From contig JAKAJI010000005.1 of the NCBI GenBank assembly GCA_021813825.1, positions 1-42,736 of the forward strand: a DNA stretch of 42,736 bases, read 5' to 3'. The stretch is from Acidobacteriota bacterium. Lineage in GTDB: Bacteria > Acidobacteriota > Terriglobia > Bryobacterales > Bryobacteraceae. A model generated the notes under the pieces. That model worked only from the letters and a program-made list of their open reading frames with translations, was not told the DNA's origin and searched no databases. The position numbers and the translations under genes are program-made. Numbering within the stretch: position 1 is the first letter of the stretch; every line of letters starts with the position of its first letter. This document shows positions 1-42,736 of the stretch, piece after piece.

Positions 1-59
1 CGAGTGCCCAGGCCGCCCGCCAGGATGACGCACTGGATTCTGGTTCCGGACTGAGACAT
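1..59 (-). CDS. Nucleotidyltransferase N-terminus (partial; sugar-phosphate / heptose-1-P nucleotidyltransferase-like)
   Basis: Reverse complement from 59 reads MSQSGTRIQCVILAGGLGTR, the classic nucleotidyltransferase N-terminal motif; ATG lies 5 nt after the stop of the heptose-kinase-like gene; truncated by the window edge. Confidence 0.75.
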   Translation of the reverse strand, partial: MSQSGTRIQCVILAGGLGT

Positions 60-64
60 CTGAT

Positions 65-1045
65 TCAGTCCCTCACAAGGACGGTTGAGCCATCGTGATC
101 GAAGCGGAAGCGGAGTTCGGATAAGCCTTCGCCGGCCATCGCGCGGCGCAGGCGCATAGGATCCTCGGCGAAGAACAACAGGAAGCCGCCGCCCCCGGCG
201 CCGACGAGTTTTCCCCCGAGGGCTCCGTTGCTCATGGCGACGGAATAGAGGTGGTCGATCCTGCTGTTGCTCATGTCGCCGGACCGCGTCCTTTTGATTT
301 CCCAATGTTCGCGCATGAGGGCGGCGAAGCGGTTCGTGTCGCCGGATTCCAGTGCCTGTTTGACGGACTGGCCGAGGCGCTTTACGAAATGGAGGTTCTC
401 GATCATTGCCTGGTCGGAACTGTTCGTGCGGTCCCGTTGATCGGCGAGCACACTCGTGGCGTTTCTGGAGTAACCGGTAAAAAACATCAGCAGATTGTGT
501 TCGAGATCGAGCAGCGTGTGGTTGCTGATGTTCAAGGGCGTGACGGTTACCGAGCCGTCGGTGGCGAAATCGAAGCAACTCAGCCCGCCGAAGGCGGCAA
601 TATATTGGTCCTGCTTGCCGAGCGGCTGACCGAGGACGTTGATTTCGATGTCACAGGCCGCCTCCGCCAAAGCCGCGGTCGAAATGAACTCCCGCTTATA
701 GGCGTAGAGAGCGCGGAGTAGGCCGACGGTGAAGGTCCCTGAGGAGCCGAGGCCGGTGCCCGCGGGGACGTCGGCCATGCTGGCGATCTCGATGGAGCCT
801 TCCGTGTTGTGACGTCTGAGAACTTCACGAAAGATGGGGTGGGCGATCTCGTCAACCGAGTTTACTCTTTCGAGCGAAGAGTACTTCAGCAAATACCCCT
901 CACTGAACATTCGATTGAGGCTCACAAAGACATACTGGGAGATCGCACCCGATATGACATAGCCGCCGAACCGGCTGTAGTAAGAGGGGAGATCCGTTCC
1001 TCCGCCCCCGATGGAGATCCGCAAGGGTGTACGAGTGATGATCAC
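65..1045 (-). CDS. hddA: GHMP-family kinase, D-glycero-D-manno-heptose 7-phosphate kinase-like
   Basis: TPLRISIGGGGTDLPSYY, ADVPAGTGLGSSGTFTVGLL, GGKLVGAGGGGFLLFF motifs; the 1093 start in the ORF track is probably too long, GTG at 1045 (VIITRTPLRISIGGGGTD) fits the family better. Confidence 0.85.
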   Translation of the reverse strand: MIITRTPLRISIGGGGTDLPSYYSRFGGYVISGAISQYVFVSLNRMFSEGYLLKYSSLERVNSVDEIAHPIFREVLRRHNTEGSIEIASMADVPAGTGLGSSGTFTVGLLRALYAYKREFISTAALAEAACDIEINVLGQPLGKQDQYIAAFGGLSCFDFATDGSVTVTPLNISNHTLLDLEHNLLMFFTGYSRNATSVLADQRDRTNSSDQAMIENLHFVKRLGQSVKQALESGDTNRFAALMREHWEIKRTRSGDMSNSRIDHLYSVAMSNGALGGKLVGAGGGGFLLFFAEDPMRLRRAMAGEGLSELRFRFDHDGSTVLVRD

Positions 1046-1138
1046 TGCGATTGCGCTTGCGGAATGGTAACAACTGCGCGGACCCAGCGGCAAGCCGCGA
1101 GCGTTGACCGTTCGCGGCTTTGCGCAGCAGACCTGGGC

Positions 1139-2461
1139 TCAGCGTTCGTCGCGGCGGCGGGGCGAGACGGCATCCCAGCGGGGGTCGGCGGTGCTCTTGT
1201 AGTTCTTGGGCAGGGTGCGCCAGTCGGGGCGGCTGATGCCGTTGAGGTCGTAGACGACGCGGCCGTCGCGGAGGGTGAGTTCACAGATGAGCTTTTCGCT
1301 GCCATCCATGCGGGCGCCGTACATGTCGGTGAAGCCGAACTGGCCTTTTTCCAGGCGCAGGACGGCGACATCGGCGGGGGCGCCGACGCTCAAGTTGCCG
1401 AGTTCTTCGTGATGGATTTCTCTGGCCGGGTTCCAGGTGGACTTGGCGATGACGTCGTCGAGCGAAAGGCCGAGGGCGAGGAACTTGCTCATCAGGTTGA
1501 GCATGTCCTTCATGCCAGCGTTCATGCTGGAGATGTGGAGATCGGTGGAGATCGAGTCGGGGAGGAAGCCCTGCTTGATGGCGGGGACGACGACGCGCCA
1601 GGCGAAGCTGCCGCCGCCGTGGCCGACGTCGAAGATGACGCCGCGCTTGCGGCCTTCGATCATGCCTGGATTTACCTCTCCGTTGTCGAGCAGTTCGTGC
1701 CGCAGGCCGGAGTAACAGTGGGTGTAGATGTCACCGGGGCGGAGTTTCTTGGTGACGAGTTCGGCGAGGGGACGCTGGGGCCAGTCCGTGCCGAAGTCAA
1801 TCATGACGGGGATGTGCGCCATTTCACCGGCCTGAACCGCACGCTCGACGGGGGTCCATTCCGGACCGGTGTAGTGGGCACACTTGAAGCCGACGATCAG
1901 GCCTTTGTGACGAAGGGCCATGTCGGAGGCTGAGCGGGGCTCCATGTCGTAGAAGTTGTCCTCGTAGGGCTCGCCGCGCATGCCGGCGCCGACGATGTTG
2001 AGGAAGGCGAGGACGCGGGTCTTGGAGCGGTCGATGACGTGCTGCTTGAAATCTTCGAAGTTGCGCCAACCGGAGGAGCCGGCGTCGGCGACCGTGGTGA
2101 CGCCGGTGCGGAGGGTGAAGCCGTCGGGCCAGACGCTGTTGTCGCCGGCGTAGGAGTGGGCTTCGCCGGTGCTGGCATAGACGTGGACATGGATGTCGAC
2201 GAGGCCAGGGGTGACGTAGAGCCCGTGGACGTCGACCGTTTTCAGGGCGCGGGAAGCGTCGAGATGCTCGGCGACGGCGGCGATGTGGCCATTCTTGATG
2301 CCCACGTCGCGGACGGCGCTGATGCCGTTCTTCGCGTCGATGACGTGGCCGTTTTGCAGCAGGAGATCGTAGTCGTATTGCTGTTGAGCCATGGCAAGAG
2401 AACCGAGGGCGCCGAGAACGAACAATAGCGCTCCTGTGTGTGAGGTGAGGTTTGTTTTCAT
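1139..2461 (-). CDS. Secreted amidohydrolase / deacetylase (dihydroorotase-like)
   Basis: Signal peptide; VTPGLVDIHVHVYA metal-binding motif; GVTTVADAGSSG; STDLHISSMNAGMKD; C-terminal NLSVGAPADVAVLRLEKG. Confidence 0.8.
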   Translation of the reverse strand: MKTNLTSHTGALLFVLGALGSLAMAQQQYDYDLLLQNGHVIDAKNGISAVRDVGIKNGHIAAVAEHLDASRALKTVDVHGLYVTPGLVDIHVHVYASTGEAHSYAGDNSVWPDGFTLRTGVTTVADAGSSGWRNFEDFKQHVIDRSKTRVLAFLNIVGAGMRGEPYEDNFYDMEPRSASDMALRHKGLIVGFKCAHYTGPEWTPVERAVQAGEMAHIPVMIDFGTDWPQRPLAELVTKKLRPGDIYTHCYSGLRHELLDNGEVNPGMIEGRKRGVIFDVGHGGGSFAWRVVVPAIKQGFLPDSISTDLHISSMNAGMKDMLNLMSKFLALGLSLDDVIAKSTWNPAREIHHEELGNLSVGAPADVAVLRLEKGQFGFTDMYGARMDGSEKLICELTLRDGRVVYDLNGISRPDWRTLPKNYKSTADPRWDAVSPRRRDER

Positions 2462-3306
2462 CGCTCCAATTCCACTAAGGCGTAGATGTTTAACTCGGGA
2501 AGCGTGAACTCGGCTGCTTCGGGAGTGAAGGATACATCGAGAAGGCGAACGGGGTCGAGGCCGGAAGCCCAGGCGCGGGCGCGGGAATAGTGGCCGAGGA
2601 CCCGGATGCGGAGTCCTTCGACATGGCGCCGGGCGCCGTCGTAGTTGAGCAGGTGGACCAGGGTGCGCCTGGCGTCGCCTTCCAGGCGGCCGATGACGAC
2701 TTCGCTGCCATAGATGCGCAGCAGGCGTTTGTCGTCGCCGAGGGTCTGCCGGATAAGATGGGCCATGCCGTCGGGGTTGGCGGCGAGCGAGTTGGGGAAC
2801 TGGCTCGAGCCCAGCTTGACGTCGAGCAGGCCGGGTTGCGGGCTGGCGACGCGCTCGAACAACAGGTTGCGGCGCACGAGCAGGTTCATGACTTCGCCGG
2901 CGCGGGGCGTCCCATCATCCTGAAATGCGATGTTGACGAGAGGTTGCATCCCGGCGGCGGAAGGCAGAGTGCGGAGGAAGGCGATCATCGCCTCGAGCGG
3001 CGCCTGGCCGGCGGCGTCGGTGTGGATGCCGGCGTTGGCGGAGAATTCGAACGCTTCTGCCGCGGCGACGGCGGCGCTCAAGCCGGGGGCATCGTAGAAA
3101 AACCGGGCGTTGGGATTGCGAAGGATCCGCGAGCCGTTCGTATTGACCCATGGCGCGGTGGAGGCGGAGGCTTCGTCGATGCGGTAGTTGACGCCGGGGG
3201 TGAGCAGTTTAGTGGCGCCGGCGGGTGGCTCAGCGCTGGAGGCGATTTCGGGAACGGCCGCTTGGATCGCCCCGGCGGCCAGAAGCAAAGCGAGAGTGAG
3301 TCTCAC
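2458..3306 (-). CDS. Secreted protein of unknown function
   Basis: ORF with signal peptide MRLTLALLLAAGAIQA; ATGA-type overlaps with both neighbours; no family recognised with confidence. Confidence 0.7.
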   Translation of the reverse strand: MRLTLALLLAAGAIQAAVPEIASSAEPPAGATKLLTPGVNYRIDEASASTAPWVNTNGSRILRNPNARFFYDAPGLSAAVAAAEAFEFSANAGIHTDAAGQAPLEAMIAFLRTLPSAAGMQPLVNIAFQDDGTPRAGEVMNLLVRRNLLFERVASPQPGLLDVKLGSSQFPNSLAANPDGMAHLIRQTLGDDKRLLRIYGSEVVIGRLEGDARRTLVHLLNYDGARRHVEGLRIRVLGHYSRARAWASGLDPVRLLDVSFTPEAAEFTLPELNIYALVELER

Positions 3307-4442
3307 AGCGTTACGGCCTTCAGGTGGATCTTGTTGAGATCGTAGACGCCCAAGCCGAGCGTAGAGGCGTACTGGATGTGGCCGGGTTCACGGATGAAAT
3401 GGTTTTTCTGCGGATCGAGGCCGCGGCTGTTCCACAGATGCGAGCGGGAACGATCCCACAGCGAGGGAGCACCCTCTTGCTTGCGTTTGGCTTCGATGAC
3501 GTCGAGCAGGAGGTGGTCCATGGCGACCGGGTCCGTGCCGAATTGCATCATTTTCGGATAGAAGCGGAAGCGCTTGTCGGTGTTGAACGGGCCGCCGTGC
3601 CAGACGCCGCGGAGGCCGTCCATGACGCTGAGGACGGCGCGCGAGCGAAGCGGTTCGACGGAGGCGAGCGTGCCGATGAAGGAGTAGGTGTTGGTTACCT
3701 CGTAGCGGTGGGAGCGGGCGACGTTGGAGAAATCTCCGTAGGCGATGTTTTTCAGGCACCCGGTGACGCCTGCCGCCTGATGTTCCTTCATGTTGGGGAT
3801 GTTGACGATCTTGGTGAATTTCTCCGTGACAAGGCGGATCATATTCGAGCGGGTGTCATCCTCGCCGAAGAAATCGACCTCGACGTAGGTGTCGGGATCG
3901 TAGCCGAGGATGGCTCCGCGCTGGCCTTCGATGCCGGTGACGGTAACGCCGGACGGGACGTATTTTTCGTAGCCGACGGTGCGCATCTGATCGGGGAAAC
4001 GCTCGTAGATGGTGATGCGTTCGGGCGCCACGCCCACCTTCATGAGGTTCTTGACGACGGCGGCGACGACCTCGGGGCTGGACATGATGCGGGGGGCGCC
4101 GGAGCAGTTCACCTTGATGCCGACGACGTCGTTGGGCTGGATGAAGCGGGCCCAGGAGTCGCGGGGGTCGGGGTCGCCGGTGAGCAGTTTCATGCCGTCG
4201 TCGATCATCGTCTCGACGCGGGCGGCATTGACGGTGTCGGTAGCTTCGTCGAGAACGCTGTCGCTGTGAACGCGGGCCACCTGCCCGGGGTACTTGCCGG
4301 GCATTCCCTGTCCCGGGACGGATTTGTACTTACTTACGATCTTGTAATGGGGAAGCTTGGAATCCGAGGCGAGTACGGGCGTGGCCGCGGCAAGAGAAAG
4401 AAATCCGCGCCTATTCATAAGAGAAAGTAAATGATATCGCAT
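3303..4442 (-). CDS. DUF362-domain protein with twin-arginine-like leader
   Basis: MNRRGFLSLAAATPVLA leader; DVVGIKVNCSGAPRIMSSPEVVAAVVKNL and NIPNMKEHQAAGVTGCLKNIAYGDFS resemble DUF362. Confidence 0.75.
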   Translation of the reverse strand: MRYHLLSLMNRRGFLSLAAATPVLASDSKLPHYKIVSKYKSVPGQGMPGKYPGQVARVHSDSVLDEATDTVNAARVETMIDDGMKLLTGDPDPRDSWARFIQPNDVVGIKVNCSGAPRIMSSPEVVAAVVKNLMKVGVAPERITIYERFPDQMRTVGYEKYVPSGVTVTGIEGQRGAILGYDPDTYVEVDFFGEDDTRSNMIRLVTEKFTKIVNIPNMKEHQAAGVTGCLKNIAYGDFSNVARSHRYEVTNTYSFIGTLASVEPLRSRAVLSVMDGLRGVWHGGPFNTDKRFRFYPKMMQFGTDPVAMDHLLLDVIEAKRKQEGAPSLWDRSRSHLWNSRGLDPQKNHFIREPGHIQYASTLGLGVYDLNKIHLKAVTL

Positions 4443-4476
4443 CCCCGGCGGGAAGGGATATTTCCCAAGCCGGAAA

Positions 4477-5412
4477 CTAGAGGGTGACGGCGTTTTTGGC
4501 GATGTAGGGGTCGAGGGACTGGTCGGGTCCGATGTAGTGGAACTCCTCGGCAGCAGGGAGATTATGGCGGCGGCCGATGGCGGCGTCGCGTTCCTCGAAG
4601 GCGACCTTGACGAATTCGGCGGGGCCTTCGGGGCCTTCGAGCGCGGGAATGCGCTGGTTGCGGGCGCGGAGGCTCGCGTTGAGATCGACGACCATGTGCT
4701 CGATCATGGTGCGGCAGGAAAGGATGGCGCGGCGCTTCTGTTCGACGACGCCGGAGATGTCGACGACGCGGTTGACCAACTGCGGGCCGCGGGCGAAATA
4801 ATACTTCTCGCTGACGCTGTGGGGCTGAATACCTGCGGCGCGGTGCTCGGGAAAATCGAGGCTGCCGCCGGCCATCCAGCAGGCGGCTTCGACGGCCTGG
4901 GCGGTGACGTAGTGGTCCGGATTTTCTTCGTAGTGGCCCCAGGGATCGTAGCTGAGCACGGTGTTGACCTTGAGGAGGCGGAAAAGGAAGATGAGGCGGC
5001 CGCGGAGTTCGGTGCGGGCGACGTCATCCATGCGGTGGTTGCGGTAGCTTAAGTCGAAGCTGCCTTTGAGGCCCATCGTCTTAACGAAGAGGGCGGTGTC
5101 GTTTTCGTTGGCCAGGACGGTGGCGCCGAGGCTGAGGCCGGCGGAATCCTTCTCGTCGTTCGAGGTCCGGATGAAGTAGCCGGTATAGCCTTCGCGAAGC
5201 ATTTTGGCGATGGTGCCGCCGGCGAAGATGGGGCCGTCGTCGAGATGGGGCGTGACGAGCGCGAAGACCTTCCCCTCGTGAGGACGGCCTTCGGCGGCGC
5301 GTTCGACGGTGATCGAATGGGTGTCGCCGGCGACGCTGGTTTGGGCGGAGGCCTGAGCGCCGGCGAACAGGGCTCCGGCGAGGGCTCCAGAGAAAAAATC
5401 CCGGCGGTCCAT
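4477..5412 (-). CDS. PIG-L family deacetylase with twin-arginine leader
   Basis: MDRRDFFSGALAGALFAGAQASA leader; VTPHLDDGPIFAGGTIAKM resembles the PIG-L HxDD motif; DPWGHYEENPDHYVTAQAVEAA. Confidence 0.82.
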   Translation of the reverse strand: MDRRDFFSGALAGALFAGAQASAQTSVAGDTHSITVERAAEGRPHEGKVFALVTPHLDDGPIFAGGTIAKMLREGYTGYFIRTSNDEKDSAGLSLGATVLANENDTALFVKTMGLKGSFDLSYRNHRMDDVARTELRGRLIFLFRLLKVNTVLSYDPWGHYEENPDHYVTAQAVEAACWMAGGSLDFPEHRAAGIQPHSVSEKYYFARGPQLVNRVVDISGVVEQKRRAILSCRTMIEHMVVDLNASLRARNQRIPALEGPEGPAEFVKVAFEERDAAIGRRHNLPAAEEFHYIGPDQSLDPYIAKNAVTL

Positions 5413-5419
5413 TGGTTTT

Positions 5420-6685
5420 TCAGGCTTTCGCCGCCTGGCTGAGCACTTCCTTCAGGCGGCGGGCCACGATGAGGTCTTCGCCGGGTTGCAGCATCCAGAC
5501 GCCGACTACGATGGTGTTTTCATCCGAGGGCAGGTCCTTGTCGCCCTTGCGGCCCGTGAAGGGGTTGAGTTCGATCGGGGGATCGCCTTCGCGCAACTGG
5601 CGGGCGACTTCCCTGGGTTCGATTTTCACGCGAGCCGGATCGTATTTGAGCAGAAGATGGGGAACGTGGTTGGCGACGGGCGGGACAGCGATGGTAGTCG
5701 TGAGCGTTGGGACGCCGCGGACGTGGGCGGCGATGCGCTCGGCGGTGCGGCGGAACTCGGCTTCCATGCCGGCATCGGATTGAGAGAGGAACCAGTCGAC
5801 GGCGGCGACCATGCCGACGATCTGTTCCTTGGCGACCTTCATGCCGCGGCCGACGGTGTTGGAGTTTGGGTTGTTGTTGCGCGCGGCGGCCTCGATGAGG
5901 TCCTTGCGGCCGAGGAGCAGGCCGGCGTTCTGCGGGCCGCGGATGCCTTTGCCACCGGAGAAGGTGACAAGGTCGAAGCCCATGGCGGTGTAGTTCCAGA
6001 GGTTGGAGATGGGCGGGACGTCGGCGGCGGCGTCGTTGAAGCAGGGAACGTTGTGGGAGTGGGCGATGCGGACCCAATCCTCGCGTGAGATGGGACTTTC
6101 CTGCGCGGCGTTGAAGTAGTGGCACATCACGGTACGTTCGTTGAAGGCGCGCTCGTACTCGTCGATGGTTTCGATGGTGACAAACTCGATGCCGCAGTTG
6201 CGCAGGGCGTGGTCGTACTCATAGCGGTGGGTCTTTTGGACGATGACCTCGTTCTTGAGGCCCTGCATGGAGTTGGGGATGGCTTTAATCGAGTCTTCGT
6301 TGCCGCGGGTGATGCAGGCGGCCATGCCAAGCGTAAGCGCCGAGGCTGCGCCGGCGGTGACGAGCGCCGCTTCGCAGCGGAGGCGTTTGGCGAGGTATTC
6401 GCCCGCCTTGGTCTGCAGTTCCTCGAGCCGGACGGGGTGTTTCGCGGCTTGGTTGACAGCCGCGCGGACCTGCGGCGGCATGACGGCGGCCGTGAGGAAC
6501 GTGTAGGTGCCGGCGGCGTTGATGATTTTTCGGACACCGAGCTTTTCGTAATAGTCGACCGGTTCGGCCTCCCGGCCAGCGGTGGCTCCGGCCTGCGCCG
6601 CGGTTCCGGCCGCCAATGCGCCGCCCGCGGCGCCGAAAAACCGTCTACGAGTTGTTGGTACAAACATGCTGTTGTCGCCTTCCAT
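5420..6685 (-). CDS. PLP-dependent SelA-fold / class V-like enzyme with twin-arginine leader
   Basis: TTRRRFFGAAGGALAAG leader; YYEKLGVRKIINAAGTYT; VTAGAASALTLGMAACITRG; FSGGKGIRGPQNAGLLLGRKDL with the likely PLP lysine (COG1921-like). Confidence 0.83.
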   Translation of the reverse strand: MEGDNSMFVPTTRRRFFGAAGGALAAGTAAQAGATAGREAEPVDYYEKLGVRKIINAAGTYTFLTAAVMPPQVRAAVNQAAKHPVRLEELQTKAGEYLAKRLRCEAALVTAGAASALTLGMAACITRGNEDSIKAIPNSMQGLKNEVIVQKTHRYEYDHALRNCGIEFVTIETIDEYERAFNERTVMCHYFNAAQESPISREDWVRIAHSHNVPCFNDAAADVPPISNLWNYTAMGFDLVTFSGGKGIRGPQNAGLLLGRKDLIEAAARNNNPNSNTVGRGMKVAKEQIVGMVAAVDWFLSQSDAGMEAEFRRTAERIAAHVRGVPTLTTTIAVPPVANHVPHLLLKYDPARVKIEPREVARQLREGDPPIELNPFTGRKGDKDLPSDENTIVVGVWMLQPGEDLIVARRLKEVLSQAAKA

Positions 6686-6737
6686 CGCCTCTGACTATAT
6701 ATCAATGCGGCGGCGCGTTCCATATCTGGGAAGCTGA

Positions 6738-7214
6738 ATGATCATGGGCACGCGCGATCATCATTCCCGGGTGACGGTTCGCTGGACGGGCAACCTGGGT
6801 TCAGGGACCGCGGGCTATGGGGCGTACTCGCGGAATCACGAGATACGGGGCGAGGGCAAGCCGCCGATCGCCGGCTCTTCGGACCCGGTGTTCCGGGGCG
6901 ACGCAGACCGGTACAACCCGGAGGAGCTGTTCGTGGCGTCGCTGGCGGCGTGCCACGAGCTGTGGTTTCTGCATCTGTGCGCGGATGCGGGGATCGTGGT
7001 TACGGCGTATGAGGACGAGGCGGAAGGCTGGATGCAGGAGACGGCGGACGGGGGCGGGCGGTTCGTACGGGTGAGGCTGCGGCCACGCGCGCGGATCGAA
7101 GGCGTGTGCGGGGCGGCGACGATCGGCGACATCCACCAGGCGGCCCACAAGAAGTGCTTCCTTGCGAGTTCCGTGAATTTTCCGGTCGAGGTGGCTCCGG
7201 AGGACCTCGAGTAA
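6738..7214 (+). CDS. OsmC family protein
   Basis: VTVRWTGNLGSGTAGYGAYSRNHEI, NPEELFVASLAACHELWFLHLCADAGI, AHKKCFLASSVNFPVEV. Confidence 0.85.
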   Translation: MIMGTRDHHSRVTVRWTGNLGSGTAGYGAYSRNHEIRGEGKPPIAGSSDPVFRGDADRYNPEELFVASLAACHELWFLHLCADAGIVVTAYEDEAEGWMQETADGGGRFVRVRLRPRARIEGVCGAATIGDIHQAAHKKCFLASSVNFPVEVAPEDLE

Positions 7215-7310
7215 GGCGGGCGGGGCGCGACAGGGTTCGTTCGCCGATTCCGGACCGCTGTTGGCCGAATTACGATGGCGTGGGCAGCGAGGACGGACTA
7301 CGCTGGGACC

Positions 7311-8072
7311 ATGAGTGGCCCCATGCCTCCCTCGCTCGAGGATTTCCGCTGGCGCCGGTACCGCCGCAGAAGAGCGCGGGGCGCCTCCGGGGTGGTCCTG
7401 GGCGCGACGATCATCGCGGTGGGTGTGCTGCTGCTGCTGGACAACCTCGATATCATTCCGGCCGTGAATCTGTGGAATTACTGGCCCGTAATTCTGATCG
7501 CCCTGGGCCTGGCGCGGCTGACGAACACGTCGAGCCCGTCGAGTTTGATCTGGGGCGGGGCGATGACGGCGGCGGGTGCCTTGCTGCTGCTGAATAACCT
7601 GGACCTGCTTCGTTTCCCGGTCCATTTATTCTGGCCGCTGATGGTGATCGCCTTCGGGGCGAGCATGTTGTTCCGGGCCGCGGAGGCTCACCGGTACGCA
7701 GGGGCGCCACCGGGAGGAGCGGTTTGTAACGGACCGAACTTCAGTGTTTGGAGCGTGTTTGGGGGAGTGGAGCGGCGAATTGAGACCGACGACTTCCAAT
7801 CGGCGTATGTTTCGGCCGTGTTTGGGGGCGTGAAGCTGGACCTGCGGCGCGCCCAGATCAAGCAGGGGCGGGCGATTATCGACGTAAACGCGGTGTTTGG
7901 CGGCGTGGAGATGATGGTGCCGGAGAACTGGACCGTGGTGGTGGAGGCGACGGGCGTGTTCGGCGGCATCGAGGATAAGACGCGGCCTCCGCAGCAAGTG
8001 CCCGGGCAGGTGAATCCCGTGCTGGTGGTGACGGGCGCGGCCGCGTTCGGCGGCGTATCGATCGCAAACTAA
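7311..8072 (+). CDS. LiaF-like / DUF5668 membrane protein with C-terminal FGG repeats
   Basis: Two tandem hydrophobic units (VGVLLLLDNLDII..WPVILIALGLARL and AGALLLLNNLDLL..WPLMVIAFGASML) followed by five FGG(V/I) repeats; ATG at 7311 preferred over 7275. Confidence 0.75.
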   Translation: MSGPMPPSLEDFRWRRYRRRRARGASGVVLGATIIAVGVLLLLDNLDIIPAVNLWNYWPVILIALGLARLTNTSSPSSLIWGGAMTAAGALLLLNNLDLLRFPVHLFWPLMVIAFGASMLFRAAEAHRYAGAPPGGAVCNGPNFSVWSVFGGVERRIETDDFQSAYVSAVFGGVKLDLRRAQIKQGRAIIDVNAVFGGVEMMVPENWTVVVEATGVFGGIEDKTRPPQQVPGQVNPVLVVTGAAAFGGVSIAN

Positions 8073-8091
8073 AGAACGGACCCGCGCCGGC

Positions 8092-9174
8092 ATGCATCCG
8101 TTGTTCGCCAACAAAACGGGGTTGTTGCTGTACCTCGCGCTGTGGATTCCGTTTGCGGCGACGCTGGCTTATCTGCTGTCGGTGACGGGAGGGCTGCCGT
8201 GGCGTGAAGCGGCGTCGATCACCGCTCCTCTGGCAGGGATCTATGCCTTTGTCTGCCTGTCGGCGTGGTATCTGTGCCGGTATCTTCCGCTGGGCGCGGC
8301 CCGGGTTCCTTCGCTCGTGTTGAACCACGGCGAGGCCGCGATCATCGCGGCTCTGCTGTGGGTAGTTGCGGCGAAGGGCCTGTCGGTGCTGCTGGAGCGG
8401 GTATTCGCCGGCTTCGACCGGCGGTTTTCCCATCAACTGCCTTTGCTTTTTGCGATCGGGCTGCAGCTTTACCTGCTTGCGGTGGCGGTGCACTACATTT
8501 TGCTGGGACTGGAGCGGTCCCGCGAGGCCGAACGGCACGCACAGGAGGCGATGCTAGCGGCGCGGGAGGCGGAACTGCGGGCCTTGAAGGCGCAGATCAA
8601 TCCGCACTTTCTGTTCAACAGCCTGAATTCGATCAGCGCGCTGGCGACGATGGATGGATTGCGGGCGCGCGACATGTGCCTGACGCTATCGGATTTTTTG
8701 CGGCGCACGCTGAGCCTGGGGGATAAGGAGACGATCCCGCTCACCGAGGAGGTGGCGATGGCGCAGCTCTATCTGTCGGTGGAAAAGATCCGTTTCGGGG
8801 CGCGGTTGCGGTTTGAAACGAGGCTTGACGGGGAGTGCGCGGCGTGTCCGGTGCCGCCGCTGATCCTGCAGCCGTTGATTGAGAATGCGGTGAAGCACGG
8901 GGTGGCGGGGATGTTGGAGGGGGGCTCGATCGCGCTGGCCGCGCGGTGTGGCAACGGTTGGCTGACGGTCACGGTGGAAAACGATTTCGATCCCGAAGCG
9001 GAGGCGGCGTCGCGAACCGGGATCGGGCTGGAGAATGTGCGGTCGCGGCTGCGGGCACGGTACTCGGGCGAAGCGTCGTTGCGGGCGTCGGCAACGGAGG
9101 CGACCTACCGCGCCGAACTGGTTCTTCCCTGCCCCAGCCACGGCCGCAGGACGGCGGAGAGTTGGCCATCATGA
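8092..9174 (+). CDS. LytS-family membrane sensor histidine kinase
   Basis: Multiple TM segments; LKAQINPHFLFNSLNSISALATMD (His_kinase family motif); PPLILQPLIENAVKHGV; GIGLENVRSRL. Confidence 0.9.
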   Translation: MHPLFANKTGLLLYLALWIPFAATLAYLLSVTGGLPWREAASITAPLAGIYAFVCLSAWYLCRYLPLGAARVPSLVLNHGEAAIIAALLWVVAAKGLSVLLERVFAGFDRRFSHQLPLLFAIGLQLYLLAVAVHYILLGLERSREAERHAQEAMLAAREAELRALKAQINPHFLFNSLNSISALATMDGLRARDMCLTLSDFLRRTLSLGDKETIPLTEEVAMAQLYLSVEKIRFGARLRFETRLDGECAACPVPPLILQPLIENAVKHGVAGMLEGGSIALAARCGNGWLTVTVENDFDPEAEAASRTGIGLENVRSRLRARYSGEASLRASATEATYRAELVLPCPSHGRRTAESWPS

Positions 9175-9189
9175 GGAGAGAGCGGACCG

Positions 9190-10824
9190 ATGTCTGAATT
9201 CGAGGAAGGCGCGATGCTGAAGCATTTCCGGATCGTGTCGAAGCTCGGCGAGGGCGGGATGGGCGCGGTCTATCTGGCGCGCGATACGCGCCTGGACCGG
9301 AATGTGGCCATCAAGCTTTTGACGGCGGAATTGGCCGGCGATACGCGCCATGTGGAGCGGTTCCGGCAGGAGGCGCGGCTGGCTTCGAGCCTGAATCATC
9401 CGAACATCGCTCAGGTCTACGAGACCGGCGAGCACGAAGGCGCTCCGTTTCTGGTGATGGAGTATGTGGAAGGCGAGCCGCTGACGGCGCGAATCGCGCG
9501 CGGGCCGATGAAGCCGGCCGAGGTGCTCGATGCCGGCGCTCAGGCTGCCGACGCGCTCGATGCCGCGCACTCGCAAGGCATTGTGCACCGCGACATCAAG
9601 CCGGCGAACCTGATCTTCGACGCGCGAGGGCGGTTAAAGATATTGGACTTCGGGCTGGCGCGGAGGGAAGCGCAGGCGGCCGCGCGGGAGCCGGGAGACG
9701 GGGAAACGGTGCTGATGACGACCGGGAACCTGGTGCTCGGCACGGTCCACTACATGAGCCCGGAGCAGGCGCTGGGGCACGAGGTGGACCACCGCAGCGA
9801 TCTGTTCAGCCTGGGCGTGGTGCTGTATGAAATGTGCGCGGGGCGGCTTCCCTTTGACGGCGAGAACTCGCAGCAGGTGATTGCGAAAATCCTTTCCAGC
9901 CAGCCCGAGGCGGTGGCGCGGTTCAACTATGAGGTGCCGGAAGGGCTGGACCGCTTGATTCGGAAGTGTCTCGAGAAAGAGCGCACGCGGCGGTATCAAT
10001 CGGCTCGGGAGTTGCTAGTGGATCTGGAAAATCTGCGCCGCGACACCGGCAGCCGGGCGGCGGCTTCCGTGGTTGCGCCGAGTGTGCTGCGCGTGGTGAT
10101 CGTGGACGACGAGGAACTGGCGCGGGGACTTCTGCGCGAGTACATCCGCGCGACGCCGGGGATTGAACTGGTGGCGGAGTGCGCCAACGGTTTTGAGGCC
10201 GCCAAGATGATTCCGGCGCTTAAGCCGGACGTGGTGATTCTGGACGTGCAAATGCCGAAGCTCAATGGTTTCGAGGTGCTCGAGCTGATCGGCACGGAAA
10301 CGCCGGTGATTTTTGCTACCGCGTTTGACGATTATGCGATGCGCGCTTTCGACGCCAATGCGGTGGATTACTTGCTGAAACCGTTCAGCCTGGAGCGGTT
10401 CCAGACAGCGATCGGGCGGGTGCGGCAGCGGACAGGCCAACCGATGCCTTCTCCCACTCAGCTTGCCGCCGCGGCGCGCGCGCCGCAGGAATTTGTCGAC
10501 CGCATCGTGGTGAAGGACGGCTCGCGGGTCCACATTGTGCCGGTGAGCAAACTGGAATACGCCGAGGCGCAGGACGATTACGTGTCGCTGCATAGCGAGG
10601 GCAAGAGCTATCTGAAGCAGCAGACGATTTCGAGTCTGGAGGCGAGCCTGGATCCGCGGCGGTTCGTGCGGGTGCACCGGTCATACCTGGTGAACATCGA
10701 GTGCGTGGCGCGGATCGAGCCATACGCCAAAGACAGCCGCGTGGCGGTGCTTACGAGCGGGGCGCAACTTGCGGTGAGCCGGGCGGGCTACGACCGGCTT
10801 CGGGCGCTGCTCGAAGGAAGGTAA
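9190..10824 (+). CDS. Ser/Thr protein kinase - receiver - LytTR DNA-binding fusion
   Basis: One open frame of 544 aa. Kinase: [47 protein letters not shown]. Receiver: [32 protein letters not shown]. Lyt[35 protein letters not shown]. Confidence 0.92.
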
Positions 10825-10832
10825 GCGGCGCC

Positions 10833-11638
10833 TCAGCCGCCATCGGCGAACTCGGGATAGAGCATCGAGCCGCCGTCGACGACCAAGCTGTGGCCGGTGA
10901 TGAAGTCGGCTTCATCGGATGCGAGCCAGACGGCGACGCGGGCGACGTCTTCCGGCTGGCCGATGCGGCCGTAGGGGATGAGCTTCAGAAGTTGCTGCAG
11001 GGCTTCGGGCGTGGCCCAAGCGGAGTGATTGAGCGGGGTCTGGATGGCGCCGGGGGCAATGCTGTTGACGCGGATACGGTGGGGCGCCACTTCCTGGGCG
11101 AGAGTCTTCATCATCATCATGACGCCGCCCTTCGACGCCGCGTAATTGACGTGGCCGGCCCATGGGATCGCCTCGTGAACCGAACTGATGCAGATGATCT
11201 TTCCGGCGGCGCGGGAAACCTCGGGCACGACGCCACGCCGCTTGAACTCCTTGATGGCCTCGCGGGCGCAAAGAAACTGGCCGGTCAAATTGATGCTGAG
11301 GACGCGGTTCCACTGAGCGAGGGTCATGGTGTCGATACTCGCGTCCTGCTGCACGCCGGCGTTGTTGACCAGAATGTCGAGAGTGCCAAACTCCTGGATG
11401 GCGCGGGCAAACATGGCGCGGACCTGGGCTTCGTCGGAGACGTCAGCCTCGCAGGCGAAGGCGCGGCCACCGGCGGCGGCGATGCGGTCCACGGTTTCCT
11501 GCGCGGCGGCCAGATTGGGCCCGACATAGTTCACACAGACGTCGGCGCCGGCCTCGCCGAGTGCGATAGCGATGGAATGGCCGATTCCGGAAGTTGCGCC
11601 GGTGACGAGCGCCTTCTGACGGGCGAGCAGGCGGGAGG

Positions 11639-11642
<4 letters not shown>
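10833..11642 (-). CDS. Short-chain dehydrogenase/reductase
   Basis: KALVTGATSGIGHSIA (TGxxxGIG), NNAG, YAASKGG; start at 11642 (MTSRLLARQ) gives an ATGA overlap with the upstream gene. Confidence 0.9.
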
Positions 11643-13588
<1,946 letters not shown>

Positions 13589-13709
13589 CTTTTTATTGCA
13601 TCACAAGAACGGCTTGAGACCATACCCTGAACCGGGTATTTTCATAAAGATCCGGTGACGGCGTTCAGATTGGGCGACAGGAGTCGACGGCGCCGCCAGC
13701 GGCGAATTC

Positions 13710-15830
13710 TCAAGCCGATTTGTTGGCCCCCGCCGGACCAGAAGGCGCCAGGGGGAGCGAACGGAGAGCTTTCCCGGTGGCGGCGAGGATGGCGTTGCGG
13801 ATCGCGGGCGCGATGGTGACGATGGGCGTTTCGCCGGCGCCGGCGGAGTCGAGGTCGCGGCGATTGACGAGCACTGTTGCCAGTTCCGGCAGGTCCGAGA
13901 AGCGGGGAACGCGATAGCGGCTGAGGGCGGGATTGGTGATCCGGGAGCCTTCGAATTCGATGGCTTCGAACAGGGCCCCGCCGATGCCCATCAACACGGC
14001 GCCCTCGACCTGGTTCTTCAAGTGGTCCGGGTTGACGATGGCGCCGCATTCAAACGCCGTGGATACGCGGCGGACGCGGACTCGTTGGCTTGCCTCCTCG
14101 ATCTCGATCTCGACGCAATTGGCGACGAACGAGCCTTTCTCCATGCCGCAGGCGAGGCCGAAGCCACGCCCGGCACCGCTTTTTTCCCGACCCCAGCCGA
14201 AGCGGCCGGTAGCGGCTTCGAGCACAGCGCGCACGCGCGGCTCTTTCAGGTTGGCCAGGCGGAATTCGAGCGGGCCGGAACCGGAGGCGGCGGCGAGGTC
14301 GTCGATATGGGACTCGCGGACGAAGTGATTTGCCGTCGCGGCCAAGCCGCGATACGATCCCTGCCGGAGCGGGGAGCGAGTGGGGTGAAAGGCGATGAGT
14401 TGATGGGGAATGTCGTAGGGCGTCGCCAGACCCGAGGGCCCGGAGTTGTAGTTGTGAAATTCCCAGGCCAGAAGCTTGCCGCTGCCGGCCGTCGCGCCGC
14501 GCACTTCGATGAGCCCGGCCGGGCGCAGGTAGGCAAAGCGAAACTCCTCCTCGCGCGACCAAACGACTTTCACCGGGCGGTTCGTGGCCTTAGCCAGGCG
14601 CGCCGCCTCGATGGCGCACTCGCCGGTGTGCTTGCCGCCGTAGCCGGAACCGCAGTCGGGCATCAGGACATGCACTTTCTTAATGTCGAGGCCGAAGGCT
14701 TCGGCCAATTCCTCCCGCACGCCGAAGGGGCGCTGGGTGCCGGTCCAAACCGTGAGGCCGTCCCGCGTCCACTCGGCAACCGCAGCGCGCGGTTCGAGCG
14801 GGACGTGGGCGATGTAAGCGACCGTGTAACGGCCCTCGACTGTGTGCGCGGCCTGTCCCCAGGCGGAGGCGACATCGCCAGCGCGGACGGCGTCTTCGGC
14901 CGGTCCCGTGGGGTTGTGCTTGAAGTAGTCGAACACTTCCGAGTTCGACGGCCCGGCCGGAGTGCTCCAGTTTGCCTTGACTCGGGCGAGCGCGCGAGCG
15001 GCGGCGCGGGCGCTCGGAGCCGCGGCCCCGACGAACTTTCCATCGTGGACAATGGTTGCTCCGCCGGTTTCCGGCGCGGCGCTCAGGTCGACGGAAGCCA
15101 GGTCTGCATCCCAGGCCGGAGGGCGAAGCACTTTGCCGTGCAGCATGCCAGGCCGGGTGATGTCGGAGGGATAGCGATGGGCGCCGGTGACGATATCACG
15201 GGCATTGATTTTGGCGACGGACTCGCCGCGCGGCCGGCTGATCTGCTCTTTCCCGATGGTGCGGGTGATCGCCTGGCCATGGGTCAGTTCGCCGTAGCTC
15301 GCCGAGCGGCCGGATTTCGGGTCGCGTACGCAGCCGTCCGCGGCCTCGAGCGTTTCCGGTTTGACGCCCCATTTTTGGGCCGCCAGTTCGAGGAGCGCCT
15401 GACGCGCCGCCACGCCAGCAGCACGCATCCGCGGCGCCATGGTGGGCGTTGTCCGGCTGCCGAATGTGCCCATGTCGAAGGGCGTACGAGCGGTGTCGCC
15501 CATCACCATCTCAACCTGGCCGGCGGCCACACGCAGTTCCTCGGCAACCGCCTGCGTCAGCGCTGTGCGGCTGTTCTGGCCGACTTCGACTTTGCCGGTG
15601 AACGCGGTGACGCGGCCGTCGGGGCCGATGTGCAGCCAGGCTTCGACGTCGTCCGGCAACGGTTCTCCGCGCCACGCCCCGCGGGCGCGGCCGGACTCCT
15701 GCGCGGCGGCCGAATGGGGAATCAGCACAAGCAGACCGCCGCCGGCAAAGAGCTTGAGAACATCCCGGCGCTCGGTCTCAAAATGGTAGGAGGGTTTCTC
15801 GAGGAGTTCGTAGCGCTCGCGTTCAGGCAT
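13710..15830 (-). CDS. Molybdopterin-binding subunit of a xanthine dehydrogenase-family / isoquinoline 1-oxidoreductase-like enzyme
   Basis: Leader ERRDVLKLFAGGGLLVLIPHSAAA; FTGKVEVGQNSRTALTQAVAEEL; PDCGSGYGGKHTGECAIEAARLAKAT; STAFECGAIVNPDHLKNQVEGAVLMGIGGALFEAI. Confidence 0.88.
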   Translation of the reverse strand: MPERERYELLEKPSYHFETERRDVLKLFAGGGLLVLIPHSAAAQESGRARGAWRGEPLPDDVEAWLHIGPDGRVTAFTGKVEVGQNSRTALTQAVAEELRVAAGQVEMVMGDTARTPFDMGTFGSRTTPTMAPRMRAAGVAARQALLELAAQKWGVKPETLEAADGCVRDPKSGRSASYGELTHGQAITRTIGKEQISRPRGESVAKINARDIVTGAHRYPSDITRPGMLHGKVLRPPAWDADLASVDLSAAPETGGATIVHDGKFVGAAAPSARAAARALARVKANWSTPAGPSNSEVFDYFKHNPTGPAEDAVRAGDVASAWGQAAHTVEGRYTVAYIAHVPLEPRAAVAEWTRDGLTVWTGTQRPFGVREELAEAFGLDIKKVHVLMPDCGSGYGGKHTGECAIEAARLAKATNRPVKVVWSREEEFRFAYLRPAGLIEVRGATAGSGKLLAWEFHNYNSGPSGLATPYDIPHQLIAFHPTRSPLRQGSYRGLAATANHFVRESHIDDLAAASGSGPLEFRLANLKEPRVRAVLEAATGRFGWGREKSGAGRGFGLACGMEKGSFVANCVEIEIEEASQRVRVRRVSTAFECGAIVNPDHLKNQVEGAVLMGIGGALFEAIEFEGSRITNPALSRYRVPRFSDLPELATVLVNRRDLDSAGAGETPIVTIAPAIRNAILAATGKALRSLPLAPSGPAGANKSA

Positions 15831-16281
15831 GACGTCCTCCTGTCGAAAGCGAGCGGAGTGCCTGCAGAATCCTTGGGTATGTGCCGCACCGGCAGATGTT
15901 GCCGTTGAGTGCGCGGCGTGCTTCGGCTTCGTCCGGGTGCGGATGGCGCGCGAGCAGCGAAACGCAACTGAGGATCATGCCCGCGGTGCAGTAGCCGCAC
16001 TGCATCGCACCCGCGTCGAGAAAGGCCTGCTGCACCGGATGGAGTTTTCCATCGGTTTCCAGGCCCTCGATGGTGGTGATTTCGCGGTCTGCGACGGCAC
16101 TGAGCGGCGTGATGCAGGAGCGGAGGGCCGAGCCCTGCACGAGAACCGTACAGGCGCCGCACTGGCCCTCGCCGCAGCCATACTTCGTTCCTGTTAGTCC
16201 GAGATCGTCGCGGAGGAATTCCAGCAGGCTCTGGTCCGGATCGTGTGGGGTAACTTCCTTGCCGTTGACCCGCAGTTTCAT
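15823..16281 (-). CDS. 2Fe-2S-binding subunit of the adjacent molybdenum oxidoreductase
   Basis: YGCGEGQCGACTVLVQG and CGYCTAGMILSCVSLL...NGNICRCGTYPRI; start at MKLRVNGKEV (16281); overlaps the large subunit by 8 nt. Confidence 0.92.
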   Translation of the reverse strand: MKLRVNGKEVTPHDPDQSLLEFLRDDLGLTGTKYGCGEGQCGACTVLVQGSALRSCITPLSAVADREITTIEGLETDGKLHPVQQAFLDAGAMQCGYCTAGMILSCVSLLARHPHPDEAEARRALNGNICRCGTYPRILQALRSLSTGGRHA

Positions 16282-16465
16282 GAGCTTGGCGCGCCCTCCC
16301 TTCAACCGGCGGCGAGCAGCGAAACACGCCCGCCGGATGGTTTGATGATACTGCGCGGAGCAGCGCGGCGGAGTGGGCAGAAGGACGTACGCTGGAGCGC
16401 GGTTTCACTTTGAAACGGGGGAGGGTTCCGCGGAGAGTGAGTCTTCCCGCTTGCACTATGAAGGC

Positions 16466-17584
16466 GTGAACCCGACTCCGAAGAACGTAGGCAATGGGAT
16501 GTTTCCGGGCGAGGATCGCGAGGCCCGCCGGCGCGCCATTCTGCTCGCCGTCTGCCAGATGGACAAACAGTTTGGACCCGGCGCGGTACTGCATCTGGGA
16601 TCGCGGAATCTGCTCCCGGTTACGGTGATTTCAACGGGGTCGATCTCGATCGACGACGCGTTGGGTGTAGGGGGATTTCCGCGAGGACGAGTGGTGGAAA
16701 TCTATGGCCCGGAGTCTTCGGGCAAGACGACGCTGGCGCTGCAGGTGATCGCGGAGGCGCAGAAGGCCGGCGGAACAGCGGCATTCGTGGACGCCGAGCA
16801 CGCGCTCGACCCGACCTATGCGCGGAACATCGGTGTGGACCTGGATAATCTGGTCGTTTCGCAGCCCGACTGCGGCGAACAGGCGCTGGAGATTGCCGGC
16901 GGGCTGATCAACAGCGCGGCGTTCGATGTCCTGGTAGTGGACTCGGTGGCTGCGCTCGTTCCGAAGGCGGAACTGGATGGGGAGATGGGTGACAGCCACA
17001 TGGGACTGCATGCGCGGCTCATGTCCCAGGCGCTTCGGAAGTTGAATGGGTCGGTGGCGCGGACCAACTCGCTGCTGATCTTCATCAACCAGATCCGGGA
17101 AAAGATCGGTGTGATGTTCGGCAATCCGGAAACGACCACCGGGGGGCGGGCGCTGAAGTTCTATGCCTCAGTGCGCGCCGAAGTTCGGCGTGGTGCGGCG
17201 ATCAAGGACGGGGAAACCGTGATTGGGAGCCGGACGAAGGTGAAGATCGTGAAAAACAAAGTGGCCTCTCCGTTCCGCGAAGCCGAGGTGGACATGCTGT
17301 TCGGGCGGGGGTTCTCGCGCGAGAGCGACCTGCTTGACTACGGGGTGGCGCAGGGCGTCGTAGAAAAAAGCGGGAACTGGTTCAGCTTTCGCGGCGAGAG
17401 GATTGGGCAGGGACGTGAGAACGCACGCGCGTACCTGATCGAGCACGCCGAAATCGCCTCGCTGATCGACAGCGAACTGCGTCAGAAGCTGGGTTTCACG
17501 CCTGAGCCCCGCACGGCGGGAAACTCCGCGAAGCCGGCAACGGCTGAGCCAGCCGGCGTCGCAGCACGTGCGAAGACCGCCTGA
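16466..17584 (+). CDS. recA: Recombinase RecA
   Basis: [124 protein letters not shown]. Track start 16373 is likely too long; GTG 16466 or ATG 16499 more plausible. Confidence 0.95.
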
Positions 17585-17586
17585 AC

Positions 17587-17603
17587 CCGCCTTCCGAGGG
17601 CGG
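17587..17603 (+). terminator. Weak candidate hairpin downstream of recA
   Basis: CCGCC-TTCCGAG-GGCGG followed by CGTCTTCTCTCC; no strong T tract. Confidence 0.3.
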
Positions 17604-17737
17604 CGTCTTCTCTCCCTGAAGGCGGCAGCAAGCGCGTTTTCTCCGGTCTGAGGCCTTGAAAAGCCCGTCTGGTGAGGGTTTGATGCAACTTTGTGCAAAT
17701 TTTGCCTGAAAAATGGTGGTTTTCTGCCTCCAGGCTC

Positions 17738-17767
17738 TTTACAACGGGCGAAGTTCGCCGGTATGAT
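17738..17767 (+). promoter_or_regulatory. Candidate sigma70-type promoter for HU with palindrome in the spacer
   Basis: TTTACA (17738-17743), 18-nt spacer, TATGAT (17762-17767); spacer contains GGCGAA-G-TTCGCC (17747-17759). Confidence 0.5.
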
Positions 17768-17884
17768 TTAGTAGCGAAACACAACGAGGTGATTATGTTT
17801 TAGGATCGCCTCGGGTGGGCGCCCGGACTCGCGAGCGTTGCGATTGACCGGCGCGTTACTCAAGTCAGGACTAAGGAGAGCAAC

Positions 17885-18190
17885 ATGGCAGCAGCAACGA
17901 AGATGACCCAGTCGCAAGTCGTGAAGGAACTGGCGGAGACGACGGGCGTCGCCACCAAAGTAGCGAAGCACTTTGTAACCGCGTTCGCGGAGATGGCGGT
18001 TCGCGAAACCAAGAAGACCGGGATGTTCGTGATCCCAGGCATTGGCCGCCTCGTGCGCGTGGAGCGCAAGGCGCGCATGGGCCGGAATCCAGCAACGGGC
18101 GCGGCGATCAAGATCCCGGCCAAGAAGGTGGTCAAGTTCCGGGTGGCCAAGGCCGTGAAGGACGCGATCGTTCCGCCGAAGAAGAAGTAA
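17885..18190 (+). CDS. HU/IHF family DNA-binding protein
   Basis: MTQSQVVKELAETTGVATKVAKHFVTAFAEMAVRE...GIGRLVRVERKARMGRNPATGAAIKIPAKKVVKFRVAKAVKDAI. Confidence 0.93.
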   Translation: MAAATKMTQSQVVKELAETTGVATKVAKHFVTAFAEMAVRETKKTGMFVIPGIGRLVRVERKARMGRNPATGAAIKIPAKKVVKFRVAKAVKDAIVPPKKK

Positions 18191-18220
18191 AGGCGGGTGA
18201 GCGAGCGCCGAAAATGAGAG

Positions 18221-18258
18221 AGGCCCCGAGGACTCGAGTCCGCGGGGCCTTCTTTCTT
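18221..18258 (+). terminator. Rho-independent terminator downstream of HU
   Basis: AGGCCCCG (18221-18228) pairs with CGGGGCCT (18243-18250), nested palindrome GGACTCGAGTCC (18230-18241), then TCTTTCTTT. Confidence 0.75.
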
Positions 18259-18311
18259 TGAGAAGTCGAACTAGAACCGGTCCAAGGACGTGCGGACCGT
18301 TTCGGGAAGCC

Positions 18312-18485
18312 CTAGGCCTGCTTCTTTTCGTCGACGCTGTTGTCTTCTGTCTTCAAGGCATCCTTGAAGCTTTTAATACCCTCACCCAAGCCCTTGGCAA
18401 CCTCAGGGATTTTCTTGCCACCGAACAACAGCACGGCGACAACCAGGATTACCAGCAACTCGGGCAGGCCAATCGAACGCAGCAT
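18312..18485 (-). CDS. tatA: Twin-arginine translocase TatA/TatE family protein
   Basis: [44 protein letters not shown]; start at 18485 rather than the 18815 of the track ORF. Confidence 0.92.
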
Positions 18486-18507
18486 GAGGCCTCCTTTGCT
18501 ATCTATT

Positions 18508-19146
18508 TCATTGTAGGTAGGCGTTCCGTCCGGCGTCAAGGCCGGGTTTCGCGGCTGGGCGCCCGGCTCCCCGTGACGGCGGCGCAAGAAACGTGGCGCA
18601 GAGCAAGAAGAGCACCATCGCGCACAGGAAAGCCGATGGCGGCTCAGGCGCGGGAGACGCCTGGAACGACCCGTAAGGCCCTGGGCCAAAATACTGAAGG
18701 TCGAGAGGACCCATCGACGTCGAAAGAAGCGTGATCGGGCCGTAGGCAGGCCCCATAAGGGGGCCGATCGGCGAAGAGAGGTCGTAATTGCCGAGGTTCG
18801 CGTTGGAAATAGCAACGATGTCCACAGCCCCCACGCCGAAACCTGCCGTGTCAGCCGCCGGGTTGGCGAAGACGTAGGCCGAGCCGATGTCCAGCGGCAG
18901 AACCCCGATTCCGGAGATTCCCACGGTAGCCGACCCTGGCGCCAGAGCGAGCCGGTACTCGCCGCCTGCGGCGCGCACGATGTTGCTGGTATCGCCGGCG
19001 CCGGAAAACGTGATGGCCTGTCCGGCGAGGGAATCGTCGCCGAGCCAGCCGATGCCGTAGGCTTGAATCGTGAAGGTGAGCTCGCCGGCGTGGGCGCAAA
19101 CCAGAGACAGAACGGAAACGAGAATCATGTGCGCCCTGGGTTGCAT
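18508..19146 (-). CDS. Secreted protein with possible PEP-CTERM-like tail
   Basis: N-terminal signal peptide; C-terminus [33 protein letters not shown] motif, hydrophobic helix, basic residues. Confidence 0.55.
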
Positions 19147-19202
19147 CTTGCTTAGCCCGGCAGTGGGCCCGTTATAGTAGTGGGAACCAGGAGGAAACTT
19201 CT

Positions 19203-19352
19203 GTGCCGTCTAAGACCGGAAAGTTCGACCAGGGGAGCGAGGTGCGGAAGCTGGCGCGCGAGCGCGTAGGTCCGGTGAAGCCTTCACGGCCGATCCCGGA
19301 GAAAACCAAGCGGCGCAAGGCGAAGCACAAGAAGCAGGAAAACGCAGAATAG
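19203..19352 (+). CDS. Small basic protein (49 aa), not in the supplied ORF track
   Basis: GTG start preceded by AGGAGG (caggaggaaacttctGTG); translation (M)PSKTGKFDQGSEVRKLARERVGPVKPSRPIPEKTKRRKAKHKKQENAE*. Confidence 0.65.
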   Translation: MPSKTGKFDQGSEVRKLARERVGPVKPSRPIPEKTKRRKAKHKKQENAE

Positions 19353-19359
19353 CCTGCGC

Positions 19360-20067
19360 TCAGGGCTGGAAGGCCGCTCCGATGAGCCGGAACACCAGCG
19401 GAATGAACCAGGCCGGGGTGATGACGAGGAACGCCTTCCCTTTCGAGGTTCGCGCCAGCGCGGCGAGGCTGAGCCCGAGCATGACGATGTACCAGACCTC
19501 AAACAACGAAAAGAAGTTCAGTAAAGCATAAGGGATTCCCTTCAAACTGTCGAAAAAGATATCAAGGCCGAAGGGAGGCTGGAGTTGCTGGACGGACTCG
19601 ATCTCGTCGCCTTTCAGCTTGATGACAATATAGCCGGCGATCACCTGCACGACGGTGATGATGGAGCAGGCACTGAGAAGGGAGAAAATACTTGAAAACT
19701 CGATCTTGACACCCATTATCGAGCACGCAATGCCAACCAGCCATGCGGAGATCAGCAGCATCCCTACAACGAGCACGGGGCTTGCAACGGAAAAGCCGTA
19801 GGTGGCGGCCCTGATCGCGGGCAAGGCCTTTGCAAACTGGTCGTGCGAGAGGTTTGGCGGAGGGTTCAACTCGATCACCCGTAGAGTCACCGGGACAATC
19901 GCGAGGCTTACCACCAAGACAACGGCACAAAGCAAGGCTAAGGGGAAAATCCAGAACCCCCTCTTGGAGGCGTACTTAGCTGCTCCTCCTGGATCGATCA
20001 GTGCGTTGAAAGTGCCCGAAACGGATTCGCCGAACGTGGCCCGGCCGGCTTGGGTCGCTGCAGTCAT
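19360..20067 (-). CDS. Yip1-like integral membrane protein
   Basis: Several hydrophobic segments; GESVSGTFNALIDPGGAAKYASKRGFWIFPLALLC and LLSACSIITVVQVIAGYIVIKLKG resemble Yip1-domain proteins. Confidence 0.6.
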   Translation of the reverse strand: MTAATQAGRATFGESVSGTFNALIDPGGAAKYASKRGFWIFPLALLCAVVLVVSLAIVPVTLRVIELNPPPNLSHDQFAKALPAIRAATYGFSVASPVLVVGMLLISAWLVGIACSIMGVKIEFSSIFSLLSACSIITVVQVIAGYIVIKLKGDEIESVQQLQPPFGLDIFFDSLKGIPYALLNFFSLFEVWYIVMLGLSLAALARTSKGKAFLVITPAWFIPLVFRLIGAAFQP

Positions 20068-20243
20068 GGTGCTGCTCCCTTCTTCGCGTGCGGAACAAGA
20101 GAAAACGCACAGCCCGCGCCGCGGAGCAAAATTACCCTATCTTCGGTGGAATTATAGCGCCGGTTCCTGTTTCCGCGAGCGGATATTGCCTGGATTCCGG
20201 TTGGGGCTGAATAGGGATTCAGCCGGGCGGTATCTTGAAAAGG

Positions 20244-20408
20244 ATGCTTGCAGACCGCGAAAAGCTGAGGTGGGGGCTTGCCGCCTACGGGATTTTGGCG
20301 GCACTGGCAGGGTTGACGCTGCGCGGCCCGTTCCGGATCGCCGTCCTGATTCTCCTGGCCGGTCTCGCGGTAAAGACCTGGATCGGCATCCTGAGAGATG
20401 GCTCTTAG
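20244..20408 (+). CDS. Small membrane protein (54 aa), not in the supplied ORF track
   Basis: MLADREKLRWGLAAYGILAALAGLTLRGPFRIAVLILLAGLAVKTWIGILRDGS*; two hydrophobic stretches. Confidence 0.5.
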   Translation: MLADREKLRWGLAAYGILAALAGLTLRGPFRIAVLILLAGLAVKTWIGILRDGS

Positions 20409-20515
20409 CGCCCTTGCGATTTCATTTTGAAACACCTGTGCCTGCCTGAACTGGCTTCGCTCCCAGTTCGGAACACCGAGTTGTTCCTGGAAAAAGCCCT
20501 AGCTTTGATTTCAGT

Positions 20516-20538
20516 CACTTAAGTGTCACCTTAAGGTG
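20516..20538. promoter_or_regulatory. Tandem perfect palindromes upstream of the sigma-factor gene
   Basis: CACTTAAGTG (20516-20525) and CACCTTAAGGTG (20527-20538), 1 nt apart, 70 nt before the ATG at 20608. Confidence 0.5.
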
Positions 20539-20607
20539 GTTGAGCTCGTGCATTCCTGACTAGCGCCGCCGCGAAAAGCGGACGAAAAGGGAAGGAAGCA
20601 TCGGGCG

Positions 20608-21357
20608 ATGAAGACAAGGCCAACGACAGCGGCAAAGAAACGGGCGGACCGGGATCAGGTGATTCTGGAGCACCTGCCCCTGGTTCGGGTGATAGCGGTG
20701 CGGGTTCACGCGAATCTGCCTGTATATGTGGAGCTCGAAGACCTGGTGCACGCCGGAGTACTGGGTTTGATTGACGCCGTCGCGAAATACAACCCGAGCA
20801 AGGAAGTGGCTTTTTCGAGCTATGCTAAACACCGGATCAAGGGGGCGATCCTCGACAGCCTTCGGCAACTCGACTGGGCGTCTCGCGATCTGCGCCGGCG
20901 CCAGCGCCAGGCCGACGTGGCGGCGCATGAGCTGACGGCGGAATTGAAGCGCCTTCCTACCGAAGAAGAGCTCGCGTCGCGGATGGGAATTGAAGTGGAG
21001 CACTGGCGCCGTCTGGCGGTTGAGATGCACAACTCGGGGGTCATTTCGGCCTCTTCGCGCACGGGGGACCAGGAGGACCTGCCGGCGCCGGACTTTCCGG
21101 CCAAACCGGAGACCCGGCCGGACACGATCTGCGTTCGCTCGCAGATGCGGTCCGTTCTCACGACTGCTATCAAGACCCTGCCGGAGCGATACCAGAGGGT
21201 CGTCATGCTGTATTACAGCGGCGAGATGACGATGAAGGAAATCGGCGGTTTGATGGGGATCAACGAGAGCCGCGTCTCGCAGATTCACAAGGCGGCGCTG
21301 GAGCGAATGGCGGCCGCGCTCGAACAGAGCGGGATTCGCTCGTCGCAGGAGTTTTGA
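20608..21357 (+). CDS. FliA/WhiG-type (sigma-28-like) RNA polymerase sigma factor
   Basis: LEHLPLVRVIAVRVHANLPVYVELEDLVHAGVLGLIDAVAKYNPSKEVAFSSYAKHRIKGAILDSLRQLDWASRDLRRR; region 4 LPERYQRVVMLYYSGEMTMKEIGGLMGINESRVSQIHKAAL. Confidence 0.9.
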   Translation: MKTRPTTAAKKRADRDQVILEHLPLVRVIAVRVHANLPVYVELEDLVHAGVLGLIDAVAKYNPSKEVAFSSYAKHRIKGAILDSLRQLDWASRDLRRRQRQADVAAHELTAELKRLPTEEELASRMGIEVEHWRRLAVEMHNSGVISASSRTGDQEDLPAPDFPAKPETRPDTICVRSQMRSVLTTAIKTLPERYQRVVMLYYSGEMTMKEIGGLMGINESRVSQIHKAALERMAAALEQSGIRSSQEF

Positions 21358-21383
21358 GCGAACCGAGGTAATCGCCGGAAGTT

Positions 21384-23171
21384 TCAGTGGACCTCGATCG
21401 TGTAAGGCATCAGGTCCAGGAGGCCGCCGCCGAGCAAAAGCCGCGCTGCCGGAGCGAAGGCGCGCACGTCCGCCGGCAACAGCGCCATGGGATCGGCCTG
21501 GGGCGCCCAGAGCGAGAGCAGGCGGCCACGGATCGAATCGATAGCCGGAGACTCCTGTTCCCCGCGGCTCATGAGGAGATCCAAGAGAGAACGTTTCCGC
21601 GGGTAGGACACGAGCGTAATCGCTGCCGAGGAGGGGATGCCCGCCCGCTGTTTGACGAGGTCGATCGCCGCGTCCAGTCCTCCCAACTCATTGACCAGGC
21701 CGTGATCGCGCGCCTGCGTTCCAAGCCACACGCGTCCCTGCGCGAGGGGTTCGATGTCGGCGGTTGTGCGCTTGCGGCCTTCCGCAACACGCTTCAGGAA
21801 GCTCTGGTAGAAGCTGTCGATCTGGGAAGCGATCTTGTTCTGCTCATCCGGGGTCAACGGATTGTAGGCGGAATCAAGGCCCGCATACCGGCCGCGGGAA
21901 AGCGAGTCCCGCTTGAGGCCGAGTTTGTCGTAGAGGCCGCGCATGCTGAAGCGCGTGTAGATGACGCCGATCGAGCCGGTGAGCGTGTTCGGGTAGGCGA
22001 CGATCGGGTCGCCGGTCATGGAGATGAAGTAGCCCCCGGAGGCGGCATAATCGCTCATTGAGATGACGACCGGCTTTTTCCGGCTCAGAGCGCGGGCCGC
22101 CTGAAGGATGTCGTCGGAAGCGACGCCATCTCCGCCCGGCGAATCCACGCGCAACACAACACCTTGGATACTGGGATCCGACGCCACGTCGCGCAGCACG
22201 CGCGTGAAGCTCCGGGAAGCGATCAACCCATCGGAGAAATCGTTCTCGCTGCCCCCGCGCACGATCATTCCCTCGGCCGAGACCAGGGCGATTCGCTTCG
22301 GGCCTTCGATGCCTGGCACGGACGACGCCGGAATCTTCGCGTACACTCGTCCACTCGCCAGGCGCAAGGACGTTTGACGGAGCCTTGCGGCAAGGTCATG
22401 TTCGAGCGCGTCTTCGAATCCAAGCCGGTCAACCAATCCGTAGGCCAGGGCCTGGTCTGCCGGCAATGGCCCCTCGTCCACCATCTTGCGGACCTCTTCT
22501 ACGCTCTTGTGCCGCGAGGAAGCGATGACGTTGAGCAGGTCGCCGTAATATTGGTCGAGGACCGCCGTGAGGACTTCCCGCGTCTCGGGGCTCATGGAGG
22601 TACGGGTAAACATATCGCCGGCGTCTTTGTATTTGCCCGCATGAATCACTTCGGCCTTGACGCCAATCTTGTCGAGGGTGTCCTTGAGATACAGGGTCTC
22701 GAGCTGGAGGCCTTTCACGTCCAGCGAGTCGAGCGGTGTCAGGTAAACGCGGTCGGCGAGGCTGGCGACATAGTATTCGCGGGCGCCGGGATTCCGCAAG
22801 AAGGCGTAGAGCGGCTTGCCGGACTTGCGGAATCGATCCAGTTCGAGCCGGATCTCCTGGAGCTTCGCCCATCCGACGGTGAGATCATGCGGTTCGAAGA
22901 CGACGGCGCGGACGCGGGGGTCCGCAGCGGCCTTTCGAAGCGTCAACCAGAGATCGGGCAGCGTCATCGGGCTTTGCGCTTCCAGAAACGCGAGCGGGAT
23001 CTCGGGCGGCGCCTTTTCCGGCAAGTCACCGCTCAGACGCAAGATGAGCGTGGAGCCGCTTTGGATCGAAGGGGCTGTGCCAGCCAGACGGGCCAGGGCG
23101 AACACGACGATGAGAAGCACCAGGGCACAAAGCACCAGCCCTGTGAGGATACCGAGCACGTAATTTTTCAA
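21384..23171 (-). CDS. sppA: Signal peptide peptidase SppA (long form)
   Basis: N-terminal TM; KPLYAFLRNPGAREYYVASLADRVYLTPLDSLDVKGL; VLRVDSPGGDGVASDDILQAARALSRKKPVVISMSDYAASGGYFISM. Confidence 0.93.
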   Translation of the reverse strand: MKNYVLGILTGLVLCALVLLIVVFALARLAGTAPSIQSGSTLILRLSGDLPEKAPPEIPLAFLEAQSPMTLPDLWLTLRKAAADPRVRAVVFEPHDLTVGWAKLQEIRLELDRFRKSGKPLYAFLRNPGAREYYVASLADRVYLTPLDSLDVKGLQLETLYLKDTLDKIGVKAEVIHAGKYKDAGDMFTRTSMSPETREVLTAVLDQYYGDLLNVIASSRHKSVEEVRKMVDEGPLPADQALAYGLVDRLGFEDALEHDLAARLRQTSLRLASGRVYAKIPASSVPGIEGPKRIALVSAEGMIVRGGSENDFSDGLIASRSFTRVLRDVASDPSIQGVVLRVDSPGGDGVASDDILQAARALSRKKPVVISMSDYAASGGYFISMTGDPIVAYPNTLTGSIGVIYTRFSMRGLYDKLGLKRDSLSRGRYAGLDSAYNPLTPDEQNKIASQIDSFYQSFLKRVAEGRKRTTADIEPLAQGRVWLGTQARDHGLVNELGGLDAAIDLVKQRAGIPSSAAITLVSYPRKRSLLDLLMSRGEQESPAIDSIRGRLLSLWAPQADPMALLPADVRAFAPAARLLLGGGLLDLMPYTIEVH

Positions 23172-23250
23172 GACAAACCCTTTGCCGGTATTATGACTGG
23201 AGCTTCAAAGAAAATCATCCTGGGGCGAGGCGACTGGCACAGGGCGGCCG

Positions 23251-23916
23251 CTAGACCGGCGCCGGGATCTGAATAATCTTCTTTTGAATCGCGTACTGAA
23301 CCAACTGGGCTTTGTTGTGAATGTCGAGCTTTCGCATGAGGTTGAACTTGTGCGCTTCGATGGTTTTCACGCTCAGGTTCAGGTCGCAGGCGATCTCCTT
23401 CACGGATTTTCCCTCGGCGAGAAACTTGATGACTTCCTTTTCGCGCGGCGTGAGGCTGGCCAGACGCGAGCGGGGCGCAGCGGAGCGGATATGATTGCGG
23501 AACCCGTCCACGAGTTGCGAGAGCATGCGAGGGCTGACGTAATTCCCGCCGCGAGCCACATCGCGGACCGCACCGGCGAGTTGGCTTGCCGGGCTGTCCT
23601 TGAGGATATAGCCGCTGGCTCCTACTTCCATCGCCTCGACGAGATAGTCTTCGTCGTCGTACATCGTGAGGAAGACAATGTGTGTTTCCGGATGGGTACG
23701 GCGAATCTGCCGTGTGGCTTCGAAGCTGCTCAGGCCGTTCATGCCGATATCAAAGAGCACAACATCGGGGTGTGCCTGGGTGATGAGCGCAATCGCCTCG
23801 GAGGCGCTGGACGCCTCGCCCATCACTTCCATATCCGGTTCTGCTGACAGCAGATTCCGGATCCCCTGACGGAAGAGCGTGTGGTCATCCGCAAGCACGA
23901 TTCGAATCTTCGACAT
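23251..23916 (-). CDS. NarL/FixJ family response regulator (REC + LuxR HTH)
   Basis: IRIVLADDHTLFRQGIRNLL, DVVLFDIGMNGLSSFEAT, GYILKDSPA, SLTPREKEVIKFLAEGKSVKEIACDLNLSVKTIEAHKFNLMRKL. Confidence 0.93.
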   Translation of the reverse strand: MSKIRIVLADDHTLFRQGIRNLLSAEPDMEVMGEASSASEAIALITQAHPDVVLFDIGMNGLSSFEATRQIRRTHPETHIVFLTMYDDEDYLVEAMEVGASGYILKDSPASQLAGAVRDVARGGNYVSPRMLSQLVDGFRNHIRSAAPRSRLASLTPREKEVIKFLAEGKSVKEIACDLNLSVKTIEAHKFNLMRKLDIHNKAQLVQYAIQKKIIQIPAPV

Positions 23917-25555
23917 GAGACTTCCCTTCTGGCATATTTGAGCTGGTGCCCTCGGTGAGGATTGTCAGCGCCGGAGCGCCTTCATCGGCCACCGGGATCG
24001 AGACGCGGAGCGTGGTTCCCTGGCCCGCTTTGCGGCGTGTGCCGGGCCGGCGAGAGTCGACGCTGAACTGACCGCCGAGCAGCATCACCCGCTCACGCAT
24101 GCCGGCCAAGCCGAAGGAGCCGCCTCGGTGAAACGCCTCGTTGATGTCGAACCCTACGCCGTTGTCCTCCACGATCACCCTGACCGACTCATCGGCAAGT
24201 TCCACCGAAAGGTTTACAGCGGTCGCCTGTGAGTGCCGGGCGATGTTGTTACAGCACTCCTGAACAATGCGGTAGACGGTAATCTCGACCTCCTGCCGCA
24301 GGCGGCCCAGATGGCCGGAGCGAAGCCGGACGCGGCCGGGGAAGACGTCGCGGAAGCGCTGGACGAGTTGGCGCAGGGCGGCTTCGAGGCCCATCTGCGA
24401 TAACAGCGACGGGCTGAGGGCGGCAATGAGCCGCCGGGTTTCGAGAATGGCGCGTTCGGTTAGCTGCCGTGTCTCGGCGATGCCGGCGCGCAGTCCTGGA
24501 TCGCGGGCCGCCTCGGCCGCCGCCTCAAGAATTTCCAACCGCAGCCGGATGCACAGCAGCGACTGGCCGGCTTCGTCATGCAGATCCCGGCTGATTCGGC
24601 GCCGTTCCGCCTCCTCGACTTGAATCATCCGTCGTGCCAGGCGGCGTACCTGTTCCTCGCTTTGCGCCAGATTTTCCGTGAGCCGGAGCTTATCGAGGGC
24701 GAGGACACAACGCTCGGCGGCTGCCTTCAGCAGTTCCCGCTCCCGCGGGAGGCTGCCGTAAACCTTCTTGAAGCGGAACTGCACGACGCCCCGCGGGCAG
24801 GTAGGACCCGGCAACGGCAAGGACCATACGGCGCCCGAGCCCTCCGCCCAGTCCGGTTCGAGCACGCAGTCTTTGGCTTCTTTGAGGGCGTCTTTGGGAG
24901 AAAAATCGAGAAAGGAAGACAGGCGCCCGGCGCGGGCGGCATTCACCCGGAAGGATCCATGCGCGGATCCGTGCGTCACAGCCCGGAGAACCCAGCCGCC
25001 GGGGTCCTCGACGTCCGCCAGGTAGAGCCTTGCCGCATCCGCGCGGCAGTAGCGTGCGAGCGTGGCCAGGAAGCGCTCCAGCAGGTCCCGGGCGCTTCGG
25101 GCCGACAGTTCGTCGTGAGACAGGTCCAGAAGCGTCTGTGCCTCGGTCTCACGAACCTGGTAAGCGGCGTCGTTGAGCACGATGCAGGTGCGGAAATGGA
25201 GCTGTTCGGCGGCCGCGCGCATCCTGGCGGCTACGGCCGGCGCGAGCGAGCGCAGCAGGGGAGCAAGCAAGCGGTGGTATTCGAGCAACGTGGCGGCCGC
25301 GCGGTCCGGCGAGGTCTGCAATTTCGCCAGCCGGCGGCCGTTGTATTCAACCTGCTCGAGAAAATCCTCAAGCCGCCTGCCGGCAGCCAGTATCTCGGCC
25401 GCGGCGCCGATGGTCATCCGCGACAGCGCGGCGACGGAGAGTGGATCGTACCCATTCCGGCGAAGAATTCCTTGATAGAGGCGGTCGAACCGCGCATGTT
25501 CGCGCTGCAGCCACTTCGCGAAGCTTGTGACCGGATCGTTTTTTTGAACTGCCAT
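23885..25555 (-). CDS. Soluble NarX/DegS-type sensor histidine kinase with GAF-like region
   Basis: EEAERRRISRDLHDEAGQSLLCIRLRLEIL (HisKA_3), TVYRIVQECCNNIARHSQAT, VIVEDNGVGFD, GGSFGLAGMRERVMLLGG; overlaps the response regulator by 32 nt. Confidence 0.9.
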   Translation of the reverse strand: MAVQKNDPVTSFAKWLQREHARFDRLYQGILRRNGYDPLSVAALSRMTIGAAAEILAAGRRLEDFLEQVEYNGRRLAKLQTSPDRAAATLLEYHRLLAPLLRSLAPAVAARMRAAAEQLHFRTCIVLNDAAYQVRETEAQTLLDLSHDELSARSARDLLERFLATLARYCRADAARLYLADVEDPGGWVLRAVTHGSAHGSFRVNAARAGRLSSFLDFSPKDALKEAKDCVLEPDWAEGSGAVWSLPLPGPTCPRGVVQFRFKKVYGSLPRERELLKAAAERCVLALDKLRLTENLAQSEEQVRRLARRMIQVEEAERRRISRDLHDEAGQSLLCIRLRLEILEAAAEAARDPGLRAGIAETRQLTERAILETRRLIAALSPSLLSQMGLEAALRQLVQRFRDVFPGRVRLRSGHLGRLRQEVEITVYRIVQECCNNIARHSQATAVNLSVELADESVRVIVEDNGVGFDINEAFHRGGSFGLAGMRERVMLLGGQFSVDSRRPGTRRKAGQGTTLRVSIPVADEGAPALTILTEGTSSNMPEGKSHVEDSNRACG

Positions 25556-25638
25556 TGCCGAAACCGCTGTCTAAGGTGGTTATCGGCGGAATCCCTGTGG
25601 ACATGAGAGCGTCCACACGAAAAGCGTGGACCAGCCTA

Positions 25639-27723
25639 CTAAGGCCGAACGCCGAGTTGCCAGTCGATGAACGACAACTCGTCAGCGAACAGAGCGATCT
25701 CGCGTGAAACCGGCAGGCCGCTCGAGTGTCCGGCCTCGGTATCGTAGCGCAGAAGCACGGGCAGGCCGGAGCCGGTGGAGGCCTGCATCAGCGCGGTCAT
25801 CTTGCGCGCATGCAGTGGGTCCACGCGCGTGTCAAAGTCCCCGGAGACGAAGAGGATCGCGGGGTATTTGCCCCCTTTTTGCACATGGTGGTAAGGGGAA
25901 TAGGCGTACAGGGTCCGGAACTGATTCGCATCGTCGGCCGAGCCATATTCGGGGACCCACCAGCGCGCCACTTTGAATTTGTCGTAGCGGACCATGTCGA
26001 GCAGCGGGAACCCGCAGACGATGGCGCGATAGAGGTCGGGTCGCTGCGTCATGGCGGCGCCCATGAGCAGGCCGCCGTTGGAGCGTCCTTCGATGGCAAG
26101 ATGCTCGGGCTTCGTGTAGCCGAGGCGGATCAGCGTCTCGGCGGCGGCGAAAAAGTCGTCGAAGACGTTCTGCTTGCGGTCGAGCATGCCGGCCTGGTGC
26201 CACTTTTCGCCAAACTCGCCGCCTCCGCGAAGATTCGGCACGGCGAAGACGCCGCCCTGGTCGACAAAAGCCGCCGGCAGTGGTTGGAACTCCGGGGTCA
26301 GGGAGATGTTGAACCCTCCGTAGGCGGTTATCAGCGTGGGATGGCTGCCATCGAGTTTCAGGCCCTTGCGCGCGGTGATGAACATGGGCACGCGCGTGCC
26401 GTCCTTGGACCGGTACCAGACCTGCTTGGTTTCGTACACCGCCGGATCGAGCCGGGCCGAGGGTTCGAACCACGTTTCGCGCGCGCCGGTCGAGAGGTCA
26501 TAGCGGTAAACCGACGTGGGCGCGAGAAACGACCGGAAGGCAAAGAAAGTTTCCTGCGAATCCCAATGCCCGACGAGATCCGAGGCGGTTCCGATGCCGG
26601 GCAATTCGACCGTCCGAACCGGCTTACCTTCGGCGCTGAACACTTCCATTCGCGTGGCGACGTTGTCGAGATACGTCGCGGCAAGATGTCCGCCCACGGC
26701 GCTGAAGCCGGCCATCACGTTCTTGCCTTCAGGCAGGATTTCGCGCCAGTGCGATTGTTCGGGGTGTGCCGCGCCGGCCTCGTAGACGTGCCAGTTGGGG
26801 GCCTTCCAGTTGGTGTGGATGTAGAGCCGGCCGCCGGCGACCGTAGCGTTGAATTCGGAATCCACGCCCTTGACCACGGTGAGAATCGGCCCTCCTTCGG
26901 CGACATTCTGGATGTAAACCTCGTCGCGGCCGCCTGCACCCAGGCTTGCGGTGTAGACCAGGTACTTGCCGTCCTCGGAAAGGCGGGCTGCCACGATATA
27001 GTCCTTGCCGTAGCCGGAGCCGAAGATTTCGCGGTCCGTTTTCGGGTCCGCGCCGAACTCGTGCAGGTGGATGCGAGGACCGGTTTTGCCCGAGAACGTC
27101 GAGTAGTATACGCGCCGGCGATCCGGCGTGATGTTGACGGAGAAGTACCGGTTCGGGGGAAACGAGTCAGGCAAGGCCCGGCCGGTGTCAACATCGAGGA
27201 AGGTGAGCGAAATCTCGTCCTGGCCACCGCGCCGGAGTCCGTAGGCGATCCGCTTTCCGTCGCGGGAGACGCCGGCGAGGGCGACGGAGGTGGTGTGATC
27301 GGGACTCATCGGGTTGGGGTCGACGAGGAGGTGAGGCGCGCCGTGAAGACCTTGCCGGTAGTAGAGCTTCGCCTGGTTCTCTCCGGGCAGGCGGCGCAGG
27401 TAGAAGTAGCGCCCTCCTTCCACCGCCGGAAGACTCATCGTTTCCACGCGCATGAAGCGCTCGAGCCGGCGCTCGATGGCCTCGCGGCCCGGCAGCTTCG
27501 TCAGGATCGAATTGGTGTAGGCGATCTGCTCCTTGATCCAGGCGCGCGTCTCAGGGCTGTTCTGATCCTCGAGCCAGCGGTAGGGATCGGTGATTGTCAC
27601 CCCGTGGATCGTTTCGGTGACGGGATGGACCGGCGTGGGCGGCGGCGGAGGCACGGTCTGCGCGAAACCGGAGACGGCAGCGGCGAGCAAGGCGAATCGA
27701 ACCATTGGCGTATTATCCCGCAT
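25639..27723 (-). CDS. Prolyl oligopeptidase family (S9A) serine peptidase
   Basis: Signal peptide; DPYRWLEDQNSPETRAWIKEQ; YGGFNISLTPEF; IEGRSNGGLLMGAAMTQRPDLY (Ser); SGDFDTRVDPLHARKM (Asp); EAGHSSGLP (His). Confidence 0.95.
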   Translation of the reverse strand: MRDNTPMVRFALLAAAVSGFAQTVPPPPPTPVHPVTETIHGVTITDPYRWLEDQNSPETRAWIKEQIAYTNSILTKLPGREAIERRLERFMRVETMSLPAVEGGRYFYLRRLPGENQAKLYYRQGLHGAPHLLVDPNPMSPDHTTSVALAGVSRDGKRIAYGLRRGGQDEISLTFLDVDTGRALPDSFPPNRYFSVNITPDRRRVYYSTFSGKTGPRIHLHEFGADPKTDREIFGSGYGKDYIVAARLSEDGKYLVYTASLGAGGRDEVYIQNVAEGGPILTVVKGVDSEFNATVAGGRLYIHTNWKAPNWHVYEAGAAHPEQSHWREILPEGKNVMAGFSAVGGHLAATYLDNVATRMEVFSAEGKPVRTVELPGIGTASDLVGHWDSQETFFAFRSFLAPTSVYRYDLSTGARETWFEPSARLDPAVYETKQVWYRSKDGTRVPMFITARKGLKLDGSHPTLITAYGGFNISLTPEFQPLPAAFVDQGGVFAVPNLRGGGEFGEKWHQAGMLDRKQNVFDDFFAAAETLIRLGYTKPEHLAIEGRSNGGLLMGAAMTQRPDLYRAIVCGFPLLDMVRYDKFKVARWWVPEYGSADDANQFRTLYAYSPYHHVQKGGKYPAILFVSGDFDTRVDPLHARKMTALMQASTGSGLPVLLRYDTEAGHSSGLPVSREIALFADELSFIDWQLGVRP

Positions 27724-27770
27724 ACGGTAGAGGATGCGATTCCCGGCGTTCGTGGTAGAACTGTTGAATT

Positions 27771-28085
27771 ATGGCATTTGTGAAAATCGCATCGACGGCG
27801 GATCTGCCGCCGGGCAGCTTAATGCAGGCCGAGATCGGCGAATCGACCTACGCGGTGTGCAATGTGGACGGCGAGATCCACGCGCTATGGGGGACGTGTC
27901 CGCACGCCGAAGGCCCGCTGGGCGAGGGAACGCTGCAGGGGACGATGGTGGTGTGCCCGTGGCACGGCTATGAGTTCGACTGCCGCACCGGCGCAAACGA
28001 CATGGAGCCGGACCTGAAGGTGGCGCGTTACGCGGTGAAGGTGGAAGGCGGGGACATTCTTCTCGATCCGGATCAGGTGTTGTAG
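27771..28085 (+). CDS. Rieske 2Fe-2S protein (nitrite reductase small subunit-like)
   Basis: GTCPHAEGPLGEGTLQGTMVVCPWHGYEFDCRTG: CxH-x16-CxxH. Confidence 0.9.
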   Translation: MAFVKIASTADLPPGSLMQAEIGESTYAVCNVDGEIHALWGTCPHAEGPLGEGTLQGTMVVCPWHGYEFDCRTGANDMEPDLKVARYAVKVEGGDILLDPDQVL

Positions 28086-28103
28086 TCCGGCGGGCAGCGC
28101 GCG

Positions 28104-28895
28104 ATGCCGGAGCTGCCGGAGGTCGAAACCGTAGTCCGCGGACTCGCGCCGCGGCTGGCCGGCTGTGTGATCCGGCAGGCGTCGTTTTCATCGCATCTTG
28201 TTGTGCGCGAGGATTTCCGGGCTATGGCAGCCCGGCTGGCCGGCCGACGGATCGAGAGCGTTGAGCGGCGGGGGAAATTCATTGTGCTGCGGCTTGACCG
28301 GGGCGCGCTTTCGATCCACCTCGGCATGACTGGCAAGCTGCTGCTTGACGGCGTGCGGGGCGAGCATACCCGTGCGGAGTTTACGCTGGATGGCGGTGTC
28401 CTGGTCTACGACGACGCGCGGCAGTTCGGCCGCATCGAGTATGGGGAACCGGAACCGAAGCGTCTGGCGGGCCTGGGTCCGGATGCGCTCCACTCCGGTA
28501 GGGAAGAGTTCTTCGACACGTTGCGCCGGCACGCCGGGCGCATCAAGCCGCTGCTGCTCAACCAGGGTGTGATCGCGGGGCTTGGCAATATTTACGTGGA
28601 TGAGGCGTTGTTCGCCGCCCGGGTTCACCCCAAGGCTCGCGTGTCGCGTCTGAGCGAACGCCGTTTGCAGGCGCTCCATGAGGCCGTTACGAGCGTGCTT
28701 CGGCGCGCCATTGCGGCGGGCGGTTCGTCGATTTCCGATTACGTTGATGCTGAAGGGCGCCGCGGTTCGTTTCAGAACGAGCACTGCGTTTACGGCCGCG
28801 CGGGCGAGCCGTGCCAAGTGTGCGGCGGAGCGATCCGGCGGATTGAACTCGGGCAGCGCGGGACGCATTATTGCCCGCGCTGCCAGAAGGTCTGA
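28104..28895 (+). CDS. mutM: Formamidopyrimidine-DNA glycosylase (Fpg/MutM)
   Basis: MPELPEVETVVRGL; LLNQGVIAGLGNIYVDEALFAARVHP; C-terminal zinc finger CQVCGGAIRRIELGQRGTHYCPRCQ. Confidence 0.96.
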   Translation: MPELPEVETVVRGLAPRLAGCVIRQASFSSHLVVREDFRAMAARLAGRRIESVERRGKFIVLRLDRGALSIHLGMTGKLLLDGVRGEHTRAEFTLDGGVLVYDDARQFGRIEYGEPEPKRLAGLGPDALHSGREEFFDTLRRHAGRIKPLLLNQGVIAGLGNIYVDEALFAARVHPKARVSRLSERRLQALHEAVTSVLRRAIAAGGSSISDYVDAEGRRGSFQNEHCVYGRAGEPCQVCGGAIRRIELGQRGTHYCPRCQKV

Positions 28896-28897
28896 GG

Positions 28898-31800
28898 CTA
28901 CTGCGCCGGCGCCGCGCCGACCGGCAATTGCACGGTTTGCGATGTCGCCGGTGTTCCGCCCGAAGGCGTCACGCTGATCGTCAACGGATATGAGCCGGCG
29001 TTGATCGACGACGGGAGCTGGAAGGTCACCAGGTACACGCCGAAGACCTGCGGCTGATAAATCGCGGTGACTGGGGTGTTGATGGGCGCGCCGTTCAGCG
29101 TCACCGTAACTGGTGCGCTAACCGACTCCCCTGCGCCGGGCACGAAGGTAGAAACCACGGGGATTGTCTGTCCCATGCCTTCGGCGAAGACGACCACGGG
29201 ATGGCCGGGCACCGCCGGAGCGGTGGGCGTGATGTAAGCGCCGGTGGTCCCGTCGACGGCAACGGCATAGTTCGTTCCGTTGACCGGTGTACTGAAAATC
29301 GCCGGCGCGTATTGAACGATCGGCACGTTCAGCAGGGTCGCCGAGCCGCTGGCATTGGTGATCGTCACCACGGTGGAGGCGCCGCTGGCTATACCGAATG
29401 GGACGAGGACGTTGATCTGCTCAACTCCGTTCGAATTGACCACGGCCAGGATCGGGGTGGGATTCCCGCCGACCAGCACCTGGATGCCGTTCAGCGAGGT
29501 TGGCATTGTCCCGGCGGGGGGCGTGACCACGCCGCTGATGCCGGGAGTGAGATTGGTGCCGGTGATCGTCAGGATCTCGCCCGGTGTGACCGAGCCCGGG
29601 GCAGGGCCGTTCTGTACGAAGCTGGCTCCATTGACGAACGAGATGTTGCTCGGTCCGGGGGGTGTCACGGTGAGATTAAACGTCGCGGTGAAGGTGGCGT
29701 AGGTCGCAGTCACTATGATCGGACCGCTGGTGTTGCCGGCGGTCACGGTGACAGTCGCGTTGCCGCTATTATCAGTCGTGGCCGAGGGGGAGCTGAGCGT
29801 GGCGCTGCCGCTGGTTACGGTGAAATTCACCGACACGCCGGGGACGGGGTTCTTCTGGTTGTCGAGCGCCTGGACCACGAGCGGTTGCGAGAACTGCACT
29901 CCGGTGATCGCGGTCTGGCTGTTGCCCGAGACGACGTTCAAGCCACCCGGGACTACTACCACTGTTTCGTTAAACGTCGCCACCGCCGCAGTTGAGCCGC
30001 TGCCGGAGGTCATCGTTATCGTCACAGAACCGGGCACGTTGCCTAGAATGACAACCACCTGGGCTTTCCCGTCAGCGTCGGTCACCTTCGGGGCACCGCT
30101 GAGTGTCGCCGCGCCGGAGGTCACCGCAAAACTAACAGGCTGCGCGGCGAGGGGATTTCCGAAGGCGTCGGTCAGTTGCGCTACAAGCGAGATCGGCAAA
30201 GTTTGGCCGGGTTTTCCACTCTGACCGTCCCCTTGAATCTTGGTGAACAAGGCAGGAGGGCCGGGCGTAATGTTGACGGGCACCGGCAGCGAAGTCTGGA
30301 AGTAACCGATGTCGGGGGTTACGGTAGATGAACCGATCACGCCATTGAGCACCACATCGCAGGTGACAATTCCGTTGCTATTGGAAAGTGGCGCTCCGGC
30401 ACAGGAGGCGCCCGGCGTCGTCTTTGGATTCGCTCCGGTTGGGGGATCGAGCGAAATGCCTATGTTCGGCAGCGGCTTCCCGCTGTTGGATACGATCTGG
30501 AACTGGACCGCCCCAGGAATGGTGCTTCCGGCCGGGCCATTGAACTCGGTGCCGTAAGCGGGCAGAATCCGGGTGATTGTAACGTTGCTTGCACCTAGCG
30601 CCGTAGAAACCGTTGTGCAATAAATGCTCACCGACAAGGCTCCCCACGTGGCTGTGATCACTTCCTGGTCGTAGCCCGGGGTGGCGTATAGCAGTTGGCC
30701 GGCAATCATGTCGACGGATGCAATACCGTCGGCATTCGATGGGGCCGTGATTGAATTATGGCCGGTGACCGAACCAACACTGTTGTACGGTATAAGGTTT
30801 CCAATGCCCTGCGTCAGGGTGAAAACCACTGGCTGATTTGGCACTGGGTTGCCGTTCGAGTCCTTTACCAGAACCTCGAAAGGCCGCTGGCCTACGGACG
30901 AAAGCGATACGAGTTGATACGAGTCGATAAGTTGCCCCTGGCCGGCGACTACCTCGAGCGAACCCGCAGAGGAGGTTCCTCCGGTACCTCCGGACGAGCC
31001 TCCCACCGCGTTGATGGTCATTGGAAGTGCCGCGGCTCCGCCGATGGAAACATTAATTGTCATCGGACCGGCTCCGCTCATGACTTTGACCGTAGTGCTC
31101 GCGTATCCCAGTGCGTTCGTGTTCGAGGTGGGCGTAGTCAACAGAAGATTCGAAGGGCCGCTGAAGGCCACGTTCACGTCAGCTTGCGGGTTGCCGTTCG
31201 CGTCGAAAACACGAACGACCAGAGGCTGCGAAATCGCACCAACGGGCACGGTTTGATTGTTGCCATACAGAATGGAATTTGTGTCCGCGCCGAAAGCTTC
31301 GGGCTGAACAACACTGAGAGCGCCGGCCGGCACGGCGGAGGAAATCGCTCCCGTTTTCGTGAGTGTGCCGAGGCTCACCTGGGTCACCCCTGTTGCGGTC
31401 AAGTAGTAAAGGCTCGACGTCGCCAGATGACGTCCGACCGCAACGTCGGGCGTTACCGCAGCCGCCAGAACCTGGGTGCCGGAGGCCACAAACGGCGCCG
31501 GAGTCAGACTCAACGGATTCAATGAAATGTCGAAAAGCGCCTGTGCGGCGCTTGAATAGCCGACGACCACGTTATCCGAACCTACATACAGGGAGTTCAG
31601 TACGGCGCCTGAAGGCAATGCCGACGGGGCGATCGCTCCGGCTACGGTGTGGGCGAAGAGATCGACCACAGACACCGCTGCGGTGCCTCCGGCCTGCTGA
31701 TTCGCCGCGATCATGTAATGTCCGTCCGGCGTGAAAACGGGCTTGCCCGGTAAGCCGCTGATGGGGTACTTGTTCAGCACCGCGTAGCTATTCGGATCGA

Positions 31801-32419
31801 TTTCGTCCACCTCGCCCGGCATTGTCACATAGACCAGACCGTTCGGGCCGACCGCCAACGAAGCGGCGTTGGCCGGCAGCGCCGTGGTTTTGGTCACGGT
31901 GTTGGTGACCGTCGAGAGGGCGGCTAAGGCCAACGATGTGCCGGACTGCGTCAGAAGAAAGATCTGCCCGCCATCGATGCTAGCGTCCAAATCGAGCACT
32001 GTGCCGCTGACCGGTCCTAACGTATCCTCCGTGTCGCTGGCCGTCGCGAGGGCGTGCAGAGATCCCGCTGCAACGTAAAGAGTCTGGCCGTCCAGGCTCA
32101 AGACGGCGCCCGTGGTGGGGTAGCCGAAGTTGGCCACTGGGCTTGCCGTCCCGAGGTTATTGGTGAGTACGTAGAGCGAATTGGTCGACGACGTCGTCAG
32201 GATGTAGACCTTCGATCCGTCCAAAGTCGAGATCGCTCGATAGGCGTTCTGTGAAACCGGAAGAGAAACGCCGGCTGTCAAATTCGCGGCGGAATATGTC
32301 GAGACGGTGCTGACCGAGCCGCCCGCACCCGGCATCACGAACAGAGTCTGGGCCAAGGAAGGGAGGGCAGCGAAGCTCAACAGAATCAGCCATCGGCGAA
32401 CACAAATAAACATCGACAC
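28898..32419 (-). CDS. Large secreted protein: beta-propeller-like N-terminus, Big-1-like repeats, Soli_cterm (TIGR03437)-like C-terminus
   Basis: Signal peptide; repeated DxxGNPxxxxxVxFxVTSGxATLS units; C-terminal NGASFVQNGPAPGSVTPGEILTITGTNL...PAIFSTPVNGTNYAVAVDGTTGAYITPTAPAVPGHPVVVFAEGMGQ. Confidence 0.88.
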   Translation of the reverse strand: MSMFICVRRWLILLSFAALPSLAQTLFVMPGAGGSVSTVSTYSAANLTAGVSLPVSQNAYRAISTLDGSKVYILTTSSTNSLYVLTNNLGTASPVANFGYPTTGAVLSLDGQTLYVAAGSLHALATASDTEDTLGPVSGTVLDLDASIDGGQIFLLTQSGTSLALAALSTVTNTVTKTTALPANAASLAVGPNGLVYVTMPGEVDEIDPNSYAVLNKYPISGLPGKPVFTPDGHYMIAANQQAGGTAAVSVVDLFAHTVAGAIAPSALPSGAVLNSLYVGSDNVVVGYSSAAQALFDISLNPLSLTPAPFVASGTQVLAAAVTPDVAVGRHLATSSLYYLTATGVTQVSLGTLTKTGAISSAVPAGALSVVQPEAFGADTNSILYGNNQTVPVGAISQPLVVRVFDANGNPQADVNVAFSGPSNLLLTTPTSNTNALGYASTTVKVMSGAGPMTINVSIGGAAALPMTINAVGGSSGGTGGTSSAGSLEVVAGQGQLIDSYQLVSLSSVGQRPFEVLVKDSNGNPVPNQPVVFTLTQGIGNLIPYNSVGSVTGHNSITAPSNADGIASVDMIAGQLLYATPGYDQEVITATWGALSVSIYCTTVSTALGASNVTITRILPAYGTEFNGPAGSTIPGAVQFQIVSNSGKPLPNIGISLDPPTGANPKTTPGASCAGAPLSNSNGIVTCDVVLNGVIGSSTVTPDIGYFQTSLPVPVNITPGPPALFTKIQGDGQSGKPGQTLPISLVAQLTDAFGNPLAAQPVSFAVTSGAATLSGAPKVTDADGKAQVVVILGNVPGSVTITMTSGSGSTAAVATFNETVVVVPGGLNVVSGNSQTAITGVQFSQPLVVQALDNQKNPVPGVSVNFTVTSGSATLSSPSATTDNSGNATVTVTAGNTSGPIIVTATYATFTATFNLTVTPPGPSNISFVNGASFVQNGPAPGSVTPGEILTITGTNLTPGISGVVTPPAGTMPTSLNGIQVLVGGNPTPILAVVNSNGVEQINVLVPFGIASGASTVVTITNASGSATLLNVPIVQYAPAIFSTPVNGTNYAVAVDGTTGAYITPTAPAVPGHPVVVFAEGMGQTIPVVSTFVPGAGESVSAPVTVTLNGAPINTPVTAIYQPQVFGVYLVTFQLPSSINAGSYPLTISVTPSGGTPATSQTVQLPVGAAPAQ

Positions 32420-32527
32420 GGATAGACCTTCAGGTTAAGGATGGACGCGGGAGGCGATCAGACGCAACGATCACAGATAGAGTACCACAACGTCCTCCGG
32501 GCTCTCACAATAATCCAGGGGACACAA

Positions 32528-32559
32528 AAAAAGAGGGGAGCCGAAGCTCCCCTCTTTTT
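32528..32559. terminator. Bidirectional rho-independent terminator
   Basis: Perfect 14-bp stem AAAAAGAGGGGAGC-CGAA-GCTCCCCTCTTTTT located just past the 32588 stop. Confidence 0.9.
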
Positions 32560-32587
32560 CCGCAAGTTGCGGTTGTTGCTACTTGTG

Positions 32588-34462
32588 TTACTGGCCGAGG
32601 TTCTCCCCCTTCCCTGTCCGGTAGTTGCCCGGACTGTCGAGCACGAGGCCGAGATAGCCTTCCGCCAAGCTGTGTGCGCCCATGTCGGTGATGAACGCGA
32701 AGCCGTGACAGAACTGGAAGTTGGCCTGGGCGATGATGTAGCCCTGGAAGCCAGCCAGCGGGGCGACCGTGCCGGACGGAGCATTGGCGCAATTCGTCAC
32801 GCTGCCGCCGCCGCTCAGGGTCATGGTCAGGATGCAGCCCGCCGGGACCGACGGAGTGGTTACCGTGGCCTGGCTGGCTGTCAGGGCCGTTCCACCAGAG
32901 AGCTGGCCGTAGTAGTTGATGGTGATCGGGCCAGACTGCGGAACCGTGCCAAACGGATCAAGCGAAGTATTCGCGATAGCGATACCCGTATCGAAGCCGG
33001 CTTGGTTGGTGACGAACGGGAAGAGCAGGTTGCAGGTGCAAGGAACGATGGTCAAAGCGTTCGCCGAAACCGAGGTGTCGACGAAGCGCGGCAGCGGCCA
33101 CGTTGCCGGTTCAGCAATTGTCCAACCCGTAGTACCCGGGGCCGGAATCGGCGCGAAGGACAGCTTCACGCTACCCGTGCCCAGAGCAGCCTGTAAGAAG
33201 TTACCGCTCGTGCCGCTCGGGGTTACGGGAATTGAGGCGGATTCTACCGCTGTGGGATCGTCAGTCGCCACTTCGTAAGTTACCCAGCCGGAACCGGTGC
33301 TGTCGAGAGAGACAGCCACGTTGCCCGTCTGAGCGACAGGATTGCCAGCAGGACTATTGCCGTAGCCGTCCGTCGCAACGTAGTCAAGCGTTAGGCTGCC
33401 GTTAGTGACCTGCGCCGGAACCTGCAGAGAAACGCCAGCCGGGAACCCGCTGAAGCGGACCAGGAGGCGCGTGCCGTGGTCGGCAAGCCCACCCATGGCA
33501 TAGGATCCTCCGGTGTTCGAGGGATCGTACATGCCCGATTCTGAATTATAGGAGAATCCAGGCACGTTCTGGGCCCCGCCGCCGTTCGGCGCATAGGACC
33601 CGACGGTCATCGAGGGCCAAGTGCGTGTCTTGAACGAGGACGCGAAGTTTTCCGTGAAATTCACGGCGAAATAGCCGGGACTGGGGGCCGGCAGGCACGT
33701 CTCGACGGTTAGCGGCGTTACCTTGGTAACCAAGCCAGGCGTAACGTAACCAACGATCGGTTGTGGGTTGTTGATCGTCACTGTCTGAGAACCGTTAACC
33801 GCAATGAACATCTGGAGCGGCGACAGTGAGAATTGGGAACCAACGCTGATCTGCGATGCGTTCGCGCGGACGTTCGTGATGCGAAGGGTCAGCGTGGTCA
33901 AAGTTCCGGGAGCATCGATCGGAACACCGAGGAAGGTGATCTGATTGGCGCCCGTCACCACGCCCTGGAACACGTTGTAGTGCCCTGTTGCTCCGTCGTA
34001 GTCACCGCCGGGCAGGCCACTGGCTACGCCGGTCGAGGTGATTGCGCACGTAGCAACGCCACCCGTTGCCGGGCAGACCAATTGCGTGGTGGCCGCATTG
34101 CTGTTGGACGGAACTGCGGTGCTTGGAACGGGAGTCTTGGGAAACGCATCGTCAACGATCAGCAGCGCCTCAGAGAGACCCGTGGTCGTGCTGTAAATGC
34201 GATCCGTGATGGTCGTGTTCAAAGTGACCGAAAGGTTAGACTCCGGAATTGTTTGACCAGCCGGGGTCGGTGTGCCGCCCGTGCAAACCAGGACCACGTC
34301 GCCGACCTGCTCGGTCACGCCTTCGGCGCGGACGAGAGGGGGATTCGCGGCACTGGCCGTGCAAGAAAAGGGCTGCGTAATCTGCGCGGAAACCGCGGGG
34401 GCCGTGGCAAGCACGAGCGCTCCAGCGGCAAACGCCAGAAGACATTTGCGAAAATCTGCCAT
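32588..34462 (-). CDS. Secreted/surface protein of unknown function
   Basis: ATG at 34462 (MADFRKCLLAFAAGALVLATAPAVSAQ) preceded by AAGGAGAAGGAA; long extracellular-type sequence; terminator at 3' end. Confidence 0.8.
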   Translation of the reverse strand: MADFRKCLLAFAAGALVLATAPAVSAQITQPFSCTASAANPPLVRAEGVTEQVGDVVLVCTGGTPTPAGQTIPESNLSVTLNTTITDRIYSTTTGLSEALLIVDDAFPKTPVPSTAVPSNSNAATTQLVCPATGGVATCAITSTGVASGLPGGDYDGATGHYNVFQGVVTGANQITFLGVPIDAPGTLTTLTLRITNVRANASQISVGSQFSLSPLQMFIAVNGSQTVTINNPQPIVGYVTPGLVTKVTPLTVETCLPAPSPGYFAVNFTENFASSFKTRTWPSMTVGSYAPNGGGAQNVPGFSYNSESGMYDPSNTGGSYAMGGLADHGTRLLVRFSGFPAGVSLQVPAQVTNGSLTLDYVATDGYGNSPAGNPVAQTGNVAVSLDSTGSGWVTYEVATDDPTAVESASIPVTPSGTSGNFLQAALGTGSVKLSFAPIPAPGTTGWTIAEPATWPLPRFVDTSVSANALTIVPCTCNLLFPFVTNQAGFDTGIAIANTSLDPFGTVPQSGPITINYYGQLSGGTALTASQATVTTPSVPAGCILTMTLSGGGSVTNCANAPSGTVAPLAGFQGYIIAQANFQFCHGFAFITDMGAHSLAEGYLGLVLDSPGNYRTGKGENLGQ

Positions 34463-34844
34463 TTCCTTCTCCTTGTGAAGTTGTGGAATTGAATTGATGG
34501 AAGTTCTTTTTTTCAACCTGAGCCTCGTTATTCGTTCATCCATCGAACAGATACTTTAAGAACAGACCTAGCGAACTCCGGCGATTTGAACCTCCGTCGC
34601 CGTTCCGACTGTGCCTGGTCTCGCTGTATCCTCTCCAATGTCGAGCTCAATCTTGTTGTGACTTCTTAATACTTTCCCGATATGCTGTGCTCGCGGGATT
34701 CATGCGTGGGAATGAATGCCGCCAAACCCTTGAGAAGCAATCACATCATTCATAACATTGAATCTTCGGCCAAGTCAAGGACAATCTACAGCCTTGCCGG
34801 CCGGACCTGGGTCCCTAGGGTTCAGAACAACAGTTAAACATGGA

Positions 34845-34916
34845 TCGCCCCGCTAAGTCAATGAATTTCATGTAACCGCGACCTGCAAGGCTTGTGCGGT
34901 AACAATTGCGGGGCGA
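34845..34916 (-). other. Structured non-coding element downstream of the secretin gene
   Basis: TCGCCCCGC (34845-34853) and GCGGGGCGA (34908-34916) form a perfect 9-bp stem enclosing 54 nt with smaller inverted repeats. Confidence 0.4.
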
Positions 34917-34934
34917 CCGGCGAAGGAGGGGAGG

Positions 34935-37445
34935 CTACTGCTCGGCCTGCAAAGTCCTCTTGAGGTCGTGAAATTCGTGCTTTAGCTCGTCGGTCGCGTC
35001 CACGATCTGATTTGTATCATAAATTACTCTTGGCTCTAGGAAAATTACTAGTTCGGTACGCTGTTTGGTGTAAGAACGGCTGCCGAAGATAGTTCCGAGG
35101 TACGGGATGTGACTCAGGATCGGGATGCCACTGTCGGAGTAAGTTGTACTCTCGTCGATGATTCCACCGATGGCAATTGTGTCGCCATCCTGAACGGTCA
35201 CCTGGGTCTGTACGGTGCGGTTGTCAAACGAGGGTGATTGAATCGATCCAGCGGCCGGCGGGATCGGACTACTAACTTGCTGGTTAATGATCAGCGTTAC
35301 GATGCCGCTCGAGTTCACCCGGGCCAGAATGCTGAGTGTCACGCCGGTGCTTACATTGTTGATCGAATTAGCAAACAACGAATTCCCACCGCTTTGCACC
35401 CCGGTCACCGCCTGCGCCGTCAGGGTCGGCACCGATTCTCCGACGTTGATGGATGCCGGTATGCTGTCGGTGGCGATGATCGACGGGGCGGAAATTACCT
35501 TCGCTTTCTGGTGCTGCTCCTGGAGGTTGACTGCCGCGAGAAGCTCACGGGACATGCCGACAAGCGTGCCGGCAGTTAAGGTGGTGCTGTTGCCGACCAG
35601 GCTGCCCAACAACTGGTGGGGGATGCTGGCGGTGGCGGCGTTGGTCACCGTCGTCGAGCCGACGGTGGCGCCGGTCACGGTGCTGGCGCTGAAGGGATTG
35701 GTGGCGGTGGAAATGGATGAACTACCAGTTCCACCTACCACCGAGGTACCGGTGCCCGATTGCGAAGCCCCGGCGCCCAACTGCTGCAGGTACGCGCTGA
35801 CGCCGCTGGCGAACTGGCCGCTCAAATCAACCTCATAGATACGAGCCTCGATCAACACCTGGCGTGGCGGAACATCCAACTCCCGCAAGAGCTTTGTTAC
35901 ACCCACGTAGTCTTGCGGCGTGGCCTGGATCATGAGCGTGTTGTTGAACGGATTTGCGATTACTCGCGGTCCGAAGTAGGGCACACCCTGACCCGAGGAT
36001 CCGAGATACTGACCGGTTTTGTCCGTCGCCGATCCGGCCGTGGCGCCCGAGGCCGACGCAAGGCCGGGAGCGGCTCCGTAGGCGCCACCGTTGCCGTACA
36101 TGGCGGGCGCTCCATAAGCTCCGGCCCCATAGGCCGGCATTCCGTAGCCACCCATGCCGTAGCCGCCCATCCCATAGCCACCCATGCCGTAGCCACCGGC
36201 GCCCATGCCGTAGCCACCCATTCCATAGCCACCCATCCCGTAGCCGCCCATGCCGTAGCCGCCCATGCCCACTCCGCCCACGCCCATTCCCATGCCACCG
36301 ACGCCCATTCCGCCCATGCCCATCCCCATGCCACCGGCGCCGAACGTCGTGGTTCCGAACCCGGACATCATTCCCAGGCCCATGCTCGAAGCGCCGCAGG
36401 CGTTCATCATCTGCATGCCGCTGTAAAGCGACATGATGGCCTGCGACAGGCACTCCGCATCGCCATACTTGACGCGGTAGACGTAGTTTTCCAGGCCGCC
36501 CGCGGCGGATTTCGCGGGCACGTCCAGCTTCTCCACCCACTTGCTGACCTCGGTGAATGCTCCCGGATTCGGAGCGACGGCGATGATTGTGTTCAGCCGG
36601 TCAATCGGGAGAAAGCGGATAGGTGAGTTCTTCCCATTCAGCGCGATCGACTTGAAGATGTCTTCCAGTTCCTTGGCGATATCCTTTGGGCGCCCGTTGG
36701 TCACCTCGTACGTGTGCACGCGCTGGTTGGCTAGCGCATCGTTGTCAAACAGAGCCACCAGTTCCATGGTGCGACGCATCATCCGGCGGCTGTCGAGCAG
36801 CAGAAGCAGGTTTGCCGGCGCATAGGAAATGATCTGCCCATTGTTGCCGATGAAATTCTTCAATACGCCGCTCAGCTCTTCGGCGGTCGTATACTTCAAG
36901 AAGACCAAGTTCAGCATCTCCTGGTCGTCGGATTCGATGTCCTTGCCCAGGCGCTGTTCGGGTTCGAGGGCCACCCGGTTGATGTCAGCGAGCGGAACGA
37001 TCCGGTAGATATCGCCTTCCTTAACCATCGCCGCGCCATTGATTCGGAGAATCATGTCGAGCAGCGCGCGGGTGTCGATATTTTTCGTCTCGCCGTAGGT
37101 GTTCAGGATCACGCCGCCTTTGATGCGCGAGTCCAGCACGTAATTGATCTTGAGCTGGCGGGCGAGCATGTCGACCACCTCGGTGAGCGAGGCATTCTGC
37201 AAGTTCAGGCCGCCGTAAACGATCCGGGATGTTGTCGCTGCGCCGGCCGGCTGCGCGCCGGGTGCGGTTTGCACACTGGAATTGGCCGTTCCCGGCGCGG
37301 CTTGCGTCGGCTGCTGCTGCCGTTGAGCCGCTTGGGCAGCCTTTTCCGCCGCCTCGGCCGCTGCCGCCGCCGCGCTCTGCGCAACGACATGTGGCACAAG
37401 GCCGATACTCAACACGATGGCGGCAACCCGCGCCCGAATTCTCAT
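34935..37445 (-). CDS. gspD: Type II secretion secretin (GspD family) with Met/Gly/Tyr-rich insert
   Basis: GGLNLQNASLTEVVDMLARQLKINYVLD; N-domain repeats; VPPRQVLIEARIYEVDLSGQFASGV; C-terminal secretin: SVPTLTAQAVTG, VQDGDTIAIGGIIDES, PILSHIPYLGTIFGSRSYTKQRTELVIFLEPRVI. Confidence 0.92.
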   Translation of the reverse strand: MRIRARVAAIVLSIGLVPHVVAQSAAAAAAEAAEKAAQAAQRQQQPTQAAPGTANSSVQTAPGAQPAGAATTSRIVYGGLNLQNASLTEVVDMLARQLKINYVLDSRIKGGVILNTYGETKNIDTRALLDMILRINGAAMVKEGDIYRIVPLADINRVALEPEQRLGKDIESDDQEMLNLVFLKYTTAEELSGVLKNFIGNNGQIISYAPANLLLLLDSRRMMRRTMELVALFDNDALANQRVHTYEVTNGRPKDIAKELEDIFKSIALNGKNSPIRFLPIDRLNTIIAVAPNPGAFTEVSKWVEKLDVPAKSAAGGLENYVYRVKYGDAECLSQAIMSLYSGMQMMNACGASSMGLGMMSGFGTTTFGAGGMGMGMGGMGVGGMGMGVGGVGMGGYGMGGYGMGGYGMGGYGMGAGGYGMGGYGMGGYGMGGYGMPAYGAGAYGAPAMYGNGGAYGAAPGLASASGATAGSATDKTGQYLGSSGQGVPYFGPRVIANPFNNTLMIQATPQDYVGVTKLLRELDVPPRQVLIEARIYEVDLSGQFASGVSAYLQQLGAGASQSGTGTSVVGGTGSSSISTATNPFSASTVTGATVGSTTVTNAATASIPHQLLGSLVGNSTTLTAGTLVGMSRELLAAVNLQEQHQKAKVISAPSIIATDSIPASINVGESVPTLTAQAVTGVQSGGNSLFANSINNVSTGVTLSILARVNSSGIVTLIINQQVSSPIPPAAGSIQSPSFDNRTVQTQVTVQDGDTIAIGGIIDESTTYSDSGIPILSHIPYLGTIFGSRSYTKQRTELVIFLEPRVIYDTNQIVDATDELKHEFHDLKRTLQAEQ
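36130..36340 (-). repeat. In-frame GMGGY tandem repeat within the secretin gene
   Basis: Encodes GMGMGMGGMGVGGMGMGVGGVGMGGYGMGGYGMGGYGMGGYGMGAGGYGMGGYGMGGYGMGGYGM; DNA unit about 15 nt (plus strand ccgtagccgcccatg). Confidence 0.93.
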
Positions 37446-37856
37446 TTACTTCCCCTGCGCCGCTTCCGGAGCCGGCGCCGGGTTGACCAGCGCCTTCTCT
37501 TCCGCGTTCAGTTCGGCCGTCTTTTTCTTCTCCCAGATCTGCGGCCCAAACGGTGTCTGGCGTTCAAACCGCCAGGCGCTGCCGAGGTCCGTTACCGTCG
37601 TGTCCGGCTTCTGCGGCGGCGGGGCTGGGCGATTGGCGTCCGCGGTGCGGTAGCGGCTGACGCCGAAGGGGGTTTCCCGGAAGGTCCACTCTGTGCCCTG
37701 CGCATCGCGCCAGGTCCAGGTGTTGGCGTCCACTTTCGTTGCGCCGGAGGGCACCTGCGCGGCGGCAGCGGGCGCGGCCTTCGCGGCCGGTCCACTGGTT
37801 TGCGCCGCTAAGGCCAGCGACGCCGCAAAAGTCCACAACAAAGCCACTGCTCGCAT
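37446..37856 (-). CDS. Small exported protein in the T2SS cluster, unknown function
   Basis: Signal peptide MRAVALLWTFAASLALAAQ; stop codon abuts the secretin start; two WxFxxTPFG motifs. Confidence 0.7.
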   Translation of the reverse strand: MRAVALLWTFAASLALAAQTSGPAAKAAPAAAAQVPSGATKVDANTWTWRDAQGTEWTFRETPFGVSRYRTADANRPAPPPQKPDTTVTDLGSAWRFERQTPFGPQIWEKKKTAELNAEEKALVNPAPAPEAAQGK

Positions 37857-37899
37857 CTCAAGTTCTCCTTAATTGCGCCGGTTTCGCCCGCCGCCCGCT

Positions 37900-38652
37900 T
37901 TACTTCGCCACTTCCCAGTAGCAGCTCTTGCCACCCGGCGCAAACGGATTGCTGCTGATCACCTTCCGCTTGCCATCCTGCACCGTGCCTTCCGGGGACG
38001 AATCCCCTTCCTGGCAGGCGTAGAAGCCCGCGCCCATGTCGCGTCCCGGCCCGTTGGCATTGGCCGGCGACGCACTCCTGACGTCCGGCTGCACCGGCGC
38101 GGCGTTGGTCACCACCGGCGCCGAAGCTGCCGGCGCGCTTTGCGCGTCCTGCACGGGCGCCGACGTGTCCACCAGTTCCGCCAGGGTCTTGTCGAACTGC
38201 TTGCCATCCCACTCAAAGACCACGTCGGTGTTATTGATGGAGACGATTTTGAACTCCCCGATCAAATCCCCGGCCTGGTAGCTTCCCTGTTCCTTCTTGT
38301 TTGGCAGGCTCAGAATCACGGTCGGTGGTACGCTTCCAAAGATCATGACGCCGTGAGCGACCGGAAAAGGCGGAACCGGCTTCTCAACAATTTTCGGTGG
38401 GGGCAAAATGACGGTGGGATTCCGGTCCGGCGAGAAAAGCATCTTCTGCGCCACGTCGGAATACTGCGCCGGGCTCACGGGCGCCACTTGCGGTTGGGGG
38501 GCGAGCTTTGGGGGAGGCACGGGCTTGGGACGCGAAGTTTCGAGCATCCGCTCGCGTTGCCGGGCGCCGGCAATTTCCTGGTGCACCTTGATGCCAAGCA
38601 GCACCGCGGCCGCCGCCAGAACCACGTTGAAAAGCAGCAGTTTCCGCCTCAC
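37900..38652 (-). CDS. GspC-like inner-membrane T2SS protein
   Basis: N-terminal TM, Pro-rich linker, QKMLFSPDRNPTVILPPP, then GVMIFGSVPPTVILSLPNKKEQGSYQAGDLIGEFKIVSINNTDVVFEWDGKQ, GspC HR-domain-like. Confidence 0.65.
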   Translation of the reverse strand: MRRKLLLFNVVLAAAAVLLGIKVHQEIAGARQRERMLETSRPKPVPPPKLAPQPQVAPVSPAQYSDVAQKMLFSPDRNPTVILPPPKIVEKPVPPFPVAHGVMIFGSVPPTVILSLPNKKEQGSYQAGDLIGEFKIVSINNTDVVFEWDGKQFDKTLAELVDTSAPVQDAQSAPAASAPVVTNAAPVQPDVRSASPANANGPGRDMGAGFYACQEGDSSPEGTVQDGKRKVISSNPFAPGGKSCYWEVAK

Positions 38653-39242
38653 AGCGACGGCCCCAGCTTTCTGGCGGGAACGAGCTTGCGCGGTACCACG
38701 CCCAACACCGCTAACCGCACGGTCATAGTCTTGTCTTTCGCGTTTGCCGCGCCGATGCGCAACTGGTCGGTGGCGACCAGTTCCGGCGCCGCCGTGATGT
38801 CGGCCAGCATGTTCACAAGCTGCTCAATGCGGCAGTTAAACGTCACCGCCACCGGCACCAGACCGTAGGCGCCATACGGGGCGGGCTGGCCGAGTTCGGT
38901 TTGCTGAAAATCCACCGGGGGATTGGCGTTCTTGGCGACGCGCTTGAGAATTTCGAGCACCTGTGCCTGTGCCTGTGGCGCAGTTTCGGCCTGAATCAAG
39001 CCCTTCTCCCGGCGGGCGAGGTCCGCATTGGCCTGATCGAGAATCTTCGCCTTCGCCGGCGCCTCAGATGCGAGTTTGCGAAGCTGCTCCAGCCGCTGGC
39101 GAGAGATTTCGACCGGCACTGCCGCCGACACCACCGTCTTCGGCGCCTTGGGCGGCGCCGTCGCGATCCAGATGATTCCCGCAACAACAACGGCAATCCC
39201 GAGCGCGATGAGCGCACGCTTGTCGCGATCGCCGATGGTCAC
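38649..39242 (-). CDS. GspM/PilO-like protein
   Basis: N-terminal TM, coiled region, ferredoxin-like C-terminus; position between GspL- and GspC-like genes; ATGA overlaps. Confidence 0.6.
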   Translation of the reverse strand: MTIGDRDKRALIALGIAVVVAGIIWIATAPPKAPKTVVSAAVPVEISRQRLEQLRKLASEAPAKAKILDQANADLARREKGLIQAETAPQAQAQVLEILKRVAKNANPPVDFQQTELGQPAPYGAYGLVPVAVTFNCRIEQLVNMLADITAAPELVATDQLRIGAANAKDKTMTVRLAVLGVVPRKLVPARKLGPSL

Positions 39243-40570
39243 GGGTTGACTCCCTTTCGATAGGTCCGGATACGGAAGTTCTCCATGTTTCCCACCCGCG
39301 CCAGCGGCATCGTGAACTCGGAGTTGTGAAATTTCGGCGAGGCATCGAGCAGTTTCAGCAGTGCGGCGGCCTGCGCCGTGTCACCCGCAATCTGCACTTC
39401 GCGGTCGTTCATGTCGAGACCACGCAGCCAAGTCGGCGGCGCCAGGATGCGGGTGAGCTCGGCCAGGGTATCCATACTTTCTTTCGAACGGGCCCGGAAC
39501 GAATCAAGCGCCTGTATCCGCGCCTGTGTCTCCGCGATTTTCCGGTCGAGATCCCGCGTGTGGTTCGCCTGCAGTGTGGCCTGCCGGATTTCGCCGGCCA
39601 ACTCCTCCTCGTAGCGATGCTTTTCCACCGCCGCTGAAATGCCCAGCGCTCCGGCCAGCACCAGCACCACCGCCGCCAGGGCCGCGGTTGGAATAAACAG
39701 CGCGCGCGAATCCGTTTGCCGGAGCGCCTGTGGCAACAGGTTCAGGGGCGGAGCGAGCTTGGGGCACGCGCTTTCAAGCGCAGCCGCGTAGGAGGCTGCG
39801 CCCGCCGCAACATCAAATTCCTCCGGTGCGGCCAGCGGGGCCGGCAAGAGGCCGGCGAAGTCCACGGCTTCCATCGCCGGCTCCAGGCGCAACTCGGACA
39901 CCGCCAGCGCCCGCGCCTGATCGGGGCTGCCCTCCACCACCGCCGACCACACTCCCCGCGCCGCGCTTTCGCCGTAGATCTCCACGGCGTCGCCAGCCTG
40001 GCGCAGCGCGACCGCCCCCTCCGGGTTGGGCAGAGTCAGAAGGCGCGACGCGCCATAGAGCGCTGAGGCGGTGAAGGTGAACGCCGCTACACGCACGCCC
40101 GCCTCGGTGAACAGTGCGGTGTATGTGTCCAGCACGTCGCGCCGCACAATTCCCACGAGCGCCGCCGCGTGGCCGGCCACCGGAGCCCAGCCCCAATATA
40201 CGTCGTCTTCCGGGTAAGGATGCAGCGAGTCGATATGCAGGGCCAGCGCCGCCTCCATGTCTTTCGGCGCGACACCCGGCAGCGGCACCTGCCGGACCGT
40301 CACTTCCTCCCGCCGCAGCAGCGCCACCGCCGATAGATGTCCCAGCCCAAGCTTGCCGAGAAATGAACTGTAGACGGCGCCCCACGCCGCGGCCGGTTCT
40401 TTGCGGAAACCGTGAATGGAGAGCACGCCCGGGATCCGCACGCCTTGCGGACGAACCCGCGCGGCGACCACAGTCAGGTCGGCCTCGCCGATCTCGATGC
40501 CCACGCCCGAGCCCCAGGCGAGCCACTTTTTCCACTGGGCCATTGTCTGGCCCAATCCGGCCGCGCTCAC
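39239..40570 (-). CDS. GspL-like protein (PilM-like actin-fold domain plus PilN-like domain)
   Basis: GVGIEIGEADLTVVAARVR; LPGVAPKDMEAALALHIDSLHPYPEDDVYWGW; TM near aa 310; PilN-like C-terminus LTRILAPPTWLRGLDMNDREVQIAGDTAQAAALLKLLD. Confidence 0.72.
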   Translation of the reverse strand: MSAAGLGQTMAQWKKWLAWGSGVGIEIGEADLTVVAARVRPQGVRIPGVLSIHGFRKEPAAAWGAVYSSFLGKLGLGHLSAVALLRREEVTVRQVPLPGVAPKDMEAALALHIDSLHPYPEDDVYWGWAPVAGHAAALVGIVRRDVLDTYTALFTEAGVRVAAFTFTASALYGASRLLTLPNPEGAVALRQAGDAVEIYGESAARGVWSAVVEGSPDQARALAVSELRLEPAMEAVDFAGLLPAPLAAPEEFDVAAGAASYAAALESACPKLAPPLNLLPQALRQTDSRALFIPTAALAAVVLVLAGALGISAAVEKHRYEEELAGEIRQATLQANHTRDLDRKIAETQARIQALDSFRARSKESMDTLAELTRILAPPTWLRGLDMNDREVQIAGDTAQAAALLKLLDASPKFHNSEFTMPLARVGNMENFRIRTYRKGVNP

Positions 40571-41619
40571 TGGGCTGTCTCCTGGCTTCGTTCGCCTTGG
40601 ACCGGTGCGGGAGCCGGCGCGAGACTGCGAAGCGGGGGTGTGCCGTCGTACCAGCGCATGAACTCGTAGGGAGGATCGTAGCCCTGCGGCATCATTTTTA
40701 CCAACGCGGAGACGGTGCGGCGAAGATCCGACAGCCGTCCGTCAGGCAGGCGGAACTGCGCGGTGGCACGAATGGTCCACATGGTCATGCCGCCGAGTCC
40801 GAGCCGCCCGAAGCCGGGCGCTCCCTGCGCGAAGACCGCGGCATCGCCGACCTGGGTGAACGGCATCGCGTTCCGGCGGGCCACCAGGGCCTGAATCGCG
40901 CCCGGATTCAGCCCGAGCATCGCCAGCACGGCAGGCTGCACCGTGTTGATGTCGATATTGCTCATCACCCCGTACGGCGACACGCAGTCCCGCAGCCCGC
41001 CATAGGGCTGTAGACCGCCGTCCTGGGTGGGCCGGTAGCCGCCATAGAAAATATCGGGAGTCATTCCTGGCACGAGGAGCAGTTCCTCGTTCTCCTCGAT
41101 AGACGCGTGCCGCGCCCGGAAAGACGAACCATTGCCGAGAATCGCGGCATCCAGGGGCGCATATCCGCCGCCCGGCGCCGGCGACCGCCAGTAGAGGATG
41201 CCGGCCGCGATCCCCATCGCCTGCTCTCCCGGCACACCCAGAGCCACGAGCAGATTCGTCAACTGGTCCTGCGGAATCTGGTTGATGTTCAACTTCGACG
41301 TCTCCGGAATGATCTCGACGTCGGCGGCGCCCTCCGGATAGTCGAAGTGATGGCGGGGCATGGGAGCGGTATAGAACATCGGCTGGCCGTTCGGCCCAGT
41401 GATGCCGGCGAAACCCCACTGCATCCACATCACCATGCGCTCGATTGAGCCAGTGGCAATGTAGTAGGCGCGGAGAGAATCGGCTTCCGTGGCGGCGCGC
41501 TCGGTCTCGGCGCGCACGGTGCTCGCCACCGTGAACGCGATCGCCGCAAGCGCAGCCGTCATCCACAGCACCACGAGCAGAGCGGAGCCTCTTTCGTTTT
41601 TGGGCCGGTTACGGATCAT
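40567..41619 (-). CDS. gspK: Type II secretion GspK-like minor pseudopilin
   Basis: RGSALLVVLWMTAALAAIAFTVASTVRAETERAATEADSLRAYYIATGSIERMV; DVEIIPETSKLNINQIPQDQLTNLLVALGV. Confidence 0.88.
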   Translation of the reverse strand: MIRNRPKNERGSALLVVLWMTAALAAIAFTVASTVRAETERAATEADSLRAYYIATGSIERMVMWMQWGFAGITGPNGQPMFYTAPMPRHHFDYPEGAADVEIIPETSKLNINQIPQDQLTNLLVALGVPGEQAMGIAAGILYWRSPAPGGGYAPLDAAILGNGSSFRARHASIEENEELLLVPGMTPDIFYGGYRPTQDGGLQPYGGLRDCVSPYGVMSNIDINTVQPAVLAMLGLNPGAIQALVARRNAMPFTQVGDAAVFAQGAPGFGRLGLGGMTMWTIRATAQFRLPDGRLSDLRRTVSALVKMMPQGYDPPYEFMRWYDGTPPLRSLAPAPAPVQGERSQETAQ

Positions 41620-42340
41620 AAGGAAACAGAGGATCCCGCGTCACATGCACCGGCAGGGTCAACGGCAGAAGTTGCACCGCGGAAGGGTCGGGGTTGAGCG
41701 GCGCCATATCGATCCGGATCGCGTCCGGCAGTTTGAGCTGGTCCCATACCGGTACCCACCGCGCGGGCTTGCCCGGCTGGGCCGGTATGCGATAGGAAAA
41801 CTGGCAGGCGGCGAGTTTGTCGGCCAGCACGAAGGAACCCGGGCCGACCTCGATCGGCCGATAGACGGGCATCGGTTGACCAAGCGGGGTGGGCTGAAAA
41901 CCCGTGCACAACGCGCCTGCGGCGTACGGCCCGCCGTAGATCCGCTCGTTCAACACGAGCCGGACGCCCACCCCGTCCTCGATCGGGGCGACCTGATACT
42001 CGAGAATCCGCGGCACGCCGCGCCCGCCGTCCTGGAGAGAGAACGTGGACACAAACCGCATCGACTGCGGCTGGCCCTCGAAAAACGTTACCTTTTGCGC
42101 GCCGGCGGTCTGCAGATTGTTTCCCAGGCAGGGCGCGGAGATGGGCATCAGACCCGCCACTTGCTGTTCCATGACGCGCTCGGTGCCCGTTACGCGGCGA
42201 TTGTGCATCAGCCGGTCCTGGGATTTCTGCATGGCTTTGAATCCGGTATCCATCGCCATCACGAGTCCGAGCGAGATCAAGGCCACCAGCGTCACCGCGA
42301 TGACCACCTCGATCAGCGTGAATCCACTCTCCCGGGTCAT
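41609..42340 (-). CDS. gspJ: Type II secretion GspJ-like minor pseudopilin
   Basis: MTRESGFTLIEVVIAVTLVALISLGLVMAMDTGF prepilin signal; ATG at 42340 preferred over the track start 42418. Confidence 0.8.
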   Translation of the reverse strand: MTRESGFTLIEVVIAVTLVALISLGLVMAMDTGFKAMQKSQDRLMHNRRVTGTERVMEQQVAGLMPISAPCLGNNLQTAGAQKVTFFEGQPQSMRFVSTFSLQDGGRGVPRILEYQVAPIEDGVGVRLVLNERIYGGPYAAGALCTGFQPTPLGQPMPVYRPIEVGPGSFVLADKLAACQFSYRIPAQPGKPARWVPVWDQLKLPDAIRIDMAPLNPDPSAVQLLPLTLPVHVTRDPLFPYDP

Positions 42341-42736
42341 GGCTGGCCTGGAAGCCCGGGACGCGCGATCCGGTAGCCGGACAGCTTGTAGCTGCGCCGG
42401 TTCTGCCCGTCCATCCACCCCACTTCCACTTCGAGCCGCTCGATCACGCGCGCACCCGGCGGCAGGTTCCCCGGCGGGGCTTCGAAGACGGTGGCCATCG
42501 CGCGCCAGTTTACGGGGATGCCGCCGGTCACCGAGGGATCCCAGGCGCCGTCGATCTCCGTGTTGACAGGCAAGCCCGGAGCGATCAGCAACTCATCCAT
42601 CTTCTGGCGGGCGAGCAGCGCGGCTCGGTCGGTTTCGGTAATCCGCGAAGCGTTCCGCAGCGAAGTGGTCAACGCGCTCATCAGCGACACGGTGGCTATG
42701 CCCATAATCGCCGTAGCCACGAGAACCTCGAGCAGC
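42337..42736 (-). CDS. gspI: GspI-like minor pseudopilin (partial, N-terminus beyond window)
   Basis: Reads LLEVLVATAIMGIATVSLMSALTTSLRNASRITETDRAALLARQKMDELL at the window edge; ATGA overlap with gspJ. Confidence 0.78.
   Translation of the reverse strand, partial: LLEVLVATAIMGIATVSLMSALTTSLRNASRITETDRAALLARQKMDELLIAPGLPVNTEIDGAWDPSVTGGIPVNWRAMATVFEAPPGNLPPGARVIERLEVEVGWMDGQNRRSYKLSGYRIARPGLPGQP

Follow-up and report, generated by a model that had tools for sequence, protein, structure and literature searches.

A single protein encoded in the window, the 42,736-nt stretch of DNA that was analysed, joins a Hanks-type Ser/Thr kinase to a two-component receiver and a LytTR DNA-binding domain, and in some soil-type Acidobacteriota a DNA-binding protein of an envelope operon apparently unites two phosphorylation systems that are usually separate. 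Cross-talk between Hanks kinases and two-component systems is mostly known from separate proteins of Gram-positive pathogens, in which meaningful and incidental cross-phosphorylation are hard to distinguish. The fusions described here appear to have joined the two systems at least twice on one type of regulator, and to have done so in environmental bacteria. Unfused sisters of these proteins offer natural controls, and the candidate operator, a short one, can be assayed.

The ORF runs unbroken from ATG to stop, and a Pfam search of it found the kinase, receiver and LytTR families, all well over their curated cut-offs (Table 1). The Gly-loop, the VAIK Lys and the HRD, DFG and SPE motifs are all present in the kinase domain, and the complete receiver (DD, D, T, K) and C-terminal LytTR domain match those of LytTR response regulators. 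In an alignment of 26 family members, one of which ends at a contig end, the kinase residues K42, E61, D135, N140 and D153 and the receiver residues D306, D307, D352, T377 and K397 showed no variation wherever the position was present. No transmembrane segment was detected in the protein by hydropathy, the maximum 19-residue value being 1.44. These results confirm the initial annotation, which had read the ORF as an intact kinase, a complete receiver and a LytTR domain without a membrane segment, bringing Ser/Thr and His-Asp phosphorylation onto one putative transcription factor. The usual LytTR regulator has an N-terminal receiver with nothing before it; since a kinase stands in front of the receiver here, the protein is a variant and not a standard LytTR regulator. 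Another receiver-domain match in the window (23554-24030, minus strand) is 34% identical to the fusion receiver and has an in-frame TGA inside the matched stretch.

Table 1. Features of the fusion operon in the window (all on the plus strand)
Feature	Position	Strand	Evidence and details
Putative LytTR operator	7239..7268	+	Direct repeat, GTTCGCCGA (7239-7247) - N12 - GTTGGCCGA (7260-7268), 21 bp spacing
LiaF-like membrane protein	7275..8072	+	PF18917 E=5.8e-21, PF22570 E=5.7e-17, PF09922 E=2e-10
LytS-type sensor histidine kinase	8092..9174	+	PF06580 E=2.1e-25; H172 at 8605-8607
Hanks kinase - receiver - LytTR fusion protein (544 aa)	9190..10824	+	Single ORF, Pfam
Hanks Ser/Thr kinase domain (aa 14-274)	9229..10011	+	Pkinase PF00069 E=2e-52; nearest solved structure PknB
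Kinase residues	K42 9313-9315, D135 9592-9594, activation-loop T177 9718-9720	+	
Variable linker (aa 284-300)	10039..10089	+	Alignment; dN/dS
Receiver domain (aa 302-408)	10093..10413	+	Response_reg PF00072 E=9.4e-25; phospho-acceptor D352 10243-10245, K397 10378-10380
LytTR DNA-binding domain (aa 446-541)	10525..10812	+	LytTR PF04397 E=2e-23

Of the order's 257 genomes, 25, from about ten genera, carry the fusion; 24 of these exceeded the search threshold (the copy in G022 ends at a contig end) and the other is G091, whose match is split. A named deposited example is JAIQFJ010000006.1 of Terriglobia bacterium SRVP_25 (L043). The tree position of a Bryobacterales regulator (L045) suggests that the window's family lies in or near the Bryobacterales. 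A second Acidobacteriota family (f42) has the same kinase-receiver-LytTR architecture in 7 of 14 genomes. The source genome is fragmented (563 contigs), and a sequencing or assembly error had been named as a possible origin of the fusion; against this stand the identical architecture in all these independent genomes and a copy (L023) lying within a 6.18-Mb contig of a four-contig genome (G064). We therefore rejected an assembly artefact, and the joining of neighbouring genes by chance or by assembly is in our judgement next to inconceivable.

In a sample of 396 genomes from across the phylum, two carried the fusion, and a looser threshold gave no additional receiver-LytTR fusion; phyla beyond the Acidobacteriota were sampled by one pattern scan only, among the matches listed. 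Several candidates were discarded: five long kinase-receiver matches (G431, G377, G329, G447 and G558) had no receiver-LytTR match in the kinase ORF, and the long regulator ORFs L054, L065, L073, L109, L185, L188, L190-L192 and L196 had no Pfam domain before the receiver. Text searches, with subscription papers and domain databases outside their scope, did not turn up any published account of a protein with this Hanks kinase - receiver - LytTR order. Within this scope the architecture is unusual, as the initial annotation had held. Its reading of the architecture, the likely partner kinase and the rarity stood, while the protein proved to belong to a conserved family and not to be a singleton. 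One census of two-component proteins excluded those annotated as serine/threonine kinases (PMC4558063), so such fusions may be overlooked.

The fusion gene is the third of three genes in the order LiaF-like protein, LytS-type histidine kinase and regulator, separated by gaps of 19 and 15 bp. The LiaF-like ORF may in fact start at the ATG at 7311, and the histidine kinase has several N-terminal hydrophobic segments by hydropathy. The same module occurs in most fused loci and in unfused loci of the window's family, with the LiaF-like gene in the matching position in most relatives, and it is found without the Ser/Thr kinase in other Acidobacteriota, in Bacteroidota and in Pseudomonadota. The H-box histidine is kept in all 143 aligned histidine kinase homologues, 39 of 39 beside fused regulators and 104 of 104 others. 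The 15-bp gap, and an adjacency that holds in relatives whether or not they have the Ser/Thr kinase, mark this histidine kinase, which the initial annotation had named for a phosphotransfer test, as the likely partner of the fusion protein. The pairing is not always operonic, since in G064 the best histidine kinase homologue lies 156 kb from the fusion gene on one contig; in G107 the two genes are on separate contigs. The three-gene system probably senses cell-envelope stress. Elsewhere in the window, an ORF at 5420-6685 (minus strand) encodes a SelA-like (PF03841) protein whose N-terminus resembles a twin-arginine signal sequence, an odd combination.

A search for 9-bp repeats with at most one mismatch upstream of liaF found a spacing of 21 in 38 of 87 loci and each other spacing from 10 to 44 in 1-14, the 87 upstream regions including a few duplicates of one locus. 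LytTR proteins bind pairs of direct repeats spaced by roughly two turns of the helix, and the 21-bp-spaced repeat is, from its sequence, probably a LytTR operator. Its consensus, RTTYRCCGA-N12-RTTYRCCGA, is common to fused and unfused Acidobacteriota; since the spacing is also of the LytTR type, the kinase seems to have left DNA recognition as it was, and with the repeat upstream of liaF the operon is probably autoregulated. Among the 87 regions, the repeat at spacing 21 was not found in the f42 loci or in several fused loci. Copies resembling TTTACCGA occur in Bacteroidota, where L057, L058, L064, L083, L086, L089, L095 and L103 have the module with such a 21-bp-spaced repeat upstream of liaF; this recurring repeat is apparently a widespread operator and could by itself define a regulon. 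A regulon search of the window's own genome gave 57 places with at most two mismatches against 8 for a reversed control, only 6 having at most one mismatch. One other site of the latter kind was examined (C112), and it lies within a long opposite-strand ORF that reads like a TonB-dependent receptor. A scan for sigma-70 promoters gave no match on the operon strand.

By sequence, the solved structure closest to the fused kinase domain is that of PknB (E=1e-58), and the NCBIfam model PknB_PASTA_kin scored 331 bits for the window protein against the 450 required. Thr or Ser occupies the activation-loop position of T177 in 26 of 26 family members, this position being equated with PknB T171 by our own reading of the alignment. 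Judged by these residues, the fused kinase apparently has the features of an active enzyme. Comparison of the window protein with its two nearest relatives gave dN/dS values of 0.075-0.081 for the kinase, 0.03-0.05 for the receiver and LytTR domains and 0.28-0.50 for the linker, so purifying selection on the kinase is strong; the variable linker at aa 284-300 had 0.17-0.50. Of the closest stand-alone kinases looked at (L029, L209, L210 and L150), most have a TPR region at the C-terminus; the receiver-LytTR part thus occupies the place of a regulatory region in these relatives. Some members depart from this picture. L028 (G091, 1495-3057) has a fused kinase without about 25 C-lobe residues on a long branch, and this kinase is probably decaying and heading for loss. 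HCD replaces HRD in the fused kinases L022 and L023 (G107 and G064). The 517-aa protein L203 (G545:C65, 1178-2728) has a kinase domain very near the fused kinases, and its C-terminal part, about 220 aa long, matched no Pfam family.

The kinase tree places the window family's fused kinases in one clade (support 99/92) among stand-alone kinases of that family, several of which have TPR regions. The f42 fused kinases form a separate clade (96/90), to which the stand-alone TPR kinase L150 is sister (100/99). Placing all fused kinases in one clade was rejected (p-AU 1.7e-6 with the fuller stand-alone set, 1e-40 with the first set). As the f42 kinase comes from another branch of the tree, there were at least two fusions. 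The test did not reject a looser clade that takes in L029 and L150, the stand-alone sisters (p 0.23), so one ancient fusion, followed by loss of the regulator part in kinases of the L029/L150 type, is a possible but less likely history. In both families the receiver-LytTR part falls within a single set of related regulators, and monophyly in that set was rejected both for all fused sequences (p 5e-80) and for those of the window's family (p 4e-7). Several kinase losses are probable within the window's family: the unfused L034 and L035 are nested in a clade of fused relatives, and at these loci the histidine kinase gene is followed immediately by the start of the regulator. It is possible that transfer of an unfused form of the regulator, and not kinase loss, explains these two. 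Two kinase gains and several losses in the window's family would be the simplest reading of the trees. Neither the origins, at least two in number, nor the probable repeated losses, nor the LiaF-HK-LytTR operon with its putative operator had been foreseen in the initial annotation. A second, unfused relative of the receiver-LytTR regulator was seen in f42 (L188, G322:C64; L185, G650:C379), and in G322 it coexists with the fused regulator.

We tentatively propose, with a confidence close to but short of even, that the protein is a LiaF/HK/LytTR regulator that gained an active PknB-like kinase, in which receiver-driven dimerisation switches the kinase and yields two outputs. LiaF and the membrane histidine kinase would sense the cell envelope, and the histidine kinase would phosphorylate D352. 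Phosphorylated receivers would dimerise, and the LytTR domains would bind the 21-bp-spaced candidate operator upstream of liaF for autoregulation; dimerisation would also juxtapose the two tethered Ser/Thr kinase domains, allowing autophosphorylation of the activation loop at T177 and giving an active kinase. A single signal would then act both on transcription and, through Ser/Thr phosphorylation, on the regulator itself or on other proteins, all of them presumptive substrates, and by analogy the receiver would control the kinase and not the reverse. The domains and motifs, the operon gaps, the LiaF-HK-regulator adjacency in several phyla, the kept H-box, the repeat in 38 of 87 loci, the kinase dN/dS and the 26 of 26 activation-loop T/S count for this mechanism; the repeat missing in f42 and several fused loci and the distant histidine kinase of G064 count against it. 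The wider proposition, that Asp and Ser/Thr phosphorylation control each other in one DNA-binding protein and do so in two lineages that independently put different Hanks branches on related regulators of one envelope-stress module, we hold with somewhat less than even confidence.

The fused kinase could instead phosphorylate the receiver or LytTR domain of the same protein, in cis or across a dimer, and so tune DNA binding as a one-protein version of StkP-ComE. Tethering would give a high local concentration, StkP phosphorylation of ComE Thr128 in the receiver increases dimerisation and DNA affinity (PMC6010298), and Stk1 phosphorylates four Thr of VraR, the regulator of the LiaF-type VraTSR (PMC4601284). 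LytTR T479 is present in 25 of 25 and 7 of 7 fused regulators compared with 82-85% of unfused ones, but the comparison of fused and unfused regulators revealed no receiver or LytTR Ser/Thr clearly specific to the fused proteins, nothing is conserved at the end of receiver helix 5, the site of ComE Thr128, and the linkers are variable. We regard this reading, the main rival, as conceivable though rather doubtful. The absence of a clear fusion-specific Ser/Thr and the survival of the regulator without the kinase are what one would expect of a kinase added as a further output, and the active-kinase features, together with the TPR regions that relatives have in place of receiver-LytTR, favour receiver-controlled dimerisation. 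A kinase domain that serves chiefly for docking, as a scaffold or for signal binding, with catalysis of little weight, is unlikely: the drift in a few members (G091, G064 and G107) and the absence of the kinase from many relatives, which makes it dispensable for the module, would fit, but the catalytic K, D, N and DFG are invariant in the family and the kinase dN/dS is about 0.08.

Among known systems, in StkP-ComE of Streptococcus pneumoniae a Hanks kinase likewise acts on a regulator of the receiver-LytTR type, which is also served by the histidine kinase ComD (PMC6010298). StkP and ComE are two proteins, whereas in the window the kinase lies within the regulator and has no transmembrane segment, and no Ser/Thr is conserved at a place like that of ComE Thr128. 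The LiaFSR and VraTSR modules combine a LiaF-type membrane protein, a histidine kinase and a regulator, as the window operon does, and one paper mentions LytTR in LiaF-type modules of Firmicutes (PMC11237479). LiaR and VraR are described as HTH-type regulators, with no kinase on either in these descriptions (PMC11237479, PMC4601284). The window operon, with its LiaF-like gene beside a histidine kinase and a response regulator, resembles LiaFSR but is not a member, because its regulator is of the LytTR type and its histidine kinase of the LytS type (PF06580). PknB/Stk1 PASTA kinases have a transmembrane segment and PASTA repeats, and the window protein has neither. BtsS/BtsR, YpdA/YpdB, AgrA and LytSR share the histidine kinase type and the receiver-LytTR order with the window system, the best receiver-LytTR model for the window protein being BtsR (167 bits, where the cut-off is 246); to our knowledge, no regulator of the BtsR, YpdB, AgrA or LytSR type carries an N-terminal Hanks kinase.
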